The notes beneath the pieces were generated by a model that saw only the letters and a program-made list of their open reading frames with translations, was not told the DNA's origin and made no database searches. Source: Edaphobacter dinghuensis (GTDB taxonomy: Bacteria; Acidobacteriota; Terriglobia; Terriglobales; Acidobacteriaceae). Taken from it: a DNA stretch of 64,000 nt. The translations under genes were made by a program, and so were the position numbers. Position 1 is the stretch's first letter; each line of letters opens with the position of its first letter. The stretch lies in NCBI RefSeq assembly GCF_014640335.1, contig NZ_BMGT01000002.1, positions 248,001-312,000 on the forward strand. The letters run 5' to 3'. Shown here piece after piece: positions 1 to 64,000 of the stretch.

Positions 1-803
1 CTGCTTCCGCAGACAGCGAGCTGCTCAGCAGAGCGCGCACAGCTATCGCCAAACTTCCGCCCTTCAAGATCACGCACGATCACCGCTTGCAGGAGTGGCC
101 CGAAGACTACGTCGACTACGAGCCCGGCCATCGCCACATCTCTCACCTCTGGGCGCTCTTTCCCGATGACCAGATCACGCTGCGCGGAACACCGACGCTC
201 GCCCGCGCCTGCCGCGCTACGCTCGATAAGCGGCTCGCTGCCGGAGGCGGCAGCACCGGCTGGTCGCGCTCGTGGATCATCAACTGCATGGCTCGCCTCG
301 AAGATGGAGAAGCTGCCCATGAAAACGTTCTGCAACTCTTCCGCCAATCCACCCGCCACAACCTCTTCGACGTCTGCGGTCTGAAGGCGAACTCGCCGTT
401 CCAGATCGACGGCAACCTTGGCGGCCCCACCGGCCTTATCGAGATGCTGCTGCAATCTCACGCCGGGCAATCGGCGACCGATGGACAACATGCAGAGGCC
501 CAGCCTCCTGCGAACGTAACTCGCTTTCTGCCCGCTCTGCCGAAGGCATGGGCCAGCGGAAGCTTCCACGGTCTGCGTGCTCGAGGCGGGCTCGAGGTCG
601 ATCTCGAATGGAAGGATGCGCGAGCCCTGCGCGCTACGCTTCACTGCTCAATCAGCCGCAGCCACACTCTCGCCGCACCCAACGGTCAACGCATCGCAGC
701 CATCAAGCAGGCGGCGAAAGACGTACCCTTTACCACCAACACTGACCAGACCGTCAGCTTCCTCGCAAAGGCCGGAGCGCACTACACCGTCACGTTCTCG
801 TGA
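1..803 (+). CDS. GH95-type alpha-L-fucosidase/galactosidase, C-terminal part
   Basis: This is the last 266 codons of a gene that runs in from the left edge; the reading frame is open from base 3. The sequence matches the end of family GH95 inverting glycosidases: an [12 protein letters not shown] segment, a [14 protein letters not shown] segment, an FQIDGNLGG segment and a closing [14 protein letters not shown] segment. GH95 enzymes release terminal L-fucose or L-galactose from plant or animal glycans, usually in the periplasm or outside the cell. The family is normally about 750-800 residues, so roughly two thirds, including any signal peptide, lies outside the window. There is no co-directional neighbour downstream; the next gene converges. 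The family call is firm, the exact substrate is not. Confidence 0.85.
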
Positions 804-844
804 TCGTGCAGTGCGTTGAGTACGTCGAATATCTGCCGGAAAAA

Positions 845-1264
845 TTACCAGGAGGAGTACGAGGTGCCGTCGGCTGCGCTCAACTGCGAGCCGCTGTGAA
901 CATCGTCGATGCCGGAGTCGGTCTGATCGGTAGTCGACAGGTCGCTGCTCTCGTCGGGAACCCAGGTATCCGTGCGCTCAGTGAAGGGGTCCTTGGGCAT
1001 GGACTTCAGATAGCCTGCCTGCACCAGATCGTCCAGCGATTGCGGAGCCTTCTGCTTGTCCACCGTGTACGAGTCGATCGCCGTGCGCATCGTGTGGAGG
1101 TCTTCCTTAAGAACGGCCTCCTTCGCGTTGCGAATATTGTTCGTATACGAAGGAATGGCAATCGCCGCCAGCAGCGCGATGATCACCATGACGATCATGA
1201 GCTCGAGCAGCGTAAAGCCTTGCTCAGCGGTGCGTGATGCGCGGGATGAGGAGATCACTACCAT
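845..1264 (-). CDS. Type II secretion/type IV pilin-like pseudopilin (GspG-like)
   Basis: A 139-residue pseudopilin. After a short basic leader it has the prepilin peptidase site G|FTLLE near residue 18, followed by a hydrophobic helix (residues about 18-40) that ends in AIAIPSY, then a GspG-like globular part. Such proteins polymerise into the periplasmic pseudopilus of type II secretion systems or into type IV pili. Its ATG overlaps the end of the upstream pseudopilin gene by 7 bases, and the secretin gene lies before that, so the three form one translationally coupled operon. The C-terminus ends in a DGTSYSSW motif resembling the end of the neighbouring pseudopilin, which suggests duplication. 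No ATPase or inner-membrane platform gene is nearby. Confidence 0.85.
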   Translation of the reverse strand: MVVISSSRASRTAEQGFTLLELMIVMVIIALLAAIAIPSYTNNIRNAKEAVLKEDLHTMRTAIDSYTVDKQKAPQSLDDLVQAGYLKSMPKDPFTERTDTWVPDESSDLSTTDQTDSGIDDVHSGSQLSAADGTSYSSW

Positions 1265-1794
1265 GTATTGTATTTTGTACCGTCCAGCGCAGTTCCGTCG
1301 CTCTTGGTGTAGACATCGAAGACGTTCTGGCCGCCGAACGAGGTCGAGTCTGGATCGTCCTGATTCGAGCGCAGGCCCCAGTCAGTAGACTTCGTCATAG
1401 GATCGACTGGAATGCGGCGCAAAAACTTCACTTTCTTATCCTGAATATCCACTCCATCGACTAGCGTCTGCAGGTCCGGCGGATAGTTCATGCTGTCGAC
1501 CTTCGTCTGAATGCCGCCTTTGCTCGCTGCGTCGTAGTAGCGATCGATGGCGTCTCGCATCTCCCACAGATCGCGGCGAAGCTCGATCTCCTTCTGCCGC
1601 TTGACCTGAAAACGCGCAATCGGAATCGCCGCAGAGGCAAGAATGGCAACGATCGCCACCGTAATAATCAGTTCGACGAGCGTAAGACCCGATTGTGAGT
1701 TAGTGCGCGAGACAGCCTCGCCTTGCGCAGATGCCGAACGTATCTCATCCGAAACTCTGGACGAAGCACCGGCCGGGTTGTTGCACACGATCAC
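1258..1794 (-). CDS. Second pseudopilin of the secretin locus
   Basis: A 178-residue protein with a 36-residue polar N-terminal extension, then a prepilin cleavage motif (G|LTLVELIITVAIV), a hydrophobic helix to about residue 60 ending in AIPIARF, and a soluble domain. The GTG start overlaps the TGA of the secretin gene by 4 bases, a sign of translational coupling. It ends in DGTKYNTW, matching the end of the following pseudopilin. The role is inferred to be a pseudopilus or pilus subunit working with the secretin encoded just upstream. The long leader before the cleavage site is unusual, and an internal start is possible. Confidence 0.8.
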   Translation of the reverse strand: MIVCNNPAGASSRVSDEIRSASAQGEAVSRTNSQSGLTLVELIITVAIVAILASAAIPIARFQVKRQKEIELRRDLWEMRDAIDRYYDAASKGGIQTKVDSMNYPPDLQTLVDGVDIQDKKVKFLRRIPVDPMTKSTDWGLRSNQDDPDSTSFGGQNVFDVYTKSDGTALDGTKYNTW

Positions 1795-4181
1795 TTCACA
1801 TGCACCACGGCCTGCGAACCGACGGCCGGAAGATTGGCCTGGGCGCTATTGCGTGCCCCGACCTTGACGAGGGCGAGGTTGGAATCTCCTGCGGCGACTG
1901 CCTTGAAGGTCAGCGTGCACAGGCTTCCCTGCCCGCTGACGCCGGCAACATTCGGCGGCCTCGAGCTGGAGATCGTCACCAGACCGTTTCCGTCATCTCG
2001 ATGCACCAGCGCAACAGCCTGACCATCGCGTCCAAGGAAGTTTCCTGTATCGACGTTGACCAGTTGAAGCACCTTAGGATTGAACTGCATCTGCAACGGA
2101 ACCGAGTAGACATCGCGCCCATTGCCGAGCATGACCGCAACCTGGAAGGTGCTGCCAACCGTCTGCGCCGAAGCTGGCGGAACCACGCTGAAACTGACCG
2201 GAGGCCCGCTCGGCACAACATCCGTCGGTGCCGGAGGCGTCAACGGCTGCGCCTGCTTCTGCATCTGCTGCACCATGGCCTCAGCAGCATTAGCAGCGCT
2301 GGTCGCAGGACCAGTTGAAGGAGGCTTCGAAGACACGAAGCCGGGATTGCCCAGGTCCATGCCCGCCTGATCCGCATCGACGTGCCGCAGCTCGATGGCC
2401 TGGCCAGTGCCAGTGTCGATAGCGCGGGTATTCAGGCGGCTCAGTACGGACTCGCGAACGATATGCGGAATCAGCAGAAAGACGATCTCATCCTGCTGCA
2501 CCTCACGGTCACGCGACGAGAAGAAGTATTTGAAGATGGGCAGCTCGCCGATACCCGGCGTGCCACTGACGTTCAGGTTGTTCTGCTTGGTCAGGATGCC
2601 CGCAAGAATGCTGGGCTCCCCCTCCTTCAACTGAATCACCTGATCGATGATGCGCTGGCCGATAATAGGCTCAGTAACGCCCGAGATTGTGACCGACGAT
2701 TGCTGCGATGAGACTTCAACCTTCATCTTCAGGCTGACCTCATCGTCATAGTGAACTGTGGGCGTCATGTCGATGTTGACACCGACATCGATATAGGTGA
2801 ACTGTGTCTGGACTCCGATGCTCGAGATGCCCGTAGAGACTCCGGCGTTGTAAGAGCCTGTGGCGATGGGGATTCTTTGGCCAATCTTCAGTTGCGCACG
2901 CTGACCGTCCGTCGCCCGAATGCTGGGGTTCTGCAGGATATGGGTATCAGCATCGGTGAGAAGCGCGTCAAGCTCGGCGCCGGTGATGCCGACTGCAAGA
3001 TTGGTGGAATTGAAATGAGCCAGCGAATTGAGCGTGAAGTTGGAGGTGGTTGAGGTGCCGGTAGTACTACTGCTACTGCTGCTGCTCGAAGTGGGCGAGG
3101 CCTGCGGCGTCAACGTGACCGATTGCGGCAGGGCGAGTCCCAGTTTGCGTACCTTGTCGCGGTTGACCTCGAGAATGGCGACATCGACCACAACCTCCGG
3201 GCGAGCACGATCGAGGTCGTTAATCAGTTTTTGCGCCAGCAGAAGCTGGTCCGGCGTGGCCCGCATCACAATGGCGTTCTGGCTCGGCACAAGGTTAATC
3301 TTGGTGCTCGGGTCCATCAGGTTGCGGATCGCCGTCAGTACCTCGTTGGCATCGCTCTGCTGGCTTGCATTCGTCAGATAGAAAGTCTGGACCGCCTGCT
3401 CTTCCAGGTCCGCGCGCTTGGTGCGGCTGTTTTGCGCGACGAAGATGGTATTGCTGGTAACCGGCTTGTAGAACGTGTCGGACATCGTTCCGACGATACG
3501 AAGCGCATCATCGAGCGTAACGTTTGTGAGATCGACCGGAATGCGCTTGGAGACGTAGTCGGGATCGAAGATGACATTCAGCCCCGCCATCTTTCCAATG
3601 GCCTGGTAGATGACCTTGACGTCCTCGACCATCTTCAGCGTGATGTGATCGTTCGAGACCGGCTTGAGCTGGATCGGACCTGCGACGGAGTTCAACTCCT
3701 GGAGCATCTGCGACTGCCTCGTTGGAGGCTGCGGGGTTGCTGTCGGAGTGGGAGCTACGGCAGCAGCACCCGATTCCGGATGCTGCAACTGATCGATCTC
3801 CTGCTGCGCGGTCTGGTTCGAAGGGTCGATCTCGCGGGCGCGAAGAAACTCGTTGAGCGCTCCTGTGAGGTCGCCGCTGGCACGAAGAACACGGCCGCGG
3901 TCGATGTGGCTGACCCCGGCCTGAAACCTCATCCGCTCAAAGTGAGCTTTGTAGGTCATGTCCTTGGGGTTTTTTAGCGTGGCCTGGCGATAGTCCTCGT
4001 AGGCGGTGTCGTAGTCCTGGCGTGTCTCTGCGTCCTGTCCGCGCTTGGCCCACTTCTTGGCTGACTGCGCGTGTGCTGCCACTGGAGTGGAAGCAAGGAA
4101 TCCAGCCAGCAAAAAGAGAAGCAAGTACGCCTGGAGCGCAAAAGCCGGTAGTTTGATGATTGATTTTTTGCCGCGACTCAT
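1791..4181 (-). CDS. Secretin (GspD/PilQ-like) with N-terminal TPRs and C-terminal cohesin-like domain
   Basis: A 796-residue outer-membrane secretin. From the ATG at 4181 (GGAAG 5-8 bases upstream) there is a signal peptide, then TPR-like helices (about residues 40-135), a Pro/Thr linker, secretin N0/N1 ring-building domains (about 155-330), a Ser/Thr-rich loop, the secretin beta-barrel domain (about 385-560, with the GVTEPIIGQR and GEPSILAGIL segments) and a C-terminal domain (about 665-796) that resembles cohesin/dockerin-binding folds. Secretins form the outer-membrane gate of type II secretion and type IV pili. The open frame extends upstream to 4343, but the signal peptide supports 4181. 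A minus-strand TATACT at 4313-4318 is a possible -10. It leads an operon with two pseudopilins. Confidence 0.85.
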   Translation of the reverse strand: MSRGKKSIIKLPAFALQAYLLLFLLAGFLASTPVAAHAQSAKKWAKRGQDAETRQDYDTAYEDYRQATLKNPKDMTYKAHFERMRFQAGVSHIDRGRVLRASGDLTGALNEFLRAREIDPSNQTAQQEIDQLQHPESGAAAVAPTPTATPQPPTRQSQMLQELNSVAGPIQLKPVSNDHITLKMVEDVKVIYQAIGKMAGLNVIFDPDYVSKRIPVDLTNVTLDDALRIVGTMSDTFYKPVTSNTIFVAQNSRTKRADLEEQAVQTFYLTNASQQSDANEVLTAIRNLMDPSTKINLVPSQNAIVMRATPDQLLLAQKLINDLDRARPEVVVDVAILEVNRDKVRKLGLALPQSVTLTPQASPTSSSSSSSSTTGTSTTSNFTLNSLAHFNSTNLAVGITGAELDALLTDADTHILQNPSIRATDGQRAQLKIGQRIPIATGSYNAGVSTGISSIGVQTQFTYIDVGVNIDMTPTVHYDDEVSLKMKVEVSSQQSSVTISGVTEPIIGQRIIDQVIQLKEGEPSILAGILTKQNNLNVSGTPGIGELPIFKYFFSSRDREVQQDEIVFLLIPHIVRESVLSRLNTRAIDTGTGQAIELRHVDADQAGMDLGNPGFVSSKPPSTGPATSAANAAEAMVQQMQKQAQPLTPPAPTDVVPSGPPVSFSVVPPASAQTVGSTFQVAVMLGNGRDVYSVPLQMQFNPKVLQLVNVDTGNFLGRDGQAVALVHRDDGNGLVTISSSRPPNVAGVSGQGSLCTLTFKAVAAGDSNLALVKVGARNSAQANLPAVGSQAVVHVK

Positions 4182-4428
4182 GCTGCTTCCGTTTGCGTCC
4201 TTTACACCGTTAAGAGTGCGGCGTCTGCCGGAGTATGCGCCTGCCCCCATGCGTTCCGAGTGAAGGACGCTGCCTGTGGAGGCTATGCCTGACAGGCTAT
4301 TGCGCTCGGGTGAGTATACCATTCGCAGTGCGGTTGACCTCATTGTTTGTGACGGTGTTGAGAGTTAGACGCGACAGACGGCTGCAGGTGAGGCCATTTA
4401 TAAAGAGCATGTTAAAGTAAGAAGTTCT

Positions 4429-4968
4429 ATGCCTCGCTCACTCTCCAACCCGACCGTCGCCCACCAGCCCAAGCCGGTGGTCAAGGCGAAGGACCGCGAT
4501 CCGGTAGCTGCGGGCCTGAGGGATGCTGCATTTAATCGTTCAGCCAGCTTCAATTACTTCCTCTCCGACAGGTTCGAGGCGGGCGTCGCCCTGCGAGGAA
4601 CCGAGGTAAAGTCGATCCGCGAGGGTAAAGCCAACCTGAAGGATGCCTATGGCTTGCTCAAGGACGGCGAATGCTTTCTGCTGAATGCGCACATCGGTCC
4701 CTTCTCGCATGGCAATGCGATGAATCATGAATCACTGCGTACTCGCAAGTTGTTGCTACACAAGACCGAGGTTCGCAAACTCGAAGCATTGACGCGGCAA
4801 AAAGGATTTACCCTCATTCCTGTCCGTCTCTACTTCCGCAACGGCCGCGTCAAGTGCGAGCTGGCTCTCGCCAAGGGCAAGCAGGACTGGGACAAGCGTG
4901 AGACAGAGCGACGTCGCGAGGCCGACAATGAAGCCAAGGCTGCCGTCGCCAGAAGCCAGCGCCGCTAG
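4429..4968 (+). CDS. smpB: SsrA-binding protein SmpB
   Basis: A 179-residue SmpB. It binds tmRNA and delivers it to stalled ribosomes for trans-translation. The core is well conserved: NYFLSDRFEAGVALRGTEVK near residue 43, KANLKDAY, HIGPFSHGN, RKLLLHKTE, and a Lys/Arg-rich tail (KGKQDWDKRET) that enters the ribosomal decoding channel. The N-terminus carries about 35 extra residues before the SmpB core compared with the usual protein of about 155 residues, and the true start could lie inside it. It is divergent from the secretin operon and has no obvious operon partner. The tmRNA gene is not in this window. Confidence 0.95.
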   Translation: MPRSLSNPTVAHQPKPVVKAKDRDPVAAGLRDAAFNRSASFNYFLSDRFEAGVALRGTEVKSIREGKANLKDAYGLLKDGECFLLNAHIGPFSHGNAMNHESLRTRKLLLHKTEVRKLEALTRQKGFTLIPVRLYFRNGRVKCELALAKGKQDWDKRETERRREADNEAKAAVARSQRR

Positions 4969-5069
4969 ATTCTCCTTCCCTTATCGTTGTTCCGCATGTA
5001 CCTCAGGACACAAGCTGAGATGTCATCTTGTCTCCGCCCAATGGCCGAAAATCGGGTTACGATAGTTTC

Positions 5070-6626
5070 ATGGATACGAAGCTTCTCTTTCAGGATGCGG
5101 CTGGATTTGCGACACCGATGCTTGCTGTATTCGCCGTAGATATTGCAACGGAGATCGATGCAGATCCCTTGCCGGCCCTGCTGTCAACTTCGGACGCGGT
5201 AACGAACGCAGCAGCAAAGGTCATCGCATCGGGTGAATTTAAAGCAGCTTTTGGTGAAACGCTTCTCCTCCATGCCCCGAACGGCCTGAAGGCGGAGCGG
5301 CTTCTGCTGGTCGGATTGGGAAAAGCCGGCTCGCTCTCGGTGAATGAGGTGCGCAGAGGTGCCGGGGTGGCCGTGCGTGCAGCCAAGCCTCGCGGCCTGA
5401 CGCAAATCGCTATTATCTTCCCTGAAGACCATGCTCTCTCCGACGAGCATCTCGACGAGCTTCCCTGCCTTTTAATGTCGCGCGCCGTAGTCGAAGGCGC
5501 TTTGCTGGCCGACCCCGATTACGACACCTATAAGACCACCCGCAAAGAAACCGCCTTGCAGACACTCTCGATCGTCGCCAAAGAGAATGAAAAGTCCACG
5601 CGCGCCGAGATTCAGGATGGCTTCAACGAGGGCCTCATCATTGCCGGCGCGCAGAACTTTACCCGCTCTCTGGTCAACGAGCCGGGCAATGTGCTGACGC
5701 CTACCGTGCTGGGCCAGCGTGCCGCGGAGATGTGTGCGGAGATGGGCCTGAAGTGCGAGGTCTTTTCGACGGAGAAGCTGCATGAACTGAAGATGGGGGC
5801 CTTCTGGGCAGTAGCACAGGGCTCTGCCGAGCCTCCGGCACTCATCGTTATGACCTACGAGCCGAAGCTCGAAAAAGGAAAGTCTCCGGCCAAGGACGCA
5901 CCTGTCATCGGCCTGGTCGGTAAGGGGATTACGTTCGATACCGGCGGCATCTCCATCAAGCCCGCAGACGGCATGGAAAAGATGAAGTACGACATGGCCG
6001 GAGCAGGCGCAATGATCGGCGCAATGCGCGCCATTGCCCAGTTGAAGCCTAAGGTCAAGGTAATTAGCGTCGTCTGCTCAGCCGAGAACATGCCCGGTGG
6101 CAAAGCCTTCAAGCCTGGAGATGTGGTGACGGCCATGTCCGGCAAGACCATCGAGATCATCAACACCGACGCGGAAGGCAGGCTCGTGCTCGCCGATGGC
6201 CTGCACTATGCCAAAACATTGGGTTGCACGCATCTCATCGACGCTGCCACCCTCACCGGTGCGTGTGTCGTTGCCTTGGGTATGGTGAATGCAGGCCTGT
6301 TCTCCAACGACGACAAGACCTGCGAGAAATTTCTAGACGCGATGAATATCTCCGGCGAGAAGTTCTGGCGACTGCCCTGCACCGATGACTATCGCGAACT
6401 GATCAACAGCCAGATCGCAGATATTCGCAATACCGGCGGAACGCGCTGGGGCGGGGCCATTACAGCGGCGCTTTTTCTGAGGGAATTCGTTGGCGATACG
6501 CCCTGGGTGCATCTCGATATCGCCGGATGTGCCTGGAACGATGAGACTAAGCCAGCGATTGCCAAGGGGCCAACCGGCATCGGAGTGCGCTCCATCCTCG
6601 AGTGGGTACGAAGCTATTCGGCATAG
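5070..6626 (+). CDS. pepA: Leucyl aminopeptidase (M17 family)
   Basis: A 518-residue cytosolic leucyl aminopeptidase that removes N-terminal residues from peptides using two metal ions. The catalytic region is intact: GKGITFDTGGISIKP (about residues 284-298), KYDMAGAG, and the signature NTDAEGRL at about residues 365-372. The N-terminal macro-like domain occupies about residues 1-180. I chose the ATG at 5070; the frame stays open up to a TTG at 5028, but the extra residues do not look like the family. A strong inverted repeat just downstream (6636-6672) separates it from the convergent argS. Confidence 0.95.
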   Translation: MDTKLLFQDAAGFATPMLAVFAVDIATEIDADPLPALLSTSDAVTNAAAKVIASGEFKAAFGETLLLHAPNGLKAERLLLVGLGKAGSLSVNEVRRGAGVAVRAAKPRGLTQIAIIFPEDHALSDEHLDELPCLLMSRAVVEGALLADPDYDTYKTTRKETALQTLSIVAKENEKSTRAEIQDGFNEGLIIAGAQNFTRSLVNEPGNVLTPTVLGQRAAEMCAEMGLKCEVFSTEKLHELKMGAFWAVAQGSAEPPALIVMTYEPKLEKGKSPAKDAPVIGLVGKGITFDTGGISIKPADGMEKMKYDMAGAGAMIGAMRAIAQLKPKVKVISVVCSAENMPGGKAFKPGDVVTAMSGKTIEIINTDAEGRLVLADGLHYAKTLGCTHLIDAATLTGACVVALGMVNAGLFSNDDKTCEKFLDAMNISGEKFWRLPCTDDYRELINSQIADIRNTGGTRWGGAITAALFLREFVGDTPWVHLDIAGCAWNDETKPAIAKGPTGIGVRSILEWVRSYSA

Positions 6627-6635
6627 CAAACTGGC

Positions 6636-6672
6636 CATGTAACCGGTAAAGAGGACTTTATCCGGTTACATG
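6636..6672. terminator. Long stem-loop between convergent pepA and argS
   Basis: CATGTAACCGG at 6636-6646 pairs perfectly with CCGGTTACATG at 6662-6672. TAAAG (6647-6651) pairs with CTTTA (6656-6660) around an AGGA loop, with one bulged T. The 16-bp stem lies between two converging genes, so a two-way terminator is the natural reading, although no T-tract follows on either strand. Confidence 0.5.
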
Positions 6673-6680
6673 GAAACTCT

Positions 6681-6713
6681 TGTAACCACTAACAAGCGCT
6701 TTTACTGGTTACA
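6681..6713. repeat. Second inverted repeat of the same motif
   Basis: TGTAACCA (6681-6688) and TGGTTACA (6706-6713) form 8-bp arms that repeat the TGTAACC/GGTTACA element of the stem-loop 10 bases to the left. An AAGCGCTT palindrome lies inside (6694-6701). The right arm includes the argS stop codon. The four arms could pair in alternative ways. Confidence 0.5.
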
Positions 6714-8712
6714 TGCGCTCGGGCGCTTCGATGCCGAGGTATCCCAGTGCGCGTGTCATCTCGCGCTGAGCAACAGCGGCGGTCGCTAGCAGGAGCACCT
6801 TGCGCGAGGCATCGGTCTCTTTGAGGATGTGGTGGCGGTGGTAGAAGTTGTTGAACTGCTGCGCGAGCTGGAAGGCGTACTTAGCCAGATAGGCCGGTTC
6901 TGCTGTTGCGATGCACTGCTCGATCATCAGGGTCAGCTTCGAGGCCAGCAGCCAGGTCTCCCACAGACTCGTCCCTTCTTCTGTGTCGAGGATCGAGCTG
7001 AGGTCGAGATCGGCGATAGCGGCAAGCGATGCCTCTGCCGTCGTCTCTGCCTTGCGAAAGATGTTGGCTGCGCGCACGATAGCGTACTGAACGTATGGCC
7101 CGGTCTCGCCCTCGAAGCTTAGAGCGTCTTTAAAGTCGAAGGCTATGACTGTATTTCGAGTGAAGCGCAGCATGAAGTAACGCAGCGCGCCTACGCCGAT
7201 CTGCGTGGCGATGGTGCGACGCGCGGCGTCGTCAAGATCAGGATGGCGGGTGTCGACTTCGGCCTGCGCAGCGGCGATCAACTGATCGAGGAGGTCGTCG
7301 GCCTTGACGCCAAAGCCCTTGCGACCGCTGACCTCGATGTAGGATTTGGCCTTGTCTTCTTCGCTGATCGTATAGCCGAGCTCGATGGCGCAGCGCGGCG
7401 TGAGTGCAACCATCTCGTAGCTAAAGTGGGTGTAGCGCTCGGCTGCCTCGGTGAAGCCCATGCCAAGCAGCGCCTGCACGACGTTGTTCTGCGGATCGTT
7501 CTGCCGCGAGTCGATGACGTTGTAGATAGCGTCTGCCTTGCCGAAGACGGGGTGGCTGGGATCGCTCGGCCCATCGGTCGAGATCCAGCAGGTGTGCGTC
7601 GGATACTCGTGAAACTTCACATAACCGAAGTCCTTGCCGGGCAAAAGACCGAACTTCCAGAGATGGTAGGCGATGTCCTTGCCGACGTAGGTGACGGTGC
7701 CGTTGGAGCGAACGATGACCTTAGCGTCTTCATCGGTAGTACCGGCGGCGACCTCGGAACCAGCGCGGCGCATGACCATGCAGCCCTTGTTCTTGCCCTC
7801 GGTCTCTTCGTAGAGAACGCCTTTGGCGATCATTAGTTCACGCGCAGCGTCCCAGAAGTGGAGATGCAAGATCTCGCTCTCGCGTGGTAGAAAGTCATAC
7901 TCAATGCTGAGCCGCTCCATCGTCTCGAGATGACGATGAAGGACAGCGGTCGAGATGAGATCGGCGATTGCCGCGGTCTCGTTGCCTCCGGTTTCGAGCG
8001 CGTGCAGCGTATCGAGACGTAGCTGCTTGCGCGCGGCGGCCTCTGATGGATCGGCGGTGTACCACTGCGAGACCCGCGCGTAGAGGTCCCAGCAGTAGAA
8101 GTCGATGCGTTCGCCACGTGCGCGTAGCTCGTCGAGCAACTCGCGTGTGCTCTCAAGCGTCTTGCCTTCAAGATGCACAAGACCGACGACGACATCGGCA
8201 ACCTGCACGCCGGTGTTGTCGATGTAGTTTTGTACACCGACCTCGTAGCCGCGCTTGTAGCTGTCGGGACGAAGCAGCCGCTGAAAGGTGTCGCCGAGAA
8301 TCGCATTGCGCAGATGGCCGATGTGGGCCGCCTTGTTGGGGTTGATGCTGGTGTGCTCGACGAGGCGGAAGCCGGGGCCGCCGACATCGGCGTGCTTGTC
8401 CCTTGCGATCTCCTTAACTACGGCCGCGCGACTCAGGCGCAGATTGAGGTAGCCAGCGCCTGCCACCTCTACGCTGGCAATACCTTCGAGCTCAGGCAGA
8501 ACAGCGGTCAACTCTGCAGCCAGCTCTGCGGCAATGACACGCGGAGCCTTGCGCAGACGTTTAGCCAGCTCAAAGGCGACAGGCAGGGCGACCTCGCCCA
8601 GAGCGATGTTCGGCGGCTGCTCCACCGCGAGGGTCGCGATGGTCGTGTCGTACTTTGCAAGCAGGATGGCCTGGAGACGGCTTAGCAGGGACTGTTGGAT
8701 TGTGCGATACAT
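6709..8712 (-). CDS. argS: Arginyl-tRNA synthetase
   Basis: A 667-residue class I synthetase that charges tRNA-Arg. The N-terminal Add-1 domain occupies about residues 1-95. The HIGH signature is exact (HIGH at residues 130-133, within NPNKAAHIGHLRNA). A GRKGFGVKADDLLD segment stands where the KMSK-type loop region falls, and the C-terminal DALR anticodon-binding domain ends in the final residues. The length is on the large side for bacterial ArgS (about 550-590), mainly through insertions in the catalytic domain. It starts with ATG. It is transcribed alone towards pepA, and the upstream 150 bases show no other gene. Confidence 0.95.
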   Translation of the reverse strand: MYRTIQQSLLSRLQAILLAKYDTTIATLAVEQPPNIALGEVALPVAFELAKRLRKAPRVIAAELAAELTAVLPELEGIASVEVAGAGYLNLRLSRAAVVKEIARDKHADVGGPGFRLVEHTSINPNKAAHIGHLRNAILGDTFQRLLRPDSYKRGYEVGVQNYIDNTGVQVADVVVGLVHLEGKTLESTRELLDELRARGERIDFYCWDLYARVSQWYTADPSEAAARKQLRLDTLHALETGGNETAAIADLISTAVLHRHLETMERLSIEYDFLPRESEILHLHFWDAARELMIAKGVLYEETEGKNKGCMVMRRAGSEVAAGTTDEDAKVIVRSNGTVTYVGKDIAYHLWKFGLLPGKDFGYVKFHEYPTHTCWISTDGPSDPSHPVFGKADAIYNVIDSRQNDPQNNVVQALLGMGFTEAAERYTHFSYEMVALTPRCAIELGYTISEEDKAKSYIEVSGRKGFGVKADDLLDQLIAAAQAEVDTRHPDLDDAARRTIATQIGVGALRYFMLRFTRNTVIAFDFKDALSFEGETGPYVQYAIVRAANIFRKAETTAEASLAAIADLDLSSILDTEEGTSLWETWLLASKLTLMIEQCIATAEPAYLAKYAFQLAQQFNNFYHRHHILKETDASRKVLLLATAAVAQREMTRALGYLGIEAPERM

Positions 8713-8860
8713 GCTTCGGGTTCACCGCTGAGAAGATATTTGATTTTGGACTGACTTAAGTTTACGTGAATCTTACAAAGACCACGCATGAGGCCGACAG
8801 CAGAAGATGCGATGCTGCATCTGCGCGCTGCTATTCGTTCGAGACAGCGGTGCTTTGCTG

Positions 8861-9871
8861 CTATGGCAGCTCGTTGGGGAGGCTTTCGATCTCATCGAGC
8901 AACGGCTTGTGGTTATGAATTCTGAAGCGATGAATGAAGAAGATCAACCCGCCTGCTCCGGTGATGGAGACGAGCATCCATGCGTGAATGGCGAGGCCGA
9001 AGACGGCGGCCTGGGCCTGCGGTGCGCCGTGGCTTGTCAGCGCCGATTTTACGGCCCACTCAAAGGTGCCGATGGCTCCGGGTGAGCTGGGCAGCATGTA
9101 GGAGAGATTGGCGAAGGAGACTGCCTCCCATGGGCCGAGGGCATCGGTGCCGAGGCCGACGAGATGGATGGCGGAGAGGAAGATCATTCCCTCGCAGAAC
9201 CAGATGATAAAGCTTTGCAGGAGGAGAAGGAGGTTGCCCACGATTCCCTGCTGACGGAGAGTGTCTACCGCGAGGAGGAGCCAGTGTTCGAGCTTCTGGA
9301 CGAGCTTGTTCGATGGCAACTTTGCGAAGATGCGGCGCAGAGGCGCTTCAAGGTGCGCGGCCACGAACATGAAGACGAGCAGGCCAACAACGGAGATGAG
9401 GACGGCGATGTCAGCGCCCTGGCGGATTTTGGCGGGTAGATCGCGGCCCATGGTGGCGATGAAGATGAGGCCGACCACAAAGACGTCGAGAAGTTTTTCG
9501 AGGATGACGGTGCTGAGGATGGATGACGGTGAGGCTCCGAGGTCGGGAGCGTAGGTGAAGATGCGCATGACGTCGCCGATGCGCAGCGGAAGAATGTTAT
9601 TGGCCGCGAGCGAGGTCATCAGAACGCGGGCGCAGACGGCGAAACGCGCACCGGTAAAGCGCATCATCTGTGCCCAGCGCACGCAACGAAGGGTGTAGCC
9701 CACCAGCGTAAAGCCGAGGACTCCCAAAACCCAGGCAGGCTGTACCATGCGCAGCGCACGAATATGCGAGAACGAGATTCCTTTGAACGTGTACCAGAGA
9801 AAGAAGGCGCTGACGAGCAGGCCAGGGACCACTTTGATAAGATTGCGCCCGCCGCGCTGCTGCGTGCTCAT
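8861..9871 (-). CDS. Flippase-like integral membrane protein (LPG synthase TM-domain family)
   Basis: A 336-residue polytopic inner-membrane protein of the lysylphosphatidylglycerol-synthase transmembrane / flippase-like family (COG0392 type). Typical features are an early LLVSAFFLWYTFKG helix, ARVLMTSLAANNILPLRIGDVMR with the family's N-x-x-LPLR-x-GD signature, and the late SSPGAIGTFEWAV motif. About eight membrane segments can be counted. The family is linked to lipid or polyprenyl-linked substrate movement; no aminoacyltransferase domain is attached here. The start is uncertain: I chose ATG 9871, but the frame is open to a GTG at 9976 and neither has a strong ribosome-binding site. Confidence 0.75.
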   Translation of the reverse strand: MSTQQRGGRNLIKVVPGLLVSAFFLWYTFKGISFSHIRALRMVQPAWVLGVLGFTLVGYTLRCVRWAQMMRFTGARFAVCARVLMTSLAANNILPLRIGDVMRIFTYAPDLGASPSSILSTVILEKLLDVFVVGLIFIATMGRDLPAKIRQGADIAVLISVVGLLVFMFVAAHLEAPLRRIFAKLPSNKLVQKLEHWLLLAVDTLRQQGIVGNLLLLLQSFIIWFCEGMIFLSAIHLVGLGTDALGPWEAVSFANLSYMLPSSPGAIGTFEWAVKSALTSHGAPQAQAAVFGLAIHAWMLVSITGAGGLIFFIHRFRIHNHKPLLDEIESLPNELP

Positions 9872-10136
9872 GCGGTAATAGAGACCCGACGGAAGATAAC
9901 GGCAGAGGACGCGAATAATGTATGCATAGGCAGCTTTATTGTACCGTCGCAGCCTGCCTAAATCGCTACAAAGCACAGGAATTCTGAGTGATCGAACTTA
10001 GGTGGAACAACAATTTGTTACCGCTGGTGTCCTAAATATTGGCGAGCTCCCGGACAGGCGGATTTTATTTAATCTGTAATGCAGCGTTCGAGAAACTCGC
10101 ACAGAAATTACCCGCAGAGAATGGAGGCAGGCCCGT

Positions 10137-11717
10137 TTGTCGACGGCAGCAACAGTATCGGTTCCTTCTTCCTTATCGCATCGACTCGTTCGCCAATCGG
10201 AGCTGCGTTTTGCCTGCGTGCTGGTTAGCCTGCTGACGGCGCTGGTGCTGCTTGTGCACGGCTATCATCCTTACGCCGAAGACGGCGGACTTTATATGGC
10301 GGGCATTGAGCGGCTGCTCGATCCGGCGCTCTTTCCTCATGGCACGGTGTTTGTGACCGAGCATCTGCGGTTCTCGCTCTTTGCGCCGATGGTCGCTGCA
10401 CTGGTTCGATGGTCACACCTGAGTCTTCCTGTGGTCCTTCTGTTGCTGCATCTCGCGACAGTGTGGATGGCCTTATTCGCGGCATACCTGCTGGCTTCAA
10501 GATGCTATGAATCGCTGAGAGCGCGTGTCGGCGCAGTCGCTCTGCTTGCTCTGTGGATTACGCTGCCGATTGCGGGAACGTCGCTGATGCTGATGGACCC
10601 GTACGTGACGGCGAGGAGCCTCTCGACTCCGTGCGTTCTGCTTGCGCTGGTTGGCGTGCTCGATGCCTTTCCTCTTCGAAGCGATGTGCAGGCCGATCGC
10701 CGGCGGGGATTGATGATGTGCGGAGCAGCGCTGGTCTTTGCGGCGGCGATGCATCCGCTGATGGCTGCCTATGGGTTTGGATGTGTTCTGATACTGGGCT
10801 GCATGCTGTCTCCGCTGCGCTGGGTGCGCCTCTGGGGGACGATGACGCTGTGCATCACCGCTATTGCCGTGGCTACCGCGATGCAGGTGCTGGCCCCTGC
10901 TGAGAGCGCTCTTTATGTGCGGGTGGAGATGACGCGCTACTACTGGTTTCCTGGAGCGTGGCACTGGTATGAGCTAGTAGGGCTGGCTGCTCCGCTGATG
11001 CTGCTTGCGTATGTCGGCCTCAGAGGCTCGTCCGAGAGTAGCGCGTCACGCGTTGCTCTGGCGCGGATGGCGGTGATCTGCGGTGGGATGGCTGTCGTGA
11101 TTGCAGCGCTGTTTGCCCGGCAACAGACGGCGACCCACCTGGTGGCGCGGCTGCAACCGCTGCGCATCTTTCAGATCGTCTACATCGTCATGATTCTTGC
11201 CGTAGGCGCAGCGCTCGCGGAGCGGGTCTTGCAACGGCGTCCGATGCGATGGGCGGCTGCGCTGGTCTTGTTGTCGGGAGTGATGTTCTCTGCCGAGCGG
11301 CTCACGTTTCCCGATTCGTCGCATGTGGAGATGCCATGGATGACGACGCACAATCCGTGGGAGCAGGCGTTTGTCTGGATCAGGCACAACACGCCGAAGA
11401 CGGCCCTGTTTGCGCTCGATGCTCACTACATCACGAGCCCCGGTGAAGACGCGCAGTGCTTTCGTGCCATCGCCGAGCGCAGCGCGCTGCCTGACTACTC
11501 CAAGGATGGTGGCGAGGTCTCGGTCACTCCAGCGCTGGCTACGACCTGGGAGGCAGGAGAGGCAGTCCAGGAGCGGATGGATGCTGAGTCTGACGCGGAG
11601 AGGATCAGTATCTTGAAGCCTTTGAATGTGAGCTGGGTTGTGCTGAAAACAGCGACCGCAACGGGCTTCGATTGTCCTTATACGAATGCGGCGGTGAAGA
11701 TCTGCCGGTTGCCTTAG
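10137..11717 (+). CDS. Polytopic membrane protein of unknown function
   Basis: A 526-residue inner-membrane protein with about ten hydrophobic helices, the first at residues 24-42. An acidic loop (YHPYAEDGGLYMAG) follows helix 1, and a soluble domain of about 130 residues closes the protein, ending in DCPYTNAAVKICRLP. The arrangement (short N-terminus, acidic first loop, many helices, C-terminal soluble domain) resembles GT-C glycosyltransferases, but I see no defining motif, so no function is assigned. The start is a TTG at 10137 placed by a GGAGG about 9 bases upstream; the next ATG would cut off the first helix. The stop codon overlaps that of the convergent BcsQ-like gene. Confidence 0.7.
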   Translation: MSTAATVSVPSSLSHRLVRQSELRFACVLVSLLTALVLLVHGYHPYAEDGGLYMAGIERLLDPALFPHGTVFVTEHLRFSLFAPMVAALVRWSHLSLPVVLLLLHLATVWMALFAAYLLASRCYESLRARVGAVALLALWITLPIAGTSLMLMDPYVTARSLSTPCVLLALVGVLDAFPLRSDVQADRRRGLMMCGAALVFAAAMHPLMAAYGFGCVLILGCMLSPLRWVRLWGTMTLCITAIAVATAMQVLAPAESALYVRVEMTRYYWFPGAWHWYELVGLAAPLMLLAYVGLRGSSESSASRVALARMAVICGGMAVVIAALFARQQTATHLVARLQPLRIFQIVYIVMILAVGAALAERVLQRRPMRWAAALVLLSGVMFSAERLTFPDSSHVEMPWMTTHNPWEQAFVWIRHNTPKTALFALDAHYITSPGEDAQCFRAIAERSALPDYSKDGGEVSVTPALATTWEAGEAVQERMDAESDAERISILKPLNVSWVVLKTATATGFDCPYTNAAVKICRLP

Positions 11718-13336
11718 CGCTCAGTCCAGCGAACGTTGCGGAAGCCCGAAGCCGCAGGTGCCGCAATGGTGCGAAGCCATGTAGCGATGTTGATATAGTC
11801 CTCGGCGATCGGCGTGTCCGGAGCATAGTCGACTACGGTCATTCCTTCGGCGAGCGCTTCGCTGACCTCAGGGGAGCGGCGAATCACGAAGGGCAGAAGG
11901 CGGTCTCCGAGCTTTTTACGCAAGACCTCGCGCACATCGAGATGCAGCGGCAAAGAAGGATCGAACTGGTTCAGCACATAAAAGGGTTGCAATGGCTGCG
12001 CGTCGCTGTCAATTAATCCGCTGAAAAACTTTTCGACAAAGCCCAGGCTGATGACGGAGTTCATGTCAGGAGCGACGGGAATCAGCACGGTCAGATTCAT
12101 CCGCGCCATCTGCCGAATCACCCAGCCCGAGGCCGCCGACAGGTCGAGCAGGATGCGGTGCATGCCCTGGCTGTTGGTGATCACCTCTTCGATGAAGCGC
12201 TGCTGCGCGCCTTCCTCTCTTCCCTTCTCTTCCATCTCGTGGCTGACGAGATAGATGGGCGCGTCGGTGCTTCCGCTGGGAGGAGAGAAGGTGCGTACGG
12301 TGTCGTGTTGCAGATCGTTGGCACCAAAGTAAAACGGCAAGAGGCCATGCGTTGTGGTGTCGGTGAGCAGCACCTTCTCACCCATGGCAGAGAGAGAACG
12401 GCCCGCGGTCGCAACCAGGCTGGTCTTGCCGACGCCGCCTGCCAGAGAGTAGACGGCAAGCACAGGAGTGCGCGTCTCCTTTTGCCGCAACGATACGGCG
12501 TCTGTCTCTTCACTCTGCTCAAAGACGCCCTTAAGTGCAAACCATCGCGAGGCTACCCGCTCGCGGGAGTATTGCAGCGTCTCGGCGACGGAGGGCGAGG
12601 GGGAGTTTGGAAGCGTGCCCAGAGGTTTGGCCGGAATCTGCAACGTCGGCGGCGCGTAGAGCCATGCGGGGCCAGCGGCATCGGGCGGACAGGCTGCGGA
12701 AGGAGCAAGCGACTCCTCTAATGAACCCGAGAGCTCCGAGGGGGCGGGTTCGCGGCCAAAGTCTTCTTCGGGATAGAGGTTGTAGAGGGCGTTGACTCCG
12801 GAGACTGGCTCATCAGCTTCACCTGCCGGGACTGGCTCGTATCCGGGCTCGCGATAGATCTTGCCTACGCCCGGTATCTCTTCGACGTTGCGAAGAGCAG
12901 ACTGGGAGACGGCAGCCTGTCGACGGCGCAGATCGAACTCAGCATCGCGAGCAGCCTGTCTCTCGGTAGGATCGACGATACCGTGTTTCTCTCTCGTAGC
13001 CAGACTCTCAGCCGCGACAGTTGCCTCGGCCCTGCGCACGCCTTTGCGACGCTCCACTCCATCGGCGCGCGGTGCGCTGTCGGTCTCGCGCGAGGGGCGA
13101 AAGACTGAGGTATCGGGGATGCCGGCATTGACGGTCTTTGCAGAGGCGGCCACTTGCTGCTCCTCTTCCTGAGCATTCGTGCGATGGCGGACCGGATTTC
13201 GGGATTCACGGTGCAATGCAGAGAAGTCGCGGTGTTTGGTTCCGTGCAGGTTTGCCCAAGAATATTGAGGCGACGACTCTTTGGGAGTCTTGGCCGGCGG
13301 AGCTTCGTTCGGATTTTTGTCGCGAAAATCCATCAT
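11714..13336 (-). CDS. BcsQ/MinD-like ATPase with long disordered N-terminus
   Basis: A 540-residue protein. Residues 1-290 are polar and low in complexity. Residues 291-540 form a SIMIBI-class ATPase most like BcsQ (YhjQ), which helps localise cellulose synthase. The Walker A is AGGVGKTS at about residues 299-306, so the second, signature lysine of deviant Walker A motifs (KGGxxK) is replaced by Ala. LLDLSAAS is the Walker B-like strand. The C-terminal RSPEVSEALAEGMTVVDY and IATWL segments are typical of BcsQ. No bcsA or bcsB lies nearby in the window. The start is one of two adjacent ATGs. What partner this ATPase positions is unknown. Confidence 0.7.
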   Translation of the reverse strand: MMDFRDKNPNEAPPAKTPKESSPQYSWANLHGTKHRDFSALHRESRNPVRHRTNAQEEEQQVAASAKTVNAGIPDTSVFRPSRETDSAPRADGVERRKGVRRAEATVAAESLATREKHGIVDPTERQAARDAEFDLRRRQAAVSQSALRNVEEIPGVGKIYREPGYEPVPAGEADEPVSGVNALYNLYPEEDFGREPAPSELSGSLEESLAPSAACPPDAAGPAWLYAPPTLQIPAKPLGTLPNSPSPSVAETLQYSRERVASRWFALKGVFEQSEETDAVSLRQKETRTPVLAVYSLAGGVGKTSLVATAGRSLSAMGEKVLLTDTTTHGLLPFYFGANDLQHDTVRTFSPPSGSTDAPIYLVSHEMEEKGREEGAQQRFIEEVITNSQGMHRILLDLSAASGWVIRQMARMNLTVLIPVAPDMNSVISLGFVEKFFSGLIDSDAQPLQPFYVLNQFDPSLPLHLDVREVLRKKLGDRLLPFVIRRSPEVSEALAEGMTVVDYAPDTPIAEDYINIATWLRTIAAPAASGFRNVRWTER

Positions 13337-13402
13337 TGCTCGTGGTCTGCATTCGGTAGCGGTATATCGTCTGCGACCTCGAGGGTTTCCGCACCTACCG
13401 TA

Positions 13403-13418
13403 GTAGCCTTGAGGCTAC
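13403..13418. repeat. Short hairpin upstream of tRNA-Lys
   Basis: GTAGCC-TTGA-GGCTAC is a perfect 6-bp stem in the 222-base gap between the BcsQ-like gene and tRNA-Lys. It could belong to the leader of either transcript. Nothing else is evident in this gap. Confidence 0.3.
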
Positions 13419-13558
13419 CGGGGGACACAAGGCGAAGTCAATCCAACCTTAGCCACCTGTGGGGTTACTAAAGTTCGCTCCCTGAAGAGGTTCGGCGCTG
13501 GGCGAAGAGCTGCCGCTAAATCAACAGCCCCGGATGTGCTAACTTTGTAGTGTGGTTT

Positions 13559-13634
13559 GAGAGCGTAGCTCAGTTGGTAGAGCATCGCCCTTTTAAGGCG
13601 TTGGTCCTGGGTTCGAGCCCCAGCGCTCTCACCA
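13559..13634 (+). tRNA. tRNA-Lys (anticodon TTT)
   Basis: A full 76-nt cloverleaf. The acceptor stem is GAGAGCG/CGCTCTC, the D arm GCTC-AGTTGGTA-GAGC, the anticodon loop CTTTTAA with anticodon TTT, and the T arm CTGGG-TTCGAGC-CCCAG. The discriminator is A and the 3' CCA is encoded. The only flaw is a T-T mismatch at the top of the anticodon stem. It reads AAA and AAG lysine codons. Confidence 0.96.
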
Positions 13635-13891
13635 TAAAATCAATAACTTACAAGCAGAAAAGACACTTCCCTCATACTCTGTGAGGCACATTTGGGCCAC
13701 TTCTTAAGTGCCCTTGGGTGGACTCTTGCCGATTCCGTGCCCCAGATTAAATCTGCTGTGGTAATCCACATTATTTTCGCCTATTATTCGCCTATGGGCG
13801 GACGAGCATCATCGTCATGCAGAGAGGCTAGCAGGGTTTGCTGGTGAATTCCGCACCCATAACTGTGTGAAGCATGGAAGAGGATAAGACC
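13635..13891. other. Non-coding gap after tRNA-Lys
   Basis: 257 bases with no convincing gene. tRNA 3' ends often serve as integration sites, and the segment is somewhat AT-richer than its surroundings. However, I found no second copy of the tRNA end and no integrase-like reading frame, only a 44-codon open stretch on the minus strand without recognisable motifs. Confidence 0.4.
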
Positions 13892-14098
13892 ATGACAGAA
13901 GAAATCCTGGCAGAACTATGGAAGATCGAAGACCTTGCAGTCTGCAAGGACGGAATGACATTGGCCCACGATTTCTTGCGGAGTTGCATGTCAGCCCTTC
14001 AGTCCGATAATTCCTCAAACTTCAATGCACGGTTTGAGAATTTCAAACGACACCGAGATACCTGCGAGAAATGCAGCGGATTGGAAGCTGTTGCGTAG
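13892..14098 (+). CDS. Small hypothetical protein
   Basis: A 68-residue open frame starting at ATG 13892, with GAGG 8 bases upstream (an in-frame ATG at 13874 has poorer context). The protein is helical and acidic-to-neutral, and ends with a CEKC motif that could bind a metal. I do not recognise it. It stands alone between tRNA-Lys and the GH79-like gene. Coding status rests on the ribosome-binding site and sensible composition only. Confidence 0.4.
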   Translation: MTEEILAELWKIEDLAVCKDGMTLAHDFLRSCMSALQSDNSSNFNARFENFKRHRDTCEKCSGLEAVA

Positions 14099-14217
14099 GT
14101 GCTCCTATCCGCAATCTGTTGAAGAAAAATCAATCGATCCCAAGACTTTGCAATCATGCTCCGCGTGAATGAAGCTTTTCTTAGATTCTCGAAGGCCGCA
14201 CATCGTACAAAATTCTC

Positions 14218-15684
14218 TTAGCTTTTGATCCTGCTTCCGATCAGCACCACGGCACTCGCTGCGGGCACGTGAACTTTGCCTGAGGCATCGTGCAAATGGA
14301 TGGGTTCGAGCCTGGCCGGATGCCAGCTTCCGTCAGCGGCAATGTTAGCACCGGCAAAGGTGACTCCCTGCTTGCTCTCGAGTGAAGGCCCGGCGAGACG
14401 CATGGCGGTAACTCGAGAGAGGGGTTGCCGGAAGGTCAGCTCGATCTCTGCGTCGCGAGAGGCATCTTTATTAATGATGGTGACTGCGATGCGATGCTGG
14501 CCCTCTGCGGTCGCATAGACGGTCAGGTTGGTTGGACCGGAATCGTAGTTGAGGGCGAGCTTTTCTCCGCGGCCGGCATAGGCGAAGGCGAGCATTCCGT
14601 AGTAGTCGGGAGCGGCGGTGTAGTGTCCCTTGCCGTCGTCGTCGATCGGCGAGTAGGAGCTGATGAAGTCGAGCTGGTTTACGCCAGTCTCGATGTTGAC
14701 CCCGCTGCCACCGCCCCATGCCACGGCCAGCATGTAGTCTAGCGTCCAGAGCGCGGAGCCGAAGGTGTTGCTGACGCCGGGCTTGCCGCCGCCGGAGAAA
14801 GAGTTGGTCTCGCAGAGGCGGAAGGGGAGATGCGCTCGCTCGGAGATGTCTTTGAGCGTCGCCAGCAGCGATGTCAGTTTGGGATCGCTGTGCAACAGCT
14901 CGTCGAGCGTGCTGGCTGGATTGCCTGCGCCGCCGCGGTAGTAGTGGTGTGTCAGCAGGCTCAGATCCTTGCCTTCATCGTTGGCGAAGCGCTGCGCCCA
15001 ATCGTTGTCCAGAGCGGCATCGGGACCGGCGAGCGGAACGCCGGGCAATGCCGCACGGAGCGCAGATTTGAAGTGCCGATAATCTGTGAGGTAGTTTTCG
15101 TAGCTATAGCCATGTGGCCTGTGTCCCTCGTGCGCGAAGAGGTCCGGCTCGTTGCCGATCTCGAAGGCGAGGAGCTTGTCTTTGGCTATCGCCACGATTG
15201 CCTTGGCCTCTTCGATCGCATTCTGCTGGCTTCCGTTGCCGAGATTGAGACCCCAGATCAACTGCCAACCGGTGGCATCGAGAAAACCTCCTAACTGCTG
15301 AAGGCTTTCTTCGTTGATGACGCTTCCTTTGGGAGTTGAGACCAGCTTGCCTTGTGGGTCGAAGCGGGAGTAATCGGAGGTATTGCCTCCGATGCGGATG
15401 ACTCCGCTTCTTCCCAAGGTACGGACGAGTTGCACGTAGGTGCGGTTCGCGGGTGACAGCAGATTGTTGGTCGAGACGGAAGAGATCTCGTAGCCGAGAC
15501 CTGTAAAGCTGGATGGAATTGAGCCCATCGTGCGCGTGGCATCGACGTGGATGCGAATGGGTTGCGAGGCTGCAGCCCCCGCATATTGAAAGGCGCTCAT
15601 GGCTCGTGAGGTCAGGCTTTGGCCGCAGATTAAGGCTGCGCCGCCTAAAAAGGCCCTGCGAGTTGTGTCCATTTTTCTGCTCAT
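14218..15684 (-). CDS. GH79-like glycoside hydrolase (beta-glucuronidase/heparanase clan)
   Basis: A 488-residue secreted hydrolase. The N-terminus has a Tat-type signal (TTRRAFLGGAAL). A GH-A clan barrel follows: IRIGGNTSDYSRF near residue 97, the acid/base glutamate in EIGNEPD (Glu179) and the probable nucleophile in LCETNSF (Glu292). A beta-sandwich of about 110 residues closes the protein, as in GH79 enzymes. Members cleave glucuronic acid or related residues from glycans. GGGAG just upstream supports the start at 15684. It is divergently transcribed from the glucoside-3-dehydrogenase-like set, which fits a shared role in glycan breakdown. The substrate cannot be told from sequence. Confidence 0.75.
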   Translation of the reverse strand: MSRKMDTTRRAFLGGAALICGQSLTSRAMSAFQYAGAAASQPIRIHVDATRTMGSIPSSFTGLGYEISSVSTNNLLSPANRTYVQLVRTLGRSGVIRIGGNTSDYSRFDPQGKLVSTPKGSVINEESLQQLGGFLDATGWQLIWGLNLGNGSQQNAIEEAKAIVAIAKDKLLAFEIGNEPDLFAHEGHRPHGYSYENYLTDYRHFKSALRAALPGVPLAGPDAALDNDWAQRFANDEGKDLSLLTHHYYRGGAGNPASTLDELLHSDPKLTSLLATLKDISERAHLPFRLCETNSFSGGGKPGVSNTFGSALWTLDYMLAVAWGGGSGVNIETGVNQLDFISSYSPIDDDGKGHYTAAPDYYGMLAFAYAGRGEKLALNYDSGPTNLTVYATAEGQHRIAVTIINKDASRDAEIELTFRQPLSRVTAMRLAGPSLESKQGVTFAGANIAADGSWHPARLEPIHLHDASGKVHVPAASAVVLIGSRIKS

Positions 15685-15991
15685 CGTCTCCCTATCGAAT
15701 TATCGGGCGCAACTTTAGGTGATTCACGGCACGGTAACACGCTACCAAACTTATCGTGCGAGCTGCTTAAGGCTGCACACACGCTTTATCTTCTCGTCAC
15801 GACGATTGCGCTGCTCGATTCGGTGTAACTTGCAATTCGAGGCGGAGGCTCTTAAGCTTTTCAACCGGGCGGCATTCCGGCATTGGACTGTCACCCAAAT
15901 CACATACTTCGATGAAACGTTTATAGCTGCACTCTGCCATGCCTGCCGTAACTTGCCCAGCGACTCGATATGCTTCACCAGGAGGAGAGCG
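15685..15991. other. Intergenic region between divergent GH79-like gene and dehydrogenase set
   Basis: About 300 bases that must hold both promoters. No consensus -35/-10 pair is clear. AAACGTTT, a perfect palindrome of the kind used by some LacI-family regulators, lies at 15915-15922, about 70 bases before the dehydrogenase small-subunit gene. Confidence 0.4.
15980..15985 (+). promoter_or_regulatory. Ribosome-binding site that points to an ATT start
   Basis: A perfect AGGAGG lies 6 bases before ATT at 15992. No ATG, GTG or TTG exists in frame between this site and the twin-arginine signal. This suggests initiation at the rare codon ATT. Confidence 0.5.
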
Positions 15992-16708
15992 ATTACTACT
16001 TTACGACGGCGAGATTTTGTCAAAGCTCTTGTAGCGGTATCAGCAACGGCCACGACCGCGATGGGACAACAGGGGGCAGCGCCTGTAACTCCTTCCATCC
16101 AGCCTGCTGTGCCAACGGCCCCAGGTCCAGTTCCATGGATGCGCGGGCTCATGGAAGTTAAGCCTCTGCCGATAGCGCCTCTTATTCCTGACGCAGTGGC
16201 CCAGACGAATGCCACCTTCTTCAGTCATCAGCAACTGGCGACGTTGCGTAAATTGAGTGAAATTCTGTTGCCTCCGCTAAAAGGCTATCCGGGGGCCACC
16301 GATGCCGGCACACCGGAGTTTCTCGATTTTCTGATTGGAGCTTCGCCGTCCGATCGTCAGCAGATGTATCAGTCTGGCCTGGACCGATTAGATGCCGAAG
16401 CGAAGCAGCACTTTGGCGTGCCGTTCTCCGAGGTGAAGAAGTCGCAGGCGGACCAACTGCTTCAGCCGTGGATGAAGACCTGGATGACCGACCATCCTCC
16501 CACCGAACCGTACGCTCATTTCATCAATATTGCTCATAGCGACATCCGCACGGCAACCATCAATTCAGAGGCGTGGAGCAAGGCAGCGAACAGCAAAGGA
16601 AATCAGAACGAAGGCATGGGGTTGTATTGGTATCCCATTGAGCCTGATATCCACCGAAAAGGTACTGGAGCATTGAGCAATCCTGTTGCCGACAAAGGTC
16701 ATTGCTAG
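15992..16708 (+). CDS. Gluconate 2-dehydrogenase subunit 3-like protein (small subunit of GMC dehydrogenase)
   Basis: A 238-residue Tat-exported protein. The first residues read as TTLRRRDFVKALVAVSA, a twin-arginine signal, then a Pro-rich linker and the subunit-3 domain with FFSHQQLATLRKLSEILLPP and GTPEFLDFLIG. Such small subunits bind the FAD-containing GMC subunit, help it fold and carry it through the Tat pathway. The GMC gene follows 110 bases downstream. The start is unusual: AGGAGG precedes an ATT codon. The nearest in-frame alternative is TTG 15953, which has no ribosome-binding site and would bury the Tat signal. A sequencing error is also possible. Confidence 0.8.
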   Translation: MTTLRRRDFVKALVAVSATATTAMGQQGAAPVTPSIQPAVPTAPGPVPWMRGLMEVKPLPIAPLIPDAVAQTNATFFSHQQLATLRKLSEILLPPLKGYPGATDAGTPEFLDFLIGASPSDRQQMYQSGLDRLDAEAKQHFGVPFSEVKKSQADQLLQPWMKTWMTDHPPTEPYAHFINIAHSDIRTATINSEAWSKAANSKGNQNEGMGLYWYPIEPDIHRKGTGALSNPVADKGHC

Positions 16709-16818
16709 TGCTGACGAGTTAGCAGCGACCTGCACCTTTCTCCTTGCCGTCGATGGTGAGGGACAAACTTTGCGTGACTGGATATCGGCAACACGCTATC
16801 CAGAGAAACTGGGAGATC

Positions 16819-18390
16819 ATGGCGGAAGAAATAGTTGACGTTCTCATTATTGGATCGGGCCACTCGGGCGGAATGGCCGCAAAAATTCTGACGGAAAAGG
16901 GCATCTCGTGCCTGATGTTGAATGCAGGGCCGGTTGCAGATGTTCACAAAGATACGGAGTCGAAGCCCGCGTATTCGTTGCCTTATCGCGGATTCAGCCA
17001 GCCCGGCAGGTTGCAGCACGTCTTTCAGTCGAACGAGTTTAATGCGAACACCTGGGTGGATGAACAAGAGGTTCCTTACACCTACGATGCGCAGCATCCT
17101 TACAACTGGGTGCGCGTGCGGTTGTTTGGCGGACGCTCGCTCTTCTGGTCGCGGCAGTCGTTCCGGCTGAGTGACTATGAGTTCAAGGCAAAGTCTCACG
17201 ATGGCTACGGCGACGATTGGCCGATCAGTTTAGCCGATGTAGCCCCCTATTACTCGCGGGTTGAGGCGATCTTTCGTGTGCTGGGCCGACCCTATGGGAT
17301 GCCGCAGTATCCGGACGGAAATTTCGTTCCGGATAACTCGCCGTGGACGACGTGCATGCAGCGTTTTGTGGACGCGGGAAAGCAGAAGGGTGTTCCGGTT
17401 TGCAAAGCGCGCAGCTCTCTGGGAGTCGATGGACTGGCAAGCTCGGTCAACCTGCTGTTGCCTGATGCATTTGCCACTGGCAAGCTGCGGGCCATTCCGA
17501 ATGTGGTGGTTCGCGAGCTGAGAGTCGACAAGAACACCGGGTTGATAAACGAAGCTCTTTTTGTCGATCGGCTTTCGCGGCGCGAGATGTCGGTAAAGGC
17601 CAGGGTGGTGGTTTTGGCAGCAGGAACGCTGGAAAGCACACGCCTGCTGCTGAACTCGAAGCTGGCGAACTCGAGCGGCGTGATGGGTCACTATCTCATC
17701 GATCAGATCTACGGAGCCGGCATTACCTGCTCCGTTCCCGAGGCGCGCGATGGTAAGGCCACACGAGAGATGATGGGCGGCAGCGCGCTGATTCCCCGTT
17801 TCCGCAACATCAATACGAAGGAGAAGAACTTTATCCGCGGCTATGCCTTGAATGTGCACAGCAGCATGGGAGCCATGGATCCGCGCAACTTTGCAGCCTA
17901 TGGAGAAGACCTGCAGAAGAAGCTGGATAGCTATAACGGCAGCGGATTCGGTGCCGGAATTATGGGCGAGGTGCTGGCGCGATATGAGAACCACGTAAGC
18001 ATCGACAAAAATGTTGTCGATGCGTGGGACATCCCGGCGCTGCATATCGATACGAAGTACACCGACAACGAGTTCAACATGGCACGGGACGCCGTCGATA
18101 CCAGCATCGCGCTGGCCGAGGCAGCGGGCTTCGAGGTTCTCTCCAAGAACTATGATCCCAACCCGCCGGGTTACAGCATCCACGAATTAGGCACCTGCCG
18201 CATGGGCGATAACCCGAAGACCAGCGTGCTGAATAAATGGAGCCAGAGCCACGATATTAAAAACCTGGTTGTCGTGGATGGAGCAAGCTTCGTCAGCTCC
18301 GGTTGGCAGAACCCGACAATGACCATTGTGGCGCTTGCCATGCGCGCTTCAGAGCATCTTGCCGAAGAGATGCGCAAAGGAAATGTTTAG
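16819..18390 (+). CDS. GMC-family FAD oxidoreductase (glucoside 3-dehydrogenase-like large subunit)
   Basis: A 523-residue flavoprotein. The dinucleotide-binding motif GSGHSGG is at residues 12-18. The C-terminal catalytic pair is His455 in HELGTCRMG and Asn498 in QNPTMT, the His/Asn arrangement of pyranose 2-oxidase-like and glucoside 3-dehydrogenase-like GMC enzymes. These oxidise a sugar hydroxyl (C3 in known glucoside 3-dehydrogenases) and pass electrons to a cytochrome c or quinone. It lacks its own signal peptide and would be co-exported with the small subunit encoded just upstream. GGGAG precedes ATG 16819. No cytochrome c gene accompanies the set. The exact position oxidised is inferred. 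Confidence 0.85.
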
Positions 18391-18438
18391 TACTTCCCTT
18401 CCATCAACCGCATTGAGATTCAAGAAAGAGGTTTAATT

Positions 18439-19332
18439 TTGAAGCACTCACGAAGAGATTTTCTCAAGGCCGGCTCGGCAGCAATGATCGGAGGCTCGGC
18501 ATTGCTGCACAGCACCGAGTTGTTTGCGCAGACTCTGCGGCTGCCGCTGGCAATTCAACTCTACTCAGTGCGCGAGCAGCTGCCGAAAGACTATACCGGC
18601 ACGCTGAAGCAGATTGCTGCACTGGGCTATCGCGAGGTCGAAGCGGCTGGCTACTTTGGCCACAGCGCTGCCGAGGTGAAACAGGCCATGCAGGATGCCG
18701 GGCTCAACCTGGTAAGCTCGCACCATCCTTCGAGCGATCTGCACAAGCAGTTCGACGAGATTCTTGCGTTCAACAAAGAATTGGGCGTGAAGTACATCAT
18801 CTGCTCTTCTCCTACGCCCAAAGATCCCTCAAGCAGGGGCAATCAAATGACTCTGGATGACTGGCGCTGGAATGCGGATGAGTTCAATAAGTTTGGAGAA
18901 AAAGTAACCGCCGCAGGCCTTAAATTCGGCTATCACAACCACATTGCGGAGTTTCACAAGACCAATGGGGTCGTTCCGTACGATGTGTTGATGAGCAGAA
19001 CCGATCCGGCCAAGGTGACGATGGAGATGGACTGCGGATGGGTGATCGTCGGAGGCGGCGACCCGATTGCCTGCCTGCGACGGTATCCCACGCGCATCTC
19101 AATGCTGCACGTGAAGGACTTCAAAAAGTCTTCAGCTCCCTTCTCGAATACGAATCGGCCAGTGATCGCAGAGCTGGGCCAAGGCAGCATCGACTATCGC
19201 CCCATCCTGCAGGCTGCCGCGAAGACTGGACACGTGAAGCATTGCTTTGTGGAACAAGAGGGATTCGACATGCCCCCCATGGAATCCCTGAAGGTCGATG
19301 CAGACTATATGCGCAAGCTGGGTCTGGGTTAG
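18439..19332 (+). CDS. Tat-exported sugar phosphate isomerase/epimerase-type TIM barrel
   Basis: A 297-residue AP-endonuclease-2-like TIM barrel of the sugar isomerase/epimerase superfamily. It begins MKHSRRDFLKAGSA, a Tat signal, so it acts in the periplasm. Probable metal ligands lie in the HNHIAEF, MEMDCGW, MLHVKD and EQEGFD segments. The start is TTG 18439, supported by AAAGAGG upstream and by the signal. It lies 48 bases after the GMC gene and is probably co-transcribed. Related proteins next to 3-dehydrogenases act on 3-keto sugars or split keto-glycosides by elimination; that role is an inference here. The enzyme is unlikely to act on phosphorylated sugars in the periplasm. Confidence 0.8.
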   Translation: MKHSRRDFLKAGSAAMIGGSALLHSTELFAQTLRLPLAIQLYSVREQLPKDYTGTLKQIAALGYREVEAAGYFGHSAAEVKQAMQDAGLNLVSSHHPSSDLHKQFDEILAFNKELGVKYIICSSPTPKDPSSRGNQMTLDDWRWNADEFNKFGEKVTAAGLKFGYHNHIAEFHKTNGVVPYDVLMSRTDPAKVTMEMDCGWVIVGGGDPIACLRRYPTRISMLHVKDFKKSSAPFSNTNRPVIAELGQGSIDYRPILQAAAKTGHVKHCFVEQEGFDMPPMESLKVDADYMRKLGLG

Positions 19333-19580
19333 GCAGGCTGATCGCAGGCGCGGGATTTTCCCTGGGTGGCTCTGGGAGAATTTCGTGCCTGCTTGAGTAG
19401 CTGCGGACGTTTGGAACTTCCCCTCCACCTCCCCCGGGGACATAGTCGATCTTCGCGTCCGGCGTAACCGGTGACGCAATGAATTTTCGATCAGTGCCGG
19501 TAAAGGTGCCTTAAAAGATCACTTTGAAGCATAATTTCGCAATTTAAATCACCGGCTGGACATTAATTTCAAACTTTTGA

Positions 19581-19609
19581 TTGACATTCGATTTTCACGT
19601 AGATACATT
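19581..19609 (+). promoter_or_regulatory. Sigma70-type promoter of the SusC/Oar-like receptor gene
   Basis: TTGACA (19581-19586) is a perfect -35. A 17-base spacer separates it from TACATT (19604-19609), which matches 4 of 6 positions of the -10 consensus. Transcription would begin near 19616, giving a leader of about 84 bases. Confidence 0.7.
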
Positions 19610-19614
19610 GGCTC

Positions 19615-19634
19615 AACTGGAATCGTTTCCAGTT
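19615..19634 (+). promoter_or_regulatory. LacI-family operator overlapping the transcription start
   Basis: TGGAATCGTTTCCA with two further symmetric bases on each side is palindromic around a central CG, with one mismatched pair. It fits the LacI/GalR-type pattern TGnAAnCGnTTnCA. It lies directly behind the -10 box, where a bound repressor would block initiation. A LacI-family gene lies at 24475-25524, after the receptor and TPR genes. Confidence 0.65.
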
Positions 19635-19699
19635 TTTCGCGCTAAAGATCGATTTGGCCATAGACCTTAGTTTTTTCACTTTTTTGGGAGGCAGCATAA

Positions 19700-22600
19700 A
19701 TGCAACAAACCACCCCCTTCCGGCGCTCAAGCTGTAACTTATTCTTGAGCAATAGTTTAAAGCTTGCACTTTCCGGGATCGTCTTTACCTTTTGCCTCCT
19801 GCTTGCGACGACGCAACCAGGGTTTGGGCAGGCATCGAGCGGCGTAACCGGTACCGTAACCGACAATAGCGGCGCCGTCGTTCCGGGAGCAGCAGTCACC
19901 GTAACGAATATCAGCACCGGACAGACCGCAAAGACCACCACCGGCTCGGCTGGAACTTATTCCACAAGAGGTCTCATCCCCGGTCACTACACAATTACCG
20001 TGACCGCTGCGGGCTTTAGCAAATCGATCAAAAATGACGTCAACGTCGAGGTCAGTACCGAAGAAACCATCGATGTGACCCTCAATGCGGGCAGCTCCGA
20101 CACGGTCGTTGAGGTAACCTCACCGCTCATCTCGCTGAACACGACACAGCCCGAACTCGGAACCACAGTTGAACCGGAGGTTGTGAACGCTCTCCCTTTT
20201 GAGATCAGTGGCGGTCGCGGAAAGCAGATCGACAGCCTCGCCTTCCTCGCACCAGGTGTTCAGGGCAGCGGCTTCTCCAAACGAATCAACGGCGGCGTGG
20301 ACTTCCAGAGCGAGGTTGTCTTCAATGGTATTCCCGCTCCTCAGCCTGAGACCGAAGGCTACCAGACCGGTTTCAATCCTCCGTTCGACATGGTGAACCA
20401 GGCTCGCGTCGAGCGTTCCACCTTCTCAGCACAGTACGGTTTGGCACAGGGTGCTATGACCTATCAGATGGCATCTGGCACCAACGCCTTCCATGGCAAT
20501 GTCTTCTACATCAATCGCAATGAGTTCTTCGACGCCAAGGGCTACTTCAATAGCAAAACCCCTATCGGTCGCGAGAACGACTATGGTTTCACAGTTGCAG
20601 GCCCGGTTGTCATCCCTCATCTCTATAACGGCAAAGATCGCACGTTCTTCCACTTCTCCCTTGATTTTGGAAAGACGGCGGTATCAAACAACAGCATTGG
20701 AAGCGTTCCGACAGCTTTAGAAAAGACAGGCGACTTCTCTGACTTCGTCGACGGCAACGGTAAGCTCATCCCCATCTATGACCCGCTAACCCATGCTCCC
20801 TTTCCCAACAACAAGATTCCTCAAGGGCGCTTCAGTTCTATTTCGACCGCTCTACTTCCATCCATTCCCGATCCAGATCGTCCTGGCCTCTCCAGCAATA
20901 AGACGGCTACACCCAACGCATTTCCCAATGATGCGCACGTCTGGGGATTTGTTATCGACCATAATTTGACGCCTACTCAGTCGCTTCACTATGCCCAGTG
21001 GCGTAACGCGTATGACAGCACCGGCTTCGACAATGATCCCATTGTTCCGACCACGAATATCCTGCAAAGCGCCAAGAACAACCCGGCGCTCGGCAGCGTC
21101 TTCCTACTCAATTACACCAACGCTGTTACGCCTCACCTTGTAGGTACCGCCGGTATCGGCTGGATCGGAGAGATTGGCAACCAGTTCAATGTGAAGCATG
21201 GCGTCGCCTTTCCGGGTGTCGTCGCCAATCCCCTCAGCGATGTCTTTCCGAATGTCACCTTTGACGGACAGTACACGCCAACCAGTTGGGGAACCAGCAG
21301 CGGTTGGGTCCAGTCAATCAACCGTAAGCTCGGCATTGCCATTGTGAATAACTGGCTCTGGAGCAAGGGCCGTAACACATTCAACATCGGTGGTGAGTTC
21401 CGTCGCACCTATCAGGATGACAATGAGTGCCAGGCTTGCGCCGCACAGATCAACTTCAGCCATAACACAACCGCAGCGCCTCCAGGAACCTTGAACCCTG
21501 ATGGCACCAGCGCATTTGCTTCTACGGGAAGCGCTTTTGCCAGCTTCCTTCTGGGAGAAGTTGACAGTACAGACCGCATCTTCGCAAACGAACTGAAGCT
21601 TCGTAACCTGTCCATATCGCCCTATATTCAGGACGATATTAAGGTCACGCCGAAGCTGACGGTCAACGTCGGACTCCGCTGGGATATCATGCGGCCGTTC
21701 ACTGAGAACAAAAACCAAATCGTCTATCTCGATCCGACCAAGCAGAACCCATCAGCCGGAAACCTGCTTGGCGAAGCGACACAGTTTGGATCTTGCCCGC
21801 TGTGCTCCGGCGTCGATCACGCCGATATTCATTACAAGCACTTTGGTCCGCGTCTGGGTTTCGCTTACATGATCAACGAGAAGACGGTTATTCAGGGCGG
21901 TTACAGCTTAGCCTTCCTGGATGGCGGAGCCTATGAGTACGGCACCAGCAAGGTTGCCGTCAGCTATGGCAATCTGCTGCAGGGCTCCTTCAACCGTAAC
22001 AGCCCAGGAACCAATGCAACCGGCTACGGCGAATGGGATAATAATCCGATTCCGGCACCAGCTAACGGTGTCTTGAACCCCGCTCTGGGTATCGGAACCA
22101 CGATCCGCGCCTTCGATCCAAAGAAGGACGGTATGGCCCCATATATTCAACAGTGGAACATCAATGTCCAGCGCCAGTTGCCGTGGAACACATTCGTAAA
22201 TGTGGCCTACGTTGGAAACCGCGCTGTCCATCTCAATGGCCAGCTCAATCCTCTCAGCCAACCGAACCCTTCGATCCTTTCGCTGGGTCCGCTGTTGAAC
22301 GAAAACATCAACTCTTCTGACGCAATCGCAGCAGGCATCAAAGCTCCTTATGCCAACTACGCAACCGATCTAGGCGGAACAGCTACAGTTGCCCATACCC
22401 TTTCACCGTTCCCTCAGTACTCAAATGTCTATAACAACTATGACTTGAGTGGAGCATCAAACTACAACGGCCTGCAGGCCAGTGCTGAAAAGCGCTTCTC
22501 GAACGGCCTGTCGTTCCTAACCTCCTACACGTTGTCGAAATCTATGTCGAATGTCGATAGCGGCTTTACAACCTTCGCGTCGCTGCCGGAGAACAAGTAC

Positions 22601-23218
22601 AACCAGAAAGCCGAGTGGACCGTTGGAAGTAATGACATTCGCAACAACACGAAGATTGCTGGAACCTATGAATTACCCATTGGTCCTGGCAAGTCCTTCG
22701 TCAACAATAAGGGAGTTACCGGCCAGCTTCTCGGTGGTATCCAGGTCAGCTTCATTCTCTCCTATCAAACCGGAACACCTTTCGGTGTATCGGAGAACGA
22801 CAATCCTCTCGGCTGCTCTGGTTGCTTCAATCGTCCGAATGAAGTGCAGGGCGTAGCGCGTAAGACCAATGGCTATAATAATCTGACTTTTGCCAATGGC
22901 CAGAGCGTACAGAAAGTATTCTCCACCGGCGCTTTTGCCAGCACCAGTAAGACCTATACTCTGGGAGACGCAGTTCGCAACTATAGCGAACTGAGAAACC
23001 CCGGCAACTATGACGAAGACATCAATGCACGAAAGAAGTTTGCACTTGGAGAGAAAGTAACTTTCATTCTCCAAATGGACTACTTCAACGTATTGAATCG
23101 AACCTACTTCGAGAATCCAAACTCGAACATCGACAACACTTCGAACTATGGATTGGTCCCATCCGGTCAGCAGAACAATGCGCGGCAAGGACAGCTTAGC
23201 GGAAGAATCACCTTCTAA
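19700..23218 (+). CDS. TonB-dependent receptor (Oar/SusC-like) with carboxypeptidase-regulatory N-domain
   Basis: A 1,172-residue outer-membrane receptor. A signal peptide (to about residue 45, ending PGFGQA) precedes a carboxypeptidase-regulatory-like beta-sandwich (about 48-135, VTGTVTDNSGAVVPGA). The plug follows, with ERSTFSAQYG and ASGTNAFHGNVFY, then a long beta-barrel. The C-terminus ends in SGRITF, an aromatic end typical of outer-membrane barrels. Such receptors import glycans or other large nutrients using TonB energy. GGGAGG supports the start. It sits behind a strong promoter with a LacI-type operator and is followed by a TPR protein and a LacI-family regulator, which points to a sugar ligand. 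Confidence 0.9.
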   Translation: MQQTTPFRRSSCNLFLSNSLKLALSGIVFTFCLLLATTQPGFGQASSGVTGTVTDNSGAVVPGAAVTVTNISTGQTAKTTTGSAGTYSTRGLIPGHYTITVTAAGFSKSIKNDVNVEVSTEETIDVTLNAGSSDTVVEVTSPLISLNTTQPELGTTVEPEVVNALPFEISGGRGKQIDSLAFLAPGVQGSGFSKRINGGVDFQSEVVFNGIPAPQPETEGYQTGFNPPFDMVNQARVERSTFSAQYGLAQGAMTYQMASGTNAFHGNVFYINRNEFFDAKGYFNSKTPIGRENDYGFTVAGPVVIPHLYNGKDRTFFHFSLDFGKTAVSNNSIGSVPTALEKTGDFSDFVDGNGKLIPIYDPLTHAPFPNNKIPQGRFSSISTALLPSIPDPDRPGLSSNKTATPNAFPNDAHVWGFVIDHNLTPTQSLHYAQWRNAYDSTGFDNDPIVPTTNILQSAKNNPALGSVFLLNYTNAVTPHLVGTAGIGWIGEIGNQFNVKHGVAFPGVVANPLSDVFPNVTFDGQYTPTSWGTSSGWVQSINRKLGIAIVNNWLWSKGRNTFNIGGEFRRTYQDDNECQACAAQINFSHNTTAAPPGTLNPDGTSAFASTGSAFASFLLGEVDSTDRIFANELKLRNLSISPYIQDDIKVTPKLTVNVGLRWDIMRPFTENKNQIVYLDPTKQNPSAGNLLGEATQFGSCPLCSGVDHADIHYKHFGPRLGFAYMINEKTVIQGGYSLAFLDGGAYEYGTSKVAVSYGNLLQGSFNRNSPGTNATGYGEWDNNPIPAPANGVLNPALGIGTTIRAFDPKKDGMAPYIQQWNINVQRQLPWNTFVNVAYVGNRAVHLNGQLNPLSQPNPSILSLGPLLNENINSSDAIAAGIKAPYANYATDLGGTATVAHTLSPFPQYSNVYNNYDLSGASNYNGLQASAEKRFSNGLSFLTSYTLSKSMSNVDSGFTTFASLPENKYNQKAEWTVGSNDIRNNTKIAGTYELPIGPGKSFVNNKGVTGQLLGGIQVSFILSYQTGTPFGVSENDNPLGCSGCFNRPNEVQGVARKTNGYNNLTFANGQSVQKVFSTGAFASTSKTYTLGDAVRNYSELRNPGNYDEDINARKKFALGEKVTFILQMDYFNVLNRTYFENPNSNIDNTSNYGLVPSGQQNNARQGQLSGRITF

Positions 23219-23243
23219 GCATCCTGTTCCCTTTCACAAAACC

Positions 23244-23278
23244 ACCGGGTCGCGGCACATCGCGGCCCGGTTCCTTTT
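23244..23278 (+). terminator. Probable terminator after the receptor gene
   Basis: ACCGGG (23244-23249) pairs with CCCGGT (23266-23271), and a CGCG pair lies inside. TCCTTTT follows. It lies 25 bases after the receptor stop and would separate or partly attenuate the downstream TPR gene. Confidence 0.55.
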
Positions 23279-23309
23279 GCAACCTAAGCCCACTTATACT
23301 GAAGCCTCT

Positions 23310-24458
23310 ATGAAATCAATCGCTGCGTTTCTCTTGTCTTGTAGCCTTGTCACCTGTGGAGCGCCCATGCTGGCAGCGCAGCAAACTGTCTCCCCCGAAG
23401 TGCAGTCTCTCTACCAGAATGCGCGCACCGCGCAGGCAGCCAATGATAACGATACGGCTGTTGCCGATTACCTGAAGATCATTCGCCTTGATCCGAAGCT
23501 GGGTGCGGCTTACAACAACCTGGGACGCCTTTACTACAACATGGGACGCTTCAGCGATGCGGTTCCCGTTCTCGTGCGCGGGCTGCGTATCGATCCTTCA
23601 ATGCATCCGGCAGAGATTATTCTTGGCGCGAGCTACTATCAGATGGGATCGTTCGATAAGGCCAGAGGCTCTCTTGAGGCTGCGCTGAAGTCGCTTCCAG
23701 ATGACAGATTTGCCCGGATTACTCTGGTGCATGCTCTGATGGAGCAGAACAATCTCGACGAGGCGGTGCAGCAGCTTCGACACCTTACCAGTAGCGATCC
23801 TAAGGATCAGGAGGCCTGGTATCTGCTCGGGAAACTACAGCTCCAACTCTCACAGCAGGCCTTTGAGCGTGTCCATGCTATCGATCCCAACTCTCCGCTA
23901 TCGCACGAGCTTTCGGGCGAGATTATGGAGAGCATGAAGAACACTCCTGGAGCTATTGCCGAGTATAAGAAGGCACTCGAAGTTGCTCCTAACGATGGCG
24001 GAGCGATGGAGCATCTTGCCAATGCTTACTGGAACTCGGGCGAGTGGGCCGAGGCACGCGATAGCTTCGAGGCAATTCTTCAGCATGATGCGAGTAACTG
24101 CCTGGCGCATTGGAAGCTGGCAAACTCTCTCGATGAGTTGAATGCCTCGCCGGACGATGCCTTGAAGCAGGTTGATGCTGCTCTTGCGACGTGTCCTGCT
24201 CTTGCCCAGGCTCGTGTCGAGAAAGCAAGGATACTGTTGCGTCTCGGTAAAGCGGCTGATGCGCTGCCTCAATTACTCAGCGCTGAAAAGACTGCTCCTG
24301 ACGAGCCTTCGATACAGGTCTTGCTGGCGAGAACCTATAAGGCATTGGGAGACTCTGCCCATGCTGCGGAGGCCGATGCAAAGTTCAAACAACTCTTGCA
24401 GGCAGAGCACGCTAAAGAAGAAAATCATGCGGCCGATGTGATCCGCGCAAATCAATAG
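23310..24458 (+). CDS. Secreted TPR-repeat protein
   Basis: A 382-residue protein with a signal peptide (MKSIAAFLLSCSLVTCGAPMLAAQ). About nine tetratricopeptide repeats follow from residue 30 (for example GAAYNNLGRLYYNMGRFSDAV), and the end is basic. TPR proteins act as scaffolds; the periplasmic location and the position next to a TonB receptor suggest a helper role in the same uptake locus, but no partner is identifiable. The frame is open further upstream to 23148, inside the end of the receptor gene; the signal peptide fixes ATG 23310. Cys17 is not in a clear lipobox. Confidence 0.8.
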   Translation: MKSIAAFLLSCSLVTCGAPMLAAQQTVSPEVQSLYQNARTAQAANDNDTAVADYLKIIRLDPKLGAAYNNLGRLYYNMGRFSDAVPVLVRGLRIDPSMHPAEIILGASYYQMGSFDKARGSLEAALKSLPDDRFARITLVHALMEQNNLDEAVQQLRHLTSSDPKDQEAWYLLGKLQLQLSQQAFERVHAIDPNSPLSHELSGEIMESMKNTPGAIAEYKKALEVAPNDGGAMEHLANAYWNSGEWAEARDSFEAILQHDASNCLAHWKLANSLDELNASPDDALKQVDAALATCPALAQARVEKARILLRLGKAADALPQLLSAEKTAPDEPSIQVLLARTYKALGDSAHAAEADAKFKQLLQAEHAKEENHAADVIRANQ

Positions 24459-24474
24459 AGCGACCTTGCATCGA

Positions 24475-25524
24475 TCAGGACTTGCACATGCCGTTCGGGT
24501 GACAGCCGCAGGACTCTCGAATAATCAGCTGCGTTGAGAAACGAACGGGATCGCCGACCGGCGCCGAGGCAGCTTCCCTGCTCTCATTCCGCATGCGATG
24601 AAAGAGCAGTTCTGCGGCAGTGCGTCCCAGGTCGTCAATCGTCTGCTGCACAACGCTCATTGGCGGAGTAAGGCTGTCGGCCAGATCGAAGTCGTCGAAG
24701 CAGACCATCGCAACCTGCCGAGGGATAGCAAGATGCAGGGTACGGACCGCCTCCCATGTGAATCGAGCGGCAAGGTTATTCGCTGCGAAGACTGCAATCC
24801 TGGAGTCAGTAGAGCTGAGATGGTTCTTCAGGCACATCTCGGCATCCTCTGCGCTCTCAACTTTATAGAGCAGCGGCTGAAGCCCGGCATCGTTCATCGC
24901 CTCGGTGTATCCATGTAGTCGTTCCTGAATGGGATATAACTCCGGCTTGATATGGATGCAAAGAACCTTGTCGTAACCATGAGATATAAGATGGCTGGTT
25001 GCGGCCTTTGCGCCTTCGAAGTTTTCACTGATCACCGATGGGATGTTTGCTTCCTGCAAAGGACGGTCCAGGCCGACTACTGGAACCGTTACATCTCGAA
25101 GTGCTTTATATAGTTTCGTGTTGCGCGATTGTGCCGACGACAGGATCAACCCGTCGATCTGGTGAAGGAGCAACTGCTGCAAGTTCTCAAACTCGACCAG
25201 AGGATCGTCATGAGAAGCCATCACGATCAGCAGAGAGTCATACTTGCGAGCGACAATCTCAACGGCCTCGGCGCACTGCGAAAAGAACATGTCCGAAATG
25301 CTGGGAACAAGCATCCCTATAATTCCGGATGTGGCGCCCTTGAGGCTTCGCGCGATCCGATTCGGACTATAGCCGAGATCGCTGATCGCCTGCTTGACGC
25401 GCCGATTTGCCTCTTCGCTGACGTGCACGTGACCGTTCAAGACTCTCGAAACGGTCGCATTTCCTACCCCGGCCAGACGAGCGACATCACTTAGCTTTGG
25501 AGCAGGAGGGAATACCTTTTTCAT
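24475..25524 (-). CDS. LacI-family transcriptional regulator
   Basis: A 349-residue repressor. The helix-turn-helix lies at residues 9-30 (KLSDVARLAGVGNATVSRVL) and is followed by the hinge helix (NRIARSLKG). The periplasmic-binding-protein-like sugar domain extends to about residue 335, and the tail has RESCGCH, common in LacI-type regulators. AAGGA precedes the ATG. It converges on the TPR gene and receptor, and a matching operator lies on the receptor promoter at 19615-19634. Control of that promoter by release on binding a sugar is therefore likely. It could also act on AAACGTTT at 15915 or on the orphan gene upstream. Confidence 0.9.
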   Translation of the reverse strand: MKKVFPPAPKLSDVARLAGVGNATVSRVLNGHVHVSEEANRRVKQAISDLGYSPNRIARSLKGATSGIIGMLVPSISDMFFSQCAEAVEIVARKYDSLLIVMASHDDPLVEFENLQQLLLHQIDGLILSSAQSRNTKLYKALRDVTVPVVGLDRPLQEANIPSVISENFEGAKAATSHLISHGYDKVLCIHIKPELYPIQERLHGYTEAMNDAGLQPLLYKVESAEDAEMCLKNHLSSTDSRIAVFAANNLAARFTWEAVRTLHLAIPRQVAMVCFDDFDLADSLTPPMSVVQQTIDDLGRTAAELLFHRMRNESREAASAPVGDPVRFSTQLIIRESCGCHPNGMCKS

Positions 25525-25626
25525 CTTTATAGTTCCTTACGCTTTCCTACGCACTCAGGATAGTTTAGGTTCCATAAATATGAGCACAAACTAAAAAGTA
25601 TCGCCCCTCAATCATCCTGCCAGCTT

Positions 25627-27993
25627 CTAACGACAACTGTAGTCGATCGTAACTACTCCACGCCAAACTACTCCAGCCGTAATATCAAAGCCCTGAGCAC
25701 TCTCATCTCCGCTGCCAATTCCTAAAAATGTAGAGCCGCCGTTTTGCGTGGCGATACAGATAGTCCCCGCAGGCAACGAAGTCCGTACGCTTGCGATCGT
25801 CCCCGCAGACGCGGATGCAGCAGCGGCGAGGATAATGCGGCCACGATCGGAGGTGCAGACGTACCCTTTAGCGCATGCCGCGCTTATACCTCGACTGGCA
25901 GCCCCAGGCAGCACGGTGGCAAGTGTCTGCGATGCGGAAGAGGTCGCTCCTCCGGTTGGTCTCCCTACAGTTAAAGCGTTTGAACTACCTGTTGACTGTG
26001 CGCCTGCGACAGCGTGTGAGTTAATAACAACCTGTCCGTGGGAGTTAGTAATGGTCAACACCTGGCCGGGTGATCTCGGGTCCTGCAGATCGATCTGCGT
26101 CGTCGTCAGCGGCCCATTGAGATGTCCCGTAAACAGGCTGGCTGACATCTGCGGCACCGTAAAGTTTCCATCGGAGGGGTCATAGTCCATCTCACCATTT
26201 TGAAGCTGGAATATTTGATAAGGGGCCTGATGATTACATCCCCTAAGGTCACATCCAACTGTGATCAGACTTCCTGCATTCAGCGGAGCCGACCTCGCAT
26301 AAATAAGGTCGCGATACGGCCCTTCATAGACGCTCCACTGAATCGGCTCCAGCGTTCCTCCGCATCCGATGTAAAGAGGACAAGGATTTAGATTCCTCCA
26401 CGTTGAAGGATAGTAATTTGCGCTAATTCCTGCCCCCATGAATGCCCATAGCTGGCCACCGGAGTTAGTGCCGTTGGGCAACGTGTGTTGATACACGCTT
26501 GTCATCTTCGCTCCCATTTCAAAAGAAGGGTTGTGCGGGTTCTCAATCATATCGCCGGGGGCCCAATCAACCGAGTTAGGTTCCAACGGAACTCTGCCTG
26601 CGACCTCTGGCCCCAGCACCTCTGCGCCCGGATAGAGATGAAAACCATAGTAGGAAGATGGAAGGTCGATCGTAGCCGACTGGCTGGTTGTGTCCGGTCC
26701 GGGCTGCGACCAATGCAGGTCGCGGTTCAGGTCGTCATCATATGCAGGCTGATGAACCGTACCATTTAAAGAAGGATCGCTTGCCCCTGCAATGACAACC
26801 GATGCGGCGTGGTTAAAGATGTAGGGTTCATTGGCCTGACTAAAACTTGCTGTTACGACACCGTTCTTTCTTGAGAGGTTTCTCAACTTGACGGGAGGTT
26901 CATACACCCGGAGCACATTCTGTTTTGTGAATCCCTTAACGTTCCAGATATAGGCCAGGTGGCTCGAATCGGTCGCACCCACAACCTCATAGCTCGTGGG
27001 GAAACCATCGCGCGCGATATTTCGATCAAGGCTCAGATACTGTCCGCAGAGTCCGCCCTGCCATAGCGACGTTGGGTTATTCGCATCGGTGCCATTGGGA
27101 TTTTTGTGGACGATGGTGACATCCTGCACTCCATTCGCAGCCGTCTCTGTCTTTGTGATCAAGACCTGCTCCGGATACCACCCTCCGGCGAGGCAGGCTT
27201 TGCCGGTGACAAAAGAGCCGCGAATCAGATGAACGCCGGTCAGCGTAATTGTCTCCGGTGTATTTTCAACCTTGATCCGTGGAATTGGCGTATTCACAAC
27301 TCCGATTCCAGTCGATACCGGCAGTGTGGCCGAGACCGGGATAACATGCACCGAAGTGCCCTTAACCAGAGTCTCCTCTCCGGTCACGATGCCGGAGATC
27401 TTTCCCTTGCTGATATCCAGCATGTAAGCGCCGTCGGTAGTTGTCTGCTGCGATTGCGAGCCGGCGACATAGGTAACCGGCAAGAGAGTTGTTCCAGCAG
27501 TGGCACCCTCGGCCGCGGTTCCGTGAAACCACTTGTCGGTCTCGCCGCCCTGGCGGGTATCGAGCGCAAAGCCCTCGTCAGACTGAGCAGTCACACCTCC
27601 ATCCGTAAAGGCATAGGTATATTGCGCGGCAAAGTCGCCTGTAGCGTGCTTCACAGCGTTGGAGACACTCATCTGCCCGATGCCGCGGGTGTTGAAGGTC
27701 CCGGTCGATGAAGTTCCAATCTGCACGCTCCAGCCGCCGGCGTTCCCCCAGTTATAGCCCGGCGTATTGAACTCGTAGAGATTGTTATGCGCGATGAGGT
27801 GATGAGGATCGAACTGATCGAAGGTAAATCGTTGTGCGATGGAGACGCTGTGGTCTTGATTGATGCTGGAAGAGTTGTGGAAGACCTGAGTTTGTGGCGC
27901 CCCCTCCCGGGCTGCATCCTGGGTCTGCGCCACCGCGCCGTAGCTCAACATTAACATTGCACCCACTATCCATCCGCATTGCACCAGTTTCAT
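25627..27993 (-). CDS. Large secreted protein of unknown function
   Basis: A 788-residue protein with a signal peptide (MKLVQCGWIVGAMLMLSYGAVAQ) from ATG 27993; GAGGG lies about 7 bases upstream. The remainder is rich in Gly, Thr, Ser and Asn with strand-like segments, including a Trp/Gly-rich stretch (YNWGNAGGWSVQIG) near residue 80, several Cys pairs (NPCPLYIGCGG, GCDLRGCNH) and a compact C-terminal part from about residue 690 with CAKGYVCTSDRG. I do not recognise a family; a beta-rich extracellular or surface protein is the most that can be said. It lies 102 bases upstream of, and co-directional with, the LacI-family gene. Confidence 0.7.
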   Translation of the reverse strand: MKLVQCGWIVGAMLMLSYGAVAQTQDAAREGAPQTQVFHNSSSINQDHSVSIAQRFTFDQFDPHHLIAHNNLYEFNTPGYNWGNAGGWSVQIGTSSTGTFNTRGIGQMSVSNAVKHATGDFAAQYTYAFTDGGVTAQSDEGFALDTRQGGETDKWFHGTAAEGATAGTTLLPVTYVAGSQSQQTTTDGAYMLDISKGKISGIVTGEETLVKGTSVHVIPVSATLPVSTGIGVVNTPIPRIKVENTPETITLTGVHLIRGSFVTGKACLAGGWYPEQVLITKTETAANGVQDVTIVHKNPNGTDANNPTSLWQGGLCGQYLSLDRNIARDGFPTSYEVVGATDSSHLAYIWNVKGFTKQNVLRVYEPPVKLRNLSRKNGVVTASFSQANEPYIFNHAASVVIAGASDPSLNGTVHQPAYDDDLNRDLHWSQPGPDTTSQSATIDLPSSYYGFHLYPGAEVLGPEVAGRVPLEPNSVDWAPGDMIENPHNPSFEMGAKMTSVYQHTLPNGTNSGGQLWAFMGAGISANYYPSTWRNLNPCPLYIGCGGTLEPIQWSVYEGPYRDLIYARSAPLNAGSLITVGCDLRGCNHQAPYQIFQLQNGEMDYDPSDGNFTVPQMSASLFTGHLNGPLTTTQIDLQDPRSPGQVLTITNSHGQVVINSHAVAGAQSTGSSNALTVGRPTGGATSSASQTLATVLPGAASRGISAACAKGYVCTSDRGRIILAAAASASAGTIASVRTSLPAGTICIATQNGGSTFLGIGSGDESAQGFDITAGVVWRGVVTIDYSCR

Positions 27994-28110
27994 AACAGAG
28001 CCCTCTTCCGTCATTTTATTGATCCGATAGGTGAGATGCAGGATCGCTTCGTTTGCGATACTTTATGCAACTCTCGCCCTGTCGCAAGATCGGTCTTATA
28101 ATCAGCCCCA

Positions 28111-28833
28111 GTGAGTCGCAAAGCCCAACCCGCCCGCTACCCGGCCAATCAGACCCTGCTCATCGACGCAGACGATACCCTCTGGGAGAACAACATCTAT
28201 TTTGAGCGGGCGATCGCTTCTTTCATCTCTTATCTCGACCATCGCATCTATAACGCCGAACAAGTTCGCGAGCGCCTCAACTGCGTCGAACGCGCGACCA
28301 TCGCCTCGCGCGGCTATGGTTTAAACAGCTTTCGCCAATCGCTTATCACCTGCTTCGAGCAGCTTACCGATCGCCCCATTACACCGGACAAGCACGCACG
28401 CATCGTCAGCTTTGCCCAATCCATCGCCGACCAGGAGATCGAGTTGCTTCCCCACGTAGCTGAGACTCTTGCCGAGCTCGCCACGCGCCATCGTCTCATC
28501 CTCGTCACCAAGGGAGACCATGCCGAACAGAGCGATAAGCTTCAACGCTCTGGTCTTGCGCCGCACTTCAGCGCCGTCGAAGTGCTACCTGAAAAGCACA
28601 ACGCGGCGTATCGCAGCCTCTCGGCGCATCATGGCTGCGAAGGTTGCACCACGTGGATGATCGGCAATAGTCCCAAGTCTGACATCAACCCTGCCTTTGC
28701 TGCCGGGCTCAACGCCATCTTCATCCCGCATGACTTTACCTGGGCACTCGAACGCGAGAATATCGACCATCCGCCCGCAGACCGGCAGCTTCTCGAACTC
28801 GCGCACTTCGCAGACCTGACTCGTCACTTCTAG
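28111..28833 (+). CDS. HAD-superfamily hydrolase
   Basis: A 240-residue haloacid-dehalogenase-type phosphatase. Motif I is LIDADDTLW (nucleophile Asp about residue 19, acid/base Asp 21), motif II is LVTKGD, motif III is a Lys in the KLQRSG or PEKHN region, and motif IV is GNSPKSDINPA. A helical cap lies between motifs I and II. Enzymes of this type remove phosphate from small metabolites; the substrate is unknown. The start is GTG 28111. It is divergent from the orphan secreted protein and is followed by the Cys-rich peptide gene. Confidence 0.85.
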   Translation: MSRKAQPARYPANQTLLIDADDTLWENNIYFERAIASFISYLDHRIYNAEQVRERLNCVERATIASRGYGLNSFRQSLITCFEQLTDRPITPDKHARIVSFAQSIADQEIELLPHVAETLAELATRHRLILVTKGDHAEQSDKLQRSGLAPHFSAVEVLPEKHNAAYRSLSAHHGCEGCTTWMIGNSPKSDINPAFAAGLNAIFIPHDFTWALERENIDHPPADRQLLELAHFADLTRHF

Positions 28834-28861
28834 CCTAATTTTCTCTTCCAGACTTCAAAAC

Positions 28862-28887
28862 TGTAAGATCTGCGAGCCTCATCCGTC
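28862..28887 (+). promoter_or_regulatory. Candidate ECF sigma-type promoter
   Basis: TGTAAG (28862-28867) and CGTC (28884-28887) are 16 bases apart, the usual layout of ECF promoters (a TGTAAC-like -35 and a CGTC-type -10). It precedes the Cys-rich peptide and the ECF sigma gene, so self-activation by that sigma factor is plausible. A small hairpin (CGGAC/GTCCG, 28899-28914) lies in the leader. Confidence 0.4.
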
Positions 28888-28932
28888 AGCTACAGTGTCG
28901 GACATAACAGTCCGGCAAAAAGGAGAATGGAA

Positions 28933-28998
28933 ATGAATACATACCTATGCCCTTGCGGACTGGATTGCCCCTGCGGACCTGGCTGCCCTTGCTCGTAA
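28933..28998 (+). CDS. Cysteine-rich 21-residue peptide, metallothionein-like
   Basis: A very short open frame with a textbook ribosome-binding site: AGGAG at 28921-28925, 7 bases before ATG 28933 (an ATG at 28927 is too close to it). The peptide starts MNTYLC and then repeats the unit PCGxxC, ending PCS: six cysteines at residues 6, 8, 12, 14, 18 and 20, five of them followed by Pro or Gly. At the DNA level the repeat is two 18-base units plus a partial third. Such spacing suits thiolate metal binding. It lies 68 bases upstream of an ECF sigma gene that itself has two Cys motifs. I know of no described family; a metal buffer, sensor or leader peptide are all possible. Expression is not shown. 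Confidence 0.6.
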   Translation: MNTYLCPCGLDCPCGPGCPCS

Positions 28999-29018
28999 TC
29001 TCACTAATCAACCATCAT

Positions 29019-29048
29019 GGTGCGGTGTGGAGCGATCCACACCGCACC
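29019..29048 (+). terminator. 12-bp stem-loop between the Cys-rich peptide and sigma genes
   Basis: GGTGCGGTGTGG (29019-29030) pairs perfectly with CCACACCGCACC (29037-29048) around the loop AGCGAT. No T-tract follows. The stem ends 18 bases before the sigma ATG, so it may act as an attenuator, an RNA-stability element or a translational block that sets the ratio of peptide to sigma factor. Confidence 0.6.
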
Positions 29049-29066
29049 TGAAAGACTTGTTCCATC

Positions 29067-29600
29067 ATGCAAACCGAAGTTATCGCCGGCCTTATCGACC
29101 AAAGAAAGCAGTTTCTCCGCTTCGTCGAAAACCGTGTCAGCTCCCGTGTTATTGCTGAAGACATCATCCAGGCGGCTTACATCCGCGCCATGGAAAAGGC
29201 TTCCACGCTCAACAAAGGCGAGTCTGCCGTCGCCTGGTTCTATCGCATTCTGCGCAACGCCGTGATCGATCACTATCGCCATCGCGCTGCCGAAGATCGT
29301 GCGCTCGAGCAATGGGCCAAGGACCTCATCACCGAGACGCAACCCGATGCAACGACCCAGCAGATTGTCTGCCAGTGCATCGACAATGTCCTTGCAACAC
29401 TCAAGCCCGCTTACAGCGAGATCATCCGCGATGTCGATCTTGCCGAGAACTCCATTGACTCGTTCGCGAAGAAATCAGGCATCACTCCGGCGAATGCATC
29501 CGTCCGCGCTCATCGCGCTCGTCAGGCACTCAAAAAGCAGCTCATTCAGACCTGCCGTACCTGCGCCAAGCACGGCTGCATCGACTGTACCTGTCCCTGA
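29067..29600 (+). CDS. ECF sigma factor with CxC linker and Cys-rich C-terminal tail (CorE-like)
   Basis: A 177-residue ECF sigma factor. Region 2 spans about residues 10-85 (EDIIQAAYIRAME, AWFYRILRNAVIDHYR) and region 4 about 103-160 (LKPAYSEIIRDVDL, then NASVRAHRARQALKKQL). Two features stand out: CQC at residues 102-104 between the two regions, and a tail CRTCAKHGCIDCTC at 163-176 with five cysteines and one His. The same two features define the copper/cadmium/zinc-responsive CorE-type (ECF44) sigma factors, which sense metal directly and have no anti-sigma factor. None is encoded here. The Cys-rich peptide gene lies upstream; the receptor gene downstream is convergent. The metal sensed and the targets are not evident. 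Confidence 0.85.
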   Translation: MQTEVIAGLIDQRKQFLRFVENRVSSRVIAEDIIQAAYIRAMEKASTLNKGESAVAWFYRILRNAVIDHYRHRAAEDRALEQWAKDLITETQPDATTQQIVCQCIDNVLATLKPAYSEIIRDVDLAENSIDSFAKKSGITPANASVRAHRARQALKKQLIQTCRTCAKHGCIDCTCP

Positions 29601-29664
29601 TCGGCATCGTTCGTCATAGCTCCGAGCCGGATATGTTATCTCGGCCCGAAGCCATGACCTTCTA

Positions 29665-32600
29665 TCAGAAGTAGAACTTGCCGCCGAGTTCAACTGTGCG
29701 AGCCTGGTTGATCTGCTGCAGGGTAACGGCTCCGAAGTTCGAGTCGTTGGGGTTCGTATCCGGTGCGCCGAAGCGTGGGTGATTCAGAGCATTGAACGCA
29801 TCGAAACGGAGTTGAAAGCGAGTAGTGGAGTTGATAGCAAAGTTCTTATAGAGGCCAACCACCAGTTCGCTGACTCCCTGCTGGCGAATATTTCCCCAAC
29901 GGGTCGGATAGTTGCGGATATATGCGGCAAAATCTTGATAGACGCCGTTGCGGATCGTATCTCCTTTAGGCGGTTTGTAGCCGGCACCCGGCATCTGCTG
30001 TATGCCCGTCCACGCGGGATAGGTTGAGATGTCGGTATTCCGGTTGGGAAAGGCGACAAACTGGCTGGTATCGAACCAGCGCTTCAGGGTTCGCTGCTTG
30101 CCCGTGAGTGCAGCACTCTGCCCGCTGTAGAAAGAGTCCGTCGAAAAGACGACAGGAACGCCGGAGCTGGCCGAGTAATTCCCTGTGATCTCCCATCCAC
30201 CGACCAGCATATCCAACGGGCGGGACAGCGATCCGCCCCACTGGCGACCACGTCCAAAGGGAAGATCCCATATTCCGGTGAGAGCGAGAACATAGGGACG
30301 ATCTTCTCCGCCGAGCTTGTGCTCAACCTTGGGGCCTGCAATCTGAGGCCCCAGGAACGCGGTATCTTCAAAGAGCTTCGACCAACTAAAGGCGGTAATC
30401 AACGAGAGCCCGTTTGAATAGCGGCGCTCAATCTTGGTCTGCAGAGCGTCGTATCCGTTCTTGCCCGTGGGTCGGTTCTGGTTGATCGCGCCCAACAGTG
30501 GAATGGGATTGAGCAACTGGTTGACGGTTACGTTCTTGCTGCTGGCGATCGTACCGGTTACATTCGGCAACTGGTAGAAGGGATTGGGAAGCAGCGTGTT
30601 CCACGGCAGAATATCGCCGGGACGTCCGTTGGCATCGAAGACAGGTTGTTGCAACTGCTTCCACAACGCGAAGCTGGGCTCGTTTTCATTCCACGTCCAC
30701 GGAATGTTGTAGGTCTTATTGTGCGAGTATCCGATCTCGAAGAGCCAGCTTCCATATTGCTGTTGCAGATGCAGCGAATACTCCCACGAGTACATGCGGT
30801 TGAGGTTGGGATCGTCCCAGTTGACTCCCTGTCCGAGGTTCGTCAACGGCCCAAGCGAAGAACCCGTCGGTTGCAAAATGCCACTATGAAATGGATTGGA
30901 GAGCGTGTCATAGGGCGTCAGGTTATTGTCCTGCGATGTGATCAGAGCGGTCGTACGCGAGAAGCCGTTCTGTCCGCCGGTCACAAAACTGGCCTGGGTA
31001 AAGCGTCCGAAGCCACCGCGAAGAACAGCATTCGGCGCGATCTTGTAAGCAAAACCGGCGCGAGGCTGCCACTCGTGATAGTCCGGATCGACCGGCGTGC
31101 GCGGCGTTCCGTTGACTCCTGCGAACAACTGCGCTCCCATGACCTTGAAGGCAGAGGAAGGCAAAAGCTGGTTAAGAATCTGTACACCGGCGTTGGATTG
31201 ATTGTTCGCCATAATGCTGGCGTAGGAGGCCTGTGCCGAGTTGCTGACAGGATTGATGACAGTCGGATCGAATCGGTCCGTCAGGCGATTGTGACGCTCG
31301 GTGATCGGCTGTTCCAGGTCCCAGCGCATGCCGAGATTCACCGTCAGTTTCGGCGTCAGACGCCAATCGTCCTGAAAAAAGCCTGCGATGTAGTGCTGCG
31401 AGTAGAAGGCAGTCGCGTTCACAGGCACGTTACCACCAGAGGGCAGCCCCAGCAGGAAGGCAGCAAAGGTGCTCCCGTTGCCCGTGCCCCCAGAGACGAG
31501 TGCGTTCTGCTGCGTCCATGTACTGGTGAAGTCAAACTCGCCCTGGTTGCCAAGATTTCCCGCGGCATTCTGCAAGATCCAGAACTCACCGCCGAAGCGG
31601 AAGGTGTGTGTCTTGTAGATCTGGGTAAGAGTTGCGGCCCAGGTGTGATACGTGTCCATGCTGTATGACGACGCGTTCGTAGTGCCGAAGTCCCCCGCTA
31701 CTCCCTTGATGTAGGGGAACGAAGGCTTCACAAGTTGCGAAGTAAACGCCTGCGAGAAGCCTAGCTTCGTTGGATCGAAACCGGCGCCGTTGCTCGAGGA
31801 AGGGCTCTCATAACGGTTAAGCGTGTAGTGCATGGAAAGGACTCTGCTGTCCCCCAACGTCCATACATGGTCGATACCGACTCGCTTCGACGTGCGAAAG
31901 AGATTGCTGCCACTGGCAACAGTGCCAAAGTTGTTGCCGCTGAACTCCGACAGATGATCCCAGTTGACAGTGACGAAGCTGTGCTGCGAATTATTCCAGT
32001 TCTGGTCGACGCGTACAGCAATGACCGGATATGTGTCCTGTCGTGTCGCCGGCGAGACGAAGTTATTGGAGTCCGTCGACGTACCATCTCCCGCTGTATT
32101 GGGCAGCGGAATGTAAGCGAGGATATTTTTCGCAACCGGATCGAGCAGACTAGGCGTAATCACGTTTCCACCAAACTGTTTGCGGTTGCCCTTCGAGTCG
32201 ACCTGGAACGGGTTGTAGATATTGATCGGATAGGTAACGCGGTTTCCGCTGACGACCTGGGTCGTGAAGGACTGGCTGAAATCTCCTGTACGCTCGAGCG
32301 CCGTAGGCAGCGAAAGCGTGCTCGGCAGCGGATTAGTGTTGATGGTCTTGTCGAAGGCAAAGAAGAAGAACGTGCGGTCTCTTCCGTTGTAGATCTTTGG
32401 CAACCTCACCGGTCCGCCAAACGTGCCTCCAAACTGGTTGAAGTGAACGGACGGAGTCGTTAAGCCGATCAAATTGTTCTGGTAGAGATTGGCGTTGAGA
32501 AAGTTGTTCTGGTTGTACTCATACAGAACGCCGTGATACTGCTTACCTCCGCCTCGCGTCTCCATGTTGATGGTCGCACCGGCCTGACGCCCGATCGACG

Positions 32601-33321
32601 CATCGTAGGCATTGGTCTGCACGCGAAACTCCTGCACGCTGTCCATCGGCGGAATAAAGTCGATATCGCCGCCCGTCTTAGTATTGGGCATACCGTCCAG
32701 TTGAAAGTTATTCGAGTTGGTATCGTTGCGGCCGCCATTTGCGGTGAACTGCGATGCCGCATCGTTGGACCAGCCACGAGCAACGTTCGACCCCTGCTCG
32801 CGCTGCACAACACCAGGAGCCAGCGTGGCAAACAACGTCGGCACATGAGACTGTGTCGGCAGATCGTCGAGCTCGCGCCGGGTAACTACAGTCCCCGAGG
32901 TTGCCGCCGTCGTATCGATCAGCGGAGTCTCCGACGTGACCGTGACCGTCTGCGCCTCAGACCCGACCGCCAACTGCATGTCGAACTGCTTCACATCGGC
33001 GGCCTGCAGCGTGATGCCTACACGCTTTTCCGAACGAAATCCCGGAGATGCAATCGTGAAGTGATACTTGCCCGGCAGTAGCAATTGAATCTGCCACAGG
33101 CCTTTGTCGTTCGTGACCGTAGTACGCGCCACGTTCGTATCGTTGGAGATGACGGAGATCGCTGCTCCACGAATGACTGACCCCTGGGGATCGGTTACGC
33201 GCCCACCGATGGTCGCGCGGACGTCCTGTGCAAATCCTGCCCCTCCCCAGCAGATGGTTAGAAGAAATACTGCCCAGCCCAATACAACACCTACGTTGTT
33301 CCCTCGGAAGAATCTATGCAT
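29665..33321 (-). CDS. TonB-dependent receptor (Oar-like), second copy type
   Basis: A 1,218-residue outer-membrane receptor. A signal peptide (to about residue 31, CWGGAGFAQD) precedes a carboxypeptidase-regulatory domain (about 32-115, ATIGGRVTDPQGSVIRGA). The plug follows, with VQEFRVQTNAYDASIGRQAG and NMETRGGGKQYHGVLYEYNQ, then a beta-barrel ending in VELGGKFYF. It differs from the receptor at 19700 in lacking an adjacent LacI-type operator and helper genes, and it converges on the sigma factor gene. A sigma70-type promoter lies at 33426-33454. The ligand is unknown; glycans and peptides are both possible for this class. Confidence 0.9.
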   Translation of the reverse strand: MHRFFRGNNVGVVLGWAVFLLTICWGGAGFAQDVRATIGGRVTDPQGSVIRGAAISVISNDTNVARTTVTNDKGLWQIQLLLPGKYHFTIASPGFRSEKRVGITLQAADVKQFDMQLAVGSEAQTVTVTSETPLIDTTAATSGTVVTRRELDDLPTQSHVPTLFATLAPGVVQREQGSNVARGWSNDAASQFTANGGRNDTNSNNFQLDGMPNTKTGGDIDFIPPMDSVQEFRVQTNAYDASIGRQAGATINMETRGGGKQYHGVLYEYNQNNFLNANLYQNNLIGLTTPSVHFNQFGGTFGGPVRLPKIYNGRDRTFFFFAFDKTINTNPLPSTLSLPTALERTGDFSQSFTTQVVSGNRVTYPINIYNPFQVDSKGNRKQFGGNVITPSLLDPVAKNILAYIPLPNTAGDGTSTDSNNFVSPATRQDTYPVIAVRVDQNWNNSQHSFVTVNWDHLSEFSGNNFGTVASGSNLFRTSKRVGIDHVWTLGDSRVLSMHYTLNRYESPSSSNGAGFDPTKLGFSQAFTSQLVKPSFPYIKGVAGDFGTTNASSYSMDTYHTWAATLTQIYKTHTFRFGGEFWILQNAAGNLGNQGEFDFTSTWTQQNALVSGGTGNGSTFAAFLLGLPSGGNVPVNATAFYSQHYIAGFFQDDWRLTPKLTVNLGMRWDLEQPITERHNRLTDRFDPTVINPVSNSAQASYASIMANNQSNAGVQILNQLLPSSAFKVMGAQLFAGVNGTPRTPVDPDYHEWQPRAGFAYKIAPNAVLRGGFGRFTQASFVTGGQNGFSRTTALITSQDNNLTPYDTLSNPFHSGILQPTGSSLGPLTNLGQGVNWDDPNLNRMYSWEYSLHLQQQYGSWLFEIGYSHNKTYNIPWTWNENEPSFALWKQLQQPVFDANGRPGDILPWNTLLPNPFYQLPNVTGTIASSKNVTVNQLLNPIPLLGAINQNRPTGKNGYDALQTKIERRYSNGLSLITAFSWSKLFEDTAFLGPQIAGPKVEHKLGGEDRPYVLALTGIWDLPFGRGRQWGGSLSRPLDMLVGGWEITGNYSASSGVPVVFSTDSFYSGQSAALTGKQRTLKRWFDTSQFVAFPNRNTDISTYPAWTGIQQMPGAGYKPPKGDTIRNGVYQDFAAYIRNYPTRWGNIRQQGVSELVVGLYKNFAINSTTRFQLRFDAFNALNHPRFGAPDTNPNDSNFGAVTLQQINQARTVELGGKFYF

Positions 33322-33425
33322 GTATGGCCCCGTATTTATCTTTACTAATTTGTTTTAGGTACGAATCAATGACTGAGCGCAAAAACTCCAGACCGTGTGT
33401 GAAAGTTTGGAAAAAATGCATAGCC

Positions 33426-33454
33426 ATAATGATGGCGAGAGCTACCCTTGTCAA
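33426..33454 (-). promoter_or_regulatory. Sigma70-type promoter of the second receptor gene
   Basis: On the minus strand TTGACA (33454-33449) is followed after 17 bases by CATTAT (33431-33426), 4 of 6 matches to the -10 consensus. Transcription would start near 33419, leaving a leader of about 98 bases. Confidence 0.55.
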
Positions 33455-33475
33455 GTCAAGATTTATCAATGTTTA

Positions 33476-33489
33476 CGATTATGTAATCG
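33476..33489. repeat. Palindrome CGATTA-TG-TAATCG
   Basis: Perfect 6-base arms around TG, 22 bases upstream of the -35 box of the receptor promoter. The size and position suit an activator or repressor site; no regulator can be named. Confidence 0.4.
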
Positions 33490-33723
33490 CTTCCAACAAA
33501 TTAGAGCTAGGCGAATGAAAAGACTGTATCGAGCCATTTTGATCAAAGCGTGAGTCTGACAGCGGGTTTTGCTCTTGTCCTCTATCAGCGCCGTTCAGCG
33601 TAAAAATGTCTCTGCTGCTGCCCTCTGAATTTTCACTTGCAGTACACAAAATTTTCTTCGATACCCCCTTGTGTATCTCCACCGGAAACTCCCTGTAACA
33701 TTGAAACGAGAAGTGAGAGGTGT

Positions 33724-36162
33724 ATGAACGAAGGTCGTTGGGTTTTATTGATTGCGAGTGAAGTGGGTGGCACCGATTCCGTCTCCGACCGGGCCATGGA
33801 ACGTTTAGTCGATGCCATCAAACAAGAGGGCTACGAGGTCGTCCGCACCTCGACGCCGGAGGATGGTCTGTCCCTTGTCACCTCAGACCCATCGCACAGC
33901 GCGATCCTGCTGGACTGGGACCTCGAGGGCGACAACCAGTTCGACGAGCGCGCCGCGCTGAAAATTCTCCGCGCTGTCCGTCATCGCAATAAGAAGATTC
34001 CTATCTTCCTCATCGCCGACCGCACCCTCGTCAGCGAACTCCCACTCGAAGTCGTTAAGCAGGTGCACGAATACATCCACCTCTTCGGCGATACTCCGGC
34101 CTTCATCGCGAACCGCGTCGACTTCGCCGTCGAACGCTACCACGAGCAGCTTCTGCCTCCCTACTTCCGCGAGTTGAAAAAGTACAACGATCAGGGAGCC
34201 TACTCGTGGGACGCGCCCGGCCACATGGGCGGCGTGGCGTTTCTGAAGCATCCAGTCGGCATGGAGTTCCAGCGCTTCTTCGGCGAGAACATCATGCGCT
34301 CCGACCTCGGCATCTCGACCTCGCAACTCGGCTCGTGGCTCGACCACATTGGGCCTCCGGGCGAGTCCGAACGCAACGCCGCGCGTATCTTCGGCGCCGA
34401 CTGGACCTTCTACGTCCTCGGCGGGTCGTCGACCTCAAATCAAATTGTGGGCCACGGTGTCATCGCGCAGGACGACATCGTCCTCGCCGATGCCAACTGT
34501 CACAAGTCCATCTGTCACTCGCTCACCGTCACCGGCGCGCGCCCTGTGTATATGAAGCCCACGCGTAACGGCTACGGCATGATTGGACTTGTCCCCATCA
34601 AGCGTTTCAGCCCCGAGTTCATTCGCGGCCTCATCGACAAGAGCCCCCTCTGTACCGGCGTGCCCAATCAGAATCCGACCTATGCCGTCGTCACCAACTC
34701 CACCTATGACGGCCTCTGCTACGACGTCAATAAAGTGGTCACCGAGCTCTCAAAGTCCGTCCCTCGCGTCCACTTCGACGAGGCCTGGTACGCCTACGCC
34801 AAGTTCCACGATATCTACCGCGGCCGCTACGCGATGGGTGTCCCCGATGATATGCCCGATCGGCCCACCTTGTTCTCGGTGCAGTCGACGCACAAGATGC
34901 TCGCGGCCTTCTCCATGGGCTCGATGGTCCATATCAAGCTCAGCCCTCGCGCTCCGCTCGACTTCGACCAGTTCAACGAGTCCTTCATGATGCACGGGAC
35001 AACCTCTCCGTTCTATCCGCTGATCGCATCGCTCGACGTCGCTGCCGCAATGATGGACGAGCCCGCCGGTCCTACGCTCATGGACGAGACCATTCAGGAC
35101 GCCATCACCTTTCGCAAGGCCATGTCGTCGGTCGCGCACCGACTTCGCGCCGCCGACGAGGAAGGCGGCTGGTTCTTCCGCCTCTTCCAGCCCGAGCAGG
35201 TCATCGACTCCACGACTGGCGAGACACACCTCTTTGAAGAGGCCCCGGACGAGCTGCTCGCCACTGATCCGCACTGCTGGACGCTAAAGCCGGGCGAAGA
35301 CTGGCACGGTTTCCAGAGCGAAGACATCGCCGACGAGTACTGCATGCTCGACCCGACCAAGGTCACCATCCTTATGCCCGGCGTCAATGCTCAGGGCAAG
35401 GTGGCAGAATCTGGCATCCCCGCGGCTATCCTCACCGAGTTCCTCGACAGTCGCCGCGTCGAGATCGCCCGCACCGGCGACTACACCGTGCTCGTCCTCT
35501 TCTCGGTCGGAACCTCCAAGGGCAAGTGGGGCAGCCTGCTCGAAAACCTCTTCGAGTTCAAGCGCCTCTACGACAGCGAAGCTCCTCTCGAAGAGGCGCT
35601 GCCCGAACTGGTCGCGAAGTATCCCAACCGCTATCGCAACGTCACCCTCAAAGAGTTGAGCGACGAGATGCACGCCGTCATGATGCAGCTTCGTCTCGCC
35701 AACCTCGTCGGCGAGGCCTGCGACGAGGACTTCGACCCCGTGCTTACGCCTGCGCAGACCTATCAGAAACTGCTGCGCAACGAGACCGAGAAGATACGCT
35801 TCACCGACATGCCCGGCCGTATCGCTGCCGTCATGCTGGTTCCCTACCCTCCCGGCATTCCCATGTCCATGCCCGGCGAGCGCTTTGGCGGAGCCGACAG
35901 CCCCGTCATCCGGCTCATCCTCGCCATGGAAGAGTTTGGCAAGCGCTTCCCCGGCTTCGAGCGCGAGGTCCACGGTGTCGAGGTCGACTCCGATGGCAAC
36001 TACTGGATGCGTAGTGTCGTCGAGGCCGCCAATAAGCGGCGCAACGGCAACGGCAAGCATCGCCCACCCAGCTCCGCTCCACCGGTCAAAAAGCCGCGCA
36101 AGCCAAAGCCGTCGCCGGAGAGCCTTGCGCATTCCACTCTCAATCCTCTGGTAAGGGAGTAG
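33724..36162 (+). CDS. Orn/Lys/Arg decarboxylase (class III PLP fold) with receiver-like N-domain
   Basis: An 812-residue decarboxylase. A CheY/receiver-like wing domain (about residues 1-125) lacks a normal phosphoacceptor site, as in this family. The PLP catalytic domain follows, with GHMGG, GSSTSNQIV, HFDEAWYAY and the cofactor lysine in QSTHKMLAAF (Lys391). The C-terminal domain runs to about 760 and a basic Pro/Lys-rich tail ends the protein. These enzymes decarboxylate arginine, lysine or ornithine, for acid stress or polyamine synthesis; the layout is closest to arginine and lysine decarboxylases. The start at ATG 33724 fits the domain; the frame is open back to 33637. No antiporter gene is adjacent. 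Confidence 0.85.
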   Translation: MNEGRWVLLIASEVGGTDSVSDRAMERLVDAIKQEGYEVVRTSTPEDGLSLVTSDPSHSAILLDWDLEGDNQFDERAALKILRAVRHRNKKIPIFLIADRTLVSELPLEVVKQVHEYIHLFGDTPAFIANRVDFAVERYHEQLLPPYFRELKKYNDQGAYSWDAPGHMGGVAFLKHPVGMEFQRFFGENIMRSDLGISTSQLGSWLDHIGPPGESERNAARIFGADWTFYVLGGSSTSNQIVGHGVIAQDDIVLADANCHKSICHSLTVTGARPVYMKPTRNGYGMIGLVPIKRFSPEFIRGLIDKSPLCTGVPNQNPTYAVVTNSTYDGLCYDVNKVVTELSKSVPRVHFDEAWYAYAKFHDIYRGRYAMGVPDDMPDRPTLFSVQSTHKMLAAFSMGSMVHIKLSPRAPLDFDQFNESFMMHGTTSPFYPLIASLDVAAAMMDEPAGPTLMDETIQDAITFRKAMSSVAHRLRAADEEGGWFFRLFQPEQVIDSTTGETHLFEEAPDELLATDPHCWTLKPGEDWHGFQSEDIADEYCMLDPTKVTILMPGVNAQGKVAESGIPAAILTEFLDSRRVEIARTGDYTVLVLFSVGTSKGKWGSLLENLFEFKRLYDSEAPLEEALPELVAKYPNRYRNVTLKELSDEMHAVMMQLRLANLVGEACDEDFDPVLTPAQTYQKLLRNETEKIRFTDMPGRIAAVMLVPYPPGIPMSMPGERFGGADSPVIRLILAMEEFGKRFPGFEREVHGVEVDSDGNYWMRSVVEAANKRRNGNGKHRPPSSAPPVKKPRKPKPSPESLAHSTLNPLVRE

Positions 36163-36198
36163 CTTCGCTTCCTCCTTCACTGAACTGAAACCAAAGCC

Positions 36199-36241
36199 TC
36201 TGGATCGCTGTTCGCAGCACCCTCATGAGCAACGATCCAGA
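36199..36241 (+). terminator. Stem-loop after the decarboxylase gene
   Basis: TCTGGATCG (36199-36207) pairs with CGATCCAGA (36233-36241) across a 25-base loop, followed by AAGTTCTTT. It lies 37 bases after the stop codon; a terminator is likely but the T-run is poor. Confidence 0.4.
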
Positions 36242-36329
36242 AAGTTCTTTCCACAGCAGGCAGCAAAAAGGCTCGATAACATCCATACGCATGAACCAGA
36301 TCGCGCACCAAAATCTGCGAATGGGATGC

Positions 36330-36335
36330 TATACT
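36330..36335 (+). promoter_or_regulatory. Extended -10 promoter of tRNA-Leu
   Basis: TGCTATACT at 36327-36335 is a TGn-extended -10 box (TATACT, 5 of 6). No good -35 precedes it, as is usual for extended -10 promoters. It lies about 50 bases before the tRNA. Confidence 0.5.
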
Positions 36336-36387
36336 AAGTCTCGGATTGCTTACCGCACCTCTCGCGTACCAACGTAAGAGAAACAAT

Positions 36388-36472
36388 GCGGAGGTGGCGA
36401 AATTGGCAGACGCACTAGCTTGAGGTGCTAGCGCCGCAAGGCATAGGGGTTCAAGTCCCCTCCTCCGCACCA
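36388..36472 (+). tRNA. tRNA-Leu (anticodon GAG)
   Basis: An 85-nt class II tRNA. The acceptor stem is GCGGAGG/CCTCCGC, the anticodon stem-loop CTAGC-TTGAGGT-GCTAG with anticodon GAG, followed by a long variable arm and the T loop GTTCAAG. The discriminator is A and CCA is encoded. It reads CTC and CTT. secG starts 42 bases downstream with no terminator between. Confidence 0.96.
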
Positions 36473-36513
36473 ATCCAAACATTCTGGCTTAAGAAGGTCG
36501 CAAAGCTACTCCG

Positions 36514-36810
36514 ATGCTCTATTTCGTCCTTGTCATCCACATCCTCGTCTCGTTCTTCATCGTAGGCATCATTCTGCTGCAGCAGGGTAGCTCGGCAGAC
36601 CTCGCAGGCGCCTTTGGCGGACAGGGTTCGCAGACAGCTTTCGGCCCTCGCGGCGCAGCCACGCTGCTCACCAAGCTCACCGCATGGTCGGCTGTGCTCT
36701 TCATGATCACCTCCATCAGCCTCACGGTCATGCTCTCCCGTTCGAGTGGCGATCACTCCGTCCTCTCCGGCGCCGGTCATCCTGTCACCCAGACCGCTCC
36801 GAAGAAATAG
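36514..36810 (+). CDS. secG: Preprotein translocase subunit SecG
   Basis: A 98-residue SecG with two membrane helices (about residues 3-22 and 52-73) and the conserved LLQQGSSADLAGAFGG and FGPRGAATLLTKLT segments between them. SecG joins SecY and SecE in the inner-membrane protein channel and helps SecA insert into it. The short polar tail is typical. It probably shares the transcript of the upstream tRNA-Leu and ends at a strong terminator 16 bases downstream. Confidence 0.95.
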   Translation: MLYFVLVIHILVSFFIVGIILLQQGSSADLAGAFGGQGSQTAFGPRGAATLLTKLTAWSAVLFMITSISLTVMLSRSSGDHSVLSGAGHPVTQTAPKK

Positions 36811-36825
36811 GCTTCCTCAAGCTTG

Positions 36826-36856
36826 AAAAGCGCGGGCCATTGGCTCGCGCTTTTTT
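36826..36856 (+). terminator. Rho-independent terminator after secG
   Basis: AAAAGCGCG and CGCGCTTTT pair, with GGCC and GGCT closing a short loop, and a run of six T follows. Confidence 0.9.
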
Positions 36857-36903
36857 CATGCTGTCACTCCGCTATCGACCGCACAAACTATTAGTCTTAA
36901 TCC

Positions 36904-37530
36904 ATGATCCACGAAATCCTCATCGTAGGCCCGCTCCAGTGCAACTGCTCCATCCTTGGCGACGAAGTCTCGCATGAGGCCATCGTGGTCGATCCCGGCG
37001 ACAATATCTCCCGCATTGTAAGCACTCTTGAAAAGCATCAGCTTACCGTCAAGCAGATCGTCGTCACCCACGCTCACATCGACCATATCGCCGGAGCGCA
37101 ACGCCTCAAGCAGCTCACCGGAGCACCTATCCTCTACAACCAAAACGACCTGCCCCTGGTCAAAATGATGGACGTCCAGGCCGGATGGCTCGGCATCGCC
37201 ACGCCTGACGTAGCCCCTCCCGACGCCAGCCTCGAAGACGGCCAGACCATCTCCATCACAGGCTTGACCGGCTCCATCCTCCATACCCCCGGACACACCG
37301 AAGGCAGCGTCTGTCTCTATCTTCCCAAGCAGGCTCTACTCCTGGCCGGGGATACCCTCTTCGCCGGCTCCGTAGGCCGCACCGACCTGCCCGGAGGCAA
37401 TACTCAGAAGCTCATCCAATCGATCCACGAGTCCTTGCTTACCCTGCCTGACGAGGTAACCGTCATCCCCGGGCATGGAGCCAAAACTACCATTGGCACC
37501 GAAAGAGACTCAAATCCATTTCTCCAATAA
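36904..37530 (+). CDS. MBL-fold metallo-hydrolase (glyoxalase II-like)
   Basis: A 208-residue metallo-beta-lactamase-fold hydrolase. The metal motif THAHIDH (residues 55-61), a third His in HTPGHTEGS, the bridging Asp in LLAGDTLF and the last His in VIPGHG are all present. The short length with no C-terminal glyoxalase domain matches YcbL-like hydroxyacylglutathione hydrolases, which hydrolyse thioesters such as S-lactoylglutathione. It has its own start after the secG terminator. The physiological thiol is unknown. Confidence 0.88.
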   Translation: MIHEILIVGPLQCNCSILGDEVSHEAIVVDPGDNISRIVSTLEKHQLTVKQIVVTHAHIDHIAGAQRLKQLTGAPILYNQNDLPLVKMMDVQAGWLGIATPDVAPPDASLEDGQTISITGLTGSILHTPGHTEGSVCLYLPKQALLLAGDTLFAGSVGRTDLPGGNTQKLIQSIHESLLTLPDEVTVIPGHGAKTTIGTERDSNPFLQ

Positions 37531-37592
37531 ATCAATGAGATACAGCGTGAACTCTCGAGAAGCACATGATGCGAGCCCTGCAAGCTAATTAC

Positions 37593-38759
37593 TTACTTGG
37601 TTCCATTTATGGCTCCAGCAATCTGCCTTACTCCAGCAGCAAAATCCTCGGAAGGGCCGATCAAGCTGACCACCACTCGCCCGCTCTCGGCGATTCCATA
37701 GAACGATCCCGGATGCACGATCACTCCACACTCATGTAATAGCTCCTCTGCTACATCGCCGCCTCTCGGTAGCCGCAGAATGGCACACCATCCAGCCTCC
37801 ACCCGCAGGACCTCCAACCCCGCTTCTTCAGCGCAGGCCAGATTCGTTTGCACCCGCTCCAGAATCTGCCGCTGAATTCCCTCCCGTCCCGCAAGCCACA
37901 AAGGCAGCGCCCTCTGCACCGGAGCATTCATCGACAGAAACGTATCGGCAATGACCTCCAGCCGCGCCATCGCCTCCTGGCGAACCTCCTCAGGCCCGAA
38001 CCCGGCGATCCAGGCCGCCTTCATCTGTGGCAGGCCGGCGATCTTGCTCATCCCGCTTAACACGAAGGTCAAGACCGGATGCGAACCCACCGCAAAGCTG
38101 ACCAGCTCCTCCGTATCCGTCCGCTCCAGCGAGAAGTCGAGGAAGACCTCGTCGACAATCAGCGCCAGCCCATGCTGCGCGCAGATCGCTTCAAGCCTGC
38201 GTCGTTCGACAGCTTTGGTTCCATGCCCGGTTGGATTATTGGGATGCACCACCACGATGGCCCGTGTCCTCGGCCCGATGCGCCGCTCGAGTTCAGCAAA
38301 ATCGATCCACCATCCGTAGTCATAGAACAGCGGATAGGGTCTCAGCTTCACATCTTCAAGGTCGGCGAGAAAGTCAAAGAGCGGATAGCTTGGCTGCGCC
38401 ACCAGTATCTCGTCGCCCGCATCGCAGAGCAGCCGGAACAGATAGCCGTACCCTTCGCTTGTGCTTGTGGTTAGCACCAGCGCATCGGGATCGACCACAG
38501 CACCATGCCCCCGGTAGTACCCGTCTACCGCCTCCCGCGACGACCTCATCCCCCGAGCGTCAGGATCGTACGTCAGAGCATCGATGTCGCTCAGCGGAGA
38601 CAGAATTGCAGCAGCGTCATAGCTGAATCCGCAGACCGTAGGGTTCGAGATCGTCAGGTCATAGAGCCGCCGCCCTGCCAGCCGCGCCTCGCGAATCGCA
38701 GCAGCAAAGCTGCTCTCCCCAACATCCCAACCTGTACGCGCAGAAAATCGAAGGCTCAC
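37593..38759 (-). CDS. Class I/II pyridoxal-phosphate aminotransferase
   Basis: A 388-residue fold-type I aminotransferase. Family marks are YDPDARGMRSSREAV, VVVHPNNPTGHGT (the NPTG motif), the Asp of LIVDEVF that pairs with the pyridinium nitrogen, the cofactor lysine in SGMSKIAGLP (Lys239), and RVVVSLIGP with the substrate carboxylate region near the end. The amino donor and acceptor are not evident. The start is GTG 38759, because a nearby ATG in another frame stops at once. It is divergent from the HAD gene, with the two starts about 50 bases apart. Confidence 0.85.
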   Translation of the reverse strand: MSLRFSARTGWDVGESSFAAAIREARLAGRRLYDLTISNPTVCGFSYDAAAILSPLSDIDALTYDPDARGMRSSREAVDGYYRGHGAVVDPDALVLTTSTSEGYGYLFRLLCDAGDEILVAQPSYPLFDFLADLEDVKLRPYPLFYDYGWWIDFAELERRIGPRTRAIVVVHPNNPTGHGTKAVERRRLEAICAQHGLALIVDEVFLDFSLERTDTEELVSFAVGSHPVLTFVLSGMSKIAGLPQMKAAWIAGFGPEEVRQEAMARLEVIADTFLSMNAPVQRALPLWLAGREGIQRQILERVQTNLACAEEAGLEVLRVEAGWCAILRLPRGGDVAEELLHECGVIVHPGSFYGIAESGRVVVSLIGPSEDFAAGVRQIAGAINGTK

Positions 38760-38809
38760 CTCACCATGCTAATCAATTCATGGCCATCGCCTACAATAAG
38801 AGCTCACCT

Positions 38810-39463
38810 ATGAGCTCAATCAAAGCAGTCCTCTTCGACTTCGGCCAGGTCCTCTCCCTGTCCGCCGACCCCGCCGTCTGGCAGCAGATGCTCAACCTCA
38901 GCGGCCTCTCCGAAGCCGATTTCCGTCGCGAGTACTGGGCGTACCGCCACGACTACGACCGTGACACGCTCAATAAGCACACCTACTGGCAGGCGGTGGC
39001 TGCTGGCTCTGGAACCACCTTTACCCCCGAGCAGATCGCTGCGCTGATCGCCGCCGACGTCAATCTCTGGTCACGACTTAACCAGCCGATGGTCGAGTGG
39101 GCACAGCAACTGCAACGCGCAGGCGTCCGCACCGGCATCCTCTCCAACATTGGCGACGCCATGGCCGAAGGTCTCGTCGCAAAGTTCGACTGGATCGGCG
39201 GCTTTGACCACTGCGTCTGGTCACACTCACTAAAGCTCGCCAAACCCGAGACCGCCATTTACCGCTGTGCTGCCGAAGGTCTCGCCACCGACCCATCGCA
39301 GATTCTCTTCATCGACGACAAGATCGAGAACATCGAGGCCGCGGAAGCCGTCGGCATGCAGGCCATCCAATACCACCTCGACCACCCGGCGTTCGAACAA
39401 GAGTTGCGCCGCCGCCATCTCGATTCGCTGCTCGATTTATCTCCGACAGCCACCATCGTCTAG
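38810..39463 (+). CDS. HAD-superfamily hydrolase (YihX-like)
   Basis: A 217-residue HAD phosphatase. Motif I is LFDFGQVL (nucleophile Asp at about residue 9; the usual second Asp is replaced by Gly, as in YihX-like enzymes), motif II is ILSNIGD, motif III the Lys of SLKLAKPE, and motif IV FIDDKIENIEAA. The helical cap lies in residues 18-90. YihX removes phosphate from alpha-glucose 1-phosphate; whether this enzyme does so is unknown. ATG 38810 is chosen over ATG 38780 because the family begins just before motif I. Confidence 0.85.
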   Translation: MSSIKAVLFDFGQVLSLSADPAVWQQMLNLSGLSEADFRREYWAYRHDYDRDTLNKHTYWQAVAAGSGTTFTPEQIAALIAADVNLWSRLNQPMVEWAQQLQRAGVRTGILSNIGDAMAEGLVAKFDWIGGFDHCVWSHSLKLAKPETAIYRCAAEGLATDPSQILFIDDKIENIEAAEAVGMQAIQYHLDHPAFEQELRRRHLDSLLDLSPTATIV

Positions 39464-39595
39464 CGTTGTTATTCCCATATTGGGACAGTCACATTACTAC
39501 AGTTAGAAATTATTAAAGAAAAAGACTAATCTCACCCGGCACCATGGATATTAAAGGGCAGGCTGTAACCAGCGAATCACCGCAGCCAAGTAACC

Positions 39596-42500
39596 ATGAT
39601 GAAAACACGACCCTCCCCACGGCTCATCCCCTGTGTCTTTGGCCTCACCATTCTCTGCGTTCTCAGCTTCATCATCCCTGAAACTCTTCACGCGCAGCAG
39701 ACCCAGCAACTTCTCTTCACCGGCCTCCGTTCCGTGGCCAGCCAGGGCCGGTTCAACGCCGTTCAATCCGCCCCCAACGGCGACCTCTATCTTCTTCTCG
39801 ACCAGAAAGACGGCGTTCGCCTGCTCAAAACCGACGCCAGCGCCACTATCGTGCTCGCACAGGCGCAGCTGGGCGCAAAGGGCGACATCGGCCTCGCCAT
39901 GGCGCTTGATCCGAGCGGCAGTATCTACATCACCGGAACCACAGGCTCCGGCTCGCTTGCAGCAACGTCTGGCGTCGCCTTCCCCAACGCCGCCGATACC
40001 TCCACCAACTCGTTCATCGCAAAGTTCGATTCTGATCTGAACCCGCTTTTCGTCACCTTCACCGGCAGCGGACGCACGGCGGCCTCCAGCATCGCCGCCA
40101 CCGCCGATGCCGTCTTCATCACCGGCAGCACCTTTGGCGCGCTGCCGGTGACATCCGGCGCCTTTATTCAAAACCCCGCCAGCAACAGCATGCAAAACGG
40201 CTTCGTCGAAAAGTTCCGTGCGGACGGTACCAGCCTGCTCTACGCCACCTACCTTAGCGGAGCTAACGGCAGCACCGCGCCCACAGCCATCGCGGCGGAC
40301 GCCTCGGATGATGCCTACGTCGCCGGTTACACCACCTCTTCCGGCTACCCTACGCTCAACGCACTCGTCCCCGAGATGATCGGAGCCTATTCCGGTTTCC
40401 TCAGCAAGCTCACACCCGCGGGCGATGGCGTCCTCTTCTCTACCTTTATCCCCGGCTCCGGTGTCACCTCGCTGGCCGTCGATCCCACCGCCGGGAACCT
40501 GCTTCTCTCCGGCACCATCGCCCTCGGCCAATTTCCAGTTGCCACCGCAGCCATGCCACTGGTCAACCTGTCTTACCAGACCCTGTTGCGCATGCCGCTC
40601 GACGGTAGTGCCGTTTTATCCTCAACGCTGCTTGCTCCGGGAACGCAATCTGTCGTCGCGTCTGCACCCAACGGCGCAGCATGGGTTGGCGGAACACTCA
40701 TCACGCCACTGCTCCCGCTTCCTGCACTCTCCAACATCGGCGACTCCTTCGCACTGCGTGTCACGGCGCAAAATAACATCGATCAGGCATTGCGCTTCGG
40801 CGGCCTGCCCACGACTAACCCCGGCTTTGCCAACGCTGTCGTCACGCTGACCTCGCTTGCCACCGATGCTGCAGGTCATCCTCTCTTCGCCGGGGCAGTA
40901 GATCCCACTGCAAGCTCCAGCCTGCTCGCCAGCGAGACCTACGATCTTCCTCTCTACAACTCCCCCACGGCAGCTCTACCTTCGACTGTCCGCAACGCCG
41001 TTCTGCCGACAGGCATCTGCACAGGAAGTCAGTGCGCCGGATCGGGAGCCTACCTTAGCAAGATCGATCCCACGACTGCCGCGCCTAGTCTTGCGCTCTC
41101 GGTCGACGACTCGCCTAACCTCACTCTGCGCAACCTCGGTTCGGCTGCTGCGACCGGCCTGCAGATCACCGCAACTGGATTCACGCTCGCCACCGACTGC
41201 CCCACCATTCTCTCTGCGGGAGCGGAGTGCAGCATCGCCCTCAACGGCTCAGGTCCCGGTTCGATCACCGCACAGGCGGATGACGCCACTACGCAAACCG
41301 TATCTCTCCCTGCATCTGCCACCACGCCCAACGCCATTGTCTTCTCGCCCAAAGAACTCGACTTCGGCATCGAGACCTCATCGAACCCCGCAGCCACGCG
41401 AACCATCACAATCACGAACTTGAGTGCGCAGAGCCAGACCTTCGCATCGTCCTCTGCCGGCACACAGTTCACGGAACAATCGAGCGACTGCCCTAGCAAC
41501 GGCACAGCCAAGCTGCTGTCTGCCGGAGCTACCTGCCATATCACCGTGGCCTTTACCGTATCCAGCGACCCTACCACCGACGGACCTCTGCAATCGAACT
41601 GGACCATCGGCCCCGGTAGCGTCCGGCTCACCGGCTACTCCGAGGCTGCGGCTCTCGCCCTCTCCGCCAGCGAGATCGACTTCGGCACTCAATACACAGG
41701 TGGCCTTCGTCTTCCTCGCTATCTCTATCTCTCGAACAACTCAGACGTCGCTATCCCACACAGTACCGTCGCGCTCTCAGGAGCATCGCCCTTTACCCTC
41801 GTCGACCGCTGCCCAACCCAGCTTCTCGCTCACACTGTCTGCCAGATCCAGATCGATTACCTCTCCGCGCTGTCGCCATCGGACGACTCCATCACACTCT
41901 CGCTCGATCAGGGCCTGACTGTTCTGGTCACCGGCAAGACCCTGCCGCCGCCTGGAGCGGGCGGAGCCACCGTCAATCCCAATCTCACTGTCTCACCGTC
42001 AAGCCTTAACTTCCCCAACGCCATCCCCGTCACCGCTGTCTCCAGTGCTACGCAGACGGTCGCCGTCGGCAACACGGGAAACCAGCCCATCCCTCTCGCA
42101 CTCTCACTCACCGGAGACTTCACCGAGGCTACAAGCTGCAACACAACTCTAGCCGCTCACACCACCTGCAACGTTGTCATCAGCTTCGCGCCATCGCAGC
42201 CGGGAACGCGCCAGGGACTACTCTCGGTTACCGCGGGCGCTGCCACCACGCCCGCCTACGTCGCCCTCAGCGGAACCGCCACGCCAATCCTCACGAGCAA
42301 TAACGGCGCGCTCGACTTCGGCAACGTGATCGCCGATCAGTCCGCCGTTCAGTGGTACAAGATCACGCAATCCTTCACGGCTCTGACTGCCGTTACCTCC
42401 AACTCCGCCTTCAAGGCCATCCTCGTCGAAGACATCGGCTACGGCCACGGCACCCCTCCTACCTCGGCGTTCAGCACCAGCGCTACCGGTTCGTGCGTGA

Positions 42501-45454
42501 ACTGCTGGCTCGGCTTGCAGTTCACGCCGCCCACTACCGGCCCGCAGGCTGCAACCGTTGCTCTTCGCTCAAGCGCGCAGGGCAACGCCTACACGCTTAC
42601 TCTCACCGGCAATGGATTGCCTCTCTCCGGACTCATTCTCAGCCCCGTCAACTATGACTTCGGAGCCATCCCTGCCAACTCCACCACGGCCCCTACGCTC
42701 TTTACCCTTACTAATCTCACTTCGTCCGCCGTCACGCTCACGGCTCCTGCCGTTAGCGCAGGCTTCGTCATCAACACCGCTCCCACCGGAGGCGCGGCCT
42801 GCACCGGAACCCTTGCTCCCACCGCTTCCTGCTTCGTCGCAGCGGCCTTCGCTCCCACCGCGACTGGCCAGATCGGAGGAACGCTCACTATTCCTACGAG
42901 CACTGGTAACCTCACCGCTTCGCTCACCGGCTTCGGCGTACCCGATCCCGGCTTGTCACTCACACCAAATGCTCTGGTCTTCAATAACGTTCCCGGCACG
43001 ACTGCGACACAGCAGACCATCACCCTCAAAAACACAGGGGCAGTAACACTCCAGATCGCTACCCCCACCGTTGCCACATCAAACTTCACCGCCACGACAA
43101 GCTGCACGACGCTCACTCCCGGCGGCGTCTGCACCATTGCAGTGGCGTACGTGCCTGGGAGCGCACCGGCAACCGACACGCTGACCATCCCAGTTATCAA
43201 CTCGCTTACCGGAGCAGCCACCTACAGCGTCGCTCTGACCGGAACTTACACCACCGAGGACTCCGGCCTCCAGATCATTCCCGCTACCGCCGACTTTGGG
43301 CCACAGCTTACCGGCAGCCCCGGAGTTACCCGACAGTTCACCATCAACAACCTCGCGGCGAAGTCGCTTACCCTGACACTCTCCCTGCCTCGACAGGTCG
43401 TGCTCGCGGAGCCTCCCTGCGCCGCGCTCGCTCCCAACGCAAGCTGCAACTTCTCGGTCACCTTTCTTCCGCTTACCAACGGCGACATCACCGGGACTCT
43501 CTTTGCCCAAGCCACACCCACCGACGGGAGTGCTACGCTCACGAGTCTCGGTTACATCGAAGGCTATGGACTAGGCACCGGGACGCTTGCTATCACCGGC
43601 AATCTCACCCCCACTGGAGGCGACGGCACGCTGCTCAACTTCGGTCAGGTAACCTCCGGCCAGTCGTTGAGCCAGACTCTTACGCTCAGCAATCCCAACA
43701 CCACCGCCATCACCATCCGGCGCATTACCAGCGAGTGGCCCTTCCTCAGCACAAGCACCTGCACTGCCGCGCTTGCACCCGGGCAATCCTGCACTGTGAC
43801 CATTACTTACTCTCCACTGAACCAGACGGCGGCGGGGAGCGGCTTATCGCTCTCCAACAGCGACACCGGCTCTCTGGTCATCGAGAGCGATGCGCTCACC
43901 AGTCCCAACATCGTCGATCTCACCGGAAGCGCGGCACCGATCTTCGTCACCGTACCGGACAACACTGCACCGCTGGCCGCTTATACTGTCTCGCAAAGCT
44001 CGATGGCCTTCGTCTCTACCGCCGTCGGCAACGTCTCGGCTGCACAGACCGTCACGCTCTCAAATACGGGTACTCTCACCCTTCACGTCACCGGTCTCAA
44101 TACGACGCCTGACTTCACCGCGACGGGCACCTGCGCCACACTTGTCCCCGGAGCAAGCTGCACGCTCACCGTCACCTTTACGCCACAGCTTTCCGGCACT
44201 CGCGCCAGCGCACTCGAGATATCCTCGGACGCGAGTACGACGCTCGACTTTATCAGCCTGATCGGCACCGCAACCCCGGCCTCGCTCAGCTTCTCGCCAT
44301 CTTCGCTCGACTTCGGCAGCATCCTCGTCGGCAGCACCTCGACCATGCCCATCCAGGTCACCAACACAAGCGCGACTCCGGCAATCTTTCACAGCATTAC
44401 CGCTACCGGCGACTATGCCGTCACAGGCGATTGCCCAGCCTCCGGCGGCTCGCTCGCCGCCAGCACAAGCTGTACGCTCGAAGCCGCCTTCACGCCGACC
44501 CAGGCCGGAACACGCACCGGAGCGATCGCGGTTGCCAGCTCGCTCTCGACGCTGGCGCTGACCGTTCCGGTCACGGGCATCGGAGCGCAGTCTCACCTTC
44601 TGGCGAACCCTGCCAGCCTTGACTTCGGCAGCCTTGCGCTGGCGGCCTCGGCAGAGCTTACGCTGACTCTGAGCAACTCCGGCACCGCCCCCGTCACAGG
44701 GCTACACCTCGCGGTCACAGGCGACTACGCCATCATCAGCCCATGCGCTCTCACCACACTCGTCGCGGGAGCCAGTTGCTCGGTCACACTCTCGTTTACG
44801 CCTACTGCGCTTGGCACCCGCGCCGGTGCGCTGACCATTACAAGCGCGACCAACTCCCCAACTGCCGTGCCGCTCACCGGCAGCGGAGTTCCGAACGGCA
44901 GCTTCCTGTTGACGGTCGACGGCAAGTCCTCCTCGAGTGTCACGATCAAAAGCGGCTACCCCGCGAACTACATCCTTACCGTCACGCCACAGAACAGCTT
45001 CAGCGGAACCGTCATCCTGAACTGCTCGGCGGTCACCCCGGGGCAGTACACAAGCTGCGCCCTGCTGCCCTCGAGCATCGCGCTAAGCGGTGCGGCACAG
45101 AATACGACGGCCACCCTCAACACGATTACCTCGGCCCAGGTCACCCTTGCGCAGAACGTCAGCCACGGCGGCGCTTCGCACACCGGCATCATGCTCGGCC
45201 TGCTGCCTGCCGCTCTATTCTTCTTCTGGAGAGTGCGCCCGGCCCACGCTAGGTTCTACACTTTTGTGATCATCGCTTTCGCTGCAACAGCAATGATCAC
45301 GCTGACCGGCTGCGGCAGTGGGGGGTCGCTCGACTCCACCGACCCCAACCTCCGCAAGACGCCGCCAGGCACCTACCAGTACCAGATCACGGCTACTTCG
45401 GTCACAGGCCCGCGCATCACCGAGACGGTGACGCTGAACCTGACTGTTCAGTAA
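39596..45454 (+). CDS. Giant secreted choice-of-anchor-D (ASH/Hydin-like) repeat protein
   Basis: A 1,952-residue exported protein. A signal peptide (to about residue 34, LHAQQT) is followed by a propeller-like region with SBBP-type repeats (about 40-480, for example AADASDDAYVAGYT). About eleven immunoglobulin-like choice-of-anchor-D modules of roughly 100 residues come next, each with an LDFG-like opening strand and a GxxC pair such as APGQSCTV. The C-terminus has a hydrophobic stretch (MLGLLPAALFFFW), Arg residues, a second helix ending LTGCGSGG and a final small beta domain, which may anchor it. Such proteins are thought to act at the cell surface; the binding target is unknown. It ends 5 bases before the convergent ribBA-like gene. 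Confidence 0.85.
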   Translation: MMKTRPSPRLIPCVFGLTILCVLSFIIPETLHAQQTQQLLFTGLRSVASQGRFNAVQSAPNGDLYLLLDQKDGVRLLKTDASATIVLAQAQLGAKGDIGLAMALDPSGSIYITGTTGSGSLAATSGVAFPNAADTSTNSFIAKFDSDLNPLFVTFTGSGRTAASSIAATADAVFITGSTFGALPVTSGAFIQNPASNSMQNGFVEKFRADGTSLLYATYLSGANGSTAPTAIAADASDDAYVAGYTTSSGYPTLNALVPEMIGAYSGFLSKLTPAGDGVLFSTFIPGSGVTSLAVDPTAGNLLLSGTIALGQFPVATAAMPLVNLSYQTLLRMPLDGSAVLSSTLLAPGTQSVVASAPNGAAWVGGTLITPLLPLPALSNIGDSFALRVTAQNNIDQALRFGGLPTTNPGFANAVVTLTSLATDAAGHPLFAGAVDPTASSSLLASETYDLPLYNSPTAALPSTVRNAVLPTGICTGSQCAGSGAYLSKIDPTTAAPSLALSVDDSPNLTLRNLGSAAATGLQITATGFTLATDCPTILSAGAECSIALNGSGPGSITAQADDATTQTVSLPASATTPNAIVFSPKELDFGIETSSNPAATRTITITNLSAQSQTFASSSAGTQFTEQSSDCPSNGTAKLLSAGATCHITVAFTVSSDPTTDGPLQSNWTIGPGSVRLTGYSEAAALALSASEIDFGTQYTGGLRLPRYLYLSNNSDVAIPHSTVALSGASPFTLVDRCPTQLLAHTVCQIQIDYLSALSPSDDSITLSLDQGLTVLVTGKTLPPPGAGGATVNPNLTVSPSSLNFPNAIPVTAVSSATQTVAVGNTGNQPIPLALSLTGDFTEATSCNTTLAAHTTCNVVISFAPSQPGTRQGLLSVTAGAATTPAYVALSGTATPILTSNNGALDFGNVIADQSAVQWYKITQSFTALTAVTSNSAFKAILVEDIGYGHGTPPTSAFSTSATGSCVNCWLGLQFTPPTTGPQAATVALRSSAQGNAYTLTLTGNGLPLSGLILSPVNYDFGAIPANSTTAPTLFTLTNLTSSAVTLTAPAVSAGFVINTAPTGGAACTGTLAPTASCFVAAAFAPTATGQIGGTLTIPTSTGNLTASLTGFGVPDPGLSLTPNALVFNNVPGTTATQQTITLKNTGAVTLQIATPTVATSNFTATTSCTTLTPGGVCTIAVAYVPGSAPATDTLTIPVINSLTGAATYSVALTGTYTTEDSGLQIIPATADFGPQLTGSPGVTRQFTINNLAAKSLTLTLSLPRQVVLAEPPCAALAPNASCNFSVTFLPLTNGDITGTLFAQATPTDGSATLTSLGYIEGYGLGTGTLAITGNLTPTGGDGTLLNFGQVTSGQSLSQTLTLSNPNTTAITIRRITSEWPFLSTSTCTAALAPGQSCTVTITYSPLNQTAAGSGLSLSNSDTGSLVIESDALTSPNIVDLTGSAAPIFVTVPDNTAPLAAYTVSQSSMAFVSTAVGNVSAAQTVTLSNTGTLTLHVTGLNTTPDFTATGTCATLVPGASCTLTVTFTPQLSGTRASALEISSDASTTLDFISLIGTATPASLSFSPSSLDFGSILVGSTSTMPIQVTNTSATPAIFHSITATGDYAVTGDCPASGGSLAASTSCTLEAAFTPTQAGTRTGAIAVASSLSTLALTVPVTGIGAQSHLLANPASLDFGSLALAASAELTLTLSNSGTAPVTGLHLAVTGDYAIISPCALTTLVAGASCSVTLSFTPTALGTRAGALTITSATNSPTAVPLTGSGVPNGSFLLTVDGKSSSSVTIKSGYPANYILTVTPQNSFSGTVILNCSAVTPGQYTSCALLPSSIALSGAAQNTTATLNTITSAQVTLAQNVSHGGASHTGIMLGLLPAALFFFWRVRPAHARFYTFVIIAFAATAMITLTGCGSGGSLDSTDPNLRKTPPGTYQYQITATSVTGPRITETVTLNLTVQ

Positions 45455-45459
45455 TTTAC

Positions 45460-46599
45460 CTAAGCCTTTACCTTGACCGGTACCGGAACCTGCTCGACGA
45501 TCTCGATACCAAACCCCTGCAAGGCAGGCACGTGCGTCGGCGTATTGGTCAGCAACCGAATTTTGTGGATGCCCAGATCGGATAGTATCTGGCCGCCGAG
45601 ACCGACCTGGCGAAGCGTCCGCTGTGTGCGGTCGTCGCTGCGGTCGCGGGAGCGGTCGCGATGCAGCACGATCCGCGCGGGCACCGTTCCGCGATCGATG
45701 CCGAATCCCTTGGTCCCGTTGTGCAGATACACCAACGCACCACGTCCGGCCTCGGCGATCATGCGCATTGAGTTCTCTACCACTGCCTGGCAATCGCACA
45801 TCGAGGTCGAAAACACATCGCCGGCAAGGCAGTGCGTATGCACACGCACCGTAACCGGTTCGTCGCCGGTTACATCGCCGTAGACCAGCGCGACGTGCGA
45901 CTCTCCGCCCTCGACCTCGCTCTCGTAGGCAATCATGCGAAACTCGCCGTGGGCCGTAGGCAGCATCGATTCGGCCACGCGATGGATGTATCGCTCGTTC
46001 TGCAGACGATAGCGAATCAGGTCTGCCACCGTCATCATCTTCAGGCCGTGCAACTCGCAGAACTTGATCAGGTCAGGAACCCGCGCCATGGTTCCGTCTT
46101 CGTTCATGATCTCGCAGATGACACCAGCCGAGATCAGCCCCGCCATCCGTGCCAGATCGACCGAAGCCTCCGTCTGTCCCGCCCGCACAAGAACGCCGCC
46201 CTTTCGCGCCCGTAGGGGGAAGACGTGTCCGGGCCGGGCCAGGTCCTGCGCGGTCGAGGCAGGATTGATCGCCACTCGAATCGTATGCGCCCGGTCAGCG
46301 GCAGAAATTCCTGTAGTGACGCCTTCGCGCGCCTCGATGCTCTCGGTGAAAGCGGTGCCGAATCGCGAGGTGTTCTCCTGCGTCATCGGTCCCAGCCGCA
46401 GGTAGTCGGCGCGCTCCTCGGTCAGCGTCAGGCAGATGAGACCGCGACCAAACCGGGCCATGAAGTTGATGGCCTCGGGCGTGACGAACTCTGCCGCCAG
46501 CGTCAGGTCGCCTTCATTTTCGCGGTCCTCGTCGTCGACGACGACGACCATCCGCCCAGCCCGTATCTCTGCAACCGCCTCGGCAACATCGGCAAACAT
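45460..46599 (-). CDS. ribBA: RibBA-type protein: intact DHBP synthase, degenerate GTP cyclohydrolase II half
   Basis: A 379-residue fusion. Residues 1-200 are a complete 3,4-dihydroxy-2-butanone-4-phosphate synthase ([34 protein letters not shown]), which makes the four-carbon riboflavin precursor. Residues 205-379 have the GTP cyclohydrolase II fold with the zinc cysteines ([14 protein letters not shown]). However, the GTP-binding QEGRGIGL-type loop reads [10 protein letters not shown], and the catalytic Asp/Arg segment is replaced by a basic [18 protein letters not shown] stretch. The last 50 residues again match the family. The frame is continuous, so this is divergence rather than a visible frameshift. 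Cyclohydrolase activity is doubtful. Confidence 0.85.
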
Positions 46600-46641
46600 A
46601 GCAGCCTCCTACACTTTCGACTCAGTTCATGATACGTTCGA

Positions 46642-46676
46642 CGCAAAAAGAAACGCCGCCATTTTCAGGCGGCGTT
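46642..46676 (-). terminator. Rho-independent terminator after the 75-residue protein gene
   Basis: On the minus strand AACGCCGCC and GGCGGCGTT form a perfect 9-bp stem around a 7-base loop, followed by TTCTTTTT. It separates the small gene from the RibBA-type gene, which must therefore have its own promoter or rely on read-through. Confidence 0.85.
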
Positions 46677-46718
46677 CGTCACTTCAGATAACTGCTTATA
46701 GGATCGACTCGATTTTTT

Positions 46719-46946
46719 TTACAGAGTCGACTCAATCTCAAATCCCCACGCTTCCAACAGCGCCTCGGGAATGTACTTCGAATTCTTGTTCCGCCGAGCC
46801 CACTCACGCAGTCTGGTCGACCGGATGTATTGGTCGGGAGTCAGTTTGAACTCCTTAACGACTTGCTCGAACGACGTAACCGTAGGCACGACCGGCCCGA
46901 TCGGCTCAGGCTTGCCCCAGTTCGGATTTCCACGACGCTTTGCCAT
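46719..46946 (-). CDS. Small conserved-looking protein of unknown function
   Basis: A 75-residue basic protein ([15 protein letters not shown] at the start) with a folded-looking middle ([29 protein letters not shown]) that could be a compact helical nucleic-acid-binding unit, and an acidic end. GAGG lies upstream, a sigma70-like promoter at 47029-47057 and a strong terminator downstream, so it is a clean single-gene unit. I do not recognise a named family. The organised unit supports it being real. Confidence 0.7.
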
Positions 46947-47268
46947 ATCTGTTCGGTACCTCTTCCAGGATATCTAGATGATCCCCCGCTCTTCGTACGG
47001 CGGTTTAAGGGAAATTGATGCTGCATTCATTCTATGGCATTTATGCCCATAAATCAAGCATTCTGTCTGTTCTGATGGAGCGATCGAGCACTCATGATGC
47101 CCCTGTTCGGAGCAGGCATCTTTTCCGGTCGTAGCTCCGTCTATCCAGCAGTCCCGTGAGATGGCAAGCGTTCCGATGTAAGATCGAACCGACAATTTCT
47201 CGACGTCCTTTCGATCGACTACTTTAGATCGTTTCTTGCCCATTTCAGCCGCACGCGAGGCAATAGCT
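46947..47268. other. Divergent intergenic region
   Basis: About 320 bases with no gene on either strand that I can support. It holds the promoter of the small minus-strand gene (47029-47057) and the unidentified promoter of the molybdenum hydroxylase operon. A long open frame crosses it on the minus strand but is only the antisense of the next gene. Confidence 0.5.
47029..47057 (-). promoter_or_regulatory. Promoter of the small 75-residue protein gene
   Basis: On the minus strand TTGATT (47057-47052) and TAGAAT (47034-47029) are separated by 17 bases. They match 4 and 5 of 6 consensus positions. The spacer contains an imperfect inverted repeat (ATGGGCAT/ATGCCAT). Confidence 0.5.
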
Positions 47269-47982
47269 ATGAGCGCCCCCCCCTGCTCCCCTCTCGAGGA
47301 AGAAGAGCTTCTCGAAAACGAGTCCGCGACCGAATCGGTCGACCTCGAAATCTCCCGCCGCACCTTCGTCAAAGCCGCCAGCATTCTCAGCGCAGGTGTG
47401 ATTACCGGCATGCCACGCATAGCCGAGGCAGAAGCGGAGCGGATGGCCGCAACCAGCACACCGCAGACGATCTCGGTGACGCTCAGGGTCAACGGCAAGT
47501 CCGAACCGCTGACGCTGGACACCCGCACCACGCTGCTCGATGCCCTGCGCGAACATCTCGACCTGACCGGCAGCAAAAAAGGATGCGACCACGGCCAATG
47601 CGGGGCCTGTACCGTTCTGATCGACGGTCGCCGGGTGAATAGCTGCCTTACGCTTGCGGCGGTCGCGGACGGGGCCGAGATCACCACCATCGAGGGCCTG
47701 GCCAACGGCGACGACCTCAGCGCCGTGCAGCAGGCGTTCCTCGAGCATGATGCCTTCCAATGCGGCTACTGCACGCCGGGCCAGATCTGCTCGGCCACCG
47801 CGCTGCTCGACGAGCAGAAGCACGGCGCGCTCAGCACCGTCTCGTTTGAGACCGGCAACCTCGCCAGTCCGCAGCTCACCGACAACGAGATTCGCGAGCG
47901 CATGAGCGGCAACATCTGCCGCTGTGCCGCCTATCCCAACATCGTCGCCGCCGTTCGCGCAGCAGAGAGGGCCAGCGCATGA
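47269..47982 (+). CDS. Molybdenum hydroxylase [2Fe-2S] subunit (PaoA/YagT-like)
   Basis: A 237-residue iron-sulphur subunit. A Tat signal (ISRRTFVKAASILSAG, about residues 28-45) comes first. A plant-type [2Fe-2S] domain has GCDHGQCGAC and a later Cys, and a helical domain binds the second cluster (CGYCTPGQ and ICRCAAYP). Electrons from the molybdenum site pass through it to FAD. The gene overlaps the FAD-subunit gene by 4 bases (ATGA). In E. coli the matching enzyme is a periplasmic aldehyde oxidase. The ATG at 47269 is preferred over TTG 47236. Confidence 0.88.
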   Translation: MSAPPCSPLEEEELLENESATESVDLEISRRTFVKAASILSAGVITGMPRIAEAEAERMAATSTPQTISVTLRVNGKSEPLTLDTRTTLLDALREHLDLTGSKKGCDHGQCGACTVLIDGRRVNSCLTLAAVADGAEITTIEGLANGDDLSAVQQAFLEHDAFQCGYCTPGQICSATALLDEQKHGALSTVSFETGNLASPQLTDNEIRERMSGNICRCAAYPNIVAAVRAAERASA

Positions 47983-48983
47983 ATCCTTTCAGCTATCAAC
48001 GCGTCACTGATCCTGAAGAAGCCATTCACGCGGTCTCTGCTCATAACGCAAAGTTTCTCGGCGGAGGCACCAACCTTGTCGATCTGATGAAGGATGGCGT
48101 CGAGCACCCGACGACGCTGATCGATATCAACCGGCTCGATCTTGCGCAGGTGACTACCACGGCCAGCGGCGGCGTCCTCATCGGCGCGCTGGTCCGCAAC
48201 AGCGATCTTGCCAATCACGCTCTGATCCGTCGTAACTATCCTTTGCTCTCGCAGGGGTTGCTCAGCGGAGCCTCTCCGCAGCTTCGTAACATGGCCACCA
48301 CCGGCGGCAACCTGCTACAGCGAACCCGCTGCTTCTACTTCATGGACACCACCTTCCCGGCCTGCAATAAACGCTATCCCGGCTCGGGTTGCGCGGCCAT
48401 CAACGGCTACAACCGCATCCACGCGATCCTCGGCGCAAGCGAAGATTGCATCGCCACTAACCCCTCCGACATGAATGTCGCCATGGCCGCTCTTGATGCA
48501 ACGGTTCATGTTCAGGGACCTAAGGGTAAGCGTGCTATTCCCTTTGCCGATTTTCATCGCCTTCCCGGGAAGACTCCACAGATCGAGACCAACCTCAGAT
48601 CCGACGAACTGATCACCGCCGTCGAGCTTCCTGCTCCGAAGTTCGCCGCGAACTCCTGGTACCTCAAAGTCCGCGACCGTCAGAGTTATGCCTTTGCCCT
48701 GGTTGCTGTAGCTGCCGGACTCGAGATGGACGGCACCACCATCAAGTCGGCAGGACTCGCACTTGGCGGCGTCGCGCACAAACCGTGGCGATCTATGGAG
48801 GCCGAGAGGTCGCTGGCAGGAAAGACCGCCAACGCCGAGGCGTTCAAAAAAGCTGCCGACCTTGCGCTGGCTGGAGCCAAACCCTACGAGCACAATGCCT
48901 TCAAGATCGAACTGGCCAAGCAGAGCATCGTGCGCGCCCTTACCCTTGCCGCGCAGGGGCGCCGGGAAGGAGCACAGGCATGA
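47979..48983 (+). CDS. Molybdenum hydroxylase FAD subunit (PaoB/YagS-like)
   Basis: A 334-residue FAD-binding subunit of the CO dehydrogenase flavoprotein type. The FAD motifs KFLGGGTNLVD (about residue 24) and TTGGNLLQRTRC (about residue 107) are clear. The latter, followed by the extended TFPACNKRYPGSGC, resembles the extra [4Fe-4S] insertion of PaoB. The C-terminal CutM-like domain completes it. It overlaps the genes on both sides by 4 bases, which indicates tight translational coupling. It has no signal of its own and is probably carried by the Tat signal of the iron-sulphur subunit. Confidence 0.88.
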   Translation: MNPFSYQRVTDPEEAIHAVSAHNAKFLGGGTNLVDLMKDGVEHPTTLIDINRLDLAQVTTTASGGVLIGALVRNSDLANHALIRRNYPLLSQGLLSGASPQLRNMATTGGNLLQRTRCFYFMDTTFPACNKRYPGSGCAAINGYNRIHAILGASEDCIATNPSDMNVAMAALDATVHVQGPKGKRAIPFADFHRLPGKTPQIETNLRSDELITAVELPAPKFAANSWYLKVRDRQSYAFALVAVAAGLEMDGTTIKSAGLALGGVAHKPWRSMEAERSLAGKTANAEAFKKAADLALAGAKPYEHNAFKIELAKQSIVRALTLAAQGRREGAQA

Positions 48984-51196
48984 TCGGGATTCAGACAGAG
49001 CAACAGCAAGATCAGCAGCAGGAGCAAAGGCCGGAACGCCAGCTCAACCATCGCTACGATGCCTTCGCCAAGGTAACCGGACGCGCGAAGTATGCAGCCG
49101 AGTTCCCTGTCAAAAACGTCGCCTATGCGTACATCGTTCAAGCCACGATTCCCGCCGGAGTTGTAGTCTCGATCGACGATGCCGCTGCCAGCCGTGCCTC
49201 CGGCGTGCACAGCATCATCACTCCTTTTAATGCGCCGAAGCTGGCCGAGCTTGGCAACGTCAATGTGCTGCAGGATACGACCGTCTTTTACAGTGGCCAG
49301 CCGATCGCCGTAGTGGTTGCACGCTCGCTGCCCGAGGCTCGCTCAGCCGCAGCCATGCTGCACATCACCTACAAGGAGCAGCCGGCGAAGCTGGACTTCG
49401 ACGGCCTGCTTAGCGAAGCTCGACCGCCAAAACGCGGGGGCACCTTCCACCGTGGCGACACTGCCGCTGCACTTGCCAAAGCCACGGTCACCATCGATCA
49501 GACCTACTCCACGCCGCTGCAGAACCACAACCCGATGGAGCCGCATGCCACCATCGCTGCCTGGGACGGCGACAAACTCAATGTCTACGACGCTACCCAG
49601 GGCATCACCGGCGTTCAACAGGGGCTGGCTCGCGCCTTCTCCATTCCTCAGGCCAATGTCCACGTCGAATGCCCTTATACCGGCGGCGGGTTCGGCTGCA
49701 AAGGCTATGTCTGGTCGCACACCTTGCTTGCGGCTATGGCAGCCAAGGTAGCTCAGCGCCCAGTAAAGCTTGTGCTCGATCGCGGACAGATGTTCGGCCC
49801 GGTAGGCTCGCGCCCCAACACCAGCCAGCACATCAAACTTGCCGCTTCGTCAGACGGTAAGCTCTTGCTGCAACAGCACGACTCCACCTGCTACACCTCC
49901 TTCATCTCCGACTGGGTCGAGAGTTGCGCCGCGCAGACTAACCTCCTCTACGACAGCGAATCGCTCTCCACCTCGCACTTGGTCGTTCCGCTCAACCTCG
50001 GGATGGGTACGTGGATGCGTGCTCCCGGCGAAGCTACCGGAAGTGTCGCCTTAGAGATCGCGCTCGACGAGCTGGCGGAGAAGTTGAACATCGATCCCAT
50101 TCAACTACGTCTGATCAACTACGCCGAAAAAGATCCTCGTAGCGGCAAGCCCTGGTCGAGCAAACATCTGCGCGAGGCGTATGCTCAGGCCGCAGATCGC
50201 TTCGGATGGTCCAAACGCAATGCCCAACCCGGACAGCTTCGCGAGGGCAACAAACTCATCGGGCACGGCATGGCGACCGCGAACTATGGCGCTGGACGCT
50301 CTCCCTCGTCCGCCATCGTTCGCATTCAGCCGAACGGGCGAGTCTTCGTCGGAATCGGCACACAGGATATCGGCACAGGGACCTACACCATCCTCGCCCA
50401 GGCCGCGGCGCTTGCGCTGGCCATGGACCCTTCGCTGGTCGACGTCAAGCTGGGAGACACCACGCTGCCGCGTTCCGGCGGCTCCGGTGGATCGACGACC
50501 GCGGCCTCCGTCTGCCCGGCCGTCTATGACGCTGCGACACAGGCAAAGCTCAAGCTCGCGCAGTTGGCCGTCTCCGATGCAAAGTCGCCCTTCCACGGAG
50601 CGAACGTCGCAGACATCGACACAAAAGATGGCAAGCTGTTCCTCAAGTCCGCCGCCGCAGGCGATCCTGAGTCCATCACCGACTTACTTGCCCGCAATGG
50701 TGGCGCAGCCATCGAAGCGACCGCTACCAGCGAGCTGGCCAAAGATCGTGAGTCGTTTACATCGCACTCCTGGGGAGCGGTCTTCGCCGAGGTTGCCGTC
50801 GATGCCGACACGCACATGACGCAGGTACGTCGTGTCGTCGCCACCTACGACATCGGCACCCTGCTCAACGAAAAGACCGGCCTGAACCAACTGAGCGGCG
50901 GAGTCGTCTGGGGCATCAGCATGGCGTTGCACGAAGCGTCCATCATCGACAAAAAATATGGGCGCACCGTCAACGAAAACTTCGCGGACTATCACGTTCC
51001 CGTCAACGCGGACGTTCACGAGATCGACATTACCTGTCTCAATATCCCCGACTACAAGTTCAATCCTCTAGGAGCAAGAGGCATCGGCGAGATCGGCATC
51101 ACCGGGGCTGCGGCTGCCATCGCCAACGCGATCTACAACGCTACCGGCAAGCGCGTTCGCGACCTGCCCATTACCCCTGACAGGCTGATGGCGTGA
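48980..51196 (+). CDS. Molybdenum hydroxylase large subunit (PaoC/YagR-like, molybdopterin-binding)
   Basis: A 738-residue catalytic subunit of the xanthine dehydrogenase family. Domains run from the N-terminal hammerhead (about residues 20-130) to the molybdopterin-binding region, with QNHNPMEPH, YTGGGFGCKG, GTWMRAPGE, GTQDIGTGTYT, SGGSGGSTTA and the active-site glutamate in ARGIGEIGIT close to the end. These enzymes hydroxylate aldehydes or heterocycles using water. ATG 48980 overlaps the upstream stop. The N-terminus is Gln-rich. The usual maturation chaperone (PaoD/XdhC type) is not encoded next to it. The substrate is probably an aldehyde, by analogy with PaoABC. Confidence 0.88.
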   Translation: MIGIQTEQQQDQQQEQRPERQLNHRYDAFAKVTGRAKYAAEFPVKNVAYAYIVQATIPAGVVVSIDDAAASRASGVHSIITPFNAPKLAELGNVNVLQDTTVFYSGQPIAVVVARSLPEARSAAAMLHITYKEQPAKLDFDGLLSEARPPKRGGTFHRGDTAAALAKATVTIDQTYSTPLQNHNPMEPHATIAAWDGDKLNVYDATQGITGVQQGLARAFSIPQANVHVECPYTGGGFGCKGYVWSHTLLAAMAAKVAQRPVKLVLDRGQMFGPVGSRPNTSQHIKLAASSDGKLLLQQHDSTCYTSFISDWVESCAAQTNLLYDSESLSTSHLVVPLNLGMGTWMRAPGEATGSVALEIALDELAEKLNIDPIQLRLINYAEKDPRSGKPWSSKHLREAYAQAADRFGWSKRNAQPGQLREGNKLIGHGMATANYGAGRSPSSAIVRIQPNGRVFVGIGTQDIGTGTYTILAQAAALALAMDPSLVDVKLGDTTLPRSGGSGGSTTAASVCPAVYDAATQAKLKLAQLAVSDAKSPFHGANVADIDTKDGKLFLKSAAAGDPESITDLLARNGGAAIEATATSELAKDRESFTSHSWGAVFAEVAVDADTHMTQVRRVVATYDIGTLLNEKTGLNQLSGGVVWGISMALHEASIIDKKYGRTVNENFADYHVPVNADVHEIDITCLNIPDYKFNPLGARGIGEIGITGAAAAIANAIYNATGKRVRDLPITPDRLMA

Positions 51197-51293
51197 CCTG
51201 AGAAAAGTTTTCCTCAGGCACGCTGAATCCTTCCCCAAACTCACCTCATCTATTCGATGTTTGTCGAAATATCAATAAATGGAGCGTAGAGAG

Positions 51294-52043
51294 ATGAGCA
51301 AGCTGGCAGGCAAGGTAGCAGTCGTAACCGGAGCATCAAAAGGCATTGGCGCGGGCATCGCAAAGGGGCTGGCAGCGGAAGGCGCGTCCGTGGTAGTCAA
51401 CTACGCCTCCAGCAAGGAAGGCGCGGACAAGGTCGTCGCCGAAATCACCTCAAACGGTGGCAAAGCTGTCGCGGTGCAAGGGGACGTGGCCAAGGCGGCT
51501 GATGTTAAACGCATCTTCGCCGAGACGAAAAAGGCCTTTGGGCACCTCGATATTTTGGTCAACAATGCGGGTGTGTACCAGTTCACACCACTCGAAGAAA
51601 TCACTGAGGAGATTTTTCACCGTCAATTCAACACCAATGTGCTCGGCCTTCTCCTCGCCACGCAGGAAGCGGCAAAGCACTTCGGTCCCGAGGGTGGAAA
51701 TGTCATCAATATCAGCTCTACCGTTACTGCGGTAAATCCGCCAGCCTCCGCGATCTATACGGCGACAAAAGGAGCGGTCGATTCCATCACCCACGTTCTA
51801 GCTAAGGAGCTTGGCCCTAAAAAGATACGCGTCAACGCCATCAATCCCGGCATGATCGAAACCGAAGGCGTTCACTCCGCAGGATTTATCGGAACCGATT
51901 TCCAGAAGCAGCTCGAGGCACAAACTCCTCTCGGCAGAATCGGCAAACCCGATGACATCACACCCGTTGCAGTCTTCCTGGCCTCGTCTGACTCAGGTTG
52001 GATTACCGGCGAAACCTTGTTAGTCGCAGGCGGTCTCCGCTAA
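51294..52043 (+). CDS. Short-chain dehydrogenase/reductase
   Basis: A 249-residue classical SDR. The cofactor motif TGASKGIG is at residues 12-19, NNAG at about 87-90, and the catalytic Ser/Tyr/Lys in INISST and YTATKGA. Arg/Asn-Tyr-Ala-Ser after strand 2 suggests NADP(H) preference. The C-terminal GSGW-like end (SDSGWITGETLLVAGG) is typical of 3-oxoacyl-ACP-reductase-like or glucose-dehydrogenase-like SDRs; the substrate is unknown. ATG 51294 has GGAG/GAGAG upstream; an ATG 15 bases earlier is in frame. A strong hairpin lies downstream. Confidence 0.88.
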   Translation: MSKLAGKVAVVTGASKGIGAGIAKGLAAEGASVVVNYASSKEGADKVVAEITSNGGKAVAVQGDVAKAADVKRIFAETKKAFGHLDILVNNAGVYQFTPLEEITEEIFHRQFNTNVLGLLLATQEAAKHFGPEGGNVINISSTVTAVNPPASAIYTATKGAVDSITHVLAKELGPKKIRVNAINPGMIETEGVHSAGFIGTDFQKQLEAQTPLGRIGKPDDITPVAVFLASSDSGWITGETLLVAGGLR

Positions 52044-52072
52044 AACTCAAAAGTATTCTCTGCGGAAGTTTT

Positions 52073-52114
52073 CAGCGAGGATTGCCCAGCCTTAGGCTTA
52101 AGTAATCCTCGCTG
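52073..52114 (+). terminator. Stem-loop terminator after the SDR gene
   Basis: CAGCGAGGATT (52073-52083) pairs perfectly with AATCCTCGCTG (52104-52114). AGCC and GGCT pair inside the loop and TTTG follows. An 11-bp stem so close to the stop is probably a terminator despite the short T-run. Confidence 0.65.
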
Positions 52115-52211
52115 TTTGCGCCACCATATTTATTTCTTAAATATTCCATTCAAACGTTTATCCTTGTTCGCGAAACCGCACGAGCAACTTCGCGTTCGAG
52201 GACCGGCACGA

Positions 52212-54212
52212 ATGACTGGAAACGTAGAGAGCCGCAGCAGAACAACTGTCGTCTGTATCGCGGTCGCATTGCTGCTTGTGCTGGTCGGCCAGCTTGCGTA
52301 CACCAGCCGCGCCAATTCCATCTCCTGGGACGAGGCCCACCACCTCTTCGACGGCTACAACATCTTGAAGCAGCATGACTACGGACTTAACCCTGAGGTG
52401 CCACCGTTGGTCAAGATGATCGCCGCGGCGCCTCTATTGCGAATGCATCTGGTTGTGCCGCCTCTACAGGGGCGCTCGGAGCAGACCGAGGCCTTTCTCG
52501 ACGGAAAGGACTTCGTCTTTCACAACGGCGCCGACAAGCTACTCTTTCGCGCGCGCATGGCTGTCTCGCTCTTTATGATCGGCCTCGCGATCTGCGTCTT
52601 TTTTGCAGCTTACGAGATGTTCGGCCCTGCCGCAGGCCTGCTGGCTCTGGCCTTTCTGGTCTTCGATCCGAACTTTCTGGCACACGGAGCGCTGGTCACA
52701 ACCGATACGGCTATCTCCTGCTGCATCTTTCTTGCGCTCTACCTTGCTTATCGTTATGCCAAAAAACCCACAGCCGTCAGGCTCCTGCTTGTAGGGCTGG
52801 CAACCGGCCTGGCTGTGGTAGCGAAGTTTACGGGACTGCTTATTCTGCCGATGTTGCTGCTGCTTGCCCTTGCGGAGTGGCTCATCGCTCGCGATTGGCG
52901 GCTGTTCATTCGTCGTATTGTGGCTCTGGCCGTGGTGGGCGCGATCTCGTTCGGCATCCTCTGGTCGTTCTATGGATTTCGCTATAGCGCACGTCCCGCA
53001 GGCCCCGACATTAATCCCCCACTCGCTGACTATCTTAAGCAACTTCCCAACCCGCAGGACGCTCATCACCTGGCTCTGTTGGCGCACACACATATTCTGC
53101 CCGAGGCGTATATCTTCGGCCTCGCCAACACTAAGATCACAGAGTTCGAAGATACCAGTTACTTCTTCGGCCACATCTATCGACATGGCACATGGCTCTA
53201 CTTCCCCGCTGCGTTTGCCATCAAATCTACCCTTCCGTTTCTTCTGCTGCTGATGGCTGCGTTTGCAGTCATCGCAACGGGGCGTCTGAAACACCGTCGC
53301 GAGCTTCTCTTTCTCCTCGTCCCGCCTGTGTTCTTCTTTGCCGTCGCCATGCACTCGACCATGAACATCGGTCAAAGACATATCCTGCCCATCTACCCAT
53401 TTCTCTATGTCCTGCTCGCTGGTGCTGCTGCGTGGCTCATTCAGAGAAACCGTCGATGGAGCTACGCTATTGCAGCGCTGCTTCTGTGGCAGGTTGTTAC
53501 CTCCGCGCGTCTAGCGCCTGCATACATGGCCTACGCAAACGAGGCCTGGGGTGGTCCGTCGTTGCTGCATAAGTACCTCGGTGACGCCAACACCGACTGG
53601 GGCCAGCAGCTCAAAGCAGCCAAACGATATCTCGATCGTCGGGGCATCAAAAATTGCTGGTTCGCGTACTTCGCCGATGGAGTCGTCGACACCAGCTACT
53701 ACGGCATCCCCTGCAAGCGTCTACCTACAGTTGAAAATACCGTTTGGCTCAACCTTCCCATGAATGTGCCACCGGAGATCGACGGTCCCGTCCTCATAAG
53801 CGACGGCGTTCTGGCCGGTATCGACTATGGGCAAGGCGCGCTCAATCCCTATCAGCAGTTCCGCAGCCTGCGCCCCACCGCAGCGATCGATTATGGCCTG
53901 TTTGTCTATGACGGCCACTTCAAGATTCCTCTCGCCTTCGCCCTTGCTGAGACGCAACAGGCTCAAAATATGCTGGCGGCAGGTCATCCCGACGAAGCGC
54001 TTGCCGCTGTTCAGCAGGTAGCGACGTTTGCGCCCAACTCCGTCACGGTACAGGTCGCGTTCGGCGATATCCTGATGAAGCTGCATCGCAATCAGGATGC
54101 CCAGACGCACTATCAGCAGGCTCTCATCTCAGCAAAAACGATAGAGCCTGAACTGCAGGCTGACTCAATTCCCATGATCGAAGCTAAACTTGCGACGACC
54201 CGCAGCCACTGA
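52212..54212 (+). CDS. GT-C-like glycosyltransferase (PMT family) with C-terminal TPR-like segment
   Basis: A 666-residue inner-membrane protein. After helix 1 comes the first periplasmic loop with ISWDEAHHLFDG, whose acidic DE pair is the usual catalytic feature of GT-C enzymes that use polyprenyl-linked sugars. About ten further helices follow. A soluble C-terminal part has WGQQLKAAKRYLDRRG and, at the end, a TPR-like helical pair (QQAQNMLAAGHPDEALAAVQ). It may add a sugar to protein or lipid on the periplasmic side. ATG 52212 is preferred (GAGG about 11 bases upstream); the frame is open to 52116. Confidence 0.72.
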   Translation: MTGNVESRSRTTVVCIAVALLLVLVGQLAYTSRANSISWDEAHHLFDGYNILKQHDYGLNPEVPPLVKMIAAAPLLRMHLVVPPLQGRSEQTEAFLDGKDFVFHNGADKLLFRARMAVSLFMIGLAICVFFAAYEMFGPAAGLLALAFLVFDPNFLAHGALVTTDTAISCCIFLALYLAYRYAKKPTAVRLLLVGLATGLAVVAKFTGLLILPMLLLLALAEWLIARDWRLFIRRIVALAVVGAISFGILWSFYGFRYSARPAGPDINPPLADYLKQLPNPQDAHHLALLAHTHILPEAYIFGLANTKITEFEDTSYFFGHIYRHGTWLYFPAAFAIKSTLPFLLLLMAAFAVIATGRLKHRRELLFLLVPPVFFFAVAMHSTMNIGQRHILPIYPFLYVLLAGAAAWLIQRNRRWSYAIAALLLWQVVTSARLAPAYMAYANEAWGGPSLLHKYLGDANTDWGQQLKAAKRYLDRRGIKNCWFAYFADGVVDTSYYGIPCKRLPTVENTVWLNLPMNVPPEIDGPVLISDGVLAGIDYGQGALNPYQQFRSLRPTAAIDYGLFVYDGHFKIPLAFALAETQQAQNMLAAGHPDEALAAVQQVATFAPNSVTVQVAFGDILMKLHRNQDAQTHYQQALISAKTIEPELQADSIPMIEAKLATTRSH

Positions 54213-54299
54213 TCGTGCTTAGCGATCGTCGCCTCAGGCATCGGGCATCCGTTCCAGCACTACGCGCAAGGCAAAGAATATGCGAAGATAGCCAAGCGC

Positions 54300-56723
54300 A
54301 TGGAATCCGAATCACCAGACCTCGCAGCCCTTCTTCACCGGACCTTCGGCTTCCCTGCCTTCCGCGCCAATCAGGAGGCTGTCTGCCGCGCTGCGACTGA
54401 GGGCCGCGATGTTCTTCTGGTGATGCCGACAGGCGCGGGAAAGAGCCTCTGCTATCAACTGCCTGCCATCGCACGCGGAGGCACGGCACTCGTTATCAGC
54501 CCGCTGATCGCCCTGATGGACGACCAAGCAGCCAAGCTCTCGGCGCTGGGACTGCGCGTAGCTCGCATCCACTCCGGCCTTAGCCGGGACGAGTCGCGAC
54601 AGGCCTGCCGCGAGTATCTGGACGGCACGCTGCAATTTCTCTTCATCGCGCCCGAGCGAATGCGCGTCCCTGGCTTCCCCGAGATGCTGCGGAAGAAGAA
54701 ACCAGCGCTCATCGCCATCGACGAGGCTCACTGCATCTCGCAATGGGGACATGACTTTCGCCCGGACTACCGCACGCTTGGCGAGTATCTTCCGGCTTTG
54801 AGGCCAGCGCCGGTGCTCGCTCTGACAGCTACCGCGACTCCTACCGTCCAGAAAGATATCGCAACGCAACTTCAGCTTCAAAATCCTGCTCTCTTCATCC
54901 ATGGCTTTCGCCGCCACAACCTCGCCATCGAGGTCGTCGAAATGTCAAAGCCGCGGCGTAAGGAGTTCACTGCCGATCTGCTCAAGCTGCCAGCCAGTCG
55001 GCCCGCCATCGTCTACGCGCCCAGCCGCAAGGCCGCCGAGGAGCTGGCTTCTGCGCTGGGTAGAAGCGCCGCGGCGTACCATGCCGGACTCGAACCCAGC
55101 GTGCGCGAGCGAGTCCAGCGCCACTTCCTGTCAGGAAAGCTCGAGATTGTCGTTGCCACCATCGCCTTCGGCATGGGAATCGACAAGGCGGACGTCCGCA
55201 CCGTCGTCCACACCGCGCTGCCCGGCAGCGTCGAGGCCTACTACCAGGAGATCGGCCGCGCCGGTCGCGACGGTCTGCCCAGCCGCACCGTGCTGCTGCA
55301 CTCCTACGCCGACCGCAAGATGCACGACTTCTTCCTCGAACGTGACTACCCGGCACCCACAGAGCTGGTTCGCGTGGCCAAGGTACTCACGGACGAGTAT
55401 CAGATGCCCGACATTCTCCGCCAACAACTCAAGATGGATGTGGAGAGCTTCAACCGCACCGCCGAAAAACTTGTCTCGCAGGGAGCGGCTGCCTTCGACA
55501 TCGCCGGCAACATACGCTCTACGGGCCAGACTAACTGGCGCGCCAGCTACGATACGCAACTGGCCTTCCGCCATAGCCAGATCGATCGCATGGTCGCCTT
55601 CGCCGAGTCGCCGCAGTGCCGCATGTCTGCTCTGGTCCAACACTTTGGCGACACCACCGACGGTCTGCGCCCTTGCGGCCACTGCGATTTCTGCTCTCCC
55701 GAGCGCGCCACCGCGCAGAACTATCGCCCTCCAACCTCGCAGGAAGAGCGCCAGCTCCGCACCATTCTTCGATCGCTCGATGGAGGAGCCGCCAAAGCCA
55801 CCGGCAAACTACACAGCGAGCTTGCCCTGGGCATCGACCGCAAGCAGTTCGACAGCTATCTTGACGCCCTTGCTCGCGCGGGCCTCATCGCTCTCACTGC
55901 GGATACCTTCACTAACGCCGAAGGGACGCTCATCAACTTCAAGCGGGCCTCGCTCACTCACGAGGGCCGCACACGCGACGAAGGCGACGACTTCAACGTT
56001 CTGCTCAAAGACATCTCAAATCAGAGACCATCAAAGGCTCGCGGCGCAACCAGCGGTAAAAAGTCCTCCAGCAAGGCGGAGAAAGCCGAGGCCATCGCTT
56101 CGTACACTCCGGCACAAAAAGACCTTGACCAGCGCCTGCGTGAGTGGCGTAAAGCCGAAGCCGCAAAGACCGGAAAACCGGCCTTCATCGTCTTCTCCGA
56201 TAGCATCCTTGCCTCCATCGTGCAAGAGTGCCCAACGACAATTCCAAACCTTCTCAACATCTCCGGCATCGGCCCCGAAAAGGCTGACCGCTATGGAGCC
56301 GCAATCGTCGCCATATGCACTTCAAGGCCAGTTCCTGCTGAATATGGTGCTCTCGAAAAGCCGAAGCCAACTCGTTCGTCTCAATCGCAGCCCAAGGCCA
56401 GCGCTCCAGCGACGCAAAGGAGTAAAAGTTTCGTGCCGGAAAAACCAGCCGAGATCTTCCAGCGTCCACGCGCTGTCGTCGCCGAGCCAGCCGAGTCGCT
56501 TACACCGGCGCAGCAGGAGCTCGATCAACGGCTTCGCGAGTGGCGCAAGAACGAGGCTGAGAAGCTCGGCCTTCCCCAATTTTTTGTTCTCGGCTCATCG
56601 ACTCTGCGCGGCATCGTCCTGCTGCGACCCGAGACCATCGCTCAGCTGAAGACCGTCAGCGGCATCGGCTCGGAAAAGGTCGAACGCTTCGGTGCGGCGA
56701 TTCTTGAGGTATGTAAAAGCTGA
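54300..56723 (+). CDS. recQ: ATP-dependent DNA helicase RecQ with two HRDC domains
   Basis: An 807-residue 3'-5' helicase for recombination and repair. Motif I is MPTGAGKSLCYQLP (about residue 43), motif II DEAHCISQWGHDFRPDY, motif III LTATAT and motif VI YYQEIGRAGRDG. The RecQ C-terminal region has the zinc cysteines (PQCRMS, CGHCDFC) and a winged helix (about 480-560). Two HRDC domains follow, about residues 605-680 and 735-805, joined by a basic Ser/Pro linker. Each starts with the same DQRLREWRK sequence, which shows duplication. E. coli RecQ is about 610 residues with one HRDC. The gene stands alone. Confidence 0.93.
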   Translation: MESESPDLAALLHRTFGFPAFRANQEAVCRAATEGRDVLLVMPTGAGKSLCYQLPAIARGGTALVISPLIALMDDQAAKLSALGLRVARIHSGLSRDESRQACREYLDGTLQFLFIAPERMRVPGFPEMLRKKKPALIAIDEAHCISQWGHDFRPDYRTLGEYLPALRPAPVLALTATATPTVQKDIATQLQLQNPALFIHGFRRHNLAIEVVEMSKPRRKEFTADLLKLPASRPAIVYAPSRKAAEELASALGRSAAAYHAGLEPSVRERVQRHFLSGKLEIVVATIAFGMGIDKADVRTVVHTALPGSVEAYYQEIGRAGRDGLPSRTVLLHSYADRKMHDFFLERDYPAPTELVRVAKVLTDEYQMPDILRQQLKMDVESFNRTAEKLVSQGAAAFDIAGNIRSTGQTNWRASYDTQLAFRHSQIDRMVAFAESPQCRMSALVQHFGDTTDGLRPCGHCDFCSPERATAQNYRPPTSQEERQLRTILRSLDGGAAKATGKLHSELALGIDRKQFDSYLDALARAGLIALTADTFTNAEGTLINFKRASLTHEGRTRDEGDDFNVLLKDISNQRPSKARGATSGKKSSSKAEKAEAIASYTPAQKDLDQRLREWRKAEAAKTGKPAFIVFSDSILASIVQECPTTIPNLLNISGIGPEKADRYGAAIVAICTSRPVPAEYGALEKPKPTRSSQSQPKASAPATQRSKSFVPEKPAEIFQRPRAVVAEPAESLTPAQQELDQRLREWRKNEAEKLGLPQFFVLGSSTLRGIVLLRPETIAQLKTVSGIGSEKVERFGAAILEVCKS

Positions 56724-56744
56724 AAGAACCTTGCTTGTTTTTCT

Positions 56745-57887
56745 TTATCGTCGAACCGCGCGCTTGATCAGCGCATATTGCAGCAGGATGAAGCTATCGG
56801 TCATCCCCGCAATATAGTCGGCGACCACGCGCGCCAGCCCTTCTTCTTCGATATCTTCGAAGTGCCCCTGCGGCAACTCCTCCGGATCATTGATCCAGAA
56901 ATTAAAGAGCGCCGTCACCACCTCTTCCGCCTTGTCGTGCTCGTTTTCAAGCGCCTCGCAGGTGTAGAGCGTGTCATAGAGATAGCGCTTCTCCTGCAAG
57001 CGTTCAGCCTCTGCCTGTGGCGAAAAAACGGCCAGTCGCTGCGGGCATCGGCGTATGTCCTCAAGACTCTCCGCGCCAAGCGCCTCAACATTTCGCAGTG
57101 TTGTTGCAATCAGGTCATCGGTCAAGGTGTTCTGCATCAGTTGCAGCGCCTCGTTGAAGAGATACTTCTCTTCGACCCCGGCGTGTTGCCTCTCAACTGC
57201 ATCGTAGCACCGTGCAAGAATCTCGACGTTCTCGCGGATATGGCCGATGGCCAGCAACCCTGACTCGACCCCATCATCAAGGTCCGCGGTCAGGTAGGCG
57301 ATCTCATCGGCAAGATCAATCAGCTGTGCCTCGAGCGGCGGCATCTGGTCCAGCATGTACTCTGCCAGCTCGGGGTACTCACTGACGCTGTAGTCGCGCG
57401 AGTGTTTGATAATTCCCTCGCGGACACCGAGCGTAAGATTCAGGCCGCGATGTGCTGCATAGCGCTGCTCGAAGTGTTCGACGATACGCAGAGCGTGAAG
57501 ATTGTGGTCAAACCGGCGTCCATGATCGCGAAGGCAGCGGTCGAGCGCTCGTTCTCCGGCATGTCCGAATGGAGGATGGCCAATATCATGCACCAAAGCC
57601 AGCGTCTCTGTCAGGTCCTCGTTCAAGCCAAGAGCCGAAGCGCACAGCCGTGCGATCTGCACAACTTCCATCGTGTGAGTCAGACGACTGCGAAAATGAT
57701 CGGACGCCCGGCTGGTGAAGACCTGGGTTTTGCCTGCAAGGCGGCGAAAAGCGCGAGACTGCACGATCCGCTCGCGATCGCGCTGAAATGGAGTCCGCAG
57801 CGACCGAACCGGCGCAGGATAGACGCGCTCCATGAGTGGATCGTCCGGCCGCTCGACGACCGCATAGCGATGCAGTTTGGTAGACAT
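56745..57887 (-). CDS. dGTPase-like deoxynucleoside triphosphate triphosphohydrolase
   Basis: A 380-residue HD-domain hydrolase of the dGTPase family, type 2. It begins with RSLRTPFQRDRERIVQSRAFRRLAGKTQVF, whose Arg/Lys residues bind nucleotide. The HD motif follows: His in RLTHTMEV, HD in LALVHDIGHPPFGH, and a late Asp in DLADEIAYLTADLDD. Such enzymes split dNTPs into nucleoside and tripolyphosphate, which balances nucleotide pools. The frame is open upstream to 58064, but the family fits ATG 57887. It is the last gene of a same-strand series starting at pyrD, two of whose members also serve nucleotide synthesis. Confidence 0.88.
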   Translation of the reverse strand: MSTKLHRYAVVERPDDPLMERVYPAPVRSLRTPFQRDRERIVQSRAFRRLAGKTQVFTSRASDHFRSRLTHTMEVVQIARLCASALGLNEDLTETLALVHDIGHPPFGHAGERALDRCLRDHGRRFDHNLHALRIVEHFEQRYAAHRGLNLTLGVREGIIKHSRDYSVSEYPELAEYMLDQMPPLEAQLIDLADEIAYLTADLDDGVESGLLAIGHIRENVEILARCYDAVERQHAGVEEKYLFNEALQLMQNTLTDDLIATTLRNVEALGAESLEDIRRCPQRLAVFSPQAEAERLQEKRYLYDTLYTCEALENEHDKAEEVVTALFNFWINDPEELPQGHFEDIEEEGLARVVADYIAGMTDSFILLQYALIKRAVRR

Positions 57888-57963
57888 GGTCAGGTTCGAG
57901 TGTAATGGAAGACCGCAGTGACCGCTGTGTCCGGTAAAAACTGGAGACAGAGAGTTGCAGGTC

Positions 57964-60057
57964 TTACTTGGAAGCCGCTGCCGGAGCAGGCGAAAGCTTA
58001 GCCAGCTTGACGCGTGCGCTCTCCAGCTTGTGCTGCACCTTGGCAACGTCCGCGGGGTCCGCATCGGCCGGCAGCGAGTGTGCGTACTCGGTCATCGACC
58101 GCTCCCACTGCATGACCGCCATCTTCAGCTTGCCCGTCTTCTCGTAGACCTCGCCCAGGTGATCGTGAACGGTCGGGTCGGTGCTCATGCGCTCCATCGC
58201 CTTGCGCAGATTCACCTCAGCCAGATCGTACTGGCCGGATTTGAAATAGACCCATCCCAGCGAATCGAGATACGCTCCGTTCTGCGGATCGAGCTCGACC
58301 GCTTTCTGGATCATCGTCAGCGCCTCGGGCAGCTTGACTCCGCGATCGGCAAGCATATAGCCGAGATAGTTCAGGATTGTCGCATTCTGCGGATCGATGG
58401 CCAGCGCCTTGTGGAACTCGGCCTCGGCCTCATCATAGTGCTTCTGCCGGTCGGCCAGCACTCCGCGAAGGAAGTACACATACAACTTCTCGTCGGGCTT
58501 GGTCGAGAGCCCTGCCGCACTATCGAGCGCCGAAGCCGCATCCGACCAGCGCTTCAACCGGGTATAAATCTGCGTTAAGGAAAGATAGGTGTCTCTGTCA
58601 TCCGGCGTATTTCCCGCCGACGAGAGCTGCGCCTTCGCCAGCGCAATCCCCTGATCGACCTGGCCTGTATCGGCAAGCTGGCCGGCATACATCAACTGCG
58701 TCGCTTTATCTTTAGGCGCAGCCTTGGCAGCAGCGGCGGCAGCGGTGGTGGCATCTTTCCACTGGTGAGCATCGCGATATGCGTCGACCTGCCCCTGATA
58801 ACCGCCCTTGGCGAAATCCCCGCCCAGATCGACCATCTGCTTATAAGCGGCAACCGCTTCCGCAGTCTTATTCTCTTCGCGATAGATGATGCCCAGGCGA
58901 TCGAGGAAGATGGCGCGGTTTGCCTTCTCGCCATCGCTGTACTTTCCATCGGCGTGGGTGGTATCGGATACCAGCTTGGTTAGCACGCCCGTGGCATCGT
59001 CATAGCGTCCCAACGAGTCGTAGATCAGGGCCTCGTTATAGCTCAGCTCAAGCGAGTTCTGTGCCAGTGGCTTGGCCTTCTCGAGTGTGGCCAGCGCCTG
59101 ATCGTAGTGTCCTTGCCTGCGCTGAATCTCCGAGATATGAATCTGCGACTGCGCATCCTGCGGCTCGGCAGCAACGACCTCGTTGAAGATCTTCAATGCC
59201 TCATCGAGCTTCCCATCCAGTAACAAAGCGTTGGCAAGGCCGCGCTCCGTATCGAGATTGCCCGGCTCAAGGTCGAGTGCCCGCTGATAGGCCGCGGCTG
59301 CCTCGTGGGGCTTCTTCAACTGGTCGTAGGTAGCGCCGAGAGCATACTCGATGCGCGCACTGCGGTCATCTACCGGGATGCCGCTTAGCACGTCGGCTGC
59401 ACGCTTGGCATCTCCCTCATCGCTGTAGAGCCGCGCCATATTCAGCGCCACCTCTTCCGAGTTAGCGTCGACCTTTTGCGCTTCCTTGAACTGTGCCTCG
59501 GCCTTGATCGAATCGTGGTTCAGGCCATATAGCTGGCCGAGTAGAAGATGCGTCTCGATGTCCTTGGGCTTCAACTGCGCCAGCTTTTCGTACTCCGCGA
59601 TGGCGAGCTTCAGAATCTGGCCCGACTGCGGTGTCTGCATATCGCCGAGCGACCGCAGATAAACCTTGCCCAGCAGCTCATGTGCCTGTACATCATTCGG
59701 GTCCTTGGCAAGCCGGTCCTGCGCTGTACTTACCGCCTCGCGAATTCGCCCGATCTTGAAGTAGAGGTCAGCCAGACCATCCTGCAACTGTTGAGAGTTG
59801 GGATCGGCGTTCAGCGCCAGCTTGTACTCTTCCACCGCCTGCGTCGCATAATCGGATCGGCCAGCGCTAACGGCCATATCTTCATAGAGATGCGCCAAGC
59901 CATAGTGATAGTAGGAAGAGGCCCGGTCAGGTACGGGAGCTGTAGTCGTCGTGGCAGCAGGAGCCGCAGCAAACATGGATTGCGCGGCAAACAGGAACGC
60001 AGCCGCCGGCAGAAGGCGGATCTGGCGAAGAGACGAAGCACGCAAAAACAAGGTCAT
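57964..60057 (-). CDS. Exported TPR-repeat protein
   Basis: A 697-residue protein with a signal peptide (to about residue 31, AAQSMFAAAP). About fifteen tetratricopeptide repeats fill residues 48-650, for example KLALNADPNSQQLQDGLADLYFKIG-type units with the usual Gly/Ala/Pro positions. The tail is Ala/Pro-rich. It probably acts as a periplasmic or outer-membrane scaffold; no lipobox is evident. It lies 76 bases upstream of the dNTPase gene on the same strand, but a functional link is not evident. Confidence 0.85.
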   Translation of the reverse strand: MTLFLRASSLRQIRLLPAAAFLFAAQSMFAAAPAATTTTAPVPDRASSYYHYGLAHLYEDMAVSAGRSDYATQAVEEYKLALNADPNSQQLQDGLADLYFKIGRIREAVSTAQDRLAKDPNDVQAHELLGKVYLRSLGDMQTPQSGQILKLAIAEYEKLAQLKPKDIETHLLLGQLYGLNHDSIKAEAQFKEAQKVDANSEEVALNMARLYSDEGDAKRAADVLSGIPVDDRSARIEYALGATYDQLKKPHEAAAAYQRALDLEPGNLDTERGLANALLLDGKLDEALKIFNEVVAAEPQDAQSQIHISEIQRRQGHYDQALATLEKAKPLAQNSLELSYNEALIYDSLGRYDDATGVLTKLVSDTTHADGKYSDGEKANRAIFLDRLGIIYREENKTAEAVAAYKQMVDLGGDFAKGGYQGQVDAYRDAHQWKDATTAAAAAAKAAPKDKATQLMYAGQLADTGQVDQGIALAKAQLSSAGNTPDDRDTYLSLTQIYTRLKRWSDAASALDSAAGLSTKPDEKLYVYFLRGVLADRQKHYDEAEAEFHKALAIDPQNATILNYLGYMLADRGVKLPEALTMIQKAVELDPQNGAYLDSLGWVYFKSGQYDLAEVNLRKAMERMSTDPTVHDHLGEVYEKTGKLKMAVMQWERSMTEYAHSLPADADPADVAKVQHKLESARVKLAKLSPAPAAASK

Positions 60058-60201
60058 GTCATGTAACTTTCTGGACTGGCAAACGCTGGACCGAATCCTT
60101 GCGAGACGAAAGACAGTGGTTAGACGGCTCTCCCTGGCGATTGGATGCAGCGCCAGATCGTACCGTTTGCGACGCTGGCGCTGATTATATCCGTCCGCCG
60201 A

Positions 60202-61812
60202 TCATCCATGCCGGAAGTGCCGGACGCCGGTAAACGCCATCGCTACTCCCAGCCGATTGGCTGCCTCAATCACTTCGGCATCCCGCACCGAGCCGCCTGG
60301 CTGAATCACCGCCGTTGCCCCGGCATTGGCAACCACTTCCAGGCCGTCAGCAAACGGGAAAAACGCGTCTGAGGCAGCGACAGTTTCCGCCAGCGGGAGC
60401 ACCGCCTTCATCGCGCCGAACTTTGCCGCATCCACACGGCTCATCTGTCCGGCACCAATGCCGACCGTCTGGCCATGCCCATCGGCAAAACGCGCATAGA
60501 CGATCGCATTCGACTTCACATATTTGCAGATGCTCCATGCAAACAGCAGCGCCCGCAACTCTTCCGCCGTAGGCTTCCGCTCGGTCACCATCTTCAGTTC
60601 GGCCTCGCTGACCTTCAACCGATCAGCATCCTGCACCAACAACCCACCCGAGACCTGCTTGAGCATCCGGGTCGTGTCTACCGGAGAGATCTTCACCAAC
60701 CGCAGGTTCTTCTTCGCCGCAAACTTCTCCAGCGCTCCGGCAGTAAACGAAGGCGCAACAATCGCCTCGACAAACAGTTTGGCAATCTCTTCTGCGGCCT
60801 CCGCATCCACCTCGCGATTGATGCCAATCACGCCGCCGAACGCCGAAACCGGATCGGCCTCAAGCGCCCGTTTGTAAGCCTCCAGCACCGTTGCTCCGGT
60901 CGAAGCTCCACACGGGTTGGTGTGCTTGATGATCGCCACCGCCGTCTCATCGAACTCGCTGACGATGTCCCAGCACGCATCGAGATCGACGAGGTTGTTG
61001 TAGCTAAGCTCCTTGCCCTGCAACTGCTCCGCTCCGGCCACTCCCTTGCCGCTGCCATCGACATACAGCGCGGCCTTCTGATGCGGATTCTCTCCGTAGC
61101 GAAGCGTCTTCGCCAGCGGCTCGATCAACCGGATCGTCTGCGGCAGTTCCTTCGAAAACACCGCCGCCCCACTCGGCTCCTCGATGCTCTCGAGCGCCGT
61201 AGCAATCCCCGCATCGTAAGCCGCCGTCACCGCAAACGCCTGTTTCGCCAGCCGCCAGCGAGTAGCGCGGCTCAGGCTACCCTTGTTCGCCTTCAACTCT
61301 TCCGTCAGCGCACCGTAATCGTCTGCCGAGGTCACAATCGCCACGTCGCTGAAGTTCTTCGCCGCCGACCGCACCATCGAAGGACCGCCGATGTCGATGT
61401 TCTCGATCACATCGGCAAACGCCACGCCCGGCTTCTGCGAGGTCTTCTCGAAGGCATACAGGTTCACCACCACCATATCGATCGGCTCAATCGCATGTTC
61501 CGCAACCGAGGCCTCGTGCTCGGCATTGCCGCGGATGTGCAGAATGCCGCCATGCACCTTGGGGTGCAGCGTCTTCACGCGGCCATCCAGCATCTCCGGA
61601 AACCCGGTCAGATCACTGATATCGCGCACCGGCAAACCAGCCTCACGCAGCGCGCGGGCCGTCCCTCCGGTCGATACAAGGTCTACATTGAATGAGGCAA
61701 GCGCACGGGCAAAATCGATAAGGCCGGTCTTGTCCGTGACAGACAGAAGAGCGCGGCGAACAGGGCGAAGATCAACCAGCGGAGCGTTCGGGGCAGAATG
61801 AGTGGAAGTCAT
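60202..61812 (-). CDS. purH: Bifunctional AICAR formyltransferase/IMP cyclohydrolase
   Basis: A 536-residue PurH that carries out the last two steps to IMP. The N-terminal MGS-like cyclohydrolase domain (about residues 15-160) has ALLSVTDKTGL, STGGTARAL and GRVKTLHPKVHGGIL. The formyltransferase part has LRYGENPHQKAALY, with the catalytic Lys/His region, IIKHTNPCG and SNAIVYA. The length is normal. ATG 61812 has AGGGA a few bases upstream; the frame is open to 61833. It follows an epimerase gene by 66 bases on the same strand. Confidence 0.95.
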   Translation of the reverse strand: MTSTHSAPNAPLVDLRPVRRALLSVTDKTGLIDFARALASFNVDLVSTGGTARALREAGLPVRDISDLTGFPEMLDGRVKTLHPKVHGGILHIRGNAEHEASVAEHAIEPIDMVVVNLYAFEKTSQKPGVAFADVIENIDIGGPSMVRSAAKNFSDVAIVTSADDYGALTEELKANKGSLSRATRWRLAKQAFAVTAAYDAGIATALESIEEPSGAAVFSKELPQTIRLIEPLAKTLRYGENPHQKAALYVDGSGKGVAGAEQLQGKELSYNNLVDLDACWDIVSEFDETAVAIIKHTNPCGASTGATVLEAYKRALEADPVSAFGGVIGINREVDAEAAEEIAKLFVEAIVAPSFTAGALEKFAAKKNLRLVKISPVDTTRMLKQVSGGLLVQDADRLKVSEAELKMVTERKPTAEELRALLFAWSICKYVKSNAIVYARFADGHGQTVGIGAGQMSRVDAAKFGAMKAVLPLAETVAASDAFFPFADGLEVVANAGATAVIQPGGSVRDAEVIEAANRLGVAMAFTGVRHFRHG

Positions 61813-61878
61813 TATTCCCTTTATTCTATCCACAATCTCCCGACAAACACATGCCCCAGCGAAACTGTGGCCAGTCGC

Positions 61879-62784
61879 CTATACGCTTGAATATTTCCGG
61901 CAGAGGCGCTCGATCTCGGCAATCGCCGGAGGAATTCCGGGGGTGTCCATCTCCTCGCCTTCATAGGACATATAGCCCTTGAAGCCCGCATCCGCAAACA
62001 GCTTCCAGACCCGATCCATGTCGATGGACGTTCCATCGTCGAACTTGGTGCGAATGTGGGTATTGGTGGCATAAGGAATGCAGGAGGCGATCTGCTCGTA
62101 GGGATCTCCGTCTTTCTTGTCGAAGTGGGTGATGTCCAGATTGATCCCCGCATAGGGCGAGTTCACACGATGCATCACCTCAAGGCAGACCTTCGCGCTC
62201 TGGGAGACTCCATAGTGATCTTCGAGTCCGACCATGATGCCTTTGCTGCCGGAGTAGTCGCTGGCAGCCTTCATAATCTCAACCACCCATGTCGTGGCAT
62301 CGGGCAACGAGGTTCCCGCAGGAAGAGGACCGGCGAAGATGCGAAGATGAGAGGCACCGAGACGGTCGGTCACGTCGATCCACTTTTTAATCTGGACAAG
62401 AGCATCAGCGCGTTTGGCAGGGTCAGCCGCCACCATGCTGACACCGCAAGCCGCACCGGAAAAGGCGACAGCATGTTTGTACGCCAGCCAGCGAAGATTC
62501 TCTATATAGCCTGGGTCGGTGGACTTCATATAGTAGACCGTCATATCAATCGCATCGAGGCGAAGATCGACCGCCTTCTCGATGAATTCCTCAAGCGTAA
62601 AGCCATTCTTAAACGCATTGCGGTAGGTGTAGGCACAACAACCGGAGAAGAGGCGGGCTGGCTTTGCTGAGGCTATTGGCAACGCATCGGCGGATGGAGT
62701 CCCGAGAGCTTCCACTGCTGTGGCAGCGATTGCACTCGCCCCGACATTTCTGAGAAAGCTGCGCCGATTGAGTTTATTCTGCAT
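61879..62784 (-). CDS. Tat-exported sugar isomerase/epimerase-type TIM barrel
   Basis: A 301-residue AP-endonuclease-2-like TIM barrel. It begins MQNKLNRRSFLRNVGASA, a Tat signal, so it acts outside the cytoplasm. Likely metal ligands are in VGLEDHYG, INLDITHF, THIRTKF and MSYEGEE. It is a distant relative of the protein at 18439; the ligand segments differ, so the substrates probably differ. ATG 62784 with GGAG upstream is preferred to TTG 62808. Its place between pyrD and purH is not explained by function. Confidence 0.8.
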   Translation of the reverse strand: MQNKLNRRSFLRNVGASAIAATAVEALGTPSADALPIASAKPARLFSGCCAYTYRNAFKNGFTLEEFIEKAVDLRLDAIDMTVYYMKSTDPGYIENLRWLAYKHAVAFSGAACGVSMVAADPAKRADALVQIKKWIDVTDRLGASHLRIFAGPLPAGTSLPDATTWVVEIMKAASDYSGSKGIMVGLEDHYGVSQSAKVCLEVMHRVNSPYAGINLDITHFDKKDGDPYEQIASCIPYATNTHIRTKFDDGTSIDMDRVWKLFADAGFKGYMSYEGEEMDTPGIPPAIAEIERLCRKYSSV

Positions 62785-62913
62785 GGTCCATTGCTCCGGT
62801 CTGTTCAATTCTGCCCAGCGAAAGGATGAGCAGCCAGCAACATCCTACCAACTCCCGGCGAGCCGACCGGCGGAACTCATAGACGATGGAGCACTACAGC
62901 CGCTGAAGAGAAG

Positions 62914-63852
62914 CTAGAGCAGTAAACCGCCCGTCAGCGACGAAACCTGCGCCAGCCCATGCGATGCGCACCAGCGCTTCAACCCATTGGCAATATTTTC
63001 CACGGCTCGCGGATCGGCATAGCTCGCCGTCCCCACCTGAACCGCCGTCGCCCCGGCCAGCATAAACTCCACGGCATCCTCTGCCCGCACAATCCCGCCC
63101 ATGCCGACGACAGGAATCTTCACCGCCCGCGAAACCTCGTGCACCATCCGCACCGCAATCGGCTTGATCGCCGGTCCCGAAAGCCCGCCGGTCACATTGG
63201 CGATCTTCGGCCTCCGCGTCTTCACATCAATCGCCAGCGAGACGAAGGTGTTTACCAGCGAGACGGCATCCGCTCCGCCATCCTCTGCCACCTTCGCCAT
63301 CTGTCCGATGTTGGTCACATTCGGCGACAGCTTCACCATCAGGGGCCGCTTCGACGCCGCCTTGCATCGCACCGTCAGCTCATGCAGCAGCGCCGGATCG
63401 GTGCCAAACACCATCCCGCCGTGGCTCGTATTCGGACAGCTCGCATTCAACTCATACATGGCAATGCCCTCGGCATCGTTCAAAGCGCCGATGACCTCGA
63501 GGCAATCTTCAATGGTGAAGCCGAAGACATTCGCGATCACCACCGCACCGGCCAGCTTGCGCAGCTTGGGTAGCTTCTCCGCAACAAACGGGCGAACCCC
63601 CATATTCTGCAGGCCAATGGCGTTGATCATCCCCGCCGCAGTCTCGATGATCCGGGGAGCGGCATTACCTGCCATCGGCTCCCGCGAAAGCCCCTTGGTC
63701 ACAAACGCGCCGATACGCTCCAGCGAGACAATCTCTTCGAACTCGATGCCATAGCCAAACGTCCCACTGGCCGCAATTACCGGCGAGCTCAGCTCCACCC
63801 CGGCGATGCTCACCCGCATATCCGGGCCTTTATGATGTGTCGATGTACTCAT
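62914..63852 (-). CDS. pyrD: Dihydroorotate dehydrogenase, class 1B catalytic subunit
   Basis: A 312-residue flavoprotein that oxidises dihydroorotate to orotate in pyrimidine synthesis. The class 1 catalytic cysteine is in NASCPNTSHGG, the FMN contacts in ASGTFGYG and TKGLSREP, the Lys in MVKLSPNV, and the phosphate-binding part in GMGGIVRAEDA and AGATAVQVGTA. Class 1B enzymes work with the iron-sulphur subunit PyrK, whose gene is not visible in the 148 bases left upstream. AGGAG precedes ATG 63852. It starts the minus-strand series that includes purH and the dNTPase. Confidence 0.94.
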   Translation of the reverse strand: MSTSTHHKGPDMRVSIAGVELSSPVIAASGTFGYGIEFEEIVSLERIGAFVTKGLSREPMAGNAAPRIIETAAGMINAIGLQNMGVRPFVAEKLPKLRKLAGAVVIANVFGFTIEDCLEVIGALNDAEGIAMYELNASCPNTSHGGMVFGTDPALLHELTVRCKAASKRPLMVKLSPNVTNIGQMAKVAEDGGADAVSLVNTFVSLAIDVKTRRPKIANVTGGLSGPAIKPIAVRMVHEVSRAVKIPVVGMGGIVRAEDAVEFMLAGATAVQVGTASYADPRAVENIANGLKRWCASHGLAQVSSLTGGLLL

Positions 63853-63866
63853 CTAACTCCTAATAC

Positions 63867-63927
63867 GTCATTTCGACCGGAGCCGCGCAGCCTCATCGCG
63901 CGACGGAGTGGAGAAACCCATGTATTT
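63867..63927. repeat. REP-like dispersed repeat unit
   Basis: The block begins GTCATTTCGACCGGAGC, has CGCGC/GCGCG arms inside, and ends GTGGAGAAACCC then TGTATTT. From general familiarity, not a search, it resembles a repeat scattered in intergenic regions of acidobacterial genomes. It lies between pyrD and the right edge. No second copy occurs in this window. Confidence 0.5.
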
Positions 63928-64000
63928 GGTCTGTCTGTTCTAAGCCTAATCGTATTTCCTTTCCATCCCTCCTCAAAATCCGCATTCACACCGAGAGACG

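Follow-up and report, generated by a model that had tools for sequence, protein, structure and literature searches.

The locus examined here raises the question of what a Cys-rich reading frame of 21 codons does just upstream of the gene for an ECF sigma factor. In the window, the 64,000-nucleotide stretch of Edaphobacter dinghuensis DNA that was analyzed, this frame occupies positions 28933..28998 (+ strand, with the stop codon ending at 28998) and encodes the peptide MNTYLCPCGLDCPCGPGCPCS. Six of its 21 residues are Cys and CxC units are present, a composition shared with small, Cys-rich metallothioneins. A Shine-Dalgarno sequence, AAGGAG, is found at 28920..28925 (+ strand), 7 nt 5' of the ATG at 28933. 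An alternative in-frame ATG at 28927 is positioned only 1 nt from AAGGAG, and because of this difference in spacing, 28933 is the likelier start. Thus, the initial annotation, which described a 21-residue, six-Cys frame with a ribosome-binding site upstream of an ECF sigma gene, agrees with the sequence; its start coordinate of 28927 is in frame and gives way to 28933 as the likelier one. Directly 5' of the peptide module lies a gene for a HAD-family hydrolase (window 28111-28833). A known RNA element at the locus was ruled out, as an Rfam scan of the window returned two tRNA genes (13559-13631 and 36388-36469) and no further RNA element. A consensus scan of 28800-29700 revealed neither a sigma-70 promoter nor an intrinsic terminator.

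The downstream gene (29067..29600, + strand) encodes a 177-residue protein of the CorE type. The CorE/CorE2 group corresponds to the former ECF44, now ECF238. The protein consists of sigma-2 and sigma-4 regions only, as expected for an ECF sigma factor: Sigma70_r2 scores 47.9 bits (cutoff 24) and the NCBIfam sigma70-ECF model 68.3 (cutoff 42.9), while Sigma70_r4_2 alone scores 20.3, which is below its cutoff of 25.7. Cys102 and Cys104 form a CQC linker, and the tail contains Cys163, Cys166, Cys171, Cys174, and Cys176 in a C-X2-C-X4-C-X2-C-X-C arrangement, along with His169, as had been claimed for the linker and the five-Cys, one-His tail. The CorE study places the tail cysteines of CorE at positions 181, 184, 189, 192, 194, and 206, with Cys189 being the main residue for copper activation (PMC3107203). 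The spacing of the five window residues is identical to that of the first five of these (181/184/189/192/194), and the earlier assignment of the sigma factor to the CorE type is therefore upheld by both its CxC linker and its tail. Among the adjacent genes, namely that of the HAD hydrolase and a 1218-aa ORF on the opposite strand, no anti-sigma gene is evident; one encoded away from this locus may exist. The window genome holds six other sigma matches, which are 25-28% identical, and no second close copy.

To place this locus among its relatives, sigma matches were collected from three overlapping genome draws. The family draw of 250 genomes yielded 40 with a match at E ≤ 1e-15; with the limit set at E ≤ 1e-25, a match was found in 64 of the 399 genomes drawn from the class and in 45 of the 396 drawn from the phylum. 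The 113 stretches around these matches (all except the partial match G470:C29), together with the window and L037, make up 115 loci, among them L176 and L177 with distant sigmas that are devoid of the core Cys tail. These loci are not all independent: one genome contributes both L171 and L172, and the sigmas are identical within the pairs L093/L145 and L100/L129. Four acidobacterial members of the CorE group were already listed in 2011 (PMC3107203). A CxC motif within residues 80-125 is found in 111 of 113 sigmas, and C102/C104 are invariant across 23 aligned sequences. The C-X2-C-X4-C-X2-C-X-C tail is present in 108/113, the window included. The five sigmas without this core comprise L136 (CC, no middle Cys), L108 and L151 (other patterns), and L152 and L178 (frameshifted or cut); the L178 homologue (G390:C2) is read in two frames.

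The tail also bears on the identity of the metal. The same module could have zinc or cadmium, instead of copper, as its natural metal, since CorE2, a sigma factor of the same kind, responds to Cd and Zn (PMC8999054 and PMC9023288), cuoB is weakly responsive to Cd and Zn through CorE (PMC3107203), and thiolate peptides also bind zinc and cadmium. CorE2, however, has an extra Cys right after the equivalent of CorE Cys184 (PMC9023288). No sigma with the five-Cys core, neither that of the window nor any other of the 108, has this residue, which would give a CC pair. A CC pair does occur in L136, which is not among the 108; this locus carries a peptide despite a tail that lacks the middle Cys. Based on these comparisons and on the targets described below, a zinc or cadmium module is considered unlikely, and the metal that the window sigma would most likely sense directly, by way of its CQC linker and five-Cys tail, is copper.

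Upstream of these sigma genes, ORFs comparable to the window frame were sought by a fixed rule (15-70 aa, at least 5 Cys, at least 16% Cys, and no more than 600 nt upstream of sigma). Such an ORF was found in 64/115 loci, compared with a chance expectation of about 4.7 for 115 sigma genes, based on a background of 50 Cys-rich ORFs by the same rule in 771,281 bases, both strands counted. Inspection reduced this number to 60/115 by removal of L071 and L132 (TTG starts, not family-like) and of L176 and L177 (distant sigmas); the second Cys-rich ORFs of L081 and L152 were also removed, and peptide start codons were hand-curated for 12 loci. The frame is consequently conserved upstream of related sigma genes, a check that the initial annotation had named. 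Forty-seven of the 60 peptides are co-directional with sigma (21-51 aa, median 26), and the other 13 are encoded divergently on the opposite strand (39-52 aa). With three further peptides located beyond 600 nt from sigma, the curated set contains 63 members. At L139, the start used by the peptide ORF is out of frame with the ATG beside the Shine-Dalgarno site. About 160 to 36 nt 5' of the distant sigma of L176 (G710) lies an ORF of 40 aa in which CC motifs recur (MTATASGCCEVSAQATCCTAEEKVSCCG...); it is uncounted here.

The consensus C-x-C-G-x-x-C-x-C...C-x-C emerges both from the 63-row alignment and from 15 peptides hand-picked from its rows. In the 15, the six Cys of the window peptide and the Gly after the second Cys are invariant; across all 63 rows, the Cys pattern is recognizable and the Gly and some other positions vary. 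Peptide length and Cys spacing differ widely, and little is conserved beyond Cys, Pro, and Gly. In 44 peptide pairs of at least 55% identity, which share sequences and are thus non-independent, pS is 0.60 and pN is 0.20. From such non-independent pairs, 94 of 313 Cys-Cys codon pairs differ only by TGC/TGT, compared with 11 changes from Cys to another residue. When the window peptide is compared with that of L109, the relative nearest to it, pN/pS amounts to 0.42 and no Cys is lost. By this measure, the Cys codons of the family are protected, as the second of the named checks had asked, and the upstream enrichment and codon protection together rule out a chance ORF.

Membership in a known peptide family was likewise ruled out: for the 15 of 63 peptides scanned, no curated match lies above cutoff, the best E values being 0.019 in Pfam and 0.7 in NCBIfam. 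In Pfam, a single one of these 15 weakly matched Metallothio_6 (E 0.019) and a single one Metallothio_2 (E 0.041), and no NCBIfam metallothionein model was matched. A profile of the 15 peptides reached four chains in the PDB at E 0.02-3.1, three of which are named metallothionein and one EC protein, which we take to be a plant metallothionein. The window peptide, used alone, had an unrelated inhibitor (E 2.3) as its sole match. Because no curated family matches, the peptide is termed metallothionein-like and is not assigned as a member.

The relationship between peptide and sigma factor is suggested by a promoter-like motif. The sequence upstream of the peptides has the consensus TGTAA(T/G)(G/A)TT ... 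CGTCAGC, which is found in 55/62 ORF rows with a single spacing throughout, though seven spacings were permitted. After curation of the starts, TGTAA-N17-CGT lies within 220 nt upstream of 61/63 peptides. In the window, the predicted CorE-type promoter is TGTAAG-N16-CGTCAGC (−35/−10 elements) at 28862..28890 (+ strand), which scores 30.7 bits by PWM, and TGTAAK-N16-CGTCAGC has one exact match in the window genome, upstream of the window peptide. At the divergent loci, the motif is oriented toward the peptide and away from sigma. A strict form of the consensus, which misses the window's own site, gave 40 sites in 35 genomes when 80 of the 98 sigma genomes were scanned, versus 4 for the reversed pattern. 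Across the 250 family genomes, the strict pattern occurs in 15/40 with sigma and in 5/210 without (Fisher p 8e-10). The reversed control pattern is present in 13/250 (4 with sigma and 9 without), and because it gives 9 in the sigma-less genomes, the 5 motif sites seen there are at chance level. In G180, one of the 15 motif-bearing sigma genomes, the site is far from sigma. By association, we infer that the motif is recognized by the CorE-type sigma factor, and the shared promoter marks the peptide as its predicted target. The earlier proposal of a co-regulated metal buffer is in this way made more specific. On a Pseudorhizobium flavum plasmid (L252), a 20.4-bit site near 4699 (− strand) of this promoter type is positioned just 5' of a Crp/Fnr-family gene in the vicinity of a CorE-like sigma, hinting that the promoter rule may reach into Alphaproteobacteria.

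The motif also precedes other genes, and these contribute to the identification of the metal. A PWM scan of the 115 loci placed it before YHS or HMBD plus P-type ATPase ORFs (22 loci), before a cupredoxin-type protein in L130-L134, and before HMA-type proteins in L155 and L158. The 22 ATPase labels are our own, were assigned from the first residues except in L037, L093, L153, and L166 (Pfam), and include the short YHS-only ORFs L092 and L138. The names for L131-L134 (cupredoxin) and L158 (HMA) were likewise taken from the first residues, and L164 was labeled HMA through kinship with L155, not by the motif. Pfam was scanned on representatives (L037, L093, L153, L166, L130, L155, L242, and L246). 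The motif-associated ATPases of L093 and L242 pass the cutoffs of both the NCBIfam copper-translocating model TIGR01511 and the Cd model, with the higher score on the former. In G015, a strong site lies 5' of an ATPase of the YHS or HMBD kind on a contig other than that of sigma. The ATPase scores and the cupredoxin and HMA targets thus argue for copper over zinc or cadmium. Three other sites were observed. A second promoter-like site is shared by two related genomes (G158, L245 about 5001-5029, and G236:C6:244076-244104); in G158 it scores 32.4 bits and precedes a 470-aa protein that begins with a Met/His-rich segment and matches nothing in Pfam or NCBIfam. A 55-aa ORF with CC and CCC motifs (L125:4735-4899, − strand), possibly another type of small thiol effector, lies under a 30.6-bit site downstream of sigma. 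A DUF4177-matching protein (L119:4378-4959, + strand) lies under a 34.5-bit site at a locus that also has a divergent peptide.

No target other than the peptide-sigma operon is clearly predicted in the window genome. This genome was scanned by pattern and not by PWM, a procedure by which degenerate sites could be missed. Sites with up to two mismatches number 170, versus 195 for the reversed pattern, and further sigma targets were rejected on this basis, such sites being no commoner than reversed ones. Four of the 13 one-mismatch sites were inspected (L241, L247, L248, and L249); by eye, without Pfam, none is directly 5' of an obvious metal gene, and the highest, 10.1 bits in L247, is the sole one of at least 10 bits. 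A CopA-type ATPase gene lies in L241, about 3 kb from the one-mismatch site and behind an opposite-strand ORF. It stands beside the gene of a metal-sensitive repressor (Trns_repr_metal), and no motif of at least 10 bits was found in the 12-kb stretch around it.

On a sigma tree of 111 rows (L152, L176, L177, and L178 left out), the outputs cluster, with 21 changes versus 58.8 after shuffling. For five sigmas of the same genus that fall within the peptide group, no peptide or motif was seen within 5 kb; the same holds for L071 (G034), which is next to a peptide-bearing relative. Outside the class, the peptide is present in 4/23 sigma loci and absent in 19/23; it was found in none of six plasmid CorE-like loci from other phyla, and a plasmid search with one divergent peptide as the query gave no match. 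When 17 chosen genomes were searched with a peptide profile, the known locus was recovered in 4/4 peptide genomes and, in the 13 others, one marginal match with a stop appeared (G242, E 0.067); the sensitivity of this search is limited, with an E value of 0.015 for the window peptide itself and recovery of one of the two peptide loci of G523. By eye, the sequence before sigma in the same-genus, peptide-less loci L135, L146, L148, and L150 resembles the end of a HAD-type gene, and the peptide and its motif may therefore have been lost or gained between such a gene and sigma. These distributions bear on the idea that the peptide is a dedicated partner of the sigma factor, acting as a metal donor or a thionein-type inhibitor and not as a bulk buffer. 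The two genes are tightly linked, and a Cys-rich character is common to the peptide and the sigma tail. Sigmas of the same family, however, occur in loci without a peptide, and the wide variation of the peptides near sigma, in length (21-52 aa) as in Cys spacing, argues against such a partner; this idea is considered very improbable.

The transcript predicted from the promoter contains two hairpins. The 5' leader hairpin at 28896..28917 (+ strand) has the stem TGTCGGAC / GTCCGGCA, with 8 bp including one G-T pair and a 6-nt loop, and sits between the promoter and the Shine-Dalgarno site, directly 5' of the latter. Leader stems of at least 5 bp are found in 46/61 leaders and have 54 distinct stem sequences. 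Individually, 20/61 reach p ≤ 0.05, and the combined p of about 1e-17 is indicative only, as it comes from mononucleotide shuffles of related sequences. A perfect 13-bp hairpin without a T-run lies between the peptide stop and the sigma start (29019..29048, + strand). Intergenic stretches after the peptide have z < −2 in 38/43 cases and a perfect stem of at least 9 bp in 25/43; in the nearest relative, L109, z is −4.8 and no perfect stem exceeds 4 bp. In a single-stem test against shuffles (p ≤ 0.05), 33/47 co-directional and 5/13 divergent peptides have such a structure after the stop, compared with 18/115 stretches after sigma stops as a control. T-rich tails follow the hairpin in only 2/47 co-directional loci. 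The hairpins may serve to protect the mRNA and to lower read-through into sigma.

An ORF 5' of the sigma gene with an intervening hairpin is also the arrangement expected of a cis-acting leader or attenuator, in which translation, through copper on the nascent chain or through cysteinyl-tRNA supply, would control read-through past the 29019-29048 hairpin into sigma and the peptide itself would be functionless. Leaders with Cys codons occur in mycobacteria. Upstream ORFs that sense copper also exist, namely CruR (PMC9426467) and CutF (PMC9973294). In contrast to this expectation, 13/63 peptides are divergent, with a promoter directed away from sigma; three of 63 are distant copies; and a solo copy is found on a sigma-less contig of a fragmented assembly. 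This solo copy, in G487, is a lone Cys-rich ORF (MNNQTSTQSTCCPNCNCGGGCGCGCK, L244 about 734-814) under the motif on a 5.3-kb contig, and the sigma contig of the same assembly has 2.1 kb upstream of sigma without a peptide. The frame is therefore not always in a 5' leader, and the hairpin in the window has no T-run, nor did the consensus scan of 28800-29700 show a terminator-like site. Moreover, non-synonymous change is held down across the whole peptide, and none of the 15 peptides scanned matched the CruR/DUF2946 model. A cis-acting leader peptide is thus disfavored and seems quite unlikely, although at co-directional loci the ORF may have a dual role as leader and peptide.

The preferred reading, to which we assign a probability of roughly 0.7, is that a copper-sensing CorE-type sigma factor has, as its main predicted output, a micro-metallothionein encoded in its own operon. 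In the proposed mechanism, the metal-activated sigma, most likely copper-bound via its CQC linker and five-Cys tail, would recruit RNA polymerase to 28862-28890. The resulting transcript would comprise the 5' hairpin, the 21-residue Cys-rich peptide, the second hairpin, and sigma. The short peptide message would probably be stable and abundant, and sigma would be made at a lower level. As a micro-metallothionein, the peptide would capture incoming copper in the cytoplasm; as the free metal falls, sigma would be silenced, thus closing the loop. Metal binding, the identity of the metal as copper, sigma dependence, and feedback are all read here from sequence comparison. A copper thionein driven by sigma would explain the orientation of the promoters, the exchange of a thiolate peptide for a copper exporter as the output, and the protected Cys residues. 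A more tentative extension, which we consider possible but doubtful, is that the peptide is the metal off-switch of sigma, a micro-thionein that strips copper from the tail and is tuned by a hairpin-set ratio of peptide to sigma. If true, this would be a two-gene autonomous copper buffer with negative feedback, a thiol counterpart of an anti-sigma factor; the one metal-sensing sigma would then have essentially a single effector of 21 residues to serve.

If the preferred reading is correct, the metallothionein-like peptides of bacteria gain a family of very short members (mostly 21-52 aa), of a size that is easily overlooked by routine gene calling, and CorE-type sigma factors gain a direct thiolate effector. 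TGTAA-N17-CGT would then be a promoter rule by which CorE-type regulons may become readable from genomes, among them a genome where a single tiny peptide seems to be all that an entire sigma factor serves, and it would become testable whether a metal buffer made by the sensor sets the sensor's own shut-off. Peptide and sigma together are suggested to be a small, self-contained module of metal control. What is new here is the TGTAA-N17-CGT rule that, by association, links CorE-type sigmas to peptide genes. The novelty of the peptide itself is provisional: in titles and abstracts among the matches listed, a scope that leaves aside preprints and the primary CorE2 and 2021 ECF-classification papers, no such peptide is described with CorE-type sigmas, and no literature, preprints aside, was found that combines a cysteine-rich peptide, an ECF sigma factor, and copper.

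Several known systems come close. CorE and CorE2 of Myxococcus xanthus and the window sigma are all ECF sigma factors with a CxC linker, and no anti-sigma gene is evident beside the window sigma. The CorE regulon contains copper ATPase and HMA genes (PMC3107203), and the sigmas of relatives of the window locus likewise precede such genes. The window sigma, in contrast, lacks the sixth tail Cys of CorE (206), and its predicted output is a thiolate peptide of 21 aa, with no other target found in the window genome; the CorE paper nowhere uses the word metallothionein in its main text. MymT, the mycobacterial copper metallothionein, is likewise small and Cys-rich and is required for copper resistance (PMC7558416 and PMC10141476). 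At 4.9 kDa (PMC7558416), compared with 21 residues here, it is likened to the window peptide by description only and not by sequence, and it belongs to the RicR regulon, whereas the window peptide is predicted to be sigma-activated. The metallothionein 1t2y, a short copper thionein of 25 residues, is comparable in length, is rich in CxC, and was reached by the profile search; at E 3.1, this is a resemblance in composition, with homology not established, and 1t2y is presumably fungal and thus eukaryotic. Finally, in CruR (PMC9426467) and CutF (PMC9973294), the latter also with a stem-loop, a copper-related ORF likewise lies before a regulated gene. Both act in cis via nascent-chain pausing, whereas the divergent and solo copies of the present family argue for a product that acts in trans.
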